64,000 bases of DNA from Pseudomonadota bacterium (GTDB taxonomy: Bacteria; Pseudomonadota; Gammaproteobacteria; Xanthomonadales; Xanthomonadaceae): NCBI GenBank assembly GCA_018242445.1, contig JAFEBW010000028.1, forward strand, positions 1-64,000, in the 5' to 3' direction. Under the pieces are notes generated by a model. The model was not told where the DNA came from, made no database searches, and saw only the letters and a program-made list of their open reading frames with translations. Shown here one piece after another: positions 1 to 64,000 of the stretch. A program made the translations under genes and the position numbers. Numbering within the stretch: position 1 is the stretch's first letter; the number at the start of each line of letters is the position of its first letter.

Positions 1-113
1 GCTCGTGGCCCTGGCAACTGTTCGGGATGTGAAGAAAGACTCCGCACCGACCCTGGCTCCCCCACGATCTCGTAATCTCAGGGATATCGGTCTGGGGCGG
101 AGGCGGAAACAAC

Positions 114-533
114 TTACAAGGGGAAGCAGGGGCCTGTGGTTACGACGTGATCGTTCTCAAGCCCCTCCCCCCTCGTGGGGGAGGGGTTGGGGAGAGGGGG
201 GGCTTGCGCAATGCCCAGATGCCGAAGGATGTGTTCGAGAACCGCTTCGGGCTGGCCCAGGATTTCGTGATTCCAGAATCGCAGGATCCGGAATCCCTGC
301 GCCTTGAGCCACCGATCGCGCTCGACATCATGCGCCGACTCGTTGTGTTGTCCGCCATCGGCTTCCACGATCAGGCGTGCGCCAAAGTGCACGAAATCCA
401 CGATGTAGGGCCCGATGGGTTGCTGGCGGCGAAATTTTTGATCGAGCAGGCGATGCGCGCGCAGGTGGTGCCAGAGCAGGCGCTCGGCATCGGTCATCTG
501 GGTGCGGAGCTTCTTCAAGAAGCGGTCGGTCAT
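114..533 (-). CDS. DUF559 endonuclease-like protein with REP-encoded C-terminus
   Basis: About 139 residues from the ATG at 533; an in-frame ATG at 554 would add seven residues that are REP-derived. The core matches the DUF559 family, a small fold related to very-short-patch-repair nucleases: an FRRQ-x-PIGPYIVDF segment, then LIVEADGGQH, then a G-F-R-I-L-R-F-W-N stretch. The Asp of VDF and the Glu of VEADG are the expected metal-binding residues. The biological role of the family is not established. The gene is enclosed by two inverted REP palindromes, and its last roughly 25 residues (rich in Pro, Arg and Gly) are encoded by one of them, so the natural C-terminus has probably been replaced or extended by the repeat. 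It is upstream of nothing obvious and lies just downstream of kbl on the same strand. Confidence 0.8.
   Translation of the reverse strand: MTDRFLKKLRTQMTDAERLLWHHLRAHRLLDQKFRRQQPIGPYIVDFVHFGARLIVEADGGQHNESAHDVERDRWLKAQGFRILRFWNHEILGQPEAVLEHILRHLGIAQAPPLPNPSPTRGEGLENDHVVTTGPCFPL
161..202 (+). repeat. REP-like palindrome, left member of inverted pair around DUF559 gene
   Basis: A perfect 10-base stem (162-171 with 177-186) with a 5-base loop, followed by a G-rich tail to about 202. The tail points toward the interior of the DUF559 gene. This copy lies inside the 3' end of that gene. Confidence 0.8.
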
Positions 534-540
534 GGGGTTT

Positions 541-580
541 GCCCCTCTCCCCAACCCCTCTCCCGCAAGGGGAGAGGGGC
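541..580 (-). repeat. REP-like palindrome, right member of inverted pair around DUF559 gene
   Basis: C-rich tail (541-553) followed by a palindrome centred on a GCAA loop (about 554-580). It is the reverse complement arrangement of the copy at 161-202, so the two tails face each other across the DUF559 gene. It also separates that gene from the kbl stop codon at 588. Confidence 0.8.
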
Positions 581-587
581 TGAAACC

Positions 588-1781
588 TCAGCCCTCGATC
601 ACGCCCAGTTCGCGGCCGATGCGGGTGAAGGCGTCGATGGCGCGGTCGAGGTGCTCGCGGGTGTGGGCGGCGCTGATCTGGGTGCGGATGCGCGCCTGAC
701 CCTTGGGCACCACCGGGAAGAAGAACCCGATCGCGTAGATGCCTTCCTCCAGCAGGCGCGCGGCGAAGCGCTGCGCGAGCGGCGCGTCGTAGAGCATCAC
801 CGGGCTGATCGGATGCACGCCGGGTTTGATGTCGAAACCTGTCGCGGTCATGCGCTCGCGGAAATAGGCTGTGTTGGCGACCAACCGCTCGCGCAAATCT
901 CCAGCCGACGAAAGCATGTCGAAGGCCTTGATGCCGGCGGCCACCACATGCGGCGGCAACGAGTTGGAGAACAGGTAAGGCCGCGAGCGCTGGCGCAGCA
1001 TCTCGATCACCTCGCGCTTGCCCGTGGTGAAGCCGCCGAGCGCGCCGCCCATCGCCTTGCCCAGGGTGCCGGTGATGATGTCGATCCGGTCGAGGCAACC
1101 TTTGACTTCCGCCGAGCCGCGCCCCGTTGCGCCGAGGAAGCCGGTGGCATGGCATTCGTCGATGTGCACCAGCGCGCCGTATTTCGCAGCCAGCGCGGTG
1201 ATTTCGTCGAGCGGGGCGATGAAGCCATCCATCGAGAACACGCCGTCGGTGGAAATCATCTTCGTGCGCGCACCGGCCGCGTCGGCGGCCTGCAACTGCG
1301 CTTCCAGATCGGCCATGTCGCAGTTGGCGTAGCGGAAGCGCCTGGCCTTGCACAGGCGCACGCCGTCGATGATCGATGCGTGGTTGAGCGCGTCGGAGAT
1401 GATCGCATCCTCCTCGCCCAGCAGCGGCTCGTAGAGGCCGCCGTTGGCGTCGAAGCAGGCGGCATAGAGGATCGTGTCCTGCTTGCCGAAAAAGTCCGCG
1501 ATGGTTTTTTCGAGTTGCTTGTGCAGGTCTTGCGTGCCGCAGATGAAACGCACCGAGGCCATGCCGAAGCCGTGCGTATCCAGCGCCGACTTGGCCGCGG
1601 CGATGATGTCCGGATGATCGGCCAGCCCCAGATAATTGTTGGCGCAGAAGTTGAGCACCTTGCGGCCGTCGGCGAGGGTGATTTCCGCCGACTGCGGCGA
1701 GGCGATCACCCGCTCGGACTTGAACAGCCCCTGTGCGCGGATGGAGTCGAGTTCGTCGGCGTAGCGTTGGGTGAGGGACAT
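588..1781 (-). CDS. kbl: 2-amino-3-ketobutyrate coenzyme A ligase (glycine C-acetyltransferase)
   Basis: 397 residues, the usual family length. It cleaves 2-amino-3-ketobutyrate with CoA to glycine and acetyl-CoA, the second step of threonine degradation. It is a fold-type I PLP enzyme of the alpha-oxoamine synthase family: the motif [12 protein letters not shown] is present near residues 206-217, and the PLP lysine is K242 in the segment [10 protein letters not shown]. The ATG at 1781 is preceded by GAGAG at suitable spacing. It is downstream of tdh on the same strand, separated by a REP pair, giving the classical tdh-kbl pathway pair in tdh-first order. Confidence 0.96.
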
Positions 1782-1790
1782 GCGTTTCTC

Positions 1791-1880
1791 TCGTCATGCC
1801 CGCGAAGGCGGGCATCCAGTGTCTTCAGGGGCATTCATTTCGGGAAAGTCGCTGGGTCCCCGCCTGCGCGGGGACGACGA
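1791..1880. repeat. Inverted REP pair between tdh and kbl
   Basis: Two palindromic units in opposite orientation. The left (1791-1819) begins TCGTCATGCCCGCG and the right (1851-1880) is its diverged reverse complement, ending GGGGACGACGA. Both outer ends read TCGTC when viewed from outside, and the inner ends read CCAG/CTGG. This family differs in sequence from the C/G-only palindromes elsewhere in the window but has the same paired layout. Confidence 0.8.
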
Positions 1881-1909
1881 TCCAAAGCCGAGCATTCACG
1901 TCGGGCATC

Positions 1910-2944
1910 TCAATTCCAGCTGCACACCACCTTCCCGCAATTGCCAGACGCCATCAGGTCGAAGCCGCGCTGGAAGTCGTCGATGTGCACCTGATGGGTC
2001 AGCACTTTCTGCAGCGGGAAGCCGGTCAGCACCAGTTGCGTCATCTTGTACCAGGTCTCGTACATGCGCCGGCCGTAGATGCCGTGCAGGACGAGGCCCT
2101 TGAAGATCACCTTGTCCCAGTCGATGCCCGCGCCGTTGGGCAGGATGCCGAGCAGGGCGACGCGGCCGCCGTGGTACATCGCGCCGAGCATGTCGTTGAA
2201 GGCGTGCGGATTGCCGCTCATCTCCAGCGCCACGTCGAAGCCTTCCATGTGCAGCTCGGCCATGGTGTCCTTCAGCGATTGCTTGGACACGTTGACCACG
2301 CGGGTGGCGCCCATGTCGGCGGCGAGCTTGAGGCGGTAGTCGTTGACGTCGGTGACCACCACGTTGCGCGCGCCGACATGCTTGCAGATGCCGGCGGCGA
2401 TGATGCCGATGGGCCCGGCACCGGTGATCAGCACGTCCTCGCCGATCACGTCGAACTCCAGCGCGCAATGCGCGGCGTTGCCGTAGGGGTCGAAGAACGC
2501 GGCCAGCTCGGACGGGATCTGGTCGGGGATCGGCCACAGGTTGGATGCCGGCATCACGAGGTATTCGGCGAACGCGCCATTGCGGTTCACGCCGATGCCG
2601 ATGGTGTTCGGGCACAGGTGCTGGCGGCCGGCGCGGCAGTTGCGGCAATGCCCGCAGACGATATGGCCCTCCGCCGACACGCGCTGGCCAAGGGTGTAAC
2701 CCGTCACGCCCGGGCCGATATCGACGATGCGGCCGACGAACTCGTGGCCGATCACCAGGCCCGGCTTGATGACCCGCTGGCTCCACGCGTCCCACTTGTA
2801 AATATGCAAGTCGGTGCCGCAGATCGCAGTCTTCTCCAGCTTGATCAATACCTCGTTGGGGCCGACTTCGGGGATGGGCACCTGCTCCATCCAGATGCCT
2901 TCCTCGGGCTTGCGCTTGACCAGCGCCTTCATCATCTGCGACAT
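1910..2944 (-). CDS. tdh: L-threonine 3-dehydrogenase
   Basis: 344 residues from the ATG at 2944, which follows GAGGGA at good spacing; a longer reading frame to 3010 has no such site. It oxidises L-threonine to 2-amino-3-ketobutyrate with NAD+. It is a zinc-dependent medium-chain dehydrogenase: catalytic zinc ligands lie in [11 protein letters not shown] and GHEFVG, the four-cysteine structural zinc site in [15 protein letters not shown], and the nucleotide fold begins at ITGAGPIGI. It feeds kbl directly downstream, so threonine goes to glycine plus acetyl-CoA. Confidence 0.96.
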
Positions 2945-2986
2945 GGCGATTCCCTCGCGCGCGGCACGCTGCCGCTGAGGGCCGCA

Positions 2987-2992
2987 ATTATA
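2987..2992 (-). promoter_or_regulatory. Probable -10 element for tdh-kbl
   Basis: A perfect TATAAT on the minus strand, 43 bases upstream of the tdh ATG, in a short intergenic gap. No convincing -35 hexamer is seen 16-18 bases further upstream, so the assignment rests on the -10 alone. Confidence 0.4.
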
Positions 2993-3022
2993 CGCGCGGT
3001 GCCAACGCACCTTGTGCGCGTG

Positions 3023-4168
3023 CTACAACTCGATCCGCCAGCCGATGGCGAAGGTGCTGCCGGTCGAGGTGCTGTGGCCGAATTCGCGCCCGTAGGAGAT
3101 GAAGCCGGAATTGCCGTGGGCCAATGTAAAGGTGGACGAAACCGTCGCCTGCGCCCAGTCGCGATCCGGCGCGCCGGTGTCGAAGTGCACCACGGTGCCG
3201 TTCATGTCGTCGACGAAGCGCACGCCGACCGTGCGCTCGTCGTTGGAGAACTCGTGGATCAGGCCCACGCGCAGCTGCGGTTGCCATACGCCCCAGCTCG
3301 CTGACACGGTGTCGGCCAGCCCGACTTCGAGGCGCCCGCGCTGGGTCTTCACCGAACGCTGGGGCACGATCAGGTCGAAGCCCGACCCACCGCTTTCGGT
3401 GTAGCCGTCGATGGCGGTGCGCGCGCCATCGAAGCCGATGGAGCCCAGCCACAGCCACGAACCGTGGGCGAAATTGACGTCCAGGCCCACTCCGCCGAGC
3501 GTGCGCGCCAAGTCCGGCGAGGCGGTTTCGGCCACCGGCGCGCTGTTGTCCACGAAACTCACCACGCGGCGGATGTCCTGGCTGCCCCGGAAGCGCCCGA
3601 AGTAACCGTTGAGCGAGACATGTTCGTTCAGATCGAAACTGCTGATGCCGATCAGGCCGGTGCTGTCGGACTGGGTGCGCCCCATGGAGCCACGGAATTG
3701 CTGGTTTTCGTGGCTGCTGTTGAGGGTGAAACCCAGTTGCCAGCGGTTCATCGGGTGCCAGTCCAGGCCGGCGGTGAAGGTGGTGGTGTCCTCGTCGAAG
3801 GCCGCTTCGATGGTGTCGTCGCTGCGGAAAGCGTGGTCGCGGTCGATGCTGACGAACAGCGCCAGCTTCGGCGTCAGCAGGGTGTCCACCTCCTGTCGCG
3901 ATGGCCATTGATCCTTGGCCGCGCCGCGCCCGGCGCCAGGAAGTTCTTTCAGATCGTTGTGATCGGCGGCGATGGCGACCGCATTGGGTACCGGGCTGGC
4001 GAACACCGTCGCGCAGCGGGAAGCCAGCGCGGAGCCCGGGGCGGCGCCGGCGCAGACCTGGTTGAACTGGGCGGTGAGGGCGGCGGTGCCGGACTCCTGC
4101 GCGAACGCGGGCGCGCCGATGCAGGCGGCGATGGCGAGTAACAGGCTGACGCGGGTCGGCTGGTGCAT
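3023..4168 (-). CDS. Secreted autotransporter-type outer-membrane beta-barrel protein
   Basis: 381 residues. The N-terminus is a clear Sec signal peptide (Arg at 6, hydrophobic core, AFA-Q cleavage near residue 23). After a short segment with two cysteines (residues about 39 and 52) the rest reads as alternating amphipathic strands typical of the autotransporter beta-domain family (PF03797-like), such as GLDVNFAHGSWLWLGSIGFDG. It ends in an outer-membrane-type terminal strand, FAIGWRIEL. There is almost no passenger region, so it may be a barrel-only outer-membrane protein. It is transcribed divergently from folC. Substrate or partner cannot be told from sequence. Confidence 0.75.
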   Translation of the reverse strand: MHQPTRVSLLLAIAACIGAPAFAQESGTAALTAQFNQVCAGAAPGSALASRCATVFASPVPNAVAIAADHNDLKELPGAGRGAAKDQWPSRQEVDTLLTPKLALFVSIDRDHAFRSDDTIEAAFDEDTTTFTAGLDWHPMNRWQLGFTLNSSHENQQFRGSMGRTQSDSTGLIGISSFDLNEHVSLNGYFGRFRGSQDIRRVVSFVDNSAPVAETASPDLARTLGGVGLDVNFAHGSWLWLGSIGFDGARTAIDGYTESGGSGFDLIVPQRSVKTQRGRLEVGLADTVSASWGVWQPQLRVGLIHEFSNDERTVGVRFVDDMNGTVVHFDTGAPDRDWAQATVSSTFTLAHGNSGFISYGREFGHSTSTGSTFAIGWRIEL

Positions 4169-4235
4169 GGCGATTTCCCCGATAATGTGGCTGGAGTCTA
4201 GCGCTACAACGGAGCTTACGCGTCCCGTGGGACAG

Positions 4236-5519
4236 ATGGATCTGCCGCAGTGGCTCGCCTACCAGCAGCGCCAGCACCCCGACGCCATCGCGCTGGGGCT
4301 GGATCGCGTGCGCGAGTTGGCGCAGCGCCTGGGTTTGTCGCGGCCGGCCGGCCACGTCATCACCGTGGCCGGCACCAACGGCAAGGGCTCGACGGTGGCC
4401 TTCATCGAAGCGATCGCGCGCGCGGCCGGCCTGCGCGTGGGCGCCTACACCTCGCCGCACCTGCTGCGTTACAACGAGCGCGTGCGCATCGACGGCGTCG
4501 ATGCGGACGAGGCCGCGCTGGTGGCCGCGTTCGAGCGCATCGAGGCGGCACGCCAGCAAGCGGGAGGGGCGATTGCGCTGACCTATTTCGAGTACGGCAC
4601 GCTCGCTGCCTTGCTGCTGTTCGAGCAGGCGCAGCTCGACCTTGCCATCCTCGAGGTGGGCCTCGGTGGGCGGCTGGACGCGGTGAACATCGTCGATGCC
4701 GACGTGGCCGTCATCACCACCGTCGATCTGGATCATCAGGAACTGCTGGGCGACGACCGCGAGGCGATCGGGCTGGAAAAAGCCGGCGTGATGCGCGCGG
4801 GCAAGCCGGTGGTGCTGGGCGAAACCGACCCGCCGGCGAGCGTGTTGCGGCATGCGTACCGCATCGGAGCGGTGGCGATTCGCGCCGGTTGCGATTATTT
4901 GATCGATACGTTGAATGGTGATGAAGCGGCGATGCGTTGGCGTTGGCGCGAACCGGGTTGGCAGATTGACTTGCCCGATCCGGCGCTGGCTGCGCCGGTG
5001 CAGCGCGCAAATGCTGCCGCTGCGATCGCTGCCTTGCGTGCGCTGGACATCGGCATCGGCGACGAAGCGATCGTCGCGGGCGTGCGCTCGGCGCGGATCG
5101 GCGCGCGACTGCAATCCTTCGCACACCAAGGCGTGGACATCGTGCTGGATGTCGCCCACAACCCGCAGGCTGCACGCGAGTTGGCGGCCTGGTTGGCCGC
5201 GCATCCGGCACGCGGCGCGACGCTGGCGGTGTTCAGCGCACTGGGCGACAAGGATCTCGTCGGCGTCGTCGCGCCCTTGCGCGAGCATATCCAGCATTGG
5301 TGGGTCGCCGGGCTGCACGACACGCCGCGCGGCTTGGCGGCTGCCGCACTGGCCGGGCGACTGCAAAACGTGCTGGCCGATGCGCACGTCGAATGCGGCG
5401 ATGACGTGGGGCAGGCGCTGTCCTGCGCCTGCGCGCAAGCCCGGCCCGGCGACCGCGTGCTGGTGTTCGGATCCTTTTTCACCGCGGCGGCGGCGCTGCG
5501 CTGGTTGGGCGACGCATGA
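4236..5519 (+). CDS. folC: Bifunctional dihydrofolate synthase / folylpolyglutamate synthase
   Basis: About 427 residues from the ATG at 4236; a GTG at 4227 with GGAG 12 bases upstream is an alternative start, and the long open frame before it is antisense to the barrel gene. It adds glutamate to dihydropteroate and to folates using ATP. The Mur-ligase-type P-loop is TVAGTNGKGSTVAF near residue 50, followed by TSPHLLRYNERVRIDG, the family omega-loop signature, and VLDVAHNPQAARELA in the C-terminal domain. It heads the folC-SPOR-cvpA-purF group, an arrangement known from other gammaproteobacteria. Confidence 0.93.
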   Translation: MDLPQWLAYQQRQHPDAIALGLDRVRELAQRLGLSRPAGHVITVAGTNGKGSTVAFIEAIARAAGLRVGAYTSPHLLRYNERVRIDGVDADEAALVAAFERIEAARQQAGGAIALTYFEYGTLAALLLFEQAQLDLAILEVGLGGRLDAVNIVDADVAVITTVDLDHQELLGDDREAIGLEKAGVMRAGKPVVLGETDPPASVLRHAYRIGAVAIRAGCDYLIDTLNGDEAAMRWRWREPGWQIDLPDPALAAPVQRANAAAAIAALRALDIGIGDEAIVAGVRSARIGARLQSFAHQGVDIVLDVAHNPQAARELAAWLAAHPARGATLAVFSALGDKDLVGVVAPLREHIQHWWVAGLHDTPRGLAAAALAGRLQNVLADAHVECGDDVGQALSCACAQARPGDRVLVFGSFFTAAAALRWLGDA

Positions 5520-5555
5520 AGCGCAAGCCAGGGCGGCCCACCGCAGTCGCCACGC

Positions 5556-5561
5556 TATAAT
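5556..5561 (+). promoter_or_regulatory. Probable -10 element before the SPOR gene
   Basis: A perfect TATAAT lies 31 bases upstream of the SPOR gene ATG, in the 72-base gap after folC. No strong -35 is visible. It would allow the SPOR-cvpA-purF group to be transcribed separately from folC. Confidence 0.4.
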
Positions 5562-5591
5562 CCAGACCCTCGACCCAGCCGGAACGGCCGC

Positions 5592-6746
5592 ATGGAACCT
5601 GCCCTGAAGAACCGGCTGATCGGCGCGGCCGTGCTGTCGGCTCTGGCCATCATCTTCCTGCCGAAGCTCATCGTCGGCAAGGACACCAACCCGCTGGCCT
5701 CGCAGGTGCCCTTGAAGGTGCCCAGCGCGCCCACAGGCGCCTTCGAGACGAAGGAATTGCCGCTGGTCACGCCCGCGCCCTCCGTGCCCGCCGGCGGCGT
5801 GGTCGGCATGCAGACCGGGCACCCGGCGTCGCCCTCCGCATCGCCCCCGTCATCGACGGCATCCTCGGCAGCGTCGCCCTCCGCATCGTCCTCGTCATCG
5901 ACGGCATCCTCGGCAGCGTCGCCCGCGGCGTCGTCCGCCACGTCGAGCCTTCAGGCTGCAACTGCCAGCAGTGCGTCATCTCCATCCTCATCCGCGACGG
6001 CATCCACAGCCGCCATGGCCTCGCCCGTTGCGTCGGGCAAGACGCCGGCTTCCGCAGCCGTCGCCTCCGCAGCGTCGCCAGCCGCGGCATCGCCGGCCCA
6101 GCCATCGGCACCGATCCCCGCCGCGCAGGCCGGCGGCAAGTACGTCGTCAGCCTCGGCACCTATGCCAACGCCGGCAATGCGCATGCCCTGGTCGCGTCC
6201 TTGCAGGCCAAGGGCCTGCCGGCCTACGCCGACGCGGTGAGCGTGGCGGGCAAGTCCGCCACCCGCGTGAGGATCGGGCCCTTCCAGCAGCGCGGCGATG
6301 CCGAAGCCGCGCGCTTGAAAGCGCAGCAGATTCGCACCGACATGCCCGCCAACGTGGTGGCGCTCGATGCGGCCACGCCAGCGCCGCCGGAACCCGCGCC
6401 GGCACCTGCCAAGGGCTCGGCGACTGCTCCGGCGGCATCCGCAAAGAATCCCGCCGCCGCGGCCTCCGTGGCCAGCGACAAACCCGCCGCGCCATCGCCG
6501 GCGGCCGCCGCGCGTGGTTATGCGGTGCAAGTCGTGGCCTTCGCCGTGGAGAGCCAGGCCAATGCCTTGCGCGACAAGCTGCGCGCTGCCGGCTTCGTGG
6601 CCTACAGCGAAAAGGTGACGACCGAAAGCGGCGTGCGCTGGCGCGTGCGCGCAGGCCCGGAAGCCGACCGCGCCGGCGCCGACAAATTGCGCGCCGATCT
6701 GGCGGCGAAGATGAAACTCGACGGCGTGGTGGTGGCGTATCCGTGA
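5592..6746 (+). CDS. Membrane-anchored SPOR-domain protein (DedD-like) with two SPOR domains
   Basis: 384 residues. One N-terminal membrane segment (residues about 8-28) puts the rest in the periplasm. Residues about 75-175 are an Ala/Ser/Pro-rich linker that includes a 15-residue direct repeat. Two SPOR domains follow, about 179-258 (starting KYVVSLGTYAN) and 307-384 (starting GYAVQVVAFAV). SPOR domains bind denuded septal peptidoglycan, so a role at the division site is likely. The position before cvpA and purF matches dedD of enteric bacteria, but DedD normally has one SPOR domain; the second looks like an internal duplication. Confidence 0.88.
   Translation: MEPALKNRLIGAAVLSALAIIFLPKLIVGKDTNPLASQVPLKVPSAPTGAFETKELPLVTPAPSVPAGGVVGMQTGHPASPSASPPSSTASSAASPSASSSSSTASSAASPAASSATSSLQAATASSASSPSSSATASTAAMASPVASGKTPASAAVASAASPAAASPAQPSAPIPAAQAGGKYVVSLGTYANAGNAHALVASLQAKGLPAYADAVSVAGKSATRVRIGPFQQRGDAEAARLKAQQIRTDMPANVVALDAATPAPPEPAPAPAKGSATAPAASAKNPAAAASVASDKPAAPSPAAAARGYAVQVVAFAVESQANALRDKLRAAGFVAYSEKVTTESGVRWRVRAGPEADRAGADKLRADLAAKMKLDGVVVAYP
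5826..5915 (+). repeat. 45-base tandem repeat, two copies, in SPOR gene linker
   Basis: Copies 5826-5870 and 5871-5915 differ at only a few positions, and a third partial copy follows. Each encodes 15 residues of the Ala/Ser/Pro linker, so copy-number change would alter linker length without shifting frame. Confidence 0.85.
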
Positions 6747-7064
6747 GCGTGGGTCACGGTTTGCCGATGTACGCACGCGCCCGGCCAAGGAAGGCATCGG
6801 CAACTGCCATGACCTGTGGAATCGAGATGGCTCCATTCGTGAGCAGGCGATTGCGAGGATCATCCGGCATCACGCTCCCTCCATTGCGAGCAACACAAGT
6901 GAGGGTCATCGTGCCCCCTCCCTTGCGCGCAGCGCAGGGGAGGGCCTGATGGTGTTGGTGGCTGTGGTGTTCGTCATCGCGCCCCCTCCCTTGCGCGCAG
7001 CGCAGGGGAGGGTTGGGGAGGGGTGCTTTATTCCGGCGCGAATCCCGACCTGCCCCCACGCGCC
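6747..7064. other. Non-coding gap between SPOR gene and cvpA, filled by REP copies
   Basis: No gene is seen in these 318 bases. The second half holds REP-like copies in direct orientation: a degraded one from about 6884, then clear copies at 6914-6944 and 6982-7023, spaced 68 bases apart, the last ending 42 bases before the cvpA ATG. The spacer sequence between copies is also partly repeated (a GTCATCG segment precedes each). Confidence 0.7.
6914..7023 (+). repeat. Direct REP-like repeat array upstream of cvpA
   Basis: Two near-identical units (CCCTCCCTTGCGCGCAGCG start) at 6914-6944 and 6982-7023, with a 68-base period. Unlike most REP copies in this window they are in the same orientation. 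The second copy retains the G-rich tail GTTGGGGAGGGG; the first lacks it. Confidence 0.8.
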
Positions 7065-7796
7065 ATGCTGAGTTCGGTCGATTGGATCCTGCTCGGCCTG
7101 CTGGCGATCTCGGCCCTGCTGGGCGCGTTGCGCGGTTTCGTCGCCGAGGTGCTGTCGATGGTGGCGTGGATCGCCGCGTTCTGGCTGGCCTTCGTGTTTG
7201 GCGCGCCGGTGGCCGATTTGCTGCGGCCCGAGATCGACGATGCCGCCGGCCGCCTGCTGCTGGCCTACGCGCTGGTGTTCGTGGTGGCGATGCTGGTCGG
7301 CAGCGTGGTGAGCTGGCTGGCGGCGGCGGCGGTGAAGTCGCTGGGTCTGGGCGGGGTGAACCGTTTTTTCGGGCTGCTGTACGGATTGCTGCGCGGGGCG
7401 TTGCTGGGCTGCGTGCTGGTACTGCTGCTGGGCTGGACGGCGTTGCCGCGCGAGCCGCAATGGCGCGCCTCGCCGCTGATTCCGCTGTATCAGGCCGGCG
7501 CGGAAACGATGAAAGCCTGGCTGCCGGAGGCGGCCGCGCAACATGTGAGTTTCGAATCGGCGCTGGAGCAGGAGCAGCGCAAGGTGATCGACGCGGTGAC
7601 CGGATCGGTGCTGGCGTCGATGACCGGCGATGCGGCGGAGGCATCCTCGCCGCAGAGCCCGCCCGTGTCGCCAGCCGTATCCGACCCGCCGGCCAGCGTT
7701 TCGAGTGAAGGTTCCAGCCGCAACGCGGTAAAATCCATCCCGCGCCGGAAAGCCAAGCCCAAGCCTCGCGTGGCATCGCCATCGCGCGACGGCTGA
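7065..7796 (+). CDS. cvpA: CvpA family inner-membrane protein
   Basis: 243 residues from the ATG at 7065; upstream in-frame sequence is REP-derived. Four hydrophobic segments (about residues 5-25, 30-50, 65-87 and 105-125) precede a hydrophilic C-terminal tail rich in Ser, Pro and Lys. The start [20 protein letters not shown] and the segment [11 protein letters not shown] are typical of CvpA. The family was first linked to colicin V production and later to envelope stress resistance; the molecular activity is unknown. It sits 43 bases before purF, the conserved neighbour. Confidence 0.9.
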
Positions 7797-7839
7797 ACCT
7801 GCCGGCCCGTACACGCCGATCCATCACGAGGAACACCCC

Positions 7840-9312
<1,473 letters not shown>

Positions 9313-9340
9313 GGGACTTACGATTCAACCTGCCTGGTAA

Positions 9341-9379
9341 GCCCCTCTCCCCTTGCGGGAGAGGGGTTGGGGAGAGGGG
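9341..9379 (+). repeat. Single REP-like palindrome after purF
   Basis: Palindrome (9341-9366) plus the tail TTGGGGAGAGGGG, in the orientation of the copy at 161-202. It lies 29 bases after the purF stop and 20 bases before the next ATG; no inverted partner is visible nearby. Confidence 0.8.
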
Positions 9380-9398
9380 AGTTTGGCAACGACGAGCC

Positions 9399-10235
9399 AT
9401 GCCATTGAAGACATGCGTCCATCACGCAGCGCAAGAATGCCTGCGAGCTACTGATCCCGATGCCAAACTCGCCCTGACTCACGATTCCGCCGCGAGTTTT
9501 GCGGACGGCGAGTTGCCCATCGACGATCAGGCTGGTGAGGTCGAACCCATCGCCAACCCCGGCCGCCCCGAGCGCCCGCGCCTCGTGCATCCGCGTGCGG
9601 TCGCCCATCGCGGGCTTGGCTCGCCGGATGGGCGCGCGGCGTTCGTGCATGCCATCGCGCATATCGAGTTCAACGCGATCAACCTCGCCTGGGACGCGGT
9701 GTACCGCTTCCGTGGCATGCCGCACGGCTACTACGCGGATTGGGTCGGTGTCGCGGCCGATGAAGCGCGCCACTTCACCCTGCTGCGCGCGCGCCTGCGC
9801 GAACTCGGTCGCGACTATGGCGATTTCGACGCCCACGATGGCTTGTGGGAGATGGCGATGAAAACCGCCGAATCATGTCGTGCGCGGATGGCGCTGGTGC
9901 CGAGGGTGCTGGAAGCGCGCGGGCTGGACGTGACGCCGGGCATGATCGTGCGCCTGCGCGATGTCGGCGACGAAGTCACCGTGGGCATCCTCGAAATCAT
10001 CCTGCGCGAGGAAGTGGCCCACGTCGCCGCCGGCTCGCGCTGGTTTCGCTGGTGCTGCGAGCGCGATGGCGTGGAACCGGAAGCCGAGTTCCGCCGCCTG
10101 CTGGAGCAGCACGCGCGCGGTGCGGTGCGCGGCCCGCTGAATCTTGTTGCTCGCGCTGCGGCGGGGTTCAGTGCGGCGGAGTTGGAAGCGATGCAAGTGG
10201 CGGTGACGCCACTGCGTCCGGGTGGATCACAGTGA
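9399..10235 (+). CDS. DUF455 family ferritin-like protein
   Basis: 278 residues from the ATG at 9399, just after a REP palindrome. It matches the DUF455 family (PF04305-like), helical proteins with a ferritin-like metal-site pattern. Visible candidate ligands are Glu and His in HAIAHIEFNAINLAWDA, Glu and His in ADEARHFTLL, and EEVAH near residue 205. The EAxH/ExxH repeats suggest a di-iron centre. A reaction has not been assigned to the family. The gene overlaps lpxH tail to tail by nine bases. Confidence 0.82.
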   Translation: MPLKTCVHHAAQECLRATDPDAKLALTHDSAASFADGELPIDDQAGEVEPIANPGRPERPRLVHPRAVAHRGLGSPDGRAAFVHAIAHIEFNAINLAWDAVYRFRGMPHGYYADWVGVAADEARHFTLLRARLRELGRDYGDFDAHDGLWEMAMKTAESCRARMALVPRVLEARGLDVTPGMIVRLRDVGDEVTVGILEIILREEVAHVAAGSRWFRWCCERDGVEPEAEFRRLLEQHARGAVRGPLNLVARAAAGFSAAELEAMQVAVTPLRPGGSQ

Positions 10236-10973
10236 AGCCAGCGAAAATCCGTCCGCATCCGCGCGCAGCACCGAGCCTTGCTCGTACCAGTCGCCGAGCA
10301 CGATGCGCCGGCGCGGCTCGCCGCCGACATCGAGACGATGGATGGCCGGGCGATGGGTGTGGCCGTGGATCAGGGTGGCGATGCCGTAACGGGTGCACGT
10401 TTCCTCGACGGCGGCAGCGCTCACGTCGGTGATGTCTTCCTTGCCGGCGGCGGTGGCGGCGGCGTCGGGCATCACCTTGCGCTGGTGCTCGATGCTCTTG
10501 GCGCGCATCTGCTGCGCCAGTGCGATGCGTACCGGCAGCGGCTGCGCGAGCATCGCGTCCTGCCATGCCGGCTCGCGGCTTTGCTGGCGGAAGGCCTGAT
10601 AGGCCACGTCGTCGGTGCACAGGGCATCGCCGTGCATCAGCAACACCGGCTGGCCGTACAGGTCGATCACGCACGGGTCGGGCAGGATGCGCATGCCGCA
10701 GCGCGCAGCAAAGGCATCGCGCAACAGGAAGTCGCGATTGCCGCGCAGGAAGAACACCGGCACGCCGGTGGCGCTCAACGACGACAGACCTTCGGCGACC
10801 ACGGCGGCGGCCGGTTGCGGGTCGTCGTCTCCTACCCAGTATTCGAACAGGTCGCCGAGGATGTACAGGGCGTCGGCGTGCGCGGCTTCGTCGCGCAGGA
10901 ACTCGCCGAAGCGGGCGAGGATGTGCGGCCGCACCGGGTCGAGGTGCAGGTCGGAGATGAACAGGGTGGTCAT
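10227..10973 (-). CDS. lpxH: UDP-2,3-diacylglucosamine diphosphatase
   Basis: 248 residues, family length. It removes UMP from UDP-2,3-diacylglucosamine to give lipid X in lipid A synthesis, at the inner face of the inner membrane. It is a calcineurin-type metallophosphoesterase with all metal motifs present: ISDLHLD at the N-terminus, LGDLFEYWVG, RGNRDFLL, and the C-terminal HGHTHRPAIH. LpxH rather than LpxI or LpxG chemistry is indicated by these motifs. Confidence 0.95.
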   Translation of the reverse strand: MTTLFISDLHLDPVRPHILARFGEFLRDEAAHADALYILGDLFEYWVGDDDPQPAAAVVAEGLSSLSATGVPVFFLRGNRDFLLRDAFAARCGMRILPDPCVIDLYGQPVLLMHGDALCTDDVAYQAFRQQSREPAWQDAMLAQPLPVRIALAQQMRAKSIEHQRKVMPDAAATAAGKEDITDVSAAAVEETCTRYGIATLIHGHTHRPAIHRLDVGGEPRRRIVLGDWYEQGSVLRADADGFSLASL

Positions 10974-11278
10974 GGGTGGGGTGTGTACTTTGAGAAAGGA
11001 TTGTCAGCGGTGATGCGGCTGATAGTTGTCAAAGTCCCTATGTGGCAGGCAATTTGGATTCCCTCCCCCGCAAGCGGGGGTAGGGTGGGGGCAAGGGGTT
11101 TCGATAAATCAGTCACGCTCGTTTGCCCCCATCCCAACCTTCCGGCCCTGCCGGGCGTTCTTCGACGCGCAAACTGCCACCGGCAGTTCGCAAGCGCGCC
11201 TCATCACCCCCGCAAGCGGGGGAGGGGGCGTGATATCGGTGTTGTGCGAGAGTGGGGTTTTCAGATCGATGCCGAAAT
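10974..11278. other. Intergenic gap between ppi and lpxH with an interrupted inverted REP pair
   Basis: No gene is seen in these 305 bases. The central part (11061-11232) is an inverted pair of REP-like units, the right one apparently split by about 65 bases of other sequence. The remainder shows no recognisable element. Confidence 0.6.
11061..11232. repeat. Inverted REP pair, right unit interrupted
   Basis: Left unit: palindrome 11061-11083 with tail to 11098. Right unit: a C-rich tail at about 11121-11138 (TGCCCCCATCCCAACCTT) is separated from its palindrome (about 11206-11232) by roughly 65 bases that are absent in the intact pair at 42894-43007. Confidence 0.65.
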
Positions 11279-11992
11279 TCAATGCCCGTCAGCCGGCGGC
11301 AACGCTTCGGCCTTCTCGATCACCACCGGCGTGACCGGCACGTCGGACGTGAATTTGCCTTGTCCGTGCGTCTTCACGAGACGGATCTTGTCCACCACGT
11401 CCATGCCGGAGACGACCTTGCCGAACACCGCGTAACCGGCGGTGGTGGCGTCGGCGTCGGAGACGTAATCGAAGCGCGGGTTGTCCACGAGGTTGATGAA
11501 GAACTCCGAGGTCGCCGACCCGGGCGCCAGCGCGCGCGCGGCGGCGACGGTGCCGCGCTGGTTGGACAGGCCGTTGTTGGCCTCGTCGGGGATCGCCGCG
11601 TGCACGTCGCCTTTCTTCTGCATGTCGGGCGTGTAGGCACCGCCCTGGATCAGCAGGTCGTCGATCACGCGGTTGAACACGGTGCCGTTGTAGAAGCCTT
11701 CGTTGACGTATGCGAGAAAGTTGGCGACGGTCTTGGGCGCCTTGTTCGGGTACAGCTCGATCACGATGTCGCCCATGCTGGTGTGCAGGCTCACGCGCGG
11801 GCCCGATTGCGTGGACAGCGGCACGGCCACGTCCATCGCGGTCGGCGAGGCAGTGGCGTCCGCGGGGCTGGTCGCTGCCTCGTCGTCGGCCTTGCTTGAA
11901 CCGCCGTCTGCGTGTTTGCCGCAGCCGACGAGTGCGCTGGCCAGCAGCAGACAGGCGAGCAGGGCGAACAGGGTGGGGATGCGTAGGCGCAT
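11279..11992 (-). CDS. Lipoprotein cyclophilin-type peptidyl-prolyl cis-trans isomerase
   Basis: 237 residues from the ATG at 11992. A lipoprotein signal peptide ends in the lipobox LVGC (Cys near residue 23), followed by a Ser/Ala/Asp-rich linker. Residues about 65-235 are a cyclophilin domain with the bacterial pattern NKAPKTVANFLAYVNEG, FNRVIDDLLIQGG and SEFFINLVDN. It should assist folding of periplasmic or outer-membrane proteins from a membrane-anchored position. An in-frame ATG at 12022 would add ten residues but weaken the signal peptide. Confidence 0.88.
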   Translation of the reverse strand: MRLRIPTLFALLACLLLASALVGCGKHADGGSSKADDEAATSPADATASPTAMDVAVPLSTQSGPRVSLHTSMGDIVIELYPNKAPKTVANFLAYVNEGFYNGTVFNRVIDDLLIQGGAYTPDMQKKGDVHAAIPDEANNGLSNQRGTVAAARALAPGSATSEFFINLVDNPRFDYVSDADATTAGYAVFGKVVSGMDVVDKIRLVKTHGQGKFTSDVPVTPVVIEKAEALPPADGH

Positions 11993-12127
11993 CGCGGGCT
12001 CCGGGGCAGGGCAGGCGCGCATTGTAGCGAAAAGGCTCGCGGGTACTGCCACGGACGATGGCACCTCGGCTGTTAGAATTCGCATCCCGCGGCCGACATG
12101 GCCCGCGTCAATCAACGCCCATTCACC

Positions 12128-13543
12128 ATGACCTGCCGCACCCGTTTCGCCCCCAGCCCCACCGGTTACCTGCACATCGGCGGCGCGCGCACCGCGCTGT
12201 ACTGCTGGCTGGAGGCGCGCCATCGCGGCGGCGCGTTCATCCTGCGCATCGAGGACACCGACCGCGAGCGCTCGACCGATGCGGCCGTGCAAGCCATCCT
12301 CGACGGCATGGACTGGCTGGGGCTCGATCACGATGAAGGCCCGATCTTCCAGACCGCGCGCATGGATCGCTATGGTCAGGTTGCGCAGCAGTTGCTCGAC
12401 GCTGGCCACGCCTATTACGCCTACGAGTCGAAGGAAGAACTCGAAGCGATGCGCGCCGCCGCGCTGGAAAAACACGAAAAGCCGCGTTACGACGGCCGCA
12501 CACGCGATGCCGGATTGCCCTTCCGCGACGACCCGAACCGGGTGATCCGCTTCCGCAATCCGGTCGATGGCAGCGTGGCGTTCGAGGACAAGGTCAAGGG
12601 CCGCATCGAATGGGCCAATGCCGAACTCGACGACTTCGTGCTGGTGCGCTCGGATGGATTTCCCACCTACAACTTCGCGGTGGTGGTGGACGACATCGAC
12701 ATGGGTGTCACCGAGGTGATCCGCGGCGACGACCACGTCAACAACACGCCTCGGCAGATCAACGTCTATCGCGCTCTGGGCGCCACGCCGCCGGTGTTCG
12801 CGCACCTGCCGATGATCCTCGGTTCCGACGGGCAGAAGCTGTCCAAGCGCCACGGCGCGGTCGGGGTGATGCAATACCGCGACGACGGCTACCTGCCGCA
12901 TGCTGTGCTCAACTACCTCGTGCGGCTGGGCTGGTCGCACGGCGATCAGGAAATTTTCTCGATCGCGCAGATGATCGAGCTGTTCGACATCGCCGACGTC
13001 AACCACAGCGCCTCGCGTTTCGATACCGAAAAACTGCGCTGGCTCAACCAGCAATACCTCAAGAGCGACGACCCGACGGAAGTGGCCAAACAACTCGACT
13101 GGCACCTGCGGCAGGCCGGTTACGACCTCGCCAACGGGCCGGCGGCAGTCGATCTGGTGGTCGCGCTGCGCGATCGGGTGCACACGCTCAAGGAAATGGC
13201 CGAGCGCGCGCGGGTGTGGTTCGTGCCGCTGCGTGACTACGACGAGGCAGCCGTCGCCAAGCATTTGACGGCTGCTGCGGCTGCGCCATTGGTGTCCGTG
13301 CGTGAACGCCTGGCCGCGTTGCCTGTGTGGTCGCCTGAAAAAATCCACGGCGTGCTCGCGGACACCGCGCAGGCACTGGCGCTGGGCATGGGCAAGATCG
13401 CGCAGCCGCTGCGCGTGGCGATCACCGGAACGCAGGTCTCGCCGTCCATCGAGCACACGATCTATCTCGCCGGGCGCGAGCAGGCGCTGGCGCGGATCGA
13501 TGCGGCGCTGGAGTTGATCGCGCGGCGCGCCGGGGGTAGTTGA
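12128..13543 (+). CDS. gltX: Glutamyl-tRNA synthetase
   Basis: 471 residues from the ATG at 12128, which gives the normal N-terminus [19 protein letters not shown]; an in-frame ATG at 12098 would add ten residues. It charges tRNA-Glu with glutamate. The class I signature HIGH appears as HIGG in the family-typical form, and the KMSKS-type loop as [10 protein letters not shown] near residue 245. The C-terminal anticodon-binding helical domain is complete. It is divergent from the isomerase gene and convergent with the transporter. Confidence 0.96.
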
Positions 13544-13629
13544 TACGGGCAGGGGTAACGAAACTCAGGCGGCAATCATCACGTCATGCACGTGATCGCC
13601 AACCGGTGGGCGTGTGTGCCGCCCACGCA

Positions 13630-14961
13630 TCAATCGTTCGGCAATGCGCCCGAGCGCTGGCTGATCCGCAGCGCGGCCAGGGTGCCGATCGCGCCGGACA
13701 GCAAGTACAGCCCGACGTAATCGACGCCGGCATATTCGGCCAGCGCCAGCGCCACCAGCGGGGCGAAGCCGGCACCGATCAGCCAGCCCAGATCCGAGGT
13801 GAGCATGGCACCGGTCAAACGGGTTTCCGGGCTGAAATTGGAACTCACCGCGCCGGCTGCCTGCGCGTGGGTGAAGCCCAGCAGCGCATATCCGATCACG
13901 ATGAACAGGTAACCCTTCAGCGTGCCGCCGGAAAGCAGCAAGGCCGTCCAGCCGCTGTAGACCGCGATCAGCGCGCCGCCAACGGCGAGCGTGGTGCGAC
14001 GACCGATGCGATCGGCGACGCGACCCGACAGCAACATGCAGGGGATGGCGATCAGCGCGCCGGCGATCTGCACCAGCAAGAACTCGACGATCGATTGTTG
14101 CGTGAACAGCAATGCCCACGACAAGGCGAAGATCGTGACGAGGTGGAACATGGCGTAGCTGGCCAGCGGCGCGAACGCGCCCAGCGCGACGTTGCGCCCT
14201 TGCGTGCGCGCCAGGTCGGCCACCGACGAAGGCACCAGATCGCGTTCTTTCAACTGCTCGGAAAAACGCGGCGCCACCACCATGCGCAGGCGCGCGAACA
14301 GGGCGACCACGTTGATCGCGAAGGCGGCGAAGAACGGATAGCGCCAGCCCCATTCGATGAAATCCGCGTGCGTAAGGCTGGCCCAGATGAAAGCGAACAG
14401 CCCGGCGGCGAGGATGAAGCCGGCCGGGTCGGCGATCTGCGGCAGCATCGCGTACCAGCCGCGCCGATCCTTGGGCGCTTTCAACGCCATCAGCGAGGCC
14501 AGCCCATTCCAGCTGCCACCCAAAGCAAAGCCCTGGCCGAAGCGCAGCACCGCCAGGGCGATGATCGACCAGTAGCCGAGGGTGTCGTAACCGGGCAGGA
14601 AGGCGGTGCCGGCGGTGGCCATGCCGAGCAGGAACAAGGCGATGGTCAACTGGGTGATGAGGCCGAATTTGCGGTGGATCAGCAGAAACACTACCGACCC
14701 CACCGGGCGCGCGATGAAGGCCAGCGCGAACACCGCGAACGAAAGGAACATGCCATCGACGCGGCTGGCGAACGGGAAGAACACGGCCGGGAACGCCAGC
14801 ACGCAGCCCAGTCCGAACACGAAGAAGTCGAACGACTGCGACATGCGCCCGACCACCACGCCAACGGCAAGATTGGCGGGCGTGAACAGTTCGCCATGCG
14901 CGTCGGCGCCGCGATGCGGAGCCCCCGCATGCCCGCCGATGGATGCTTCAGAAGTAGCCAT
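13630..14961 (-). CDS. MFS transporter of the metabolite:H+ symporter (MHS) type
   Basis: 443 residues with about twelve membrane segments. The order and motifs fit the MHS family: DFFVFG in the first helix, the loop FPFASRVDG, FIARPVGSVVF, and GQGFALGGSWNG in helix 5. The loop between helices 8 and 9 has GRVADRIGRRTT, the conserved MFS motif. Members carry small organic acids or osmolytes such as shikimate, alpha-ketoglutarate or proline; the substrate cannot be told here. It is divergent from cyoA with 213 bases between start codons. Confidence 0.85.
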   Translation of the reverse strand: MATSEASIGGHAGAPHRGADAHGELFTPANLAVGVVVGRMSQSFDFFVFGLGCVLAFPAVFFPFASRVDGMFLSFAVFALAFIARPVGSVVFLLIHRKFGLITQLTIALFLLGMATAGTAFLPGYDTLGYWSIIALAVLRFGQGFALGGSWNGLASLMALKAPKDRRGWYAMLPQIADPAGFILAAGLFAFIWASLTHADFIEWGWRYPFFAAFAINVVALFARLRMVVAPRFSEQLKERDLVPSSVADLARTQGRNVALGAFAPLASYAMFHLVTIFALSWALLFTQQSIVEFLLVQIAGALIAIPCMLLSGRVADRIGRRTTLAVGGALIAVYSGWTALLLSGGTLKGYLFIVIGYALLGFTHAQAAGAVSSNFSPETRLTGAMLTSDLGWLIGAGFAPLVALALAEYAGVDYVGLYLLSGAIGTLAALRISQRSGALPND

Positions 14962-15174
14962 GTAATCCCGTCGCGGCAGATCGACAACCGCTCATCAATG
15001 TATACCGTTTCACCATTCCATCGCCACGACGGCGGCCCTCTGCCACGCGAAATCCGTGCGGGTCGATGCACCGTCGTGCGGATCGAACGCCGCTTCGATG
15101 CGATGCCGCAGCGGACAAAGGCCCGGCAGACGGGATATTATTGCAGGGTTTCTTCGACGCACTCCAGAGTTTCC

Positions 15175-16173
15175 ATGTCCTTGAAGCTGCTGCGCGGCCT
15201 GTCGCTGCTTCCACTTGCTTTGCTCGGCGGCTGCCATCTGGTGCTGCTCGACCCGGCCGGCGACGTCGCCCGCCAGCAGAGCGACATCATGATCGTCACC
15301 ACGCTCATCACCGCGGCGATCATCGTGCCGGTGCTGATCGCGATCGGCGTGATCGCGTGGCGCTACCGCGCCTCCAACCAGCGCGCGCACTACGACGGCC
15401 ACTGGGATCACTCGCCGCAACTGGAGTTGCTGGTGTGGGCCGCGCCGTTGCTGATCATCATCGCCGTGGGCGCGATGAGCTGGATCGGCACCCACATGAC
15501 CGATCCGTATCGTCCGCTCGACCGCATCGCCCCGGGCGCGAAGGTCGATGCCGCCGTGCAGCCTCTGGACGTGGATGTGGTGTCGCTGCGCTGGAAGTGG
15601 CTGTTTTTCTACCCGCAGTACGGCATCGCCACGGTCAACGAATTGGCCGCGCCGGTGGATCGGCCGATCCACTTCCGGCTGACCTCGTCGGACATGATGG
15701 ATGCGTTCTTCGTGCCGGATCTGGCCGGCATGATCTACACCATGCCCGGCATGCAGACCAAGCTGCACGCGGTCATCAATGCGCCGGGCAAGTACCAGGG
15801 CATGTCCGCCAACTACAGCGGCGCGGGTTTCACCGACATGCGCTTCTGGTTCTACGGCATGGACGAGGCCCACTTCCAGCAATGGGTCGCCAGGGCGCGC
15901 GCCAGCGGCACGCAGCTCGATCGCGGCGCGTACGACCAGTTGCAGCAGCCCAGCCGCGCCGATCCGGTGCGCTACTACGCGGCGTTCATGCCCGACCTGT
16001 ACTCGCGCATCCTCAACCGCTGCGTCGATCCGGGCCAGGTCTGCCTCGACCAGCAGATGGCGCGCGACGCGCATCACGGCATGCCCACCACCGGCATGTC
16101 TGCTATGCCCGGAATGGCCATGCCGGCCGCGGCACCCCAGCCTGATGCCGCGGCATCGGCCGTAGCACCCTGA
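15175..16173 (+). CDS. cyoA: Cytochrome bo3-type quinol oxidase subunit II with Met-rich tail
   Basis: 332 residues. Lipoprotein signal (LLGGC, Cys at about 17), two membrane helices (about 40-62 and 84-103), then a periplasmic cupredoxin-like domain. The Cu-A cysteine pair of cytochrome c oxidases is absent, as expected of quinol oxidases; the family motif [19 protein letters not shown] is present. The last 35 residues carry [20 protein letters not shown], a His/Met-rich tail not part of the core subunit. It is the first gene of the cyoABCD-SURF1 operon, 23 bases before cyoB. Confidence 0.93.
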
Positions 16174-16196
16174 TCGGTTTCATCGGACACCCCGCC

Positions 16197-18221
16197 ATGC
16201 CCGCACCTTCCGCGATCTGGAACCCGCTGTTCGGCCGTTTCACCCTCGACGCGCTGCCGTTCCTCAAGCCCGATCTGGAAGGCCGCATCATCCTCGTCAC
16301 CTTCATCGCCGTGGCCCTGGGCGGCCTGGCGATCCTCGGCGCGATCACGAAATACAGGAAGTGGGGCTACCTGTGGCGCGAGTGGTTCACCAGCGTGGAT
16401 CACAAAAAGCTCGGCATCATGTACATGATCCTGGCCACGGTGATGCTGCTGCGCGGCTTCTCCGATGCGGTGATGATGCGCGCGCAACAGGCCATGGCGT
16501 TCGGCAGCAACATGGGCTACCTGCCGCCCGAACACTACGACCAGATCTTCACCGCGCACGGCGCGATCATGATTTTCTTCGTCGGCATGGCCTACATCGC
16601 CGGGCTGATGAACTTCGTCATGCCCCTGCAGATCGGCTCGCGCGACGTGGCCTTCCCGTTCCTCAACAACCTGAGCTTCTGGTTCACGTTCTGGGGCGCG
16701 ATGATGTTCATGGTGTCGCTGTTCATCGGCGACTTCTCCACCGCCGGCTGGCTCGGCTACCCGCCGGTGTCGGATCTGGCGCACAGCCCCGGGCCGGGCG
16801 TGGATTACTACATCTGGGGCTTGCAGTTGTCCGGCGTGGGCACCTTGCTCACCGGCATCAACTTCGTGGTCACCATCATCAAGATGCGCGCGCCGGGCAT
16901 GAGTCTGATGAAGATGCCGATGTTCAGCTGGACCACGCTGTGCACCAGCGGGCTGATCATCGTCACCTTCCCGGTGCTCACCGCCACCTTGCTGCTGCTG
17001 TCGCTGGATCGCTACCTCGGCACCCACTTTTTCACCGCCGACGCCGGCGGCAACGTGATGCTGTACATCAACCTGATCTGGGTGTGGGGCCATCCGGAGG
17101 TGTACATCCTGATCCTGCCGCTGTTCGGCGTGTTCTCCGAAATCGTCGCCACGTTCTCGCGCAAGCCGCTGTTCGGCTATTCGTCGATGGTCTACGCCAC
17201 CACCGCGATCATGATCCTGTCGTATCTGGTGTGGCTGCACCACTTCTTCACGATGGGCTCGGGCTCGTCGGTCAACTCGTTCTTCTCGCTGACCACGATG
17301 ATCATCTCGATCCCGACCGGCGCGAAGATCTTCAACTGGCTGTTCACCATGTACCGCGGCCGCGTCACCTACTCGGTGCCGATGCTGTGGACGATGGGGT
17401 TCCTGTTCACCTTCACCATCGGCGGCATGACCGGGGTGATGCTGTCGGTGGCTCCGGCCGACTTCCTGCTGCACAACAGCCTGTTCCTGATCGCGCACTT
17501 CCACAACGTCATCATCGGCGGCGTGGTGTTCGGCATCTTCGCGGCGATCAATTACTGGTTCCCCAAGGCGTTCGGTTACCGCCTCGACGAGTTCTGGGGC
17601 AAGGTCAGCTTCTGGTGCTGGCAGGTCGGCTTCTGGGTCGCCTTCGGGCCGCTGTACCTGATGGGCCTGATGGGCGTGACCCGCCGCCTGAGCCACTTCG
17701 ACGACCCGAGCCTGCAGAAGTGGTTCATCATCGCCGCCTTCGGCGCGTTCCTGATCGCGATCGGCATCGGCGCTTTCGTGATCCAGCTCGTGGTCAGCTA
17801 CCTGCGCCGCGAACGGTACGCGGTCGGCAACGACCCCTGGGGCGGCCGCACGCTGGAGTGGTCCACCTCCTCGCCGCCGCCCGCGTACAACTTCGCCTTC
17901 ATCCCGAACGTGCATCAACGCGACGCCTGGGCGCACATGAAGGCGCATGGATTCAAGCGCCCGCTGGAGGGCTTCAACACCGTGCACATGCCCAGCAACA
18001 CCGGCGCCGGCCTGATCATCGCCACCCTGGCATTCGTGTGCACGTTCGCGCTGGTGTGGTACGTCTGGTGGCTGGCGGCGCTGGCCTTCGTCGCCATGCT
18101 CGTGGCCAGCATCGCCCACACCTTCAACTACCACCGCGACGAACACATCGCCGCCGAGGACGTACGCGCGTTCGAGCACGCCGGCAACTGGGAGCCGAAG
18201 GCGCAAGGAGCCGGCGCATGA
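16197..18221 (+). CDS. cyoB: Cytochrome bo3-type quinol oxidase subunit I
   Basis: 674 residues, the length of CyoB with its extra helices. It holds the low-spin heme, the oxygen-reducing heme-copper centre and proton channels. Seen: low-spin heme His in [10 protein letters not shown], the Cu-B site [12 protein letters not shown] with the cross-linked His-Tyr pair, WLHHFFTMG, and the heme ligand segment [11 protein letters not shown]. The C-terminal extra helices after residue 550 are present. The stop overlaps the cyoC ATG by four bases. Confidence 0.97.
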
Positions 18222-18844
18222 GCAGCACCATCATCGCCGCGGCGAATACGGCCGCACCGGAATTCCTCTGCCGCGAGGAGCCGCCGGTTCACAACGGCAC
18301 GCTGATCGGGTTCTGGATCTACCTGATGAGCGACTGCTTCATTTTCGCGTCGCTGTTCGTGGCCTACGCGGTGCTCGGCAACCACTATGCCGGCGGCCCC
18401 AGCGCGGCCGAGGTGTTCGACCTCAAGGGTCTGGCGGTGAACACCGGGTTGTTGCTGGTGTCTTCGGTGCTGTTCGGTTTCGGGATGCTGGAGATGCAAC
18501 GCCGCCGGCAGGGCGCGATGCTGACATGGCTGGCTCTTGCCGGCATCCTCGCCGCCGGTTTCGTGGGCATGGAGATCCACGAGTTCGCCGGCATGATCGC
18601 CGAAGGCCACGGCCCGGGCGCCAGCGCCTTCCTGTCCTCGTTCTTCACCCTCGTCGGCACCCACGGCCTGCACGTCACCTTCGGATGCATCTGGCTGGTC
18701 GTACTGATGGTTCAGATCGGCCAGCACGGCATCAACCCTGCCAACATCCGCCGCCTGCAGTGCCTGAGCATGTTCTGGCACTTCCTCGATCTGGTGTGGG
18801 TCGGCGTGTTCAGCTACGTCTATCTGGTGGGAGTGCTGCGATGA
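18218..18844 (+). CDS. cyoC: Cytochrome bo3-type quinol oxidase subunit III
   Basis: 208 residues with five membrane helices. The start [20 protein letters not shown] and the segment [13 protein letters not shown] are conserved in CyoC. The subunit stabilises subunit I and has no redox centre. Start and stop each overlap the neighbours in an ATGA arrangement, indicating translational coupling. Confidence 0.95.
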
Positions 18845-19230
18845 GCGATCCACACGCATCCGCGCCGGCGGCGCACGCCGACGACACGCACGCGCAGCAC
18901 GGCAGCGTGCGCGGCTACCTCACCGGCTTCGGGCTCGCCGTCATCCTCACCGTCATTCCGTTCTGGCTGGTCATGGATCACGTCCTGACCAGCGTCGGCT
19001 GGACGATGTTCATCGTCCTCGCGCTGGCCGCGGTGCAGATCGTCGTGCACATCGTGTATTTCCTGCATCTGGACACGCGCTCGGAAGGCGGCTGGAACAT
19101 GATGTCCTTCATCTTCTCGGCGGTGCTGGTCATCATCGTGCTGGGCGCATCGATCTGGGTGATGTGGACCGAGGACGCACTGATGATGCCGATGTCGCAG
19201 CCAGCGCAACACACGATGCCGCAAGAATGA
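18841..19230 (+). CDS. cyoD: Cytochrome bo3-type quinol oxidase subunit IV
   Basis: 129 residues with three membrane helices. The N-terminus is His/Ala-rich (HASAPAAHADDTHAQHGS); the core segment GYLTGFGLAVILTVIPFW and the HIVYFLHLD motif are typical of CyoD. It helps assembly of the Cu-B site in the enteric enzyme. The ATG overlaps the cyoC stop, and its own stop overlaps the SURF1 start. Confidence 0.93.
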   Translation: MSDPHASAPAAHADDTHAQHGSVRGYLTGFGLAVILTVIPFWLVMDHVLTSVGWTMFIVLALAAVQIVVHIVYFLHLDTRSEGGWNMMSFIFSAVLVIIVLGASIWVMWTEDALMMPMSQPAQHTMPQE

Positions 19231-19994
19231 TGGATGCGGTGGCGTGCCGCCGCGCGCGGCCGTTCCGCAACGGCCGGTTCATTGCGGCGATGGCGCTGGC
19301 GGCGCTGCTTTGCGCCGGCTTCGTCGGGCTCGGCGTCTGGCAGGTGCAGCGTTATCGCCTCAAGCTCGCCATCAGCCAGACCATGCACGCCCGCGCGGGT
19401 GCCGCGCCCGTGCCGGCTCCCGGCCCCGCGCAATGGTCGCGGGTCGCAAGCCTGCAGTATTTGCACGTCATCCTGCGCGGCAGCTATCTGCCCGGCGCGC
19501 AAACCCTCGTGCGCGGCACCAGCAGCGAGGGTTACGGCTACTGGGTGCTGGCCCCGCTGCGCAGCACGCGCGGCTTCGTGGTGATGGTCAATCGCGGTTA
19601 CATCCCCGATGCGCTGCCCACGCAAGCGGCGTTCGCCGCGATCGCTCCGCCGACCGAACCGGTCGTACTGACGGGCCTGCTGCGCGCGAGCGAACCGGGC
19701 GGCGGCTTCCTGCGCCGCAACCAGCCGCTGAGGAATCTGTGGTATTCGCGCGACGTCGCCGCGATCGCCGCGGCCCGCGGGCTGCCCGCAGACGAAGTCG
19801 CGCCGTACTTCGTCGAGGCCGATGCCATTCCCGACGATGCCCGCTGGCCCGCGGCCGGGCTCACGGTGATCCATATCTACAACCACAGCCTGGGTTACGC
19901 GGTCACGTGGTTCGCCCTGGCGCTGGGTGCGTTGCTGTGCGCGGGCATCGTGATCGCGTACGAGCGGCGCATGGGGCTCGCGCAGGGCGACTGA
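19227..19994 (+). CDS. SURF1 family oxidase assembly protein
   Basis: 255 residues with a membrane helix at each end (about 18-36 and 223-243) and a periplasmic domain between, the SURF1 layout. Family marks include the N-terminal LGVWQVQRYRLKLA, the segment GYGYWVLAPL and the C-terminal HIYNHSLGYAVTWFALA. SURF1 proteins help insert heme into heme-copper oxidases. The start codon overlaps the cyoD stop, so it belongs to the cyo operon and probably serves this oxidase. A second ATG at 19230 is an equally possible start. Confidence 0.9.
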   Translation: MMDAVACRRARPFRNGRFIAAMALAALLCAGFVGLGVWQVQRYRLKLAISQTMHARAGAAPVPAPGPAQWSRVASLQYLHVILRGSYLPGAQTLVRGTSSEGYGYWVLAPLRSTRGFVVMVNRGYIPDALPTQAAFAAIAPPTEPVVLTGLLRASEPGGGFLRRNQPLRNLWYSRDVAAIAAARGLPADEVAPYFVEADAIPDDARWPAAGLTVIHIYNHSLGYAVTWFALALGALLCAGIVIAYERRMGLAQGD

Positions 19995-20081
19995 CGCAAG
20001 ACGCCGGCTACGCGCGCCCGCACGGCGCATCGAACACGTTCCGGATCACGGCTACGGCAGCTCTGCTAGGATGATCGCGCC

Positions 20082-20582
20082 ATGCAAGCCCGCCACGCCG
20101 ACGGTTGCACCGACCCCCAGCACCACGTCCACCACGCGGACGAGTACGTGCGCGAGGTCGAAAAGGCATGCAGCGAACGCGGCCTGCGCCTGACCCCTTT
20201 GCGCGCGGACGTGCTGCGCCTGGTCGCCGATGCCGGGCAGCCGGTGAAGGCTTACGATCTGTTGGCGAAGATCAGCGAGTCCAAGGCGGCTTCGGCGCCG
20301 CCGACCATCTACCGCGCGCTGGATTTCCTGCTGGAAAACGGCTTCATCCACAAGCTCGAATCGATCAACGCCTTCATCGCCTGCCACCACCCGAACGTGC
20401 GCCACACCGTGCCCTTCCTGATCTGCGACCGCTGCCACACGACGATCGAAATGGAAGACGAACGCATCGGCAGGCAGCTCGACGAAAAAGCGCGTGCACT
20501 GGGTTTCACCCCGCAGTCGCATGCGCTGGAAGTGCATGGCGTGTGCGCGAAGTGCGCGGCGCAAGCCGATGCCAGGCCCTGA
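20082..20582 (+). CDS. zur: Fur-family regulator, probably the zinc sensor Zur
   Basis: 166 residues with the Fur fold: winged helix (LTPLRADVLRLVADAGQPVKAYDLLAKI, then PTIYRALDFLLENGFIHKLES) followed by a metal-binding and dimer domain. Structural zinc cysteines appear as CDRC and CAKC. The histidine-rich N-terminus and the segment NAFIACHHPNVRHTVPFLICDRC resemble Zur more than Fur. It is convergent with a TonB receptor whose upstream region carries an AT-rich palindrome suited to a Fur-family dimer. Zur versus Fur rests on these clues, not on a search. Confidence 0.8.
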   Translation: MQARHADGCTDPQHHVHHADEYVREVEKACSERGLRLTPLRADVLRLVADAGQPVKAYDLLAKISESKAASAPPTIYRALDFLLENGFIHKLESINAFIACHHPNVRHTVPFLICDRCHTTIEMEDERIGRQLDEKARALGFTPQSHALEVHGVCAKCAAQADARP

Positions 20583-20642
20583 AAACCGCCAGCGCCGCCG
20601 CAAGCCATCGACGGCGCTGGCGAGCCTCGTTGCGGGGATGGA

Positions 20643-22820
20643 TCAGAACGACTTCGTGAGGGTGACATAGGCCCCGCGCCGCGCGCCGAACTGCGGCGCG
20701 CCCACGCCGATGCCGGAACCGTCACGCAACTCGTAGATGCGGTCGCCGGCGTTGATCACCGCCACGCGCACGCTCATGGGCCCGCCCGGGCCGATGGAGA
20801 ACTTGCGTTCGGCGCTCAGGTTGAGCGTGCCGTAACCCGGCAAGTGCCCGGTGTTGGCGAACCCGCGACGCAGCCCTGAGCCGAACAGGAAATCCGCGCC
20901 GAACGTGGTGCCATCCCATGTGTAGGACACGCCTGCGGAAGATGCCAGCTTCTGGTCGTGATCCAGATGCACCCAGTGGTTGGCGATGTAATCCAGTTCG
21001 GCCTGACTGAAATTGTATTGCCCGGTGACGACCTGCTTGGCCAATGCCTGGCTGGTGGCGAGGTTGAAGTAGGCGCTGAACGGGCCGTGTTCGTAACTGC
21101 TGGTGAACTCGATGCCGCGCACCCGGCCGCGCGCGTAATTGAATGGCGCGAAGATCAGGGCGGTGCCGAACTGGCCTTCGTCGAGCAAGTTCTGCACGTG
21201 CCGGTAATAGGCATCCAGGCCCAGTGTGACGTGGTCGCCGAGCTTCTGCGACACGCCGACATCGAAATAATGCGAGCGTTCCGAGAGCGTTTCGGCATTG
21301 ACGTTGGTCGGAACCTGGTTGGTGGTGCCCTGGAACAAGCCGATGTCTTCCTGCGAGATCAGTTCGGCCGGAGGCGGGGTGAAATAGCGCGCGTAGCCGG
21401 CATGGAAGGTGGTGGACGGGGTGGCCTGCCAGACGACGCCAAGGCGCGGGCTGACCTGCCCCTGCTTGACGTAGGCGCTGACACGGTCGGCGCGGACGCC
21501 GTAGTTGATGGTCAGGTTCCGGGTGGGCTGCCATTCGTCCTGCACGTACGCACCGATCGTGGTGGCGGTGATGTGCGGCGCGTTGTCGATGATCGTGATC
21601 GGGATGTTGCTGGTCTGGTTGCCGTTTGCGTCGGCCGGGAAGACCTGCGAGGTCGAGTTGCTGACCGGCCGTTCGGAGCTCAGGTACGCGCCGTAGCGGA
21701 TGGTGTGGTGGTCGTTGATCGAATCGGAGAAGTCGGCTTGAAAGGTGTTCGCACGGTTGCTGTGGTCGATCGTGCCGGCCACGCCGTTGAAGATCAGGTC
21801 GCCCACCGGATCAGGGCGGTAGTAAATGCTGCTGTAACGCTGGCCGATGGAGATCTGGTAATCGGTGTAGCCAAACGAACCCTGCAGGGAGACCGTTCCG
21901 AACCGGGTGGCTTCGCGCTGGCGTTCGTCCAGATCGGCCGAATTGAAATCCGGCACGCCGATCAGGGAGTAGGCCGGTTGCTGATCGGGGTTGTCGGGAA
22001 TCTGGAAGCGGTTGTTGCTCGAGCCGAACATCACGCTGACGCGGGTGCTGTCGTTGACGACGTATGACACCGACCCGAACATCCGCGATTGATCGGTGTG
22101 GTCGTGGAGCGCATCGCGCGCGGCCGTCGGGTTCTCGATGCCGATGTCGTCCTTCTGGAAGCCGCCGGTCGCGAACCAGCTCCACGCGCCGGAATTGCCG
22201 TGGAATTCAGCGAAGGGATTGAGGGTGCCGAACGAGCCTGCCGTCACCCCGACGCTGCCGCCCGTGCCTTGCGCGCCGGTCTGCGTGGTGATGTCGATCA
22301 CGCCCGCCGTTCGATAGCCGTATTGCGCGGGCAGGGCGCCGGTGAGCAGCGACACCTTGTTGATCGAGCGCGTGTCCAGGGTCTGCCCGAAGCCGCTGAT
22401 GCTTTCGGGGATGATGATGCCGTTGATCCGGTACTGCAGGTTCGCGTGGTCGCCGCGCACGTGCAGTTGCCCGAAGGAATCCTGCACCACGCCGGGCGCC
22501 TGCAGCAGCACTTCGTTCAAGGGCGTGGAGCCGCCATTGGGCATCTTTTCGATGGACGCGCGGCTGAGGGTGTACTGGCTGCTGCCGATGTCCGGCGCGA
22601 GCTTGTTGCGGGACGCATCGAGCTTGCCGGTCACGGTGACGGCATCCAGCGTCTTGGCGTCGTCGGCCGATGCGCCGGGCTGGGGGGATGCGGTGCCGGG
22701 AGTACCCGCTTGCGGCTGCGCAGGGGCTTGCTGGGCGAAGGCTGTCGGAGCACCCAGCGCCATCGCAATGGCGAGAACGAGGGTCAGGGTGCGTGGCGTG
22801 CGTGCGGGCGTGCTGTCCAA
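20643..22820 (-). CDS. TonB-dependent outer-membrane receptor, probably zinc-responsive
   Basis: 725 residues from a TTG at 22820; the longer reading starts at the ATG at 22853. The TTG is preferred because AGGAG (complement of 22829-22833) lies eight bases before it, while the upstream ATG sits in the centre of a palindrome and lacks a site. The N-terminus then is a signal peptide ending AFA-Q. A TonB-box-like DAVTVTG follows, then the plug domain (VVQDSFGQLHVRG, GALPAQYGYRTAGVIDI) and a 22-strand-type barrel ending in YVTLTKSF. The adjacent Fur/Zur gene and the operator suggest uptake of a zinc complex, by inference. Confidence 0.88.
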   Translation of the reverse strand: MDSTPARTPRTLTLVLAIAMALGAPTAFAQQAPAQPQAGTPGTASPQPGASADDAKTLDAVTVTGKLDASRNKLAPDIGSSQYTLSRASIEKMPNGGSTPLNEVLLQAPGVVQDSFGQLHVRGDHANLQYRINGIIIPESISGFGQTLDTRSINKVSLLTGALPAQYGYRTAGVIDITTQTGAQGTGGSVGVTAGSFGTLNPFAEFHGNSGAWSWFATGGFQKDDIGIENPTAARDALHDHTDQSRMFGSVSYVVNDSTRVSVMFGSSNNRFQIPDNPDQQPAYSLIGVPDFNSADLDERQREATRFGTVSLQGSFGYTDYQISIGQRYSSIYYRPDPVGDLIFNGVAGTIDHSNRANTFQADFSDSINDHHTIRYGAYLSSERPVSNSTSQVFPADANGNQTSNIPITIIDNAPHITATTIGAYVQDEWQPTRNLTINYGVRADRVSAYVKQGQVSPRLGVVWQATPSTTFHAGYARYFTPPPAELISQEDIGLFQGTTNQVPTNVNAETLSERSHYFDVGVSQKLGDHVTLGLDAYYRHVQNLLDEGQFGTALIFAPFNYARGRVRGIEFTSSYEHGPFSAYFNLATSQALAKQVVTGQYNFSQAELDYIANHWVHLDHDQKLASSAGVSYTWDGTTFGADFLFGSGLRRGFANTGHLPGYGTLNLSAERKFSIGPGGPMSVRVAVINAGDRIYELRDGSGIGVGAPQFGARRGAYVTLTKSF

Positions 22821-22838
22821 AACGGCGGCTCCTGTAAT

Positions 22839-22868
22839 GATATTGCGTTGCATATGTAATGTAATATC
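22839..22868. promoter_or_regulatory. 30-base AT-rich palindrome, candidate Zur operator of TonB receptor
   Basis: Two 15-base arms centred between 22853 and 22854 match at 12 of 15 positions; each arm begins GATATT from outside and the centre is CATATG. It stands out in a GC-rich region and lies 6 bases upstream of the AGGAG site used by the preferred TTG start, where a repressor would block transcription or elongation. Fur-family proteins bind AT-rich palindromes, and the regulator gene is next door. Confidence 0.6.
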
Positions 22869-23038
22869 ATCTTTTCAGGTCGACCCATGCCGGAAGTCAC
22901 GCGGTGCTCGATCCATTCAGCTCGCCGCAAGCCGGGATGCGCTGCGGTGGGGGCTGGGTCTTCATGCCTGGTGCCGGTTTGTTTTAATCTGGGCGGGTGA
23001 TTCCGCCCTCGCAATCCCTTGCCCACGACCCGTCATCC

Positions 23039-23578
23039 ATGAAGCAGCCATTCGTTCGCCCCGTGCTCGCCACCGCCGTGCTGTGCCTGTTCGCTGCCTG
23101 CTCCGGCAAGGCGCCGGACACCTCCACCGTGTCCCAATCCTTGAGCTTGCCGCCGGAGGCCGGGGCCGCCTCGACGGACGCATCCAATCCCGGCGCAGCC
23201 AATGACACTGCCGCGGCAAGCGGCGCTGCGGGCGCGGTCGCCGCACCGGCCAGTTCCACGCCGATACCCAGCGCGACCGACGACATCTGGAAGGCGCTCG
23301 ACAAGCAGGGTTATGCCTTGCAGAAGGCCGTCGATGGCGCATCGTGGAAGGATGCGCAGGCCGCCGCGGATGCCATCCGTGACCTCACCGCCGCCTTGCC
23401 GGCGCATGCGTCGAATCTCTCGTCCGGCCAGCAAAATCAATTGCAACAGCAGGTGACCCTGATCGCCACCTATGCGGGCAAGCTCGACGCCGCCGCCCAG
23501 GCTGGCAATGCGAACGATGCCAGGGACAACTACAAGAGGTTGAACGATACCCTCGGCGGGATCGTGCGGTTCCCGTGA
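23039..23578 (+). CDS. Hypothetical lipoprotein
   Basis: 179 residues from the ATG at 23039. A lipoprotein signal peptide ends in LFAAC (Cys near residue 21). Residues 30-80 are an Ala/Ser/Pro linker; residues 80-175 are predicted helical (DDIWKALDKQGYALQKAVDG, then DAQAAADAIRDLTAALPAH and a Gln-rich stretch), like a small four-helix domain. No family is recognised. It is convergent with the following minus-strand gene. Confidence 0.75.
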   Translation: MKQPFVRPVLATAVLCLFAACSGKAPDTSTVSQSLSLPPEAGAASTDASNPGAANDTAAASGAAGAVAAPASSTPIPSATDDIWKALDKQGYALQKAVDGASWKDAQAAADAIRDLTAALPAHASNLSSGQQNQLQQQVTLIATYAGKLDAAAQAGNANDARDNYKRLNDTLGGIVRFP

Positions 23579-23622
23579 TGCCGGCAAGCCATTGATCGCG
23601 GGTGCGAACCCAGCCCGAAGGC

Positions 23623-24576
23623 TCACTTCGTCGCGCGGGTGGCTTCCAGATAGCCGATGGCATCGTAGGCGTTGACCACATCGTGCACTTCGGCGATGTC
23701 GGCACCGCTCAGGCGGGCGATGGCGTCCAGCCGGCGCGGGTGGCTCATCTGCACGCTGATCAACAGGGCGCGCGGGTAGTCGTTGGCCAGGTCCAGGCGC
23801 TTGCTGAGATGGAAGACGCCCTCTGGGTCCAGTCGCCGCGAGAGGACTCCCTTGGAGTGCAGGTACGCGTCCATCCAGATCAGGCAGGCGCACAGCCGCC
23901 CGGGGGAGCTTTCGCGCAGTTTGTCCAGATCCTTGTCGTCGAGGTGTTTCCAGTCGCCCAAGCGCAAGGGTTCGCGCAGGTAAGGCTCCAGCGCAGTCAG
24001 CGGCCCGGCGGACCAGAACAGCCGGGACTCCGGGTCGATCGTCAGTGGAGGTGAGCCTGTCAGCTCGATTTGCGCGGGGCCGCCGAGCACCCGCTTGGGT
24101 AGGTAATGCATCAAGGAGCGGGTGGTGTCGGGGTCTTCCGCCGTTGCCGCGGGATCGCCGATGGGGGTGTCGGGATAGATTCGGGGCGGGGCGCTTCTGG
24201 GAGGGGGCATCGCAGCCGTGCCCATGGAAGGCGTTGCGTCGCGACGACCCTGCGCATCCCCGCCGTGCCGGCGCGAGACTTCGTTGAGCAAGGCGGTCAG
24301 CGAGGAACTGCGCAGGGGCCGGGCGAGGAACAGGCCCACCGGCACCGGGTCGCCGACATCGATGATCTCCGCGACGACGGTTCCTTGCCGGGCGGCGGGT
24401 TTGGGGGCATCGTCGCTGCCTCCCGAGCCATCGGTCAGCAGCAGGTCCGCGTCGGTTGCTTCCCCCCACGCCCAATTCTGGCCCAGTTGCGCTTTTGCGG
24501 AAGCCAGCAGCATGCGCAAGTAAGCCGCATCGGCCTCGCGGGAACCGGCGTAGTGGATGATCCGGGACTGGCTCAT
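23623..24576 (-). CDS. Unknown protein beside a GGDEF-like response regulator
   Basis: 317 residues from the ATG at 24576. The N-terminal 100 residues read as an alpha/beta fold with DADLLLTD near residue 45, somewhat like a receiver domain without its phosphorylation site. A Pro-rich linker follows (about 100-150). The C-terminal 130 residues are helical (GDWKHLDDKDLDKLRESSPG, LICLIWMDAY-like segment, and SHPRRLDAIARLSGADIAEV, which resembles a winged helix). No family is recognised. It lies 130 bases downstream of the response regulator on the same strand and may work with it. Confidence 0.7.
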   Translation of the reverse strand: MSQSRIIHYAGSREADAAYLRMLLASAKAQLGQNWAWGEATDADLLLTDGSGGSDDAPKPAARQGTVVAEIIDVGDPVPVGLFLARPLRSSSLTALLNEVSRRHGGDAQGRRDATPSMGTAAMPPPRSAPPRIYPDTPIGDPAATAEDPDTTRSLMHYLPKRVLGGPAQIELTGSPPLTIDPESRLFWSAGPLTALEPYLREPLRLGDWKHLDDKDLDKLRESSPGRLCACLIWMDAYLHSKGVLSRRLDPEGVFHLSKRLDLANDYPRALLISVQMSHPRRLDAIARLSGADIAEVHDVVNAYDAIGYLEATRATK

Positions 24577-24706
24577 CCGCGCAACCCGAAGCGGCGGGCG
24601 GACAATCGGGTCGAGCCTCGGCGGCTTCGTGGATGGGCGCGGCGGACGCCCGCGCCTCCGGCGAGAACCGGAGCGGCAAGGCTGTGGCCGATGTGCGGGA
24701 CTGTCA

Positions 24707-26158
24707 TCATTTTCCGGACAGCTTCCGGAACCAACGCGCCATGCGCGCGCGCTGGCGCTGCCAGAAAGCATGCAGGCCGCCCCAGACGCCCGCCATGCGC
24801 CCTTGCGCCTGCCGTTGCGGTGCGGCCGGGCTCTTGCGCGCATCGGCCTTGCGGCGGGCCTGATCTTCGGCGTGGCGGCGGGCGCGTTCGCGTTCGGCCT
24901 GCTCCTCGGCCTGACGGCGGGCCTGTTCGCGTGATGCCACCTCGCGCGCGGCCTGCTCCTCGGCCTTGCGGCGGGCCTGTTCGCGTGATGCCGCCTCGCG
25001 CGCCGCCTGCTCCTCGGCCTGGCGGCGGGCCTGTTCGCGTGATGCCGCCTCGCGCGCCGCCTGCTCCTCGGCCTGGCGGCGGGCCTGATCTTCGGCGTGG
25101 CGGCGGGCGAGCTCGCGTTCGGCCTGTTCCTCGGCCTGGCGCCGGGCCTGATCTTCGGCGTGACGGCGGGCGCGTTCGCGTTCGGCCTGCTCCTCGGCCT
25201 GGCGATGGGCGAGCTCGCGCGCCGCCTGTTCCTCGGCCAGACGGCGGGCGTGTTCGCGCTCGGCCTGCGCCTGCTGGCGATGGTGCGCGATGGCGGCGGC
25301 CGAATGCGCCAGCGCGTTGGGCGCGGTCGTCCATTCGCTCGGTTCACCACCGATCACGGCGGTGGTCAGGCTGACGGCGAGGCGCTTGCCGCCGACTTCC
25401 ACCGGCATCGCCGCCACCTTCGCCTGCAAGCCAGCGGCCATGGACTCGACCCCGCGCAACTGGCCGCCCGGCACCGAGATCGCGAAGCCGCCCAAACCGA
25501 TGTGCGCCGCCGTGTCCTCGGCGCGGATGCGGCCGCTGATCAACTCGGCCACGCGCAGGACGATGGGCTCGACGACCCGATTGCCCAGGTGCTCGTACAG
25601 GGCCGGCAGATGGTCGATTTCCAGCCGCAGCAAGGCCAGGTCCAGCTTGTGGCGGCGGGCATACGCGATATCCTGCGCGAGCCGGTCGAGGAAGCCTTGT
25701 TCGTTGGCCAGTCCCGTGAGCGGGTCGAGCTTGCTCTGCGCCTGCAACTGCTGGCTGATGCGCTGGTACTTCGAGTGCGCGCGCGCGCGCGGCAGCAGCT
25801 CGCTGCTCAGGTATTTCTTGTTGAGGAAATCGGTCGCGCCGCGATCCAGCGCGGTCTGCCGGGCGGTTTCGTCGTCGTCGGCACCGGTGACCAGGATCAC
25901 CGGCATCGCGTTCAGGCCGGCGTCGTCGGAGGTGCGCACGCGCCCCAGCAGTTCGTAGCCGTCGCAGTTGGGCATGCTGATGTCGGAGAACATGACCTGG
26001 ATGCTGTGATCCTGCCCCAGCTTGACCCACGCATCCTGACCATCGACCGCGGTGACCACGTCGAATTCGGCGCTGAGGATCTTCGACGCCGTCTTCAACA
26101 GCACCTTGGAGTCGTCGACGAAAAGGATGCGTGTCGACGTGATGACCTGATCGTTCAT
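24707..26158 (-). CDS. Response regulator with degenerate GGDEF domain and long charged repeat tail
   Basis: 483 residues. Residues 9-125 are a receiver domain with the acidic pair VDD, phospho-acceptor D59 in FSDISMPNCDGYE, and Lys in FLNKKY. Residues about 140-275 follow the GGDEF fold (SKLDPLTGLANEQGF start), but the active-site signature is GLGGF at 221-225, so diguanylate cyclase activity is unlikely. Residues about 296-440 are tandem Arg/Glu/Ala/Gln repeats forming a long charged helix or coiled coil. The last 25 residues are Trp/Arg/Lys-rich (HAFWQRQRARMARWFRKLSG) and could bind membrane or nucleic acid. The partner may be the adjacent downstream gene. Confidence 0.82.
   Translation of the reverse strand: MNDQVITSTRILFVDDSKVLLKTASKILSAEFDVVTAVDGQDAWVKLGQDHSIQVMFSDISMPNCDGYELLGRVRTSDDAGLNAMPVILVTGADDDETARQTALDRGATDFLNKKYLSSELLPRARAHSKYQRISQQLQAQSKLDPLTGLANEQGFLDRLAQDIAYARRHKLDLALLRLEIDHLPALYEHLGNRVVEPIVLRVAELISGRIRAEDTAAHIGLGGFAISVPGGQLRGVESMAAGLQAKVAAMPVEVGGKRLAVSLTTAVIGGEPSEWTTAPNALAHSAAAIAHHRQQAQAEREHARRLAEEQAARELAHRQAEEQAERERARRHAEDQARRQAEEQAERELARRHAEDQARRQAEEQAAREAASREQARRQAEEQAAREAASREQARRKAEEQAAREVASREQARRQAEEQAERERARRHAEDQARRKADARKSPAAPQRQAQGRMAGVWGGLHAFWQRQRARMARWFRKLSGK
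24858..25260 (-). repeat. Tandem repeat array coding for the response regulator tail
   Basis: Three 54-base copies start at 24921, 24975 and 25029; two 63-base variants start at 25083 and 25146; a further related copy lies at about 24858. All periods are multiples of three. Near-identity between copies points to recent expansion. Confidence 0.85.
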
Positions 26159-26496
26159 GCAATCCCCGCCGATCGCTCCCGCTGCCCGTGGGCGCCTTCC
26201 GCTGCGCCGCTTCCGGACGGTGCGCTTGCCATGGTGCGCCGGACCCCGGAACCGGAATGCGAATCCTGCCACGAATCCCGCAGGTGTTGCATCTACTTCG
26301 AGCACCGTGCATCCGGCCACCGTGGCGCGAACGCTTCCCGACTCGCAGGGCCTGCGATGGCATGGATGCATCCGCCGCGGCGTTTGCGCGTTGCGGTCGG
26401 CAGAAAAAAATCGCCGCCATGGGAGAGCCATGGCGGCGAGGGAGCAGGTGCGGCAGGGATGCCGGGGCGACGCGGTCGGTCGCCACCGGCGTCGCG
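26159..26496. other. Intergenic gap upstream of the response regulator
   Basis: These 338 bases hold no gene. A strong intrinsic terminator for the upstream hydrolase gene lies at 26404-26439. The rest should include the response regulator promoter, but no convincing hexamers were found. Confidence 0.6.
26404..26439 (-). terminator. Rho-independent terminator after the secreted hydrolase gene
   Basis: A 12-base perfect stem (26411-26422 with 26428-26439), 5-base loop, and a run of seven T on the minus strand immediately after (complement of 26404-26410). It lies 58 bases past the hydrolase stop codon. Confidence 0.9.
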
Positions 26497-28443
26497 TCAG
26501 CGCGCCGCGTTGGCGTTCATCACCCTGTTGCGCGCCGTGTCGAGGTACTGCGCCGGGTCGCGCATGTTGGTGGTATGGCATTCGCCGTAGGTGTGGCCAC
26601 GGTTGATGCCGCCGGGGAGCTGGTCGTTGACGTACTCGGTGACGCCGTCGTTGGGATCGTCGAGCACCAGTTCGCTGCCCATGTTGCAGTAGTTCCAGAA
26701 CCACGAGGAGTTGGCGAACGACGTGGTGTAGTAGTTCACCGCGGCGCGGTTGGCGGTGGGGATGCCCGACAACCACGCCTGCGCGCCGGAGTAGGTCAGG
26801 TCGTAGTTGCTGCCGCAGCCCACGCCGAACCACGAGCCGATCGAGGCCAGCACGCCGGCGAGGTTGGTGCCCTGGTACGGCGAGCCCACCGACTGGATCA
26901 GGCGCGAGCCCGAGGTGACGTAATCCAGCCCGCTCCAGTAGTAGGTGTACAGGTGCAGCGAGGCCAGCCCGCCCTGGCTGTGGGCGACGATGCCGTAGTC
27001 GTTCCAGTTGCTGCCGAAGGCGAGGATGAGCTGGGCGAACTGGTCGTTCGTACGGTTCTGGTTGGGGTCGCTGAACACCGATGCGTTGCTGAACTGCGAT
27101 GCCGGCCAGACGAGGCTGGAGCAGTAACCATGCACCAGCAGCAAGCGCGAGCCGCCGGTCATGGTATGCACCGGAGGCTTGGCCGGGCGCGGGCCCATGG
27201 TCATCGCGGCATCCGGGGTCGCGGGCACCGCCATGCGCTGCGGCAGCGCCGGCAGCGACAGCGGGACGCGCGGGCTGCTGGCGAGGCTCACGAAGTCGTT
27301 CGGATCCTCGATGCGGACGTTGCGCAACTCGTACGGAGCGTGGGCATTGGCGCGGGCGATCCAGCGCTCGTCCAGCCCCAGCGGCAGGCCGTTGCCGCTG
27401 CGCTCGGTCATGCCGCTGATCCAGGCGATCGGCACGGGTTTCCCGTTCGCGCCCGTACCCCACACCTCGGCATACGCGCGGTAGTGGCCTTGCGCGGACT
27501 TGTCGGTCACCGGCAGCGAGATTTCCACCCGGCCGGCGCTGGCGCCGATGCCGATGGCCTGATCGGATGCCCGCAGCGCCAGGGTCTGCTGCACCACCGG
27601 CACGATGTGCTCGGCCGTGCGCAGCAGGCGCTGCCCGTTCGCGCCGATGGATTCGACTTCCACCTGGGCCAGGTAGTTGCCGGCCTGGGTGGCGGGGAAG
27701 GTGCCGCCGTAGATGCCGTCGTTGGCCAGCGAGTCGCCGTGGCGGCCATCGTCGAACATGGGGTAGACCTGCTGGCTGCCGTCGGGAGCGGTCACCCGCA
27801 GGTCGGCATGCACGATGCGCCCGGCGGCCTTGCCGAGCTGGCTGGAACCATCGGCGTTGACATGCGACAGCACGGCGGCGATCGAGATGTTCTGGCCGAC
27901 CCAAGGATGGCCGCCGGCCGGATACGAGACGAGTCGGTTGGATGGGTCGCCTTCGAGCAACAGATAACCGCGATCGGAGGCGCGCGGGTCGTTCGCGCGG
28001 ACGGTGATGCTCCAGTTGCCGTTGCGCAGCGAATCGAGGGAATACGCATCGCCGGGGAAAGCGGCGGCTTCGTTGCCCAGCATCGTGTGCGCCGCCGCGC
28101 TGGCGGAATTGCGCGACACCGGCATGAGCTTGCCGCTGGGGTCGCGCAGCTCCACCTGCAACGGGGTGCCGTTGCCGGAGAACACCATGAAGCGTGCGCG
28201 CCCGTTCTCGACCGGCAACGTGCCCGTCCACGTGCGCCCCTGCCTGGCATCGCCGGTCAGGCGGATGGGCACCAAGGCGCTCTTGGAGGTGATCGTGGCG
28301 GCGGCGGTGGCGACGGGCTTCATCGCGTCGAAATCCGATGGCGGGCCGGCGAGCTGTTTGTAGTGGGGGTTGATCGCAGCCGCGCAGACGCCGCAAGCGG
28401 CCAGCGACACGGTGGCGGCAAGCAGCAGGTTCGTACGTTTCAT
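26497..28443 (-). CDS. Secreted alpha/beta hydrolase with N-terminal accessory domains
   Basis: 648 residues with a signal peptide (cleavage near residue 22). Residues about 25-380 look like beta-sandwich accessory domains; one carries MFDDGRHGDSLANDGIYGG, the calcium-site-like pattern of choice-of-anchor X type domains. Residues about 430-648 are a lipase-like catalytic domain with the start LLLVHGYCSSLVW and the nucleophile S489 in VAHSQGG. The usual first Gly of the lipase box is Ala. Candidate acid and His lie in DDPNDGV and HTYGECHTT. The C-terminal part has four or more Cys that could form disulfides. Substrate is probably an ester or lipid; not determined. A strong terminator follows. 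Confidence 0.75.
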   Translation of the reverse strand: MKRTNLLLAATVSLAACGVCAAAINPHYKQLAGPPSDFDAMKPVATAAATITSKSALVPIRLTGDARQGRTWTGTLPVENGRARFMVFSGNGTPLQVELRDPSGKLMPVSRNSASAAAHTMLGNEAAAFPGDAYSLDSLRNGNWSITVRANDPRASDRGYLLLEGDPSNRLVSYPAGGHPWVGQNISIAAVLSHVNADGSSQLGKAAGRIVHADLRVTAPDGSQQVYPMFDDGRHGDSLANDGIYGGTFPATQAGNYLAQVEVESIGANGQRLLRTAEHIVPVVQQTLALRASDQAIGIGASAGRVEISLPVTDKSAQGHYRAYAEVWGTGANGKPVPIAWISGMTERSGNGLPLGLDERWIARANAHAPYELRNVRIEDPNDFVSLASSPRVPLSLPALPQRMAVPATPDAAMTMGPRPAKPPVHTMTGGSRLLLVHGYCSSLVWPASQFSNASVFSDPNQNRTNDQFAQLILAFGSNWNDYGIVAHSQGGLASLHLYTYYWSGLDYVTSGSRLIQSVGSPYQGTNLAGVLASIGSWFGVGCGSNYDLTYSGAQAWLSGIPTANRAAVNYYTTSFANSSWFWNYCNMGSELVLDDPNDGVTEYVNDQLPGGINRGHTYGECHTTNMRDPAQYLDTARNRVMNANAAR

Positions 28444-28673
28444 GGCCTTCCTCGGTGGGATGTGGCGAACGACGGCGCAGCAGCGGGCGGTGGCAGGGCA
28501 GCTCCCCGGCTGCAAGGTTTCGCCAGTCCGCACCTTGCACACGCGAACCGCGAAGCGGTGTGAACCGTACCCCGGATTGGAGACGAATGCGGTGCACGTT
28601 GCGTTGCCGATTTGGAAACGATGCCGCGAGCCCCGCCACTGCTGCGACGCAGCACGCCTGCCGGGCTTCGTCG

Positions 28674-29738
28674 TCAGGCTTCGTGGCGTGCATGCGCCCA
28701 GGGCGAGGCCATGCGTGCGCCATGCTTTTTCACGAAGCGTTCGCGATCCTCGGCGACGGCGGCCTTGAACGAAGCCTCCAGCGGCCCGCCCTGCACCAGC
28801 GCATCCATGCGCTGCAAACCCACGCGCACCAGATCGAGCAGGGCCTTCACCCGCCGCGACGGCGCGTGCTTGTGGCGCAGGGCCGCCATCAGCACGATCG
28901 GCGGAAAGCGCCATTGCGGCAGCACCTGTTCGAGCCGGCAGGGCCTGCGCGAATCGGCGATGTAGGCCAGCGGAGCGCGCGCGATGCCGCCGCCGGCCAG
29001 CGCGGTCATGTAGGTCACGCGCAGGTCGTCGCTGAGCAGGGTGGGGCCGGCGACGGGGACGGTGAACTGCCGGCCGTCCGGCCCGAACAGTGTCCACGGG
29101 ATCGCGTTGCCACGCCGCGACACCGCGCGGATCGAGCGTAGCGAGGCCAGGTCTTCTGGTTGTTCGGGCCGGCCCATGCGGTCGAGGAACTCCGGCGCGG
29201 CCACCAGCACGGTCGGCTGCAGGCCGAGCACGACATCGCCGGGATGCCGATCCGGGTCGTCGGTGATGAACAAGGCGGCGTCGAGTGCTTTGGCCGACAA
29301 GTCCACCGAGCGATCGGACAGATACACCTCCATGTCCAGGGCCGGGTGACGGGTGGCGATGTCCACCAGATCGCCGAGGATGCCCATTTCCACCGCGGCG
29401 GTCGGCAGGCTCACCCGCAAGGTTCCGTGCAGGTGCTCGGTACCGCCGGCGAGGCTGGACTCGGCCTCGCGCAATTGCTGGCAGACGCTGGCGGCGCGCG
29501 CGTGGAACTCGCGCCCCTCGCTGGTCATCGACAGCACGCGGCTGGTGCGGTCGAGCAGGCGCACGCCCAGGTGCGTCTCCAGCGCCGCCAGCCGCTTGCT
29601 GATCGCCGACGTGGACATGCCCAGTAACTGCCCGGCGCGGGTGAAGGAGCCGCATTCGACCAGTTGCACGAACACTTCCAGATCCTGCACACGCCAATGC
29701 GCCAGGTTCTTCGAACGGGTTCTGCCGTTGCCCCGCAT
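28674..29738 (-). CDS. LysR-family transcriptional regulator
   Basis: 354 residues from the ATG at 29738. The N-terminal winged helix-turn-helix (residues about 18-77) reads LEVFVQLVECGSFTRAGQLLGMSTSAISKRLAALETHLG-type sequence, typical of LysR. The effector domain covers about 105-310. The C-terminus extends some 40 residues beyond most LysR proteins and is basic. It is divergent from folP, but that gene is unlikely to be its target. Effector and targets are unknown. Confidence 0.88.
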   Translation of the reverse strand: MRGNGRTRSKNLAHWRVQDLEVFVQLVECGSFTRAGQLLGMSTSAISKRLAALETHLGVRLLDRTSRVLSMTSEGREFHARAASVCQQLREAESSLAGGTEHLHGTLRVSLPTAAVEMGILGDLVDIATRHPALDMEVYLSDRSVDLSAKALDAALFITDDPDRHPGDVVLGLQPTVLVAAPEFLDRMGRPEQPEDLASLRSIRAVSRRGNAIPWTLFGPDGRQFTVPVAGPTLLSDDLRVTYMTALAGGGIARAPLAYIADSRRPCRLEQVLPQWRFPPIVLMAALRHKHAPSRRVKALLDLVRVGLQRMDALVQGGPLEASFKAAVAEDRERFVKKHGARMASPWAHARHEA

Positions 29739-29869
29739 GCCTGCCCCTCGTCTGTAACACCCCGCCTGCGACTGTAAGCGGAAAGGGCGGATGGCGGTCA
29801 CGCTGCGCTGCGGCATGGCGCTTGCGGGCAGCCCCGCGATGGCTCACAGTCCACGTCGGTTTTCCGTGG

Positions 29870-30775
29870 ATGGATGCGATGTTCGACACAGCTCCGATGC
29901 TCGACTGCGCCGGCCGCGTGCTGCGCCTGGATCGCCCGCAGGTCATGGGCATCGTCAACACCAGCCCGGATTCGTTCTCCGGCGATGGCAAGGCGAGTGT
30001 CGAGGCGGCCATCGCGCACGGACTGAAACTCGCCGAGGAGGGTGCCGATCTGCTGGACGTGGGCGGCGAGTCCACCCGGCCGGGTGCCGAGGAAGTGCCG
30101 GTGGAGGAGGAACTGCGGCGGGTGATCCCGGTCATCGCCGCGTTGGCCCAGCGAACCGCGTTGCCGATCAGCGTGGACACGTCGAAACCCGAGATGATGC
30201 GCGCGGCGGTGGAAGCCGGTGCCGGGATGATCAACGACGTGTACGCGCTGCGCCGCGAGGGCGCGCTGGATGCGGTCGCCGCGCTCAAGGTGCCGGTGGT
30301 GCTGATGCACATGCAGGGCGACCCGCGCACGATGCAGGAAGCGCCGTCCTATGACGACGTGGTGGGCGAAGTGCATCGTTTCCTTGCCGAGCGCATCTTC
30401 GCCTGCGAGATGAGCGGGATCGCGAAGAAGAAGATCGCGATCGATCCGGGCTTCGGCTTCGGCAAGACGCTCGACCATAATCTCGCCCTGCTGCGCCAGC
30501 TCGCAGGCTTCACCGACCTCGGCGTGCCGGTGCTGGCCGGCCTGTCGCGCAAGCGCATGCTCGGCGATCTCACCGGGCGGCCACAGGGCGAGCGCCTGCA
30601 TGCCTCCGTCGCCGCCGCCCTGATCGCCGCCCAGCACGGCGCGAAGCTGCTGCGCGTGCACGATGTCGCCGCGACGGTTGACGCATTGAAGGTGTGGAAC
30701 GCGGTGGCCGCGCAGGCGGCGCCGAAAGGCAAGCCGTCGCCATCGCGGCCGCGCTGGAGCGACGAGGAGCCGTAG
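29870..30775 (+). CDS. folP: Dihydropteroate synthase
   Basis: About 301 residues; ATG at 29879 is an alternative start. It condenses hydroxymethyl-dihydropterin pyrophosphate with p-aminobenzoate in folate synthesis and is the sulfonamide target. The TIM-barrel motifs are present: VMGIVNTSPDSFSGDG, DLLDVGGESTRPGAEEV, DVYALR, and DPGFGFGKTLDHN, then PVLAGLSRKRM. Loop 1 reads NTSPDSFSGDG instead of the commoner NVTPDSFSDGG. It is not next to glmM or ftsH here. Confidence 0.94.
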   Translation: MDAMFDTAPMLDCAGRVLRLDRPQVMGIVNTSPDSFSGDGKASVEAAIAHGLKLAEEGADLLDVGGESTRPGAEEVPVEEELRRVIPVIAALAQRTALPISVDTSKPEMMRAAVEAGAGMINDVYALRREGALDAVAALKVPVVLMHMQGDPRTMQEAPSYDDVVGEVHRFLAERIFACEMSGIAKKKIAIDPGFGFGKTLDHNLALLRQLAGFTDLGVPVLAGLSRKRMLGDLTGRPQGERLHASVAAALIAAQHGAKLLRVHDVAATVDALKVWNAVAAQAAPKGKPSPSRPRWSDEEP

Positions 30776-30964
30776 CGGGTTTCGAACAAGGTAGTCCGCG
30801 AATGGACGCCAATACACGCAAATGGAAACCTGCCGCGATGGTTTCCTTGAACCTTCGCGTTCATTGGCGGACAAACACACAAGTGGTTGTGAATGTTCCG
30901 GCCATGGCCGCATCCGGGCGTACGCTCGTCAGGAAGTCAGGGTCAATCGACGTTTCCAAACGCA

Positions 30965-32101
30965 TCAACGCGCTGCGAGGTAGCCGCCGGGTACGCCGCG
31001 CGGCGACAGCACGATCTGCCAGAGCTGGTTGCGGCGGGTGCGAAATCCGGCGATGGACGCGGCGAGGTAATAGCGCCACATGCGCCGGAAGCGTTCGTCG
31101 TAACGCGCCGGCAGCGCCGGCCACGCGGCCTCGATGTTTTCGCGCCACGCCAGCAGCGTGCGCTCGTAGTCTGTGCCGAAATTGTGCCAGTCCTCGATCA
31201 CGAAGCGGCCTTCCACGGCCGCGGCGATTTGCTGGGCGGACGGGAGCATCGAATTGGGGAAAATGTGGCGGGCGATCCACGGGTCGGTGTGGTCGGTGCT
31301 GCGCTCGCCGCCGATGCAATGCAGCAGCGACAGGCCTTCGGGGTGCAGGCAACGGGTCACGCAATCGAAATACGCCGGATAATTGCGTACCCCTACATGC
31401 TCGAACATGCCGACCGACCAGACGCGGTCGAAGCGCTGCGCATCCGCCGCGTGGCCCAGTTCGTGATAATCCTGCAGACGAATCTCGACCGGCAGCCCGG
31501 CGCACAACGTGCGTGCGTACTCGTATTGTTCGCGCGACAGGGTGATGCCGAGGCCTTCCACGCCGTAGCGCTCGGCGGCGAACTTCAACGCCTCGCCCCA
31601 ACCGCAACCGATGTCGAGCACGCGCATGCCCGGCACCAGCAGCAGCTTGCGGCAGATCAAATCGAGCTTGGCTTCCTGCGCGGTGTCGAGATCGCTTGCC
31701 TGCCGCCAGTAGCCGCAACTGTAGACCATGCGCCTGCCGAGCATCGCCTTGAACAAGTCGTTGCCGATGTCGTAGTGCTCGCGCGCGACGGCCCACGCGC
31801 GCTGGCCGTGCTGCAGGTTGACCAGCCGTGCATGCAGGCCGGCGATGAGGTCGTCGATGGTGCGCACGTGCTCGTCCAGGTGCGCGGCCAGCAGGCGGGC
31901 GAGCATGCCGGCGAGGTCGGCGCAGTCCCAGGCGCCTTCCATCCAGGTTTCGCCCAGCGCCAGCGAACCGTGTGCGAGCAGGCGCGAGTACACCGTCGCG
32001 TCGCGAACCTGCATGTCCCACGGCCTTGGGCCGTCGATCGCTATGTCGGCTTCCGCAAGCAGGTGGGCCACATGCTCGCGCGGATGCGCCGTCCATTCCA
32101 T
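30965..32101 (-). CDS. cfa: Cyclopropane-fatty-acyl-phospholipid synthase
   Basis: 378 residues, close to family length. It methylates double bonds of membrane phospholipid acyl chains using S-adenosylmethionine. Motif I for SAM is VLDIGCGWGE at 161-170. The segment AREHYDIGNDLFKAMLG (residues about 106-122) and YSCGYW are characteristic, as are GMFEHVG and the C-terminal FGTDYERTLLAWRENIEA. It is divergent from miaA with a 148-base gap. Confidence 0.94.
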   Translation of the reverse strand: MEWTAHPREHVAHLLAEADIAIDGPRPWDMQVRDATVYSRLLAHGSLALGETWMEGAWDCADLAGMLARLLAAHLDEHVRTIDDLIAGLHARLVNLQHGQRAWAVAREHYDIGNDLFKAMLGRRMVYSCGYWRQASDLDTAQEAKLDLICRKLLLVPGMRVLDIGCGWGEALKFAAERYGVEGLGITLSREQYEYARTLCAGLPVEIRLQDYHELGHAADAQRFDRVWSVGMFEHVGVRNYPAYFDCVTRCLHPEGLSLLHCIGGERSTDHTDPWIARHIFPNSMLPSAQQIAAAVEGRFVIEDWHNFGTDYERTLLAWRENIEAAWPALPARYDERFRRMWRYYLAASIAGFRTRRNQLWQIVLSPRGVPGGYLAAR

Positions 32102-32249
32102 GGTGCCGCTCCACCGCCGTACGCCCTGCGTCGGCGGCTCGTGATGCAGGCGTCAGTGTGCGCGTGCGCGAATGGCCTGGCGCTGAATGCGCTTCGCGCA
32201 GACGTTCGCATCGGCTAGCCTGTCGCACGCCTTGACCAGATTTGTCTGC

Positions 32250-33203
32250 ATGCCATCCGTCGACACCCGCCCGCCCGCGATCGCCATCATGGGCCCGACC
32301 GCGTCCGGCAAGACCGCACTGGCGCTCGAATGGGCGCAGCGGCTGCGCGGCGAGATCGTCAGCGTCGATTCGGCGCTGGTGTATCGCGGGCTGGACATCG
32401 GCAGCGCCAAGCCCGACGCGGCCGAACGCGCGCAGGTGCCGCATCATCTGATCGACGTGCGCGATCCGCACGAGGCGTACAGCGCGGCCGGGTTCGCGCG
32501 CGATGCCGCGCAAGCGCTGGCAGACATCGCCGCGCGCGGCGCGATGCCCTTGCTGGTCGGCGGCACCGGCCTGTACTTCCGGGCGCTGTTGACGGGATTG
32601 TCGGAGATGCCTGCGGCCGATCCGGCGCTGCGTTCGGCGCTTGCACAGGAGGGCGCCGAGCGCGGATGGGATGCCTTGCATGCGGAACTGGCAGCGGTCG
32701 ATCCGGCCGCCGCCGCGCGCATCAGGCCCGGCGACCGCCAGCGCATTTCCCGCGCGCTGGAGGTGTGGCGGCTGACCGGAAAACCCATCAGCCGCTGGCA
32801 GCAGGCAGCCGCGCGCAAACCCTTCCCGTTCCGCGTGCTCAAGCTGGCGCTGGCGCCGGCCGATCGCGCGGTGCTGCACGCACGCATCGCGGCGCGTTTC
32901 GATGCGATGCTGGAACGCGGCTTCCTCGACGAAGTGCGCCGCCTGCGCGCCGATCCGCACCTTGCCGCGCATCCAGCTCCGATGGATCTGCCGGCGCTGC
33001 GTGCGGTCGGCTATCGGCAGGCGTGGCGGCATCTGGCCGGCGCGACCGATGCCGTAACCTTCCGCGAGGAAGCCATCGCCGCCACCCGCCAGCTCGCCAA
33101 GCGCCAGTTGACGTGGCTGCGCGGCGAGCTCGATGCGCGCTGGTTCGATCCGCGGGCCGATGCGCGGGGTCTGGACGCTGCGTTGCAGATCTTCCTTGGC
33201 TGA
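32250..33203 (+). CDS. miaA: tRNA dimethylallyltransferase
   Basis: 317 residues from the ATG at 32250. It adds a dimethylallyl group to A37 of tRNAs reading codons that start with U. The P-loop is [13 protein letters not shown], followed by the family motifs [26 protein letters not shown] and [11 protein letters not shown]. It is the first gene of the conserved miaA-hfq-hflX-hflK-hflC run. Confidence 0.96.
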
Positions 33204-33345
33204 ACCGGCCGCAAGTCACGATTCGCCGCCGGGCATGGCCTGTGCGATCATGCGCGCCCCGGCCAGCGATGGCAGCCGGGGAAGGGCGCGCGATCCGGTT
33301 CTGGGCCGCGCCCATGACGACAACATCGCACTACGTGAGGCTTCC

Positions 33346-33606
33346 ATGTCCAAGGGCCAGTCGCTGCAGGATCCGTTTTTGAATGCTTTGCGCCGCGAGC
33401 GCGTGCCGGTGTCGATCTTCCTCGTCAACGGCGTCAAGCTGCAGGGCACGATCGAATCCTTCGATCAGTTCGTGGTGCTGTTGCGCAATACCGTCAGCCA
33501 GATGGTGTACAAGCACGCGATCTCCACCGTGGTGCCCGCGCGCAACGTGCACATCGACGACGATTCGGGCTCTGGCGCGGCCCATGCCGGCGAGCGCGAG
33601 AGCTGA
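33346..33606 (+). CDS. hfq: RNA chaperone Hfq
   Basis: 86 residues. The Sm1 motif ([22 protein letters not shown]) and Sm2 motif ([10 protein letters not shown]) are intact, with the distal and proximal RNA-binding residues seen in enteric Hfq. It forms a ring that pairs small RNAs with mRNAs. The tail after residue 68 is short and acidic. It follows miaA by 142 bases. Confidence 0.97.
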
Positions 33607-33642
33607 TCGATCGTGAGTTTTCCCCTCGTGCAGCGGCCCTGA

Positions 33643-34953
33643 ATGTTCGAGCGTTCGCGCAAGGGCGAAATCGCGTTGCTGGTGCAGCCGTACCCGGGGC
33701 CGGCGGATCCGGCCTTGCTGGAGGAATTCGCCGAACTGGCGCGCTCGGCCGGCGCCAGCGTCGTCGGCAGCGTGACCGCGAAAATCGCGCGCCCGCATCC
33801 GGCGTACTACATCGGCACCGGCAAGCTCGACGAAGTGAAGCTGCGCCGCGAGGCGGCCGGCGCCGACCTCGTGCTGGTCAACGCCAACCTGTCGCCGGTG
33901 CAGGAACGCAATCTCGAAAAGGCGTTGTCCTGCCGCGTGATCGACCGCACCGGCTTGATCCTCGACATCTTCGCGATGCGGGCGACATCGCACGAAGGCA
34001 AGCTGCAGGTCGAGCTGGCGCAGCTCAAGCACATGGCGACGCGGCTGGTGCGCGGCTGGACCCACCTCGAGCGCCAGCGTGGCGGCGGCATCGGCCTGCG
34101 CGGCCCCGGCGAAACCCAGCTCGAAACCGACCGCCGGCTGCTGCAAAAGCGCGTCGAGCAACTGGAGATGCGGCTGGAGAAAGTGCAGGTGCAGCGCGCG
34201 CAGATGCGCCGCGCGCGCCTGCGCAACGCGATTCCGCGGGTGGCGCTGGTCGGCTACACCAATGCCGGCAAATCCACCTTGTTCAACGCGCTCACGCAAT
34301 CGGGCGTGTACGTGGCCGACCAGTTGTTCGCCACCCTCGACCCCACCGTGCGCCGCGTGGAAGGCCTCGCCTGCGGCCCGCTGGTGCTGGCCGACACGGT
34401 CGGCTTCGTGCGCGACCTGCCGCACGAGCTGGTGGCCGCGTTCCGCTCGACCCTGTCGGAGGCGCGCGACGCCGACTTGCTGCTGCACGTGGTCGATGCC
34501 GCCGACCCGCTGCGCGACGAACGCATCGGGCAGGTCGATGCGGTGCTGCGGGAGATCGGTGCCGGCGAGATTCCGCAACTGCTGGTGTTCAACAAGATCG
34601 ACCTGCTCGATGATGCGGTCGGGCCGCGTCGGGAGCGCCCAGCCGACGGCAGCGGCAAGGTCTGGGCTTCGGCGCGCACCGGTGCGGGGCTGGATCTGCT
34701 GCGCGAGGCGATGGGCGAACGCTTCGCGGCCCAGCGCATGCGTGGGGAACTGCGATTGCAACCGACGCAGGCGCGGCTGCGCGCGCGCCTGCACGCGCTG
34801 GGCGCGATCGCCAGCGAGGTCGCCGACGAACGCGGCTGGCGCATCCGCATCGACCTGCCGCGCGCGCAGGCCGAGGAGTTGTCGCGGGGGCAGGACGGCA
34901 CCGCGCTGGAGGCCTTGCTTGCCGCCTGTGTCGCCCCTACCTACAATTCCTGA
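33643..34953 (+). CDS. hflX: Ribosome-associated GTPase HflX
   Basis: 436 residues. The N-terminal HflX domain has YYIGTGKLDEVK and RGPGETQLETDRR; the GTPase domain begins at GYTNAGKSTLFNAL, with ADTVGFVRDLPH as switch II and NKID. HflX splits stalled ribosomes after heat stress. Residues between the domains form a charged coiled coil. It starts 36 bases after hfq. Confidence 0.96.
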   Translation: MFERSRKGEIALLVQPYPGPADPALLEEFAELARSAGASVVGSVTAKIARPHPAYYIGTGKLDEVKLRREAAGADLVLVNANLSPVQERNLEKALSCRVIDRTGLILDIFAMRATSHEGKLQVELAQLKHMATRLVRGWTHLERQRGGGIGLRGPGETQLETDRRLLQKRVEQLEMRLEKVQVQRAQMRRARLRNAIPRVALVGYTNAGKSTLFNALTQSGVYVADQLFATLDPTVRRVEGLACGPLVLADTVGFVRDLPHELVAAFRSTLSEARDADLLLHVVDAADPLRDERIGQVDAVLREIGAGEIPQLLVFNKIDLLDDAVGPRRERPADGSGKVWASARTGAGLDLLREAMGERFAAQRMRGELRLQPTQARLRARLHALGAIASEVADERGWRIRIDLPRAQAEELSRGQDGTALEALLAACVAPTYNS

Positions 34954-35040
34954 AGCAAACCCAAGCGCGCGATGGCCTCCGATGCCGCGCGCGCCCATTC
35001 GGCAGCCGGCTCGGCCGTGCGGCCAAAGCAGGAGCGCAGC

Positions 35041-36192
35041 ATGGCATGGAACCTGCCGGGCAAAGGCGGTTCGGACAAGGATGGCAAGGATCCGTGGCGC
35101 GGGCGCGACCCCGGTCGCGAAACCGACGACTTCCTGCGCAAGCTCAAGCAGAAGCTTGGGAACGTGTTCGGCGGCGAGCCGGGCGCCGGCGACTCCGGCC
35201 CGCGATTTGCGATCTGGATCGGCATCCTGCTTGCCATATGGGTCGGCTTCGGCAGCGTCAAGCTGGTCAACGAGACCCAGCGCGGGGTGGTGCTGCGCTA
35301 CGGCCAGTACGACCGCATCATGATGCCCGGCGTGAATTTCAAATGGCCGTGGCCGATCGAGACGGTGGCGATGGTGGATGCGACCAACGTGCGCACCGCG
35401 TCGGATTCGGTGCGCATGCTCACCAACGACCAGAACATCGTGCAGATCGACTACAACGTGCAGTACACGGTGTCCAGTCCGCGGCAATTCCTGTTCGGCA
35501 ACCGCGAGCCCGAGAAAACCCTGCAACAGGCAGCCGAGAGCGTGGTGCGCGAGGTGGTCGGCGCGGCGACGATGGACGACGTGATCAAGGGCCAGGCCGG
35601 GGTGCGCACCGCGCATGCCCGCGATCGTCTGCAGGAAGCGCTGGATCAGTACCACACCGGCTTGACGGTGGCCGACTTCACCCTGCAGAACGCGCGCCCG
35701 CCGCAGGAAGTGAAAGAAGCCTTCGACGACGTCAGCCGCGCGCAGCAGGACAAGGACAAGGCCATCAACCTGGCCCGCGCCTACGCCAGCGACGTGATCC
35801 CCAAGGCGCGCGGGCAGGCGGCCAGCCTCATCACCGGCGCGCAGGGCTACAAGGACGCGATCATCGCCGGCGCACAGGGCAATGCGCAGCGCTTCAGCCT
35901 GCTCGACGAGCAATACCGCAAGGCGCCGGAGGTCACTCGCCGCAGGCTGTACCTGGAAACCATCGAGGACGTGCTCAAGAGCGTGCCCAAGGTGGTCGCC
36001 GGGCGCGGCGTCAACACCATCTACCTGCAACCTGCGCGCGCGGCCGACGGCGCGGCATCCTCCAGCGCCGACGCGACGCAGGCCGTGACCTTGCCGGCGG
36101 TGACCGCGAGCGTGCCGGCATCGCCTGCCGATGACGACGCCACGCGGTCGCCCAGAACCGGCCGCACCGACACGAGGGACGACGGACGATGA
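35041..36192 (+). CDS. hflK: FtsH protease modulator subunit HflK
   Basis: 383 residues from the ATG at 35041. An N-terminal Gly/Asp/Lys-rich region precedes one membrane helix (about 59-77) and an SPFH domain (ETQRGVVLRYGQYD onward). HflK and HflC form a cage on FtsH. The C-terminal 40 residues are low-complexity. The hflC ATG overlaps the stop by four bases. Confidence 0.95.
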   Translation: MAWNLPGKGGSDKDGKDPWRGRDPGRETDDFLRKLKQKLGNVFGGEPGAGDSGPRFAIWIGILLAIWVGFGSVKLVNETQRGVVLRYGQYDRIMMPGVNFKWPWPIETVAMVDATNVRTASDSVRMLTNDQNIVQIDYNVQYTVSSPRQFLFGNREPEKTLQQAAESVVREVVGAATMDDVIKGQAGVRTAHARDRLQEALDQYHTGLTVADFTLQNARPPQEVKEAFDDVSRAQQDKDKAINLARAYASDVIPKARGQAASLITGAQGYKDAIIAGAQGNAQRFSLLDEQYRKAPEVTRRRLYLETIEDVLKSVPKVVAGRGVNTIYLQPARAADGAASSSADATQAVTLPAVTASVPASPADDDATRSPRTGRTDTRDDGR

Positions 36193-37070
36193 AAGGGATC
36201 TGGATCGCCGTCGCCGTGGTCGTGGCCGTGCTGTTGCTGGCCGGGTCGGTGTACACCGTGGGCGAAAATCAGGTGGCCTTGCGTTTCCAGTTCGGACGCA
36301 TCGTCAGTTCCGACATCAAGCCGGGCCTGCACTTCAAAATCCCTGTCGTGCAGACGGTGGCGCTGTTCGACCGCCGCATCCTCACCCTCGACGCCCAGCC
36401 CAAGCGCTACCTGACGCAGGAGAAGAAGGACGTCAGCGTCGATTACTTCGTCGCCTGGCGGATCGCCGATCCGCGCCTGTATTACACCGCCACGCTGGGC
36501 AGCGAGAGCGGTGCCGAGTTGCGGCTCAATCCGATCGTGATCGAGGCGCTGCGCAACACCATCAACCAGCGCACCCTGCAGGAAATCGTCTCGCTGGATC
36601 GCAGCAACCTCGGCGGCGGCATGCTCGCGCAGGTGAATGCGGTCGCCGGGCGCTCGCTCGGCATCCAGGTGGTGGACATCCGCATCAAGCGCATCGACCT
36701 GCCGGAAGAGAGCAACGTGCTGTCGTCGGTGTACGACCGCATGCGCGCCGAGCGCTCGCGCGTGGCCCTGCAGTTGCGCGCCGAAGGGCAGGAGGAGGCC
36801 GCCAAGATCCAGGCCGAGGCCGATCGGCAGAAGCTGGTCATCACCGCCGATGCCGAGCGCGATGCCCAGCAGTTGCGCGGCGAGGGCGACGCGCAGGCCG
36901 CGGCCATCGCGGCGCAGGCCTACGACCAGGATCCGGAGTTCTACGCCTTCTACCGCAGCCTGCAGACCTACAAGACCATGTTCGGCGGCAAGGACACGCT
37001 GGTGCTCGATCCGGATTCCGACCTGCTGCGTTACCTGACCAACCCGGGTCGCGGCACGCCATCGAAATAA
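36189..37070 (+). CDS. hflC: FtsH protease modulator subunit HflC
   Basis: 293 residues with one N-terminal membrane helix (about 4-22), an SPFH domain beginning VYTVGENQVALRFQFG and a helical C-terminal arm rich in Ala, Glu and Gln (AERDAQQLRGEGDAQAAAIA). It pairs with HflK. The start overlaps the hflK stop, so the two are translationally coupled. Confidence 0.96.
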   Translation: MKGIWIAVAVVVAVLLLAGSVYTVGENQVALRFQFGRIVSSDIKPGLHFKIPVVQTVALFDRRILTLDAQPKRYLTQEKKDVSVDYFVAWRIADPRLYYTATLGSESGAELRLNPIVIEALRNTINQRTLQEIVSLDRSNLGGGMLAQVNAVAGRSLGIQVVDIRIKRIDLPEESNVLSSVYDRMRAERSRVALQLRAEGQEEAAKIQAEADRQKLVITADAERDAQQLRGEGDAQAAAIAAQAYDQDPEFYAFYRSLQTYKTMFGGKDTLVLDPDSDLLRYLTNPGRGTPSK

Positions 37071-37082
37071 CGTATCCACGTC

Positions 37083-37277
37083 ATGGATTACAAGGATCTG
37101 GCGGCGGCCGTGTGCCTGCTGTGCGTGTTCGAGGGCCTGTTGCCGTTGATCGCCCCGCGTGCCTGGAAACAGGCGCTGCTGCGGGTGCTCGATGCGACCG
37201 ACTTTCGCTTGCGTGTCGGTGGTGCGGTGTTGGTCGTGCTGGGGTTGTTGGCCTTGCAATGGGTGCGCGGGATGTAA
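37083..37277 (+). CDS. DUF2065 family small membrane protein
   Basis: 64 residues with two hydrophobic segments (about 6-27 and 44-60). The N-terminus DYKDLAAAVCLLCVFEGLLP and the central PRAWKQAL match the DUF2065 (YjeT-like) family, which is normally found between hflC and purA as here. Function is unknown; it may be an accessory of the HflKC complex. It begins 12 bases after hflC. Confidence 0.9.
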   Translation: MDYKDLAAAVCLLCVFEGLLPLIAPRAWKQALLRVLDATDFRLRVGGAVLVVLGLLALQWVRGM

Positions 37278-37317
37278 ATGGCGAATGGTGAGCGGCAAGC
37301 GGGGAATCGGGACTTTT

Positions 37318-37359
37318 CCTTCTCCCTTCGGGAGAAGGTGCCCGCAGGGCGGATGAGGG
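37318..37359 (+). repeat. Single REP-like palindrome after DUF2065 gene
   Basis: Palindrome at 37318-37338 (CCTTCTCCC arm, TTC loop) followed by a tail ending GGATGAGGG. The tail family resembles the left unit of the pair inside murL. Confidence 0.75.
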
Positions 37360-37471
37360 AACGATGTGATTGATCGCAGCAAACCTGGCAGGTGGTTCCG
37401 CTGATGGGTTACCTGCGAAATAATCTTGCAGTAAATCGCCGATCAACGGTGGCAACGAACGGAGCAGTGAA

Positions 37472-37513
37472 ATGGGTCAGTCGGTGGTGGTGCTGGGTGC
37501 GCAGTGGGGGTGA
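37472..37513 (+). other. 13-codon mini-ORF duplicating the purA N-terminus
   Basis: ATG at 37472 with GGAG upstream, encoding [13 protein letters not shown] and then TGA at 37511. The first 12 residues equal those of PurA. It could act as a translated leader peptide or be an inert remnant of a duplication. Confidence 0.7.
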
Positions 37514-38956
<1,443 letters not shown>

Positions 38957-39093
38957 TGCGCGATCGTGCGGAGTGTCGCAGCGGGTCGTCGGCGACGCTT
39001 TCGAGCCTGCATTCGGAACCCTTCCTGATGCAGGCGGTTTGTCCAAGCACGTTCACGCAGGCATCCTTGTGCCGCAACCCTGAGTTTTCCCTC

Positions 39094-39714
39094 ATGCCTC
39101 TGCGGTCGATCCCCGCCAACGAATACCGACGCGTGCGCTGGCGCAACGGTGGTGGCTGGACGCGCGAGATCGCCACCGGCCGCATGTCGTCGCCGTCCGT
39201 CGACGTGGCGACGCCAGCCGGCGACTGGGATTGGCGGCTGTCGATCGCCGAAATCGAACGCGATGGCCCCTTTTCGGAGTTTGCCGGTTGCGATCGCGTG
39301 CTCGTGCTGCTCGGCGGCAACGGCATGCGTCTGGATTTCTCGGGGCGCGAAGGTGTCGAACTGCATCCTCCGCACGGACGGATCGCTTTCGCTGGCGAGG
39401 ATGCGGTGCAGTGCGCCCTGCTCGATGGGTCGACCACGGATTTCAATGCGATGGTGCGCCGCGCGTGCTGCACGATGCAGGTCTTCCATCGGCCCCTGGT
39501 GGGTTCGATGGTGTTTTTTGCCGAGGCAGGCGTGCTGTGGGCGGTCCATCTGATGGCCGGGCGCGCGCGCGTGCAATCGGAGGATGCAGCCATCCAGCTG
39601 GAAGCAGGCGACACCGCGTTCATCGACAACGTCGCCGGCACGACGTCGCTGCGCAGCATCCTCGATGGCGGGGGCGATGCGTTGCTGGTGCGCATCGAAC
39701 GACGGCATGCTTGA
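39094..39714 (+). CDS. HutD family protein
   Basis: 206 residues from the ATG at 39094. The N-terminal YRRVRWRNGGGWTREIA, the central DWDWRLSIAEIERDGPFSEFAG and the segment DRVLVLLGGNGM are typical of HutD, a double cupin found with histidine utilisation genes. No hut genes are seen here, so its role in this position is unclear. HutD is thought to bind a metabolite rather than act as an enzyme. It is convergent with the GNAT gene, 12 bases apart. Confidence 0.85.
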   Translation: MPLRSIPANEYRRVRWRNGGGWTREIATGRMSSPSVDVATPAGDWDWRLSIAEIERDGPFSEFAGCDRVLVLLGGNGMRLDFSGREGVELHPPHGRIAFAGEDAVQCALLDGSTTDFNAMVRRACCTMQVFHRPLVGSMVFFAEAGVLWAVHLMAGRARVQSEDAAIQLEAGDTAFIDNVAGTTSLRSILDGGGDALLVRIERRHA

Positions 39715-39726
39715 GGAACCGCCAAT

Positions 39727-40290
39727 TCATCCAGCGCTTTCTTGAGGATCCGATGACGGAGATCCTTGCAACGGTTTCTCCAGTATCTCGAAGCGCAGGT
39801 CGTCGCGGCGCGGCAGGCCAAAGCGCGCATCGCCGTAGGGAAAAGGTTTCTTGATGCCGGTGCGTCGATAACCGCGGCGCTCGTACCACGCGATCAATGC
39901 GTCGCGGATGTCGATCACGGTCAGGCGCATCGTCGGCAGCGACCATTCGTCGCGGGCGATGCGCTCGGCTTCGGCCAGCATGGCCTTGCCTATGCCCGCG
40001 TTCTGCTGCGTCGGCTGCACCGAGAACATGCCGAAGTAACCCGCGCCACCCTCGTCGGCCACATGCGCGCAGGCAAGCAGATCGCCCTTGGCCTCGGCCA
40101 GCAGCATGAGGCTGCGCGGCCGCTCGATTTGCGCCAGCACCTCGTCGGCACCGGTGCGGCGACCGTCGAGGAAGTCGGCCTCGGTGGTCCAGCCGGCGCG
40201 GCTGCTGTCGCCGCGATAGGCCGACTCGACGAGGGCGACGATGGCATCCGCGTCGGCGGGTTTGGCGGAGCGGAAGCAGAATTCGATCAT
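39727..40290 (-). CDS. GNAT family N-acetyltransferase
   Basis: 187 residues. The acetyl-CoA loop reads QQNAGIGKAML (Q/R-x-x-G-x-G/A pattern) near residue 106, and the late segment ALIAWYERRGYRRTG is typical of GNAT enzymes. The acceptor is unknown. The ATG overlaps the sufS stop by four bases, so it is the last gene of the suf operon; a link to cysteine or iron-sulfur metabolism is possible but unproven. Confidence 0.85.
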   Translation of the reverse strand: MIEFCFRSAKPADADAIVALVESAYRGDSSRAGWTTEADFLDGRRTGADEVLAQIERPRSLMLLAEAKGDLLACAHVADEGGAGYFGMFSVQPTQQNAGIGKAMLAEAERIARDEWSLPTMRLTVIDIRDALIAWYERRGYRRTGIKKPFPYGDARFGLPRRDDLRFEILEKPLQGSPSSDPQESAG

Positions 40291-41573
40291 GATCCCAGCA
40301 TCCCGCGCACCTTGCGCAATGCCACGACGAAGCGTTCTATTTCCTCGTGGGTGTTGTAGAAAGCCAGCGAAGCGCGGCAAGTGGCCGGCACGCCGTAGAA
40401 CTGCATCAGCGGGTGCGCGCAGTGGTGGCCCGAGCGTACCGCCACGCCTTCCAGATCGAGCAGGGTGGCCAGATCGTGCGCATGCGCGCCCACGACGAGG
40501 AAGGAAATCACCGCGGCCTTCTCCGGTGCGGTGCCGATGATGCGCAGGCCATCGAGCTTGCGCATCTCCTCGGTGGCATGCGCCAGCAACTCGGCTTCGC
40601 GGGCATGGATGTTGCCCATGCCCAGCGCAGCGAGGTAATCCACCGCCGCGCCCAGGCCGATGAAGCCCGCGATGTTGGGCGTGCCGGCCTCGAACTTGTG
40701 CGGCGGGTCGTTGAACACGGTGTGCTCGAAACGCACCTCGCGGATCATCTCGCCGCCGCCGAAGAACGGCGGCATGGCCTGCAAGTGCTCGCGACGCGCC
40801 CACAGCGCGCCGGTGCCGGTGGGGCCGCACATCTTGTGGCCGGTGATGGCATAGAAATCGCAGCCGATCGCCGGCACGTCCACCGCCAGATGCGGCATGG
40901 CCTGCGAGCCATCGACCACGCTGACGATGCCGCGCTTGCGCGCCTGCCGGCAGATCTCGCGCACCGGGTTGATGGTGCCGAGCACGTTGGAAACGTGGGT
41001 GATGCCGAGCAGCTTCACCTCCGGCGTCATTGCCGCATGCAGGGCATCCAGGTCGAGCACGCCTTCCGGGGTGATTTCCGCGACCTTGATCCTCGCGCCC
41101 GTGCGCTGCGCCACCAGTTGCCACGGCACGATGTTGGCGTGGTGCTCCATGCGCGAAAGCAGGATGGCATCGCCGGGCCCGAGTTGCGGTAGCGCCCAGC
41201 TATAGGCGACGAGGTTGATCGCCATCGTGGTGCCGCTGGTGAAGATCACGTCCTCGCGGCGTGCTCCGATGTGCGCGGCCAGTTGCGTGCGCGCATCTTC
41301 GTAGGCCGAGGTGGCGCGTTCGCCCAGCGCGTGCACCGCGCGCGAGACGTTGGCGTTGTACTCGCGATAATAGGCATCCACCGCGGCGATGACGGCCTCG
41401 GGCTTCTGCCCGGTGTTGGCCGAATCGAAATACAGCAGCGGCTTGCCGTGGACTTGCCGGCGCAGCAGCGGAAAATCGGCGCGCACGCGATGCCAGTCGA
41501 TGCTCTTGGCACCATCCCCCGCTTGCGGGGATGAATCGGGAGATGGCATCTCATCGTGCAGGTGCGTGTTCAC
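40287..41573 (-). CDS. sufS: Cysteine desulfurase SufS
   Basis: 428 residues from the GTG at 41573, whose first bases overlap the sufD stop. It removes sulfur from cysteine for iron-sulfur cluster assembly. The PLP lysine is K247 in TGHKMCGPTG and the persulfide cysteine is C385 in SGHHCAHPL, within the type II desulfurase pattern. Residues about 12-23 are encoded by a REP-like palindrome (41513-41533), giving a small Pro/Ser/Gly insert ahead of the conserved core. SufS-type enzymes usually need SufE or SufU, neither of which is in this operon. Confidence 0.94.
   Translation of the reverse strand: MNTHLHDEMPSPDSSPQAGDGAKSIDWHRVRADFPLLRRQVHGKPLLYFDSANTGQKPEAVIAAVDAYYREYNANVSRAVHALGERATSAYEDARTQLAAHIGARREDVIFTSGTTMAINLVAYSWALPQLGPGDAILLSRMEHHANIVPWQLVAQRTGARIKVAEITPEGVLDLDALHAAMTPEVKLLGITHVSNVLGTINPVREICRQARKRGIVSVVDGSQAMPHLAVDVPAIGCDFYAITGHKMCGPTGTGALWARREHLQAMPPFFGGGEMIREVRFEHTVFNDPPHKFEAGTPNIAGFIGLGAAVDYLAALGMGNIHAREAELLAHATEEMRKLDGLRIIGTAPEKAAVISFLVVGAHAHDLATLLDLEGVAVRSGHHCAHPLMQFYGVPATCRASLAFYNTHEEIERFVVALRKVRGMLGS
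41513..41533 (-). repeat. REP-like palindrome inside the sufS N-terminus
   Basis: A CATCCCC arm and its inverse around CGCTTG, same core as the palindromes at 42894-43007. It is read in frame as part of sufS. No tail or partner is evident. Confidence 0.65.
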
Positions 41574-42829
41574 GCTGCCGCCTCGATCCGTTCCAGCGCC
41601 GCGTCCAACGCCTGTCGCGCGCATTCAGCCATGCCGGCATCATCGAGCACATCCAAGGCCTGCCGGCAGAACGCGCCGGTCAGCAATGCACGCGCCTGGC
41701 CCTCCGGCAAGCCGCGCGAGCGCAGGTAGAACAGCGCGGTTTCGTCGAGCCTGCCGACGGTGGCGCCATGCGCGGCCTTGACCTCGTCGGCGTGGATCTC
41801 CAGCACCGGCTGGGTGTCGATCTCGGCGCTGGCCGAGAGCAGCAGGTTCTTGTTCGACAGCCGCGCATCGGCACCATCAGCACCCGGGTGGATGGTGATG
41901 CCGCCGTGGAACACCGCATGCGCCTGATCGCGAGCCATGCCGCGCCAGAGCAGGTCGCAGGCGGTATCGCGGGCGATGTGCTCGATGCCGAGGCGGGTGT
42001 CGAGGTGGCGCGAGCCATCGGCCAGCAGCACGCCATTGGCGAACAAGCGCGCGCCATCGCCTTCCAGCCGCGCGTTGAGTTCATGCCGCGACAAGGCTGC
42101 GCCGAGTTCGAGGTCGAGGCGACGGTACGTCGCTGCGCGCGCGAGAGTGGCATCGGTGCGGACGATCAGGCTTGCACCTGCGCTTTCCTGCTGGATGTGC
42201 AGGTGGCGTAGGCGTGCGCCATCGGCCAGGTGCGCTTGCGCGAGCAGGTTGCCGAAATGCGCATGCGTGCCGACGGCAATGTGGTGTTCGACCAGATCCA
42301 GTTCCGCGCCGGGATCGAGCGCGATCCGCAAACGCGCGTGCCATGCCACATCCGCGCTGGCCGGTGCGCCGAGGAACACGAGATGGATCGGCACCGTTGC
42401 ACGCGCTTGCGTGGTTGCATGCAGCAACAAGACTTGTTCGGTCAGAGCCGCATTCAGGCGTGCGAAGATCTCGTCATTGCGCTCGTAGCGCGGCAGTTGA
42501 AAACTCAGTGTGTCGTCATCGCGTTCCCCTGGACTGCCCAACAGCACGCCTTCAGGCAATCCGGTCGCATCCGAAAGCGCAGCGTCGTGCTGACCATTGA
42601 CGAAGACGATGCGCGGGGCAGGGATGCGTGCCAGTGCAGCCGGATCGACCGGCGCGAGCAGCGCGGCATCCTTGCTGAACGTACGTTGCGCGAGGGCGTG
42701 TAGCGATGTGTATTTCCAGCGCTCGGCCTTGCGGGTGGGCAGGCCACCGGCCAGCGCGGCATCGAGGACGGCGCGGCGCCCGCCATCACCGCTGAAGCCA
42801 TGGGCCATGGAGTCGAGCAGCGCGCTCAC
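41570..42829 (-). CDS. sufD: Iron-sulfur cluster assembly protein SufD
   Basis: 419 residues. The C-terminal beta-helix shows the SufBD pattern: THAHFGNLLAQAHLADGARL, DTRLGIEHIARDTACDLLWRG-type sequence, HGGITIHPGADGADARLSNKNLLLS, and DEVKAAHGATVGRLDE. It forms the SufBC2D scaffold. The start is separated from sufC by a 286-base gap with an inverted REP pair. Confidence 0.94.
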   Translation of the reverse strand: MSALLDSMAHGFSGDGGRRAVLDAALAGGLPTRKAERWKYTSLHALAQRTFSKDAALLAPVDPAALARIPAPRIVFVNGQHDAALSDATGLPEGVLLGSPGERDDDTLSFQLPRYERNDEIFARLNAALTEQVLLLHATTQARATVPIHLVFLGAPASADVAWHARLRIALDPGAELDLVEHHIAVGTHAHFGNLLAQAHLADGARLRHLHIQQESAGASLIVRTDATLARAATYRRLDLELGAALSRHELNARLEGDGARLFANGVLLADGSRHLDTRLGIEHIARDTACDLLWRGMARDQAHAVFHGGITIHPGADGADARLSNKNLLLSASAEIDTQPVLEIHADEVKAAHGATVGRLDETALFYLRSRGLPEGQARALLTGAFCRQALDVLDDAGMAECARQALDAALERIEAAA

Positions 42830-42893
42830 GGCTGCATTCCCTCACCCACGCGCCTACCCGGGAACCAATCATCCGGAGCGCCGCAACAAGACT

Positions 42894-43007
42894 CCTTCCC
42901 CCGCTTGCGGGGGAAGGTTGGGATGGGGGCGATTTCGCATAATGGATCTTTCGGAAAATCGATGGAATCTGCCCCCAGCCTAGCCCTCCCCCGCAAGCGG
43001 GGGAGGG
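42894..43007. repeat. Inverted REP pair between sufC and sufD
   Basis: Left palindrome 42894-42917 with tail to 42929; right tail from 42971 and palindrome 42984-43007. Both tails face inward. The two hairpins would lie in the suf transcript between sufC and sufD. The best preserved pair in the window. Confidence 0.85.
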
Positions 43008-43115
43008 TATCCATCTTGTTTGTCCTAGATGGTTTGCGAGCAACAATCGACCATTGCAAGGTTGGCAAGCAACTCTCCGGCTGGGAGTTGGGTTCAAAGC
43101 TGAAGCGTGCGGCGC

Positions 43116-43886
43116 TCACGCCGCCGCCCCCGGCGCGATGCGCTCGCGCACCCAGGCATAGCCGTGCTGTTCGAGTTCCAGCGCCAGCTCCGGTCCACCG
43201 GTCTCGACGATGCGCCCATCGGCCAGCACATGCACCACGTCGGGCTGGATGTAATCGAGCAGGCGCTGGTAGTGGGTGATGACCACGAAGGCGCGCTCGG
43301 GCGAGCGCAGCGCGTTCACGCCATCGGCCACCGCCTTGAGCGCGTCGATGTCCAGCCCCGAATCGGTCTCGTCGAGGATCGCCAGCTTGGGTTCCAGCAC
43401 GGCGAGCTGGAAGATCTCGTTGCGTTTCTTTTCGCCGCCGGAAAACCCTTCGTTGACCCCGCGGTTGAGCAGGTCGTCCTTCAGGTGCAGCACCTTGAGC
43501 TTTTCGCGCACGCGGCGCAGGAACTGCATCGAATCCAGTTCCGGCTCGCCGCGCGCCTTGCGCTGTGCGTTGAACGCTGCGCGCAGGAAATAGGTGTTGT
43601 TCACGCCCGGGATTTCTACCGGGTACTGGAAGGCGAGGAACAGCCCGGCGGCGGCGCGTTCTTCGGGCTCCAGTGCCAGCAGATCGCGCCCATCGAGGGT
43701 GACCGAACCTTCCGTCACTTCGTAGCCGCTGCGCCCTGCGAGCACGTATCCGAGAGTGGATTTGCCCGCGCCGTTGGGGCCCATGATGGCGTGCACCTGA
43801 CCTGCCTGCACGTCGAGCGACAGGCCCTTGAGGATGTCCTTGCCGGCGATGCGGGCGTGAAGGTTGTGGATGGAGAGCATGGGCAT
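43116..43886 (-). CDS. sufC: Iron-sulfur cluster assembly ATPase SufC
   Basis: 256 residues. It is an ABC ATPase without membrane domain: Walker A GPNGAGKST, SufC-type signature FSGGEKKRNE, Walker B LAILDETDSGLD and the switch His in FVVITHYQR. The ATG at 43886 overlaps the stop of the preceding nucleotidyltransferase-like gene; an ATG at 43880 is an alternative with AGGA at more usual spacing. Confidence 0.95.
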   Translation of the reverse strand: MPMLSIHNLHARIAGKDILKGLSLDVQAGQVHAIMGPNGAGKSTLGYVLAGRSGYEVTEGSVTLDGRDLLALEPEERAAAGLFLAFQYPVEIPGVNNTYFLRAAFNAQRKARGEPELDSMQFLRRVREKLKVLHLKDDLLNRGVNEGFSGGEKKRNEIFQLAVLEPKLAILDETDSGLDIDALKAVADGVNALRSPERAFVVITHYQRLLDYIQPDVVHVLADGRIVETGGPELALELEQHGYAWVRERIAPGAAA

Positions 43887-44338
43887 CAATTCCTTTCTTT
43901 CCTGCGGTCGAATTCCTCCAGATCGCCCAGATCCTTGGGGCGGCCAGAGGCTTTCTTGTTGATGAGGAGATCTTCGAGAGCTATCAACGGGATGCGTACG
44001 CCGCCCAGCAGCGCATGCGTTCTGCGCGGATAGCAGTCATTGAAATCACATCCGGAAATCCAGGTAAGCAAGTCGATACGATTCGGCGGTCGGCCCATCA
44101 TCAGGACGGCCTTCGGGTCGAGCAAGTCATCCTTCGTGAATTCGCCGAAACCGAATTCCAGCAACGCGGCAAGCGTCTTGTCGGCGTTTTCCTGTGACCG
44201 TTCGAGCCAGAAATCGATGTCTTCGGTCATGCGTACGAAGCCGAGGGCATTCACCGCGACGCCGCCGACGATCATGTAATGCACGTCATGCTCGTCGAGC
44301 AACCGAATGAAGTCTTTGAAATCCTGGATCAGTTCCAT
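43886..44338 (-). CDS. Nucleotidyltransferase-fold protein inserted in the suf operon
   Basis: 150 residues. The motif VGGVAVNALGFVRMTEDIDFWL (split over residues about 23-45) is the nucleotidyltransferase signature: a Gly-Gly helix followed by an Asp-x-Asp metal pair. Such small proteins occur in MNT-type toxin-antitoxin and AbiEii-like systems and as stand-alone DUF6036-like proteins. The C-terminus (LIALEDLLINKKASGRPKDLGDLEEF) is typical of them. AGGA precedes the ATG. Base composition is visibly lower in GC than the flanking suf genes, suggesting acquisition. Its start overlaps the next upstream small gene by 53 bases. Confidence 0.8.
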   Translation of the reverse strand: MELIQDFKDFIRLLDEHDVHYMIVGGVAVNALGFVRMTEDIDFWLERSQENADKTLAALLEFGFGEFTKDDLLDPKAVLMMGRPPNRIDLLTWISGCDFNDCYPRRTHALLGGVRIPLIALEDLLINKKASGRPKDLGDLEEFDRRKERN

Positions 44339-44486
44339 ATCGATCCTCGATGACTCTGGTGCGTAGCTTCAAGAAAAGTGCCAGCCTCTCGTCCTTGGTG
44401 AAACGCGCGTATTCATCCACCAGACTGGGCTCTTCGCCGATCCGGAATTTGCGCGCGATCCGTTCGATCCGGCTTTGCGTGTCCAT
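44286..44486 (-). CDS. Small helical protein paired with the nucleotidyltransferase-like gene
   Basis: 66 residues, charged and helical (SRIERIARKFRIGEEPSLVD, then DERLALFLKLRTRVIEDRYG). GAGG lies seven bases before the ATG, which is nine bases past the sufB stop. It overlaps the next gene by 53 bases, as toxin-antitoxin and other two-gene modules often do. No family is recognised; it may be the partner of the nucleotidyltransferase-like protein. Confidence 0.7.
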   Translation of the reverse strand: MDTQSRIERIARKFRIGEEPSLVDEYARFTKDERLALFLKLRTRVIEDRYGTDPGFQRLHSVARRA

Positions 44487-44495
44487 GCCTGGGCC

Positions 44496-45935
<1,440 letters not shown>

Positions 45936-45957
45936 GGGGTTCTCGTTTGTGCGGCTC

Positions 45958-46404
45958 TCAGCCGACCAGTCGCGCGGCGATGCGCCGTCGGGGCATGCGC
46001 GCAACCGGGGCGAGCAATTGCGCCAAGGTGACCGCGCGCAGGGCGTCGGCGACCACGTCGTTGATCCGGCGCCAGTTGGCGCGCACGCCGCAGTGATCCT
46101 GGATGCCGCAATCGCCATCGTGCAGGCTGCATTCGGTCATGCCCAGCGGGCCTTCGATGGCCTCGACGATTTCGATCAGGCTGATGGCGTCGGCGGGGCG
46201 GGCGAGGCGGTAGCCGCCGTTGGCGCCGCGGAAGGCCTCGACCAGGCCCGCCTGCGCCAGCGATTTCAGAAGCTTGCTGACCGTCGGTGCCTCCAGGTGC
46301 GCGCGTTCGGCCAGTTCGGCCGCGCTGTGCACGCGCTGCACGTCGGCGGCGAGCAGGGTCAGCACGAGGCTGGCGTAATCGGTCAGGCGGGTGACGCGCA
46401 GCAT
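45958..46404 (-). CDS. Rrf2-family iron-sulfur regulator of the suf operon (SufR/IscR-like)
   Basis: 148 residues from the ATG at 46404. The winged helix (residues about 1-60) includes [29 protein letters not shown] and the wing [12 protein letters not shown]. Three cysteines in [15 protein letters not shown] match the cluster-binding site of IscR-type sensors, with spacing C-x6-C-x5-C. It heads the suf operon and probably represses it when clusters are sufficient. Confidence 0.92.
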
Positions 46405-46438
46405 GGCTATGGGTGGGGCACAACGAATCAGTACCGGA

Positions 46439-46444
46439 ATTGTA
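46439..46444 (-). promoter_or_regulatory. Possible -10 element of the suf operon
   Basis: TACAAT on the minus strand, 35 bases before the Rrf2 ATG. The -35 region is weak, which would fit a regulated promoter, but no palindromic operator was recognised with confidence. Confidence 0.3.
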
Positions 46445-46602
46445 CGCTTTGTTGCAGGTCCATGCCAGCCGCGATGCCCGGGCATGGATGATCTGGGTCA
46501 ATCCGGACGGATGCCGCAAACACACTCGGATCGGGCTTGCCATGCGCCCGCGAACGGCGACAATGCGCGTCTTCCGACGAGGTGCGCAGGTCTGCCAACG
46601 CC

Positions 46603-47088
46603 ATGCCAAGAAAAAAAATCCAGGTACGCCATTCCGCCATCCACGGCAACGGCATGTTCGCCATCGCCGACATCCCGGCTGGAACGCGATTGATCGAATA
46701 CAAGGGCCAGCGCATGACCCACGCGCAGGCCGACCGCCTGTACGACGGCAGCACCGAAACCGGGCACACCTTCCTGTTCACGCTCAACGACAAATACATC
46801 ATCGACGCCAATGTCGATGGCAACGAGGCGCGCTGGATCAACCACGGCTGCGATCCGAATTGCGAAGCGGTGCTGGAAGAAGCGCCGGGCCGCGACCGCC
46901 GCGCGGATCGCGTGTTCATCGAAGCCAAGCGCGACATCCACGTCGGCGAGGAACTGACCTACAACTACGGCATCACGCTGGAAGAACGGCAAACCGCCCG
47001 CCTGAAGGCGATCTGGGCCTGCCGCTGCGGCTCGCGCAAGTGCACCGGGACGATGTTGCAGCCCAAGCGCTGCCAAAGCGGCGCGTGA
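46603..47088 (+). CDS. SET-domain protein-lysine methyltransferase
   Basis: 161 residues from the ATG at 46603. Nearly the whole protein is a SET domain: the N-terminal HGNGMFAIADIPAG, the SAM-site segment RWINHGCDPNCEA, the catalytic tyrosine region GEELTYNYG, and a post-SET zinc motif CRCGSRKCTGTM. These are the features of eukaryotic histone methyltransferases in a minimal form. The bacterial substrate is unknown; a DNA-binding or ribosomal protein is possible. It is divergent from the suf regulator. Confidence 0.92.
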   Translation: MPRKKIQVRHSAIHGNGMFAIADIPAGTRLIEYKGQRMTHAQADRLYDGSTETGHTFLFTLNDKYIIDANVDGNEARWINHGCDPNCEAVLEEAPGRDRRADRVFIEAKRDIHVGEELTYNYGITLEERQTARLKAIWACRCGSRKCTGTMLQPKRCQSGA

Positions 47089-47124
47089 TCTGGATGCGTC
47101 GAAATTGCGAAGGCCCTGGACGGA

Positions 47125-48645
47125 TCAGGCCCCATCGCCGCGCGCCAGTGCGGCACGCAGAGGGTTCAGAGCGGTGCCGTAGCGCGGGGCGCGGGCGGTG
47201 TCGCGGCGCAGCGGTTCGCGCACCTGCGCGGCGCTGAAGGTGCGCACGGCGCGTTCGGAACGGTGGAAATCGAGGCAAGCCGGGTCGAAGGGCAGGCCGA
47301 GGAAATCCAGCAGGCGACGGGTCTGCGCTTCCGGGTCGCGTTGCAGATCCTCGTAGGAATGCACCATGAAACGGGTTGGCAGGCGCTGCTGCCAACCTCG
47401 GCACAGGCGGTCGTAGTCGTGCCAGAACCGCGCCAGTTCGTCGATGTCGTAGCTGTAGAACGTGCCGAAAGCGAACAATTGGCGGAAACAGGCCAGGCAG
47501 GTTTCCACCCGGTCGCGCCGGCAATCGATGAAGCGCGCACCCGGCAGCATCATCGCCGCCGCACCCACCAACAGCCAGTTTTGCAGGCTCTTGTCGAGGC
47601 TGATGGGTTTTTCGCTGCGCCAGCGCGCGGTGCGGCTCAGGTATTCCTCGCCCAGCCGACGCCAGTCCGCGGCAGTCGCATCGGCCACCCAGTCCGGGAA
47701 CTCCTTGCGGCGGCGGTTGGTTTCGGCGGTCAGCACGATGTCCAGATCCGGCAATTCGCCGGCGCCTTCCATCTGCGGATGCATGGACAGGATCTGCTCG
47801 GTGAGCGTGGAGCCCGAGCGCGGCATGGAAATCAGGAACACCACCTCGCGCCCGATGGACGCATCGCTCGCCGGCGGAAAGGGGCCGGGGAACGCATCGC
47901 CGACGGCCGCAACCTGCCGGCTGAACTTCGGCCCATCCCAGGCGATGCGATGGCGCGCGAGGCGGTTGGTCTCGCACAGGATGCCGAAGGCCGCGCGATA
48001 TACGCCCTGATCCTCCAGCGCCTTGGACAGCGCGTAACCCACGAACACGCGGTCGGCGTCGCTCATGCTGCGGTCGTCGTGCAGCAGGCGCAGCGTGGCC
48101 ATGTCGCGCGCGGAAAACTTCAGGGTCTTGCAGTTGCACAGGTTGAACCAGGCGCGCGGCGCCACCGCGCGATCGCCCAGACAACTGCGGAAGCAGGCGA
48201 TGGCCCCGTCGATGTCGCCGAGTTGCCGCAACGCATTGCCCAGCGCGCTGCGGGCGACGGTGTAGCCGGGGTCGCAGGCCAGCGCGCGCTCGAATGCGGG
48301 CTTGGCCTGCCTCGGATCGGCGTTGGCGATGTGCGCCTTGCCCAGGCCGATCCACGCATCGCGCGCATCCGGAGCCTGCGCGGTGGCCCTTTCCATGATC
48401 GGGATGGCGCTCGGGCTGTCGCCGCTCACGCACAGCGCGTCGGCGAGTTCGATCATCAGGTCGATGTGATCGGGTTGCAGACGCAAGCCCGCGCGATAGC
48501 TCGCGATGGCGGCCGCGTGCTCGCCGCGCCGCGCCTGCTCGCGGCCTCGTGCCAGCAGCGCCTGCCAGTCGGCGGCGGGTGGATCGCTCGGCGTGGGCGC
48601 GACCCGGGCAGTCGTCGCAGTCTTCGCGTTGGGCTCGTCGTGCAT
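47125..48645 (-). CDS. TPR-repeat sulfotransferase
   Basis: 506 residues, no signal peptide. Residues about 25-200 hold TPR-type helical repeats (AIASYRAGLRLQPDH, AWIGLGKAHIANADPRQAKPAFERALACDPG). Residues about 245-500 are a sulfotransferase domain with the phosphosulfate loop SMPRSGSTLTEQIL and the second cofactor segment FIDCRRDRVETCLACF. Fusions of this kind resemble tyrosyl-protein sulfotransferases, with the TPRs likely holding the acceptor. The acceptor is unknown. Confidence 0.85.
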   Translation of the reverse strand: MHDEPNAKTATTARVAPTPSDPPAADWQALLARGREQARRGEHAAAIASYRAGLRLQPDHIDLMIELADALCVSGDSPSAIPIMERATAQAPDARDAWIGLGKAHIANADPRQAKPAFERALACDPGYTVARSALGNALRQLGDIDGAIACFRSCLGDRAVAPRAWFNLCNCKTLKFSARDMATLRLLHDDRSMSDADRVFVGYALSKALEDQGVYRAAFGILCETNRLARHRIAWDGPKFSRQVAAVGDAFPGPFPPASDASIGREVVFLISMPRSGSTLTEQILSMHPQMEGAGELPDLDIVLTAETNRRRKEFPDWVADATAADWRRLGEEYLSRTARWRSEKPISLDKSLQNWLLVGAAAMMLPGARFIDCRRDRVETCLACFRQLFAFGTFYSYDIDELARFWHDYDRLCRGWQQRLPTRFMVHSYEDLQRDPEAQTRRLLDFLGLPFDPACLDFHRSERAVRTFSAAQVREPLRRDTARAPRYGTALNPLRAALARGDGA

Positions 48646-48743
48646 GAAAAGCGCCGTCTGCCTTGCCAGATGGAAACGCCAAGCATGCCACGGCGCATGG
48701 CAAGGCGTCCTTCAACCGGTCCAGCGCGCCGAAACGGGCTCGA

Positions 48744-49286
48744 TCAGGGCGATGGCCCCGCGCCGGATACCAGCGCGCAGTTCTCGTAGATCGACTCGCC
48801 GTGCGCGCCGGTGCGCTTGCAGGCGCGGGTGTCGGCGATGATCGGCGCGTTGGCCTGCGAGACAGCGTAAATGCAGTCGGCGCGCGCCGCGGCTTGCGCT
48901 TGTTCGAGTTGGCGTTGGCGCTGCGCGCGCTGCCATTCCAGCGCCAAGCGTCGGCGCTCGCGCGAGCGCGTGGTGGCCGTGGTTTGCAGGGAGCTGGCGT
49001 CGCGATGCCTGCGCAGCGGTGCGGTGGCCGCGTCGCCGGCTGTATCACCCGCCGCACGGTGGCCTGTAGCCTGCGGGTGTCGGCCTGCCCGCGTGGGCGT
49101 GTTCTTGACCACAAGGTGATGGAACCCCGCCGTGGAATGTTGCGACCGCGTCTGCGCGCTGGAACGAGTGTGTGCGGTGGTTTGGGTATGCGCACTGGGC
49201 CGCGCATCGACGGTAGAGGCCAGCATCGCGCCGACAGAGAGGGCCAACGCGAACTTCGTGGACAGGGACAGCAGTGACGTGGACAT
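48744..49286 (-). CDS. Small secreted hypothetical protein
   Basis: 180 residues with a signal peptide ending VDA-R near residue 29. Residues 30-95 are Thr/His/Arg-rich low-complexity (HTQTTAHTRSSAQTRSQHS). A basic helix follows (RERRRLALEWQRAQRQRQLEQ). The last 50 residues have three cysteines (ADCIYAV, RACKRTG, ENCALV). No family is recognised. Confidence 0.65.
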   Translation of the reverse strand: MSTSLLSLSTKFALALSVGAMLASTVDARPSAHTQTTAHTRSSAQTRSQHSTAGFHHLVVKNTPTRAGRHPQATGHRAAGDTAGDAATAPLRRHRDASSLQTTATTRSRERRRLALEWQRAQRQRQLEQAQAAARADCIYAVSQANAPIIADTRACKRTGAHGESIYENCALVSGAGPSP

Positions 49287-49465
49287 GGGCGATCCGGCGT
49301 GTTTGGGGTGGACGCAGGATCGCAGGGCGCACGCCGTGGCTCCATCGGCAAACCGCGCGGCGTGGGGTAGGAAACGGCCTACACGCCGTGTGTCTGCCCG
49401 TCATGGAGGCAGCAACGGCACCCCATTGCCGACGCACGGCCCTACCCGAGTGTCGGCACGCTCCA

Positions 49466-51517
49466 TCACTCCTCCTCGTGCCTTGGCTTGTAGGCATCGA
49501 TCAGTTGCTTCTGCACGCTGGCCGGCACCGGCTCGTAATGGCTGAAGTCGAGGGTGTAGCGGCCGCGCCCGCCGGTCATGCCCTTGAGTTCGGCGGCGTA
49601 GCCTTCCAGTTCCGACAGTGGCATCTGCGCCTTGATGAGGATTTCGCCGGAGCCATGGCTGTCGGTGCCGTTGATGCGTGCGCGTTTGCCGGACAGCCCG
49701 CCGGTGATGTCGCCCATGTGCTGCTCGGGCGCGGCCACCTCCACCACCACGATGGGTTCGAGCACCTGCGGGCCGGCCTTGGCGATGGCGTCGAGAAAGG
49801 CCTTCTTGCCGGCCGACACGAAGGCGACTTCCTTGGAGTCCACGGTGTGGTATTTGCCGTCATAGACGACCACGCGCACGTCCTGCAGCGGGTAGCCCGC
49901 CACCGCGCCGCCCTCGAGCACCATGCGCACGCCTTTTTCCACCGCCGGGATGAACTGGCCGGGGATGGTGCCGCCCTTGACCTCGTCGCGGAACTCGAAA
50001 CCCGATCCGCGCGGCAGCGGTTCGATGCGCAGGAACACTTCGCCGAATTGCCCGGCGCCGCCGGTCTGCTTCTTGTGCCGGTGGTGGCCCTCGGCCTTGA
50101 AGGAAATCGTCTCGCGGTAGGCGATGCGCGGTGGGTGGGATGTCACCTCCACGCCGTAGCGCGCCTTCATGCGCTCGAGCATCACCCGCAGGTGCAGTTC
50201 GCCGAGGCCGCGGATCACGGTCTCGTTCATTTCCTTGTTGTGCTCGACGTGGAAGCAGGGATCCTCCTCGGCGAGCTTGTGCAGGGCCGTCGAGAGTTTT
50301 TGTTCCTGCCCACGGGTGGCCGCCTGGATCGCCAGTCCGAACATCGGATGCGGGAAGGCATGGGCTTTCAGGTGGATCTGATCCTCGTCGTGCGAATCGT
50401 GCAGCACCGCATCGAAGTGGATCTCCTCGACCTTGGCCACCGCGACGATGTCGCCGGGGATGGCGTGCTCGATCTCGACGTGATCCTTGCCCTTGAGCTT
50501 GAACAGGTGGCCGACCTTGAACGGCTTGCGGCCATCGTCGATGAACAACTGGCTGTCGCGGCGGATGGTGCCCTGGTACACGCGCAGCACCGAGAGCTTG
50601 CCGACGAAGGGGTCGTTGACGATCTTGAACACGTCGGCGATGACGTGCCTGGCCGGATCGGGCTCGGCGACGATGGCTTGCGCGTCGTCGCCCGTACCCT
50701 TGACGAAGGCCGGCGGATTGGCTTCACCCGGGTGCGGCAACAACTTCGCGGCGATGTCGAGCAGGGCTTTCACGCCCGCACCCGTGCGCGCGGAGGTGAA
50801 ACAGATCGGCACCAGATGCCCGTCGCGCAGGCACTGCTCGAAGGCATCGTGCAGTTCCTGCGGGCCGAGGCCTTCCTCGCCGAGGTCGAGGTAGTGGTCC
50901 ATCACCGTCTCGTTGATCTCCACCACCTGATCGAGAATCTTCTGGTGCCACTCGCCCACCGGGCCGAGGTCGGAATCGCCGCCGGGGTTGAAGAAGCAAT
51001 CCACCGTATCCTTGCCGCCGTTCGCCGGCAGGTTGATCGGCAGGCAGATGTTGCCGAAGGCCTCGCGCAGGGCGTCGATGACCGCGCCGGGATCCGCGCC
51101 CTCGGCATCGATGCGGTTGACGACCAGCATGCGCGAGCGCCCGCGCTGGACAGCCTGTTCCATCATGCGGCGGGTGGTGTGCTCCACCCCGGTGGCGGCA
51201 TTGACCACGATCGCGCAGGTCTCCACCGCGTCGAGCGCCGAGAACGAAGCGCCGCGGAAATCGCGGTAGCCGGGGGTGTCGATCAGGTTGATGTGGACAT
51301 CGCCGTGTTCGATGGAAGCGATCGCCGAATTGATCGAGTGCTGGCGCTCGCGCTCCATCGGATCGAAGTCGGATACCGTGGTGCCGCGCTCGATGCTGCC
51401 TGCCGCCTGGATCACGCCGCCGGCATGCAGCAGGGCTTCGAACAGGGTGGTCTTGCCGGCGCCGTTGTGGCCCACGAGGGCGAGGTTGCGGATTTGCGGG
51501 GTGGCATGGGCGGGCAT
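49466..51517 (-). CDS. Elongation factor G paralogue (EF-G-like GTPase)
   Basis: 683 residues from the ATG at 51517, which follows GGAG. All five EF-G domains are present, but GTPase motifs differ from canonical EF-G: the P-loop is GHNGAGKTT, switch II is DTPGYRDF with Tyr84 where translocating EF-G has the catalytic His, and G4 is NRID. Domain IV carries TGGAGQFGEVFLRIEPL. This pattern is that of EF-G-like paralogues rather than the main factor, which is usually in the str operon. The function may be in recycling or stress, not established. Confidence 0.88.
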   Translation of the reverse strand: MPAHATPQIRNLALVGHNGAGKTTLFEALLHAGGVIQAAGSIERGTTVSDFDPMERERQHSINSAIASIEHGDVHINLIDTPGYRDFRGASFSALDAVETCAIVVNAATGVEHTTRRMMEQAVQRGRSRMLVVNRIDAEGADPGAVIDALREAFGNICLPINLPANGGKDTVDCFFNPGGDSDLGPVGEWHQKILDQVVEINETVMDHYLDLGEEGLGPQELHDAFEQCLRDGHLVPICFTSARTGAGVKALLDIAAKLLPHPGEANPPAFVKGTGDDAQAIVAEPDPARHVIADVFKIVNDPFVGKLSVLRVYQGTIRRDSQLFIDDGRKPFKVGHLFKLKGKDHVEIEHAIPGDIVAVAKVEEIHFDAVLHDSHDEDQIHLKAHAFPHPMFGLAIQAATRGQEQKLSTALHKLAEEDPCFHVEHNKEMNETVIRGLGELHLRVMLERMKARYGVEVTSHPPRIAYRETISFKAEGHHRHKKQTGGAGQFGEVFLRIEPLPRGSGFEFRDEVKGGTIPGQFIPAVEKGVRMVLEGGAVAGYPLQDVRVVVYDGKYHTVDSKEVAFVSAGKKAFLDAIAKAGPQVLEPIVVVEVAAPEQHMGDITGGLSGKRARINGTDSHGSGEILIKAQMPLSELEGYAAELKGMTGGRGRYTLDFSHYEPVPASVQKQLIDAYKPRHEEE

Positions 51518-51719
51518 GGGGGTACTCCGATCGAAGAAGGCGGGGGCGTTGCGGGTGGCGTCGAATCGCCCCAAGCATACGCCGCGCCCGGCGTGGCAGG
51601 CGATGCGCCTTGAGATCATGCCGAATCCGCATGGGCGGCATTCGGCACGTATCCATTTCCATCGCTTATCATGCGAGGTTCTTCGCATCATCAGCGCAAG
51701 TTTTCACCGCAGGCTTCCC

Positions 51720-54464
51720 ATGTCTTTCGTCGTTGCTTCGGCGGGCGCCGGCCAGCACCCGGCCGCGCCGCGCTTCATCGTGCTCAAGTTCGGCGGCACC
51801 AGCGTGTCCGCGCGTGCGCGCTGGGACACCATCGGTGCGTTGATGCGCGAGCGCGCCGCGCGCGAGGATGCGCGCGTGCTCACCGTGGTGTCGGCGCTGT
51901 CGGGCATCACCAATGCCTTGCAGGCGCTGATCGACGCGCATGCCGATCCGGCGGCGCGGACGCAACGCGCCGACGCCATCGCGCGCCGGCATCGCGAGTT
52001 CGCTGTCGAATTGGAACTGGATGCCGAAGCCGTGCTCGGCGAGCGCCTGCGCGTGCTCGATGAGTTGGCCCGCGATGCGCGCGCCGCGGGCGCCGACCTG
52101 GACTGGCAGGCGCAGGTGCTGGCGCAGGGCGAATTGCTATCGTCCACCCTTGGCGCTGCCTATCTGAAATCGCAGGGGTGTGATGTCGAATGGTTCGACG
52201 CACGCGATGGCTTGCGTGCGCTGGCCTTGCCGAACCAGAACGCGTGGGCGAAACGCCTGTCGGTGTCCTGCGAGTCGGCGCCCGATGCCAATCTGCGCAC
52301 GCGGATGGGGCAGGGTGCGCGGCTGCGCATCACCCAGGGCTTCATCGCCCGGCACGGCGATGGTGGCACCGCGATCCTCGGGCGTGGCGGCTCGGATACC
52401 TCGGCGGCGTATTTCGGCGTGCTGCTTGGCGCGCTGCGGGTGGAAATCTGGACCGACGTGCCGGGCATGTTCAGCGCCAATCCGCGGCAGGTTCCGGATG
52501 CGCGATTGCTGTCGCGGCTGGACTACGCCGAGGCGCAGGAAATCGCCACCACCGGCGCCAAGGTGCTGCACCCGCGCAGCATCCATCCCTGCCGCGATGC
52601 CGGGGTGCCGATCCGCATCCTCGACACCGCCAATCCGACGATGGCCGGTACCGCGATCGAACGCAGCGCGGCGACGGTGCCGGGGGTGAAGGCGATCAGT
52701 TCGCGGCGCGGCATCGTGCTGGTGTCGATGGAAACCATCGGCATGTGGCAGCAGGTCGGCTTCCTCGCCGATACCTTCGAGCACTTCAAGCGCCACGGCC
52801 TGTCGGTGGACTTGATCGGTTCCTCGGAGGCCAACGTCACCGTGTCGCTGGACCCGAGCGACAACCTCGTCAACTCCGACGTGCTCGATGCGCTGTGCGC
52901 CGATCTTGCGCAGGTGTGCCGGGTGAAGGTGATCGCGCCTTGCGCTGCCATCACCCTCGTCGGGCGCGGCATGCGCTCGCTGCTGCACAAGCTGGGCGAG
53001 GTGTGGGCGGAGTTCGGGCGCGAGCGCGTGCACCTGATCTCGCAATCCTCCAACGACCTCAACCTCACCTTCGTGGTGGACGAGTCCTTGCTCGACGACG
53101 ATGGCCCGCAGGGAACCATGGCGCGCCTGCATGCCTTGCTGATCGCATCCGGCGCGATGCCGGTGGATGAAACGGCCGTGTTCGGGACGAGCTGGCGCGC
53201 CTTGCAGGGCCAGCGCCGCGAACGCGCGCCGTCGTGGTGGCGCGGGCGACGGGATGCGTTGCTCGCGCAAGCAGCGAACGGCACGCCGCGCTACGTCTAC
53301 CATCTGGCGAGCGTGCGCGACCGCGCACGCGTGCTGGCGGCATTGCCGGCGATCGATCGGCGCTTCTATGCGCTCAAGGCCAATTCGTATCCGGCGATTT
53401 TGCGTGCGCTGGAAGCCGAAGGTTATGGCTTCGAATGCGTCTCCGGCGGCGAGCTGGATCAGCTGTTCGCGGTACTGCCGGCGCTGGCAGCCGCGCGCGT
53501 CCTGTTCACCCCGAGCTTCGCGGCACGCGATGAATACGCGCAGGCCCTGCGGCGCGGCGCACGCGTCACCCTCGACAGCACTTTTCCATTGAATCAGTGG
53601 CCAGACCTGTTCGCCGGACGCGACATCATCCTGCGCATCGATCCGGGCTTCGGCCACGGCCACCACGAGAAGGTGCGCACCGGCGGCAAGGGCGCGAAGT
53701 TCGGCCTCGACGCGCGAGCGTTGCCGGAGTTTCTCGATGCCGCGCGCGCCTGCCGTGCGCGCATCGTCGGATTGCACGCGCACATCGGCAGCGGCATCGC
53801 CGAGGTCGAGCACTGGGCGCAGGTGTATGCACGGCTGGCGGCGATCGCCGATGGCATCGGCACGGTCGCATCGATCGATGTGGGCGGCGGGCTGGGTATC
53901 GCCTACGAACCCGATGCCGAGCCCTTCGATCTGGCCGCCTATGGCGCCGCGCTGGCGCGGGTGAAATCGGCGTGCCCGCACTACGAATTGTGGGTGGAAC
54001 CGGGGCGCTGGCTGGTGGCCGAATGCGGCGTGCTGCTGGCGCGGGTGACGCAGGTGATCGAAAAGGCCGGCGTGCGGCGCGTGGGCGTGGATGCGGGCAT
54101 GCACACCCTGCTACGGCCGGCGCTGTACGGATCCTTCCATCACGTCGTCAACCTGTCGCGACTCGGTGACGTCGACACCGCGGCCTTCGACGTGGTCGGG
54201 CCGATCTGCGAGAGCGGCGACGTGCTCGCGCGGCGTCGTGCATTGCCGTTGGCGACCCGTGAAGGCGATGTGATGTTGATAGCCGATTCTGGCGCTTACG
54301 GGGCGGTGATGGCATCGAACTACAACCTGCGCGGTCTGCCGGCGGAAAGCGTGCTCGATGGGGACGAGTTCGCCGGGAGCGGGCCGGTCGAAACGGAGCG
54401 CGCTGAAGCGAAGGGGAACGAGGTCGTGAATTCCGAAAGCGAGCGTGCGGGAGGCGTGGCATGA
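51720..54464 (+). CDS. lysAC: Bifunctional aspartate kinase / diaminopimelate decarboxylase
   Basis: 914 residues. The N-terminal kinase (to about residue 480) has LKFGGTSVSARARWD, then LGRGGSDTSAAYFG and ACT-type regulatory segments (LVSMETIGMWQQVGF, RVKVIAPCAAITLVG). The C-terminal decarboxylase begins near 525; the PLP lysine is K553 in YALKANSYP, followed by GFECVSGGELDQL, HEKVRTGGKGAKFGLD, DVGGGLGIAY and GPICESGDVLA. The fusion joins the first and last steps of the lysine pathway and is known from Xanthomonas and relatives. Its stop overlaps the murL start by four bases. Confidence 0.95.
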   Translation: MSFVVASAGAGQHPAAPRFIVLKFGGTSVSARARWDTIGALMRERAAREDARVLTVVSALSGITNALQALIDAHADPAARTQRADAIARRHREFAVELELDAEAVLGERLRVLDELARDARAAGADLDWQAQVLAQGELLSSTLGAAYLKSQGCDVEWFDARDGLRALALPNQNAWAKRLSVSCESAPDANLRTRMGQGARLRITQGFIARHGDGGTAILGRGGSDTSAAYFGVLLGALRVEIWTDVPGMFSANPRQVPDARLLSRLDYAEAQEIATTGAKVLHPRSIHPCRDAGVPIRILDTANPTMAGTAIERSAATVPGVKAISSRRGIVLVSMETIGMWQQVGFLADTFEHFKRHGLSVDLIGSSEANVTVSLDPSDNLVNSDVLDALCADLAQVCRVKVIAPCAAITLVGRGMRSLLHKLGEVWAEFGRERVHLISQSSNDLNLTFVVDESLLDDDGPQGTMARLHALLIASGAMPVDETAVFGTSWRALQGQRRERAPSWWRGRRDALLAQAANGTPRYVYHLASVRDRARVLAALPAIDRRFYALKANSYPAILRALEAEGYGFECVSGGELDQLFAVLPALAAARVLFTPSFAARDEYAQALRRGARVTLDSTFPLNQWPDLFAGRDIILRIDPGFGHGHHEKVRTGGKGAKFGLDARALPEFLDAARACRARIVGLHAHIGSGIAEVEHWAQVYARLAAIADGIGTVASIDVGGGLGIAYEPDAEPFDLAAYGAALARVKSACPHYELWVEPGRWLVAECGVLLARVTQVIEKAGVRRVGVDAGMHTLLRPALYGSFHHVVNLSRLGDVDTAAFDVVGPICESGDVLARRRALPLATREGDVMLIADSGAYGAVMASNYNLRGLPAESVLDGDEFAGSGPVETERAEAKGNEVVNSESERAGGVA

Positions 54465-55894
54465 GCACGTTCCAGCGCGATGCCATCTCCACGTTCCGTT
54501 TCGTGCGTTGCTCGTTCGACTCCGCAACCGGCGTGGCGCGGCTGGTCTATGCCTTCGACGACGGCGAGGAGCTGGTCGAGACGATCGCGATCCCCGGCGC
54601 ACCGTTCGCGCTCGACGCGCAGCGCGCCGCCACGGTGGAGCGCGCTCTGCGGTTGCTGCACCTGATCGCCGGGGTGAGCTACTACAAGGCCGCCGTACCA
54701 GGTGGAATTCGCATCGATTCGTATGCCATCGATGCGGCGACGGCGCGCTTGCTGGAGTCGATCTACGAAAACGGGCTGGGCGAGTTCGCGTATCGCAATG
54801 GGATCGATCTGCGCGGGCGGATCAGGTTTCCGGCTGTTCACCCTTCTCCCAACGGGAGAAGGGCAGGGGATGAGGGGAGGGGTTACGATGGCACATCGGC
54901 TGCCGACCCCTCACCCCAACCCCTCTCCCGTAGGGAGAGGGGCTTGCAAGCACTCACCGCGATCGGCGGCGGCAAGGATTCGCTGGTCAGCATCGAAGCC
55001 CTGCGCGCGCTGGGCGTCGAACAGACGGCGACATGGATCGGCTCCTCGCCGCTGATCGCCGCCTGCGCGGCGCGCACCGGCTTGTCCACGCTCAACATCG
55101 GTCGTCAGTTGGCATCGCAGTTGTTCGAGTACAACCGGCAAGGCGCGTACAACGGGCATATCCCGGTCACCGCGATCAATTCGGCGATCCTCGTGCTGGC
55201 CGCGCTGGTGCGCGGGTTCGACCACGTCGTGTTTTCCAACGAGCGCTCGGCCAGCTACGGCAGCGAAATCCGCGACACCACCGGCACCATCGTTGCGCAG
55301 GTCAATCACCAGTGGTCGAAAGGCTGGGCATTCGAGCGCGACTTCGGCGAATACGTGCACGCACACGTCGCTCCGGGCGTGCATTACTGCTCGTTGCTGC
55401 GGCCGTTGTCCGAACTCGCCGTCGCTCGTCAATTCGCGAAAACCGATCGCTACGACGCGCACTTTTCCAGTTGCAACCGCAATTTCCACATCCTCGGCGA
55501 GAGGCCGGCGAACCGCTGGTGCGGGCAGTGCCCGAAGTGCCACTTCGTGTTCCTCGCGCTGGCCCCGTTCATGCCCAAGCCGCGCCTGATGGCGATCTTC
55601 GGGCGCAACCTGCTGGACGATCCGACGCTCGCATCGGGGTTCGATGCCTTGATCGAATACCGCGACCACAAACCCTTCGAATGCGTCGGCGAAGGCCGCG
55701 AGGCGCGTGCGGCCTTCATCGCTCTCGCGCAACGCCCGGCTTGGCGCGAGGATGCGCTGGTGCGGCGCTTCGCCCGCGAGATCGCCCCGCAACTGGGCGA
55801 GGTACCACCGCTGGAGAGCCTGCTGGCGCCCACCGGCGAGCACCGCATTCCTGCCGACTTGTGGGAGCGTGTGCGTGCGCATTTCGCAGCTTGA
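54461..55894 (+). CDS. murL: UDP-MurNAc-L-Ala-L-Glu epimerase MurL, with in-frame REP pair
   Basis: 477 residues. MurL changes the L-Glu that MurD2 adds to D-Glu in the peptidoglycan precursor, a route described in Xanthomonas. The ATP-binding segment is [15 protein letters not shown], with [13 protein letters not shown] and a C-terminal cysteine cluster, [16 protein letters not shown]. About 34 residues (about 127-161, rich in Pro, Arg and Gly) are coded by an inserted pair of REP palindromes at 54841-54942, in frame, just before the ATP-binding motif. Without it the length would be about 443. The start overlaps the lysAC stop and murD2 begins inside its end. Confidence 0.88.
54841..54942. 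repeat. Inverted REP pair inserted in frame within murL
   Basis: Left palindrome 54841-54863 with its tail to about 54882; right tail from 54907 and palindrome 54920-54942. Tails face inward. The unit is 102 bases, exactly 34 codons, and adds no stop in the murL frame. Confidence 0.88.
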
Positions 55895-57263
55895 AGGCCG
55901 CCGAGTCGCCCTCTGGGGCTGGGGCCGCGAGGCGCGTGCTGCGTGGCGCGCGCTGCGTTCGCGCCTGCCCGATCTGGAACTGACCGCGATCGTTTCGGAG
56001 GCGGAAGCCAACGAAATCGCAGCGCTTGCCGATCCGTTGCTGCAAGCAGCGACGACCGCCGACGCCGATGCGCTGTCGAAGTTCGATGTCGTCGTGAAAT
56101 CCCCGGGCATCAGCCCGTATCGCAGCGAAGTCGAACAAGCCAAGGCGAACGGTACGGTGTTCACCTCGGGCACCGCGTTGTGGTTCGCCGAGCGGCCCGA
56201 TGCGCGCGTCATCGCCATCACCGGCACCAAGGGCAAGAGCACCACCACCGCGCTGATCGCACACTTGTTGCGCGCTGAAGGGCATCGCACAGCGCTCGCG
56301 GGCAACATCGGTTTGCCATTATTGGAGTTGCTGGAACCTCCGCTGGCACCGGAATGCTGGGCTATCGAACTGTCGAGCTACCAGACCCGCGATGTCGCCG
56401 CGTCGGGCGCGCGCCCGGACGTCGCGGTCGGCTTGAACGTCTATCCCGAACATCTGGATTGGCATGGTAGCCACGCACGCTATGTCGACGACAAACTCGC
56501 CCTGTTCACCCAGGCACGCCCGCGCATTGCGGTCTTGAACGCGCTCGACCCTGCGCTCGCCGCGCTGAATCTTCCGGAGAGCAGCGTGCACTGGTTCAAT
56601 GCAGAACAGGGCTGGCACCTGCGCGATGGATACGTGTGCCGTGGTGCGGATCGTGTGATCGAGGCGACAGCGGTTCCCTTGCCCGGCAGGCACAACGGCT
56701 GGAACCTCTGCGCCGCGCTGACGGCAATCGAAGTGCTCGGCATCGACACGCACTCGCTCGTCGCACATGTGCAGGATTTCGTGCCGCTTCCGCACCGGCT
56801 GCAAACACTCGGCATGCGTGACGGCATCGTTTTCGTCAACGATTCCATCAGCACCACGCCGCATGCAAGCATCGCCGCGCTCGATTGCCATGCCGGCGAA
56901 GCCGTCGCGATCATCGTCGGCGGCTTCGATCGCGGCATCGACTGGTCGCCGTTCGTCGAATGCATGCGCACAAGGCCGGTACGCGCCGTCGTCACGATGG
57001 GCCAGAATGGCCCGCGCATCCATGCCGCGCTGCAAGCGCTTGCCGAAACAGGCAGCCTGCAACTGCATGCTGCGCGCGACATGGACGATGCCGTCGGAAT
57101 CGCAAGAACTGCATTGCCGCAGGGCGGAACCGTCCTGCTCTCGCCCGGTGCGCCAAGTTTCGGCGCGTATGTCGATTACGCAGCGCGCGGCCGCGATTTT
57201 GCAACCAAAGCTGGTTTCGACCCCGATGCCATCAGCCGCATCCCCGGGCTTGGCGTCGCCTGA
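55875..57263 (+). CDS. murD2: UDP-MurNAc-L-alanine:L-glutamate ligase MurD2
   Basis: 462 residues from the GTG at 55875, preceded by GGGAG at seven bases; the longer frame upstream is antisense-like sequence inside murL. It is a Mur ligase: N-terminal Rossmann part [15 protein letters not shown] loop [36 protein letters not shown] and the C-terminal [18 protein letters not shown]. In Xanthomonas this enzyme adds L-Glu, not D-Glu, and works with MurL. It overlaps murL by 20 bases. Confidence 0.92.
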
Positions 57264-57285
57264 GGCAAGCCACTACCATCCGCGC

Positions 57286-58098
57286 ATGACCAAACGGATG
57301 CACCGACCGTTGAAGATGCCCAGGGCGCTGCACGCCATCGTCCATCGTCTCCGCCATCACGACTGGTTCACCGTGATTGTCGAAGTGTTGATCGTGTTCG
57401 TCGGCGTCTATTTCGGCTTGCAGGTCAGCAACTGGAACCAGGAGCGGCAGGACACCGCGCGCGGTCGGGACTACCTGCAACGCTTCCACGTCGAATTGGG
57501 GAAGGAAGCGGCGCTGCTCGACAACATGATCGATTTCGGCGGCCACGTCGGCGGTTACGGTGCCGTTGCAATCGCCTACGCCGAGAATGGGACGCTGTAC
57601 CAGAATTCGCCGTGGAAAACCTTGCTTGCGTACTATCAGGCCAGCCAGATTCAACCGTTTCGCCAGCCGGGCACGACTTTCGACGAACTGCGCTCGAGCG
57701 GTGAGTTGCGCCTGATCCGCGATGCCGGATTGCGCGCCCGCATTTCCGAGCACTACGACCAGGGCTCGGCCAGCCATGCGCTGGAAGTGCTGGGGGTGGT
57801 GCCCGCGTATCGCGAGCATGTGCGCGGCATGACGCCGTGGCCGATCCAGCAGTACATCTGGAATTCGTGCTACCGCATGGACAATGGGGTAACCCAGCAC
57901 CTGCTCGATTGCCCGCCGCCGGTCGGTGAGAGCGAAGCGCTGACCATCATCGATGCGTACCGCGCGAATGCCGTGTTGACCGAACAGTTGCGGTTCTGGA
58001 TGGCGACCCAATCGACCGGCGTGATGATCATGCGATCCATCAAGACCGATGCCCAGTCCATCGACGCGGATGTGCAGAAGGCGCTGGCCCATCCGTAA
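57286..58098 (+). CDS. Membrane-anchored hypothetical protein (DUF6090-like)
   Basis: 270 residues from the ATG at 57286 (an ATG at 57298 is possible). A basic N-terminus is followed by one membrane helix (about residues 29-47, VIVEVLIVFVGVYFGLQVSNW) and a helical soluble part that includes FDELRSSGELRLIRDAGLR, a motif common to this type of small membrane protein. No enzyme motif is seen. It begins 22 bases after murD2 and may be co-transcribed. Confidence 0.75.
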   Translation: MTKRMHRPLKMPRALHAIVHRLRHHDWFTVIVEVLIVFVGVYFGLQVSNWNQERQDTARGRDYLQRFHVELGKEAALLDNMIDFGGHVGGYGAVAIAYAENGTLYQNSPWKTLLAYYQASQIQPFRQPGTTFDELRSSGELRLIRDAGLRARISEHYDQGSASHALEVLGVVPAYREHVRGMTPWPIQQYIWNSCYRMDNGVTQHLLDCPPPVGESEALTIIDAYRANAVLTEQLRFWMATQSTGVMIMRSIKTDAQSIDADVQKALAHP

Positions 58099-58201
58099 AC
58101 GAACGTGGCTTCGCTTGTACGTACGCCACGCGCGGCATGCGCCTGCACGGTTTACACTCGTTCGTGTCGCGCCTATCGGCACCCTACGTGAGGAATGCGC
58201 C

Positions 58202-59011
58202 ATGCACGCTTCCAGCAAGTTCGCAACGACCCTCGCCGGAATCGCGATGGCCGTCTGGTTGTTTTCGATGCCCGCGCAGGCCGCGCCGCGCGCCGAAGCG
58301 GTGACGTGGAAGGACGGCAGCACCGAGCTTTCGGGCTACCTCGTCTGGGATGATGCGAGCAGTGCCAAGCGCCCGGGTCTGTTGATGGTGCCCAACTGGC
58401 ACGGCGTGAATGCCATCGCGGTGGCGAAGGCGAAGATGATCGCCGGCCACGACTACGTGATCCTGCTCGCCGACATGTACGGCAAGGGCGTGCACCCCGC
58501 CGACGATAAGGCGGCAGGGGAAGCGGTGAAACCTTTCTACGGCGATCGCAAGTTGATGGAACGCCGCGTCAACGCCGCCTGGAATGCGTTGCAGGCGAAC
58601 ACCGGCAAGGCACCGATCGATGCGGCGCGGCTGGGCGCGATTGGATTTTGTTTCGGCGGATCGGCGGTGCTCGATCTGGCGCGCAGCGGGGTCGCACCGG
58701 GACTGGGCATCGTCACCTTCCATGCAGGGCTGAATCCGGACGATCCGGCGAAAGCAAGAGCGATCAAGGCGCGCTTGCTGGTGATCAACGGCGCCAACGA
58801 TCGGGGTGCGTGGCCGGTGACCGACAAATTCTTCGCCGAGATGCGCGCCAGCGGAACCGACTGGCAATTCGTGAACATCGGCGGCGCGGTGCACTGCTTC
58901 ACCGAAACCGAAGAACGCGGGCCGGGCAACTGCATGTACGATGCGCAGGCGAGCCGGCGCGCGTACCGGATGATGCATGCGTTCTTCGACGAGGCGTTGG
59001 CGGCGAAATAG
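58202..59011 (+). CDS. Secreted dienelactone-hydrolase-family protein
   Basis: 269 residues from the ATG at 58202. A signal peptide ends AQA-A near residue 28. The alpha/beta-hydrolase has the nucleophile Cys in GFCFGG (near residue 148), with the triad Asp in NGANDRGAW and His in GAVHCF. This is the dienelactone hydrolase layout, which uses Cys instead of Ser. The periplasmic location and true substrate are not known; annotation as dienelactone hydrolase would be too specific. Confidence 0.85.
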   Translation: MHASSKFATTLAGIAMAVWLFSMPAQAAPRAEAVTWKDGSTELSGYLVWDDASSAKRPGLLMVPNWHGVNAIAVAKAKMIAGHDYVILLADMYGKGVHPADDKAAGEAVKPFYGDRKLMERRVNAAWNALQANTGKAPIDAARLGAIGFCFGGSAVLDLARSGVAPGLGIVTFHAGLNPDDPAKARAIKARLLVINGANDRGAWPVTDKFFAEMRASGTDWQFVNIGGAVHCFTETEERGPGNCMYDAQASRRAYRMMHAFFDEALAAK

Positions 59012-59060
59012 CGTGCCGTTTGCGCTGGGTTGTTGTCAGCGGCGATTCGGTCGCTGCGGA

Positions 59061-60083
59061 TCAGTGATCGCGATCCACCGCGTAATGTGCCAGTCCGTGC
59101 AGGGCGTCGCGCCACGGTGACGGCGCAATCGCATGCAGCGCAACTTGCGCGCGGTGCGCGTATTCGCGTGCCTTCGCAGCGGCGTAGTCGATGCCGCCGC
59201 TGCTCCGGATGGCGTGCACGATGGCCGGCAGAGCCTGGATGTCGCCTTCGACGATGGCGCTGCGGATGCGACCCGTGCCGGCTTTGTCGGCGTGCGCGAT
59301 GGCGTGGATCAGCGGCAGCGTGGCCTTGCCTTCGGCCAGATCGTCGCCGAGGTTCTTGCCCAGCGCGCCGGCATCGGCGGTGTAGTCGAGCACGTCGTCG
59401 GCGATCTGGAAGGCGAAGCCCAGTTGCAGTCCGTAATCGTGCAGCGCCTGCTGCGTGGCGGCGTCGGCATCGGCCAACAGCGCGCCCAGCCGCGTGGCGG
59501 CGGCGAACAGCACCGCGGTCTTGCGCTCGATCACGGTGAGATAAGCCGCCTCGTCGATGTCCGGATTTCTCACGTGCAGCAGTTGCAGCACCTCGCCCTC
59601 GGCAATCGCATTGGTGGTGTCGGCCAGCACCTGCATCACTTCCGGGCGCTGAAGTTCAACCATCAACTGGAAGCTGCGCGAATACAGGAAATCCCCGACC
59701 AGCACGCTGGGCGCATTGCCCCACAGCGCGTTGGCGGTGCGCCGCCCGCGCCGCAGGTCGGACTCGTCCACCACGTCGTCGTGCAGCAAGGTGGCGGTGT
59801 GGATGAACTCGATGATCGCCGCGAGCTGGTGGTGATCGGTGCCCTCGCAACCCAGCGCGCGCGCGGCCAGCACCGCCAGCATCGGGCGCAGGCGCTTGCC
59901 GCCGGCGGCGACGATGTGCTCGCCGATCTGGTTGACCAGCACCACGTCCGAAGCCAGCCGGCGGCGGATCAGTGCATCCACGGCGGCCATGTCGGCCGCC
60001 GCCAGCGCCTGGATCGCGCGCAGGTCGGCGACCGCCGGGGGCGGATCGGCAAGCTGGCTGCGGGTCGCGGCGTCGGCGGTCAT
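59061..60083 (-). CDS. ispB: Polyprenyl diphosphate synthase (octaprenyl type)
   Basis: 340 residues from the ATG at 60083. A trans-prenyltransferase making the side chain of ubiquinone. The two Asp-rich motifs are LLHDDVVDESDLRRG (first, near residue 100) and AFQIADDVLDYTAD (second, near 230), with GGKRLRPML upstream. Chain length (octaprenyl versus others) is inferred from the usual role of the gene in this group. It is divergent from ssb. Confidence 0.93.
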   Translation of the reverse strand: MTADAATRSQLADPPPAVADLRAIQALAAADMAAVDALIRRRLASDVVLVNQIGEHIVAAGGKRLRPMLAVLAARALGCEGTDHHQLAAIIEFIHTATLLHDDVVDESDLRRGRRTANALWGNAPSVLVGDFLYSRSFQLMVELQRPEVMQVLADTTNAIAEGEVLQLLHVRNPDIDEAAYLTVIERKTAVLFAAATRLGALLADADAATQQALHDYGLQLGFAFQIADDVLDYTADAGALGKNLGDDLAEGKATLPLIHAIAHADKAGTGRIRSAIVEGDIQALPAIVHAIRSSGGIDYAAAKAREYAHRAQVALHAIAPSPWRDALHGLAHYAVDRDH

Positions 60084-60363
60084 CGGCGGCGGGGCGGGCA
60101 GGGGGTTGCGCAGTATAACGGCTCGCCGGGTGCGGTCCGTCGGAATCGCCCTACACGCGATGACGGCATTGCCTGATGGCGCGGCGATCGCGGTCGGACG
60201 AATCTGATCCCGGGTCGCGGCAGGGCGGCATGGCGGGGCTGGTATCATGTCCCGCAGCCTTCCGGTTTCGATCACACCGCCACGCCGGCCGCCGTGCAAG
60301 CCTCGGCAGCGGCCAGCGACGGCGGACATCCCCCACGACAGCAACCCATCACGGAGCAGCGAC

Positions 60364-60837
60364 ATGGCGCGCGGCGTCAACAAAGTCATCCTCGTCGGCA
60401 ACCTCGGCAACGATCCGGAAGTCAAATACACGCAAGGCGGCATGGCGATCTGCTCGATCAGCCTGGCCACCACGTCCGTGCGCAAGGACAAGGACGGCAA
60501 CAACCAGGAACGCACCGAATGGCATCGCGTGAAGCTGTTCGGCAAACTCGGCGAGATCGCCGGCGAGTACCTGCGCAAGGGCAAGCAGTGCTACATCGAA
60601 GGCTCGATCCGCTACGACAAGTACACCGGCAAGGATGGCGTGGAGCGCTACAGCACCGACATCATCGCCGACGAGATGCAGATGCTCGGCGGTGCCGGGG
60701 GCGGCGGTGAGCGCACGGAACGCCCCGAGCGCGGTGGCTCGCGCCCGCAGGGTGGGCAGGGTGGTCAGCCCGATCGCGGCGCGCGTCAGGCCTCGCCGCC
60801 GGCGGGGGATTTCGTGGATGACGATATTCCGTTCTGA
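60364..60837 (+). CDS. ssb: Single-stranded DNA-binding protein
   Basis: 157 residues from the ATG at 60364. The OB fold (residues 1-110) begins [21 protein letters not shown] and includes [21 protein letters not shown] Gly/Arg/Gln-rich linker follows, and the C-terminal tip DDDIPF is the site that binds partner proteins. The first codons follow an SD-like GGAGC. Confidence 0.97.
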
Positions 60838-60840
60838 GCG

Positions 60841-60944
60841 CCGTCATCCCGGCGGATCTCGATAGCCGAATGACTGGTCAAGCCGAGATCCGTCGTGATT
60901 CGGGTTCAAAGTCACAAGATTCCGGCATCTGCCGGAATGACGGG
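60841..60944. repeat. Diverged inverted repeat pair after ssb
   Basis: Left part starts GCCGTCATCCCGGCGGAT; right part is a palindrome ATTCCGGCATCTGCCGGAAT followed by GACGG (60919-60943). The outer ends CCGTCAT and ATGACGG are inverse of each other. It lies between the convergent ssb and glycosyltransferase genes. Confidence 0.6.
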
Positions 60945-60970
60945 GCTGAATTCTTGATGGCAACACGGAA

Positions 60971-63094
60971 TCAAACAGACGCTTGGCTGTCCGCTTCGAT
61001 GGTTGCAAGCAGGTTGCGCAGCACCTTGCGCGCGGCAGTGATGGAAAAATGTTGCTCGACATTCTCCACGCCGTGGCGCGCCAGCGCTTCCCACAGATCC
61101 CGATCATCGTATAGCCGCAGCACCGCGTCGGCGAACGATGCGGCGTCCGTGCCGACCAGCACGTCGTGGCCATCGCGCAGGTGCATGCCCTCGATGGCGA
61201 CGGGCGTGGCCACCACCGGCTGGCCGCGGGCCATGGCGTGGTTGAGCTTGCCCTTGACGCCGGCACCGTAGCGCAGCGGCGCCACGCCGACGCGGCAGCC
61301 GTCGAGAAAGGCGTCGAGGTCGGGGATGTGCCCATGCACCTGCACACAGGGCAGCTTGCCGAGGGCGAGCACGTCCGGCGGCGGCCAGGGGCCGACCAGG
61401 TGCAGGTCGATGTCCTCGCGTTGGGTTCGCACCAACGGCCAGATCTCGCGTGCCAGCCAGAGCGCGGCATCCACGTTCGGCGGGTGCCGGTAGCTGCCGA
61501 CGAAGACGACGCCTGAACGCTCGTCGAAGCGCGCGCGTTCCGCCGGCACGCGGTGGATGTTCGATAGCAGCTCGATCCGCGCGCCGGAAAGCTCGCGTTG
61601 CAGCAGGTCGCGTTCGTAGTCGCTCACCACGAGGGTCGTGTCGGCGGCGCGCACCAGTTTCAATTCGGATTCGCGGGTACGCCGGGCCTTCTTGCGCAAG
61701 ACCGCGCTGCCGGATATCTCCGCCTCGCGTTGCTCGCGCAGGAAGTGCAAGTCCACGGTGTCGAACACGAAGCGCGCCTGCGGGGCATGCCGGCGCGCCA
61801 GGCGCAGGTAGCTGGCGGCGACCTCGTGGCGGCTGGCGATGATCGTGTCGAACAGGCGCCCGTGCCGCTTGAACCAGCCCGCCGCGCCGCCCATCCACGG
61901 CTTGCACCAGACCTGCACGCCCAGTTGCTGCAGGGCCTGCGTGCGGATGCCGGCGTGCGCGCGGTTGTCGGCGAAAAACGCCACCGCGCAGCCTTCCTCG
62001 CGCAGCAAGCCGAGCAGGTTGAACATCCGTAGCGAGCCAGAGTCGTGATCGGGTGTGGGCGTGCAGGCGTCGATCACCAGCACGCGGTGTTGCGCGCGGT
62101 GCTCGCAGGCGAGGCGGATGTCGGTGCCGGGAGCAGGATGGTCAGCCAGGGTTTGCGCCCAGCGGGTAGTGAACTTGCGCCAGTTCACCCGTTGGTAGGC
62201 CTTGGTGCCCAGCGCCACGTCGGTGCCCGAGCTGATGCCCTCGTGGTGCACCACTACCGATGCCGGCTGATACAGCACGCGCAGGCCGAAGGCGCGCACG
62301 CGCATCGCCAGGTCGGTGTCCTCGTAATAGGCCGGCGTGTAGTGGGTGTCGAAGCCTTCGAGCTGCGCGAACAGCTCGCGCGCGATGGCGATCGCCGCGC
62401 CCGAGCAGTAGTCCACCTCGCGCACATGGTTCCATGCCGGGGCGCGCGGGTCTTCGAAGCGCCCGCAGTTCCACGCGCTGCCGTCGGCGAACACGATCGC
62501 GCCGGCTTCCTGCAAGCGGCCGTCGGGATACACCAGCTTGGCCCCGACGATGCCGGCGCTGGGGTGGTCGGCGAAGGTGCCGATCAGCGCGTCCAGCCAG
62601 CCCGGCTGCACGGCGGTGTCGTTGTTGAGGAACACCAGGTAATCGCCGTGGGCGAGGGCCGCGCCGGCATTGCAGGCGGCGATGAAACCCTGGTTGCTGC
62701 GCAGCCGCACCACGCGCAGACCCTCGACGCCGTTCGCGCGCAGGCCGGTTTCGTCGGTCGATGCATCATCGACGAGGATGATCTCGAACGGCGTGGCGTC
62801 CCCGCAGGCGGCCAGCGCGCGCAGGCAGGCCAGGGTGTGCGCGAAGTGGTCGTGGACGGGAATCACGACGCTGGCCACGGGCGCGTCAGCGCAGGGTACG
62901 GCGAAGGGGCGGAAGGGCAGGTCGGCGGGGATCGCCAGCGGCATCCGCCCGCCGCGCGAGGGGGGGCGCAGTTCGTGCAGGGCGCGCACGACGGTGCCGC
63001 GCAGGCCGCGCCGGCGCACGCTGGCGCCGGTGCGCTCGAGGGTGCTGCGGGCGCGTCGCCATGCGAACTCCAGCCGCGCGAGGAGGTCAGTCAT
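60971..63094 (-). CDS. Two-domain glycosyltransferase (GT2 plus GT4-like)
   Basis: 707 residues from the ATG at 63094. Residues about 70-330 are a GT2 (GT-A) domain with VVIPVHDHFAHTLACL, ILVDDASTDET and FLNNDTAVQPGWLDALIG as the metal motif. Residues about 355-700 are a GT-B type domain (VLVIDACTPTPDHDSGS start, VVFVGSYRHPPNVDAALWL, and GVAPLRYGAGVKGKLNHAMARG-type donor site). Such proteins build surface polysaccharides. No other polysaccharide genes are near, so the product is unknown. Confidence 0.9.
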   Translation of the reverse strand: MTDLLARLEFAWRRARSTLERTGASVRRRGLRGTVVRALHELRPPSRGGRMPLAIPADLPFRPFAVPCADAPVASVVIPVHDHFAHTLACLRALAACGDATPFEIILVDDASTDETGLRANGVEGLRVVRLRSNQGFIAACNAGAALAHGDYLVFLNNDTAVQPGWLDALIGTFADHPSAGIVGAKLVYPDGRLQEAGAIVFADGSAWNCGRFEDPRAPAWNHVREVDYCSGAAIAIARELFAQLEGFDTHYTPAYYEDTDLAMRVRAFGLRVLYQPASVVVHHEGISSGTDVALGTKAYQRVNWRKFTTRWAQTLADHPAPGTDIRLACEHRAQHRVLVIDACTPTPDHDSGSLRMFNLLGLLREEGCAVAFFADNRAHAGIRTQALQQLGVQVWCKPWMGGAAGWFKRHGRLFDTIIASRHEVAASYLRLARRHAPQARFVFDTVDLHFLREQREAEISGSAVLRKKARRTRESELKLVRAADTTLVVSDYERDLLQRELSGARIELLSNIHRVPAERARFDERSGVVFVGSYRHPPNVDAALWLAREIWPLVRTQREDIDLHLVGPWPPPDVLALGKLPCVQVHGHIPDLDAFLDGCRVGVAPLRYGAGVKGKLNHAMARGQPVVATPVAIEGMHLRDGHDVLVGTDAASFADAVLRLYDDRDLWEALARHGVENVEQHFSITAARKVLRNLLATIEADSQASV

Positions 63095-63265
63095 CGGCAG
63101 GGGCCGGCGGCCGGGAGGTTGGTTGGCGGCCAAGGGTCTGGTCGGGTGGCGGTGAGGGCTCCTAGGCTACCGCCGCCGGTTTTTCGATGACAGGGCCGCG
63201 GGTTCGCGTCAGCGTGCCGACAGGCGCGAACGGTTAGACTTCACCACTGGTGCATGGAGACGGTA

Positions 63266-64000
63266 TGCGGCGCAGGGACGAGGAAGACGAGGACGAGGAC
63301 GACGACGAGGAAGCATCGCCGCGCCGCTCGTGGTGGCGCTGGATCCTCTATCCCTCGCTGCTGGGGCTGGGGCTGTTGCTCGGCTTGGGCATCCCCTACG
63401 TCTGGGTGCTCGACGGCAAGGTGCGTGAGCAGTTCGGGCAATTGCAATGGCAGGTGCCCACCACCGTGTATGCGCAACCGCTGAAGCTTGCCCCCGGACT
63501 GCGCATGGACGCGGCCACCCTGCAACTGGAACTGGGCGCGGCGCAATACCGCAACGACGGCATCGGCAGCACGCCGGGCACCTTTGCCCGCAACGGCAGC
63601 ACGTTCACCATTTCCAGCCGCGGCTTCACCGACCTCGCCGCGCCGGTGCCGCCCGCGCAGGTACAGGTGCAACTGGCCGATGGCGCGGTCGCCTCGCTGC
63701 GCGCATCCGGTGGCGCGGCGTTGCAGTCGGCCACCCTCGACCCCGCGCGCATCGCCGCCTTGTATGGCTCGACCCAGGAAGAACGCGAACTGGTGCACGG
63801 CGCCGACGTGCCGCCGCTGCTGGTGGCCGGACTGCAGGCGGTGGAGGACCGCAAGTTCAAGACCCACCACGGCGTGGACGTGCTCGGCATCGCCCGCGCG
63901 GTGTGGATCGATGCGCGCGAGGGCGGCGCCAAGCAGGGCGCGAGCACGCTCACCCAGCAGCTCGTGCGCAACCTGTTCCTGTCCAACGAGCGCAGCATCG
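63266..64000 (+). CDS. mrcB: Penicillin-binding protein 1B (partial, runs off the window)
   Basis: The first 245 codons of a class A penicillin-binding protein; the frame is open to the window edge. GGAG lies five bases before the ATG. The cytoplasmic N-terminus is strongly acidic (DEEDEDEDDDEEA), followed by a membrane helix (about 26-48), a domain fitting the regulatory UB2H region, and the start of the glycosyltransferase domain: VEDRKFKTHHGVD with the catalytic Glu, and QGASTLTQQLVRNLFLS. It makes and cross-links peptidoglycan in the periplasm. Confidence 0.93.

What the first reader, a model, noticed from the sequence alone, without database searches (positions are those of the whole stretch)
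54841..54942. In-frame REP pair inserted within the essential-type gene murL
A complete inverted REP pair of 102 bases sits inside the coding region just before the ATP-binding motif, adding 34 residues without a stop. The downstream protein is intact and murD2 follows, so the gene is probably still expressed. Palindromic elements that become protein segments are known in Rickettsia but are uncommon elsewhere. The mRNA would carry two hairpins inside a coding region.
Basis: partly seen in the sequence, partly recalled or inferred. Interest (0 to 1): 0.65.

Follow-up and report, generated by a model that had tools for sequence, protein, structure and literature searches.

The report
Mobile palindromes recurrently lengthen MurL linker
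A short mobile DNA palindrome has become part of a cell-wall enzyme without breaking its gene, and related bacteria have had different, unrelated palindromes land in the same flexible joint of the same enzyme many separate times.

Summary
An inverted pair of REP-like palindromes (54841-54942) lies in frame in murL (54461-55894), in a coil with pLDDT below 50 between an N-terminal domain and the PP-loop (IGGGKDS) core; the rest of the protein is conserved and under purifying selection. Among 191 family genomes whose linker I could read, 106 have a 17-residue linker, but 25 (14 genera) carry REP-type palindromes there, of seven unrelated motif classes, with about 20 changes on a MurL tree. Inverted repeats with arms of 22 nt or more occur in 14 of 191 linkers, in none of 708 kb of other coding DNA, and 36 times in 92 kb of intergenic DNA. 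Linkers without an insert show no RNA structure beyond their composition. ThiL, MetH and a DEAD-box helicase also carry in-frame REPs. Best reading: mobile palindromes insert widely, and disordered joints of essential proteins tolerate and keep the in-frame ones. In-gene REPs are already described (Di Nocera 2013); repeated capture of one joint by unrelated families is the new part. Expression and activity are untested.

The parts
54461..55894 (+). [quoted passage not shown]
   Evidence: NCBIfam NF041275, 771 bits against cut-off 700
54833..54949 (+). interdomain linker, residues 125-163 (39 aa; modal 17 aa in the family)
   Evidence: coil, residues 131-148 at pLDDT below 50
54841..54882 (+). 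first REP-like unit, stem CCCTTCTCCC/GGGAGAAGGG plus arm
54907..54942 (+). second REP-like unit, inverted with respect to the first; the arm with most relatives in the genome
   Evidence: most matched rows cover query 56-102
54962..54982 (+). IGGGKDS, PP-loop ATP-pyrophosphatase motif, start of the core
   Evidence: I168-S174 invariant in 47 orthologues; PP-loop proteins in the structure comparisons
55878..57263 (+). murD-type ligase (MurD2 position); start inferred, overlaps the end of murL
   Evidence: TIGR01087 murD, 306 bits; ORF end

Best explanation
Mobile REP-like palindromes of several unrelated families insert across Lysobacteraceae genomes. Most in-gene copies are purged, but a disordered joint between two folded domains accepts extra residues if the length stays in frame and no stop appears, which GC-rich palindromes nearly always allow. 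MurL has such a joint between its N-terminal domain and its PP-loop core, so it has been hit and rewritten again and again; the window's copy is one case. Shown: the insertions, their repeat nature, their recurrence, intact frames, purifying selection on the core, disorder in the model. Inferred: neutrality of the insert, normal MurL activity, and the transposition step.
For: Recurrence: 25 of 191 readable linkers, 14 genera, seven motif classes (17 A, 1 B, 1 C, 1 D, 2 E, 2 F, 1 G); fewest changes on a MurL-core tree 20 (21 by class). Repeat nature: searched in their own 25 genomes with a joined query, at least 10 linkers show further copies of their own element in the rows listed. Place: REP motifs 73 in 13.2 kb of linker against 12 single short matches in 248.5 kb of the rest of murL. 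In 40 stretches of 20 kb, REP loci in coding DNA were 2, both in the murL linker. Permissive: linker poorly modelled; linkers also lengthen without a recognised REP motif (18 of 43 long ones); linker dN/dS 0.106/0.210 against core 0.009/0.163 in one pair. Frames: 114 of 126 frames of 21 own-genome copies are open. Core constraint: dN/dS 0.104/0.642 to G025. No RNA structure beyond composition in linkers without an insert (mean z -0.02, 40 linkers). Other proteins show the same.
Against: The linker holds more than intergenic DNA does: 14 linkers with long inverted repeats against 3.8 expected at the intergenic density of the 40 stretches, so plain tolerance may not be all. No expression or activity data. 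Classes B to G were defined on the linkers themselves, which inflates motif counts; the inverted-repeat count is free of this. One gene tree; changes cannot tell gain from loss.
Confidence: 0.78

Rival explanations
1. The hairpin is selected for: strong mRNA structure between two domains slows ribosomes and helps the N-terminal domain fold, or tunes murL-murD2 expression.
For: REP-bearing linkers fold far better than shuffles (mean z -5.6, 25 linkers); they lie exactly between domains; excess over intergenic density.
Against: 40 linkers without an insert have no structure beyond composition (mean z -0.02) and such linkers are the majority; REPs carry hairpins wherever they land; the MetH insert lies inside one Pfam domain, not between domains.
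Confidence: 0.08
2. Target preference: the linker DNA itself attracts REP insertion, or an early element attracts later ones, so tolerance alone is not the cause.
For: Excess over intergenic density; several elements stacked in one linker (G095; Lysobacter concretionis); class C begins at the same codon pair GTAGCC in two genera (L175, L238).
Against: Seven unrelated classes would all need the same preference; long linkers without REP motifs also exist; linker DNA is GC-rich but not unusually structured for its composition.
Confidence: 0.12
3. Assembly error or decay: the insert is an artefact, or murL is a pseudogene.
For: Draft genome of 65 contigs.
Against: Independent assemblies show in-frame inserts at the site; both text anchors lie in one frame in all 191 read linkers; core dN/dS about 0.16; no glutamate racemase hit to replace the route.
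Confidence: 0.02

Closest known systems
In-gene REPs of Di Nocera et al. 2013 (PMC3733652; abstract passages, section 15 and part 1 of section 17 read)
   Same: REPs inside real genes, in frame, often dimers of 20-30 residues; flexible linkers suggested; REPs in recB of X. campestris and X. oryzae at about the same site
   Different: One same-site pair in the sections read; here about 20 changes and seven unrelated classes in one linker of a cell-wall enzyme, with densities against coding and intergenic DNA
Rickettsia palindromic elements (seen only as passages in PMC3733652 and PMC10969869)
   Same: Palindromes translated in frame inside unrelated genes
   Different: Longer (about 150 bp) and of other families; in those passages not described as repeated hits of one site by unrelated families
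REPINs / RAYT-mobilised REPs (search listings and starts of abstracts only)
   Same: Inverted pair of short palindromes, dispersed in the genome
   Different: The window's element has no terminal GTAG or CGTC tag and no motif lies near the genome's one intact RAYT-like gene

Membership tests
REP-like palindromic repeat | short palindrome, multi-copy, dispersed | tested here: met
   22 matched rows in G000, E up to 2.5e-4
REP-like palindromic repeat | inverted (head-to-head) pairs | tested here: met
   a second whole pair at C58
GTAG/CGTC-tagged REP superfamilies | GTAG or CGTC at one end, outside the stem | tested here: not met
   read by eye in the window element and the further rows printed; GTAG occurs only in a loop. 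Classes B, C, D and F in other species do show such tags
REPIN (RAYT-associated) | RAYT gene flanked by the same repeat | tested here: not met
   Y1_Tnp ORF of 272 aa at C63 and a broken one at C9; no short class A motif in either locus, 1.5 kb each side
In-frame protein-embedded palindrome (RPE-like) | frame kept, protein conserved on both sides | tested here: met
In-frame protein-embedded palindrome (RPE-like) | segment present in the mature protein | not testable with these tools
   needs proteomics
MurL | match above the curated cut-off of the equivalog model | tested here: met
   771 against 700 bits

The most novel reading that the evidence does not exclude
Certain protein joints are true capture sites: they take up mobile palindromes several times more often than intergenic DNA, through target preference of the insertion machinery or selection for the hairpin or the longer joint, so that unrelated mobile repeats are a standing source of new linker sequence in essential enzymes of a whole bacterial order.
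Probability: 0.2. Interest if true: 0.75.

Novelty: new variant of a known kind. Interest (0 to 1): 0.52.

Why it matters
Di Nocera et al. left open whether in-gene REPs are neutral passengers or alter proteins. A single site hit about 20 times by unrelated families, with unhit relatives beside it, gives replicates: one can compare enzymes with and without inserts, measure tolerance of a joint, and ask whether insertion exceeds the neutral rate. It also gives natural MurL variants for a pathway proposed as a narrow-spectrum drug target (PMC8788868, passages read).

Tried and rejected
A common ancestral insert: rejected, since classes, frames and lengths differ between genera and within the window's genus. 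A conserved hairpin need: no structure beyond composition in linkers without an insert. Chance 9-mers as REPs: a two-motif rule and a motif-free inverted-repeat count were used. With arms of 15 nt the inverted-repeat test does not separate well: 17 of 191 linkers, but also 85 in coding DNA; with 18 nt, 15 linkers and 11 in coding DNA; with 22 nt, 14 and 0. Linking the element to the RAYT gene failed. Text anchors failed for part of the control genes: MetH 4 of 26 loci parsed and 13 of 26; helicase 15 of 28 and none of 13 retried; ThiL 21 of 30 loci, 19 of 29, 7 of 10. Those counts are lower bounds. No solved MurL structure by sequence, no Pfam family. Literature searches; none of the listings names REPs in murL, but supplementary files (Di Nocera's gene list) could not be opened, and only open-licence papers are held.

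Rows dropped: L146 and L303 are the same genome (G095), counted once; L238 (20 aa, class C) and L296 (17 aa, one class A motif) carried a motif but were left out of the 25; G041, G080 and G056 lacked the text anchor (short linkers by eye), G023 is cut by a contig end and looks REP-bearing by eye, G121 gave only a fragment; two of 198 genomes had no match. Three MurL matches were listed with one TGA inside (G128, G148, G165); the stop is not in the linker, and I did not follow it further.

Full report
What is there. The window lies in contig C20 of a 2.92 Mb draft genome of the Lysobacteraceae (family inferred from its relatives). murL runs 54461-55894 and meets the NCBIfam MurL model. Inside it, 54841-54942 is an inverted pair of REP-like units. 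RNA folding gives -80 kcal/mol, z -7.0, as one long hairpin. The same repeat is dispersed in the genome (22 rows). A MurD-type ligase follows and overlaps the end (start inferred). The genome has no hit to the glutamate racemase model, which does ring in 10 of 14 control genomes, so this route to D-glutamate is probably needed; essentiality itself is inferred.

Where it sits in the protein. An AlphaFold model on 47 sequences (mean pLDDT 82.8, pTM 0.86) shows an N-terminal domain (1-112), a coil from 113 to 162 with 131-148 under pLDDT 50, and a core from strand 163-167 that is followed by GGGKDS. The core resembles PP-loop ATPases, which fits the adenylation proposed for MurL in PMC8788868 (passages read). 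The insert therefore lies in an interdomain joint.

Orthologues. In one search, 196 of 198 family genomes had a match. I could read the linker in 191 (the dropped rows are listed under Tried and rejected). The linker is 17 residues in 106 and at most 20 in 139. It is 24 or more in 43. Twenty-five carry REP-type motifs, in 14 genera: class A as in the window (17), ATTCCCGC (1), GTAGCCCGGG (1), GTAGAGCCGAC with a 24-bp perfect stem (1), GGGACTGAAGTCCC (2), GGAGCG..CAG..GC (2) and a GGGACC array (1). Class labels are mine. Under the stricter two-motif rule there are 20 of 191. On a MurL-core tree without the linker (quick, LG+G4, 191 rows) presence needs at least 20 changes, 21 if classes are told apart. 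In the window's genus all four readable linkers differ; G025 has an unclassified palindrome (z -5.8), G068 only a weak single motif. Of 80 named orthologues (the best-scoring 80 of 565, so not an even sample), 15 carry a class motif, among them Lysobacter telluris, Rehaibacterium terrae, Pseudoxanthomonas sacheonensis, Luteimonas saliphila, Lysobacter concretionis and several Stenotrophomonas species. Outside the family, 12 loci of the order were read and three (L467, L468, L471) look REP-bearing at the same joint (by eye).

Are the inserts repeats of their own genomes? A joined query of 25 linkers (24 of the motif-bearing or long linkers' genomes plus others chosen by length; listed) against the same 25 genomes found 21 to 49 matches per genome; in the rows shown (the list is cut) at least ten genomes have further copies of their own linker element: G001, G027, G037, G040, G066, G090, G123, G128, G167, G183.

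Against coding and intergenic DNA. Forty stretches of 20 kb round murL, picked by me along the list for contig length, were annotated with my own simple gene caller: REP loci were 8 in 91.7 kb intergenic and 2 in 708 kb coding, both the murL linker. The motif classes B to G were found on linkers, so this count leans towards them. A motif-free test does not: inverted repeats with arms of 22 nt or more (85% or better) occur in 14 of 191 linkers, in 0 of the other coding DNA and 36 times in intergenic DNA. At the intergenic density 3.8 linkers would be expected (191 x 51 bp x 36/91,654). So the joint is at least as open to palindromes as intergenic DNA, perhaps three to four times more. Shorter arms separate less well (see Tried and rejected).

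Selection. Core dN/dS of the window gene is 0.104/0.642 to G025 and 0.112/0.680 to G068. In the pair G090/G138, which both carry a class A pair, the core gives 0.009/0.163 and the linker 0.106/0.210. The enzyme is constrained, the joint much less. Of 126 frames of 21 own-genome copies, 114 are open, against 75% for random DNA of 68% GC. Linkers without an insert are GC-rich (0.766 against 0.675) and rank 6th of 86 windows in fold energy, but not beyond composition (mean z -0.02 against -0.11 in controls, p 0.85). This speaks against a standing need for a hairpin.

Not only MurL. Of the 22 REP rows in the genome, in-frame places in real genes, beside murL, are a DEAD-box helicase (two units), a molybdopterin oxidoreductase, ThiL and MetH (Pfam; the MetH unit lies inside the activation domain). 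ThiL carries class A motifs at the same site in G000, G025, G095 and in two genomes of genus g22. MetH carries motifs or other repeat-like text at the same site in several genera. The helicase linker carries motifs in G000, G025 and G068. Many control loci could not be parsed, so these are lower bounds and no rate is claimed.

Known before. Di Nocera et al. 2013 (PMC3733652; abstract passages, section 15 and the first part of section 17 read) describe in-gene REPs in many species, suggest flexible linkers, and note one same-site case (recB in two Xanthomonas species). A 2024 review (passages) covers Rickettsia elements. The new part here is the number of separate hits and the number of unrelated families at one joint.

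Verdict. A real, in-frame insertion, one of many at this site. Most likely tolerated mobile DNA in a disordered joint; the excess over intergenic density is the unsettled point and the main reason to look further.

Noticed in passing
54461-55894 (model): MurL, said in PMC8788868 to lack known conserved domains, is modelled with a PP-loop core; the best structural match is QatC of the qatABCD anti-phage system (9y01_B, Z 13.7, rmsd 5.2, 313 residues, model range 8-440), then QueC (2pg3, Z 11.6).
   Followed up: partly
L305 (G000 C11), L306, L309, L327, L336: ThiL carries in-frame class A REPs at the same site in three genomes of the window's genus and two of genus g22.
   Followed up: partly
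L355 (G000 C56), L356, L357, L359, L360, L361, L364, L367: A loop of MetH's activation domain carries different repeat-like inserts in several genera.
   Followed up: partly
L385 (G000 C50:160-2199), L387, L396: The linker between the dimerisation and DbpA domains of a DEAD-box helicase carries two in-frame REPs here and others in relatives.
   Followed up: partly
L067 and L069 (Stenotrophomonas terrae and S. humi): Both have a single class A unit in the MurL joint but read in different frames that come back into register after the unit.
   Followed up: no
L175 and L238: A GTAGCCCGGG element starts at the same codon pair (GTA GCC) of the MurL joint in two genera, a hint of a preferred junction.
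   Followed up: no
window 160-199, 542-581, 9340-9379, 42894-43007: Further palindromic repeat units of the window; the pair 542-581 / 9340-9379 is perfectly complementary over 40 nt.
   Followed up: no
window 24838-25309: Coding-type direct repeats with spacings of about 24-54 nt.
   Followed up: no
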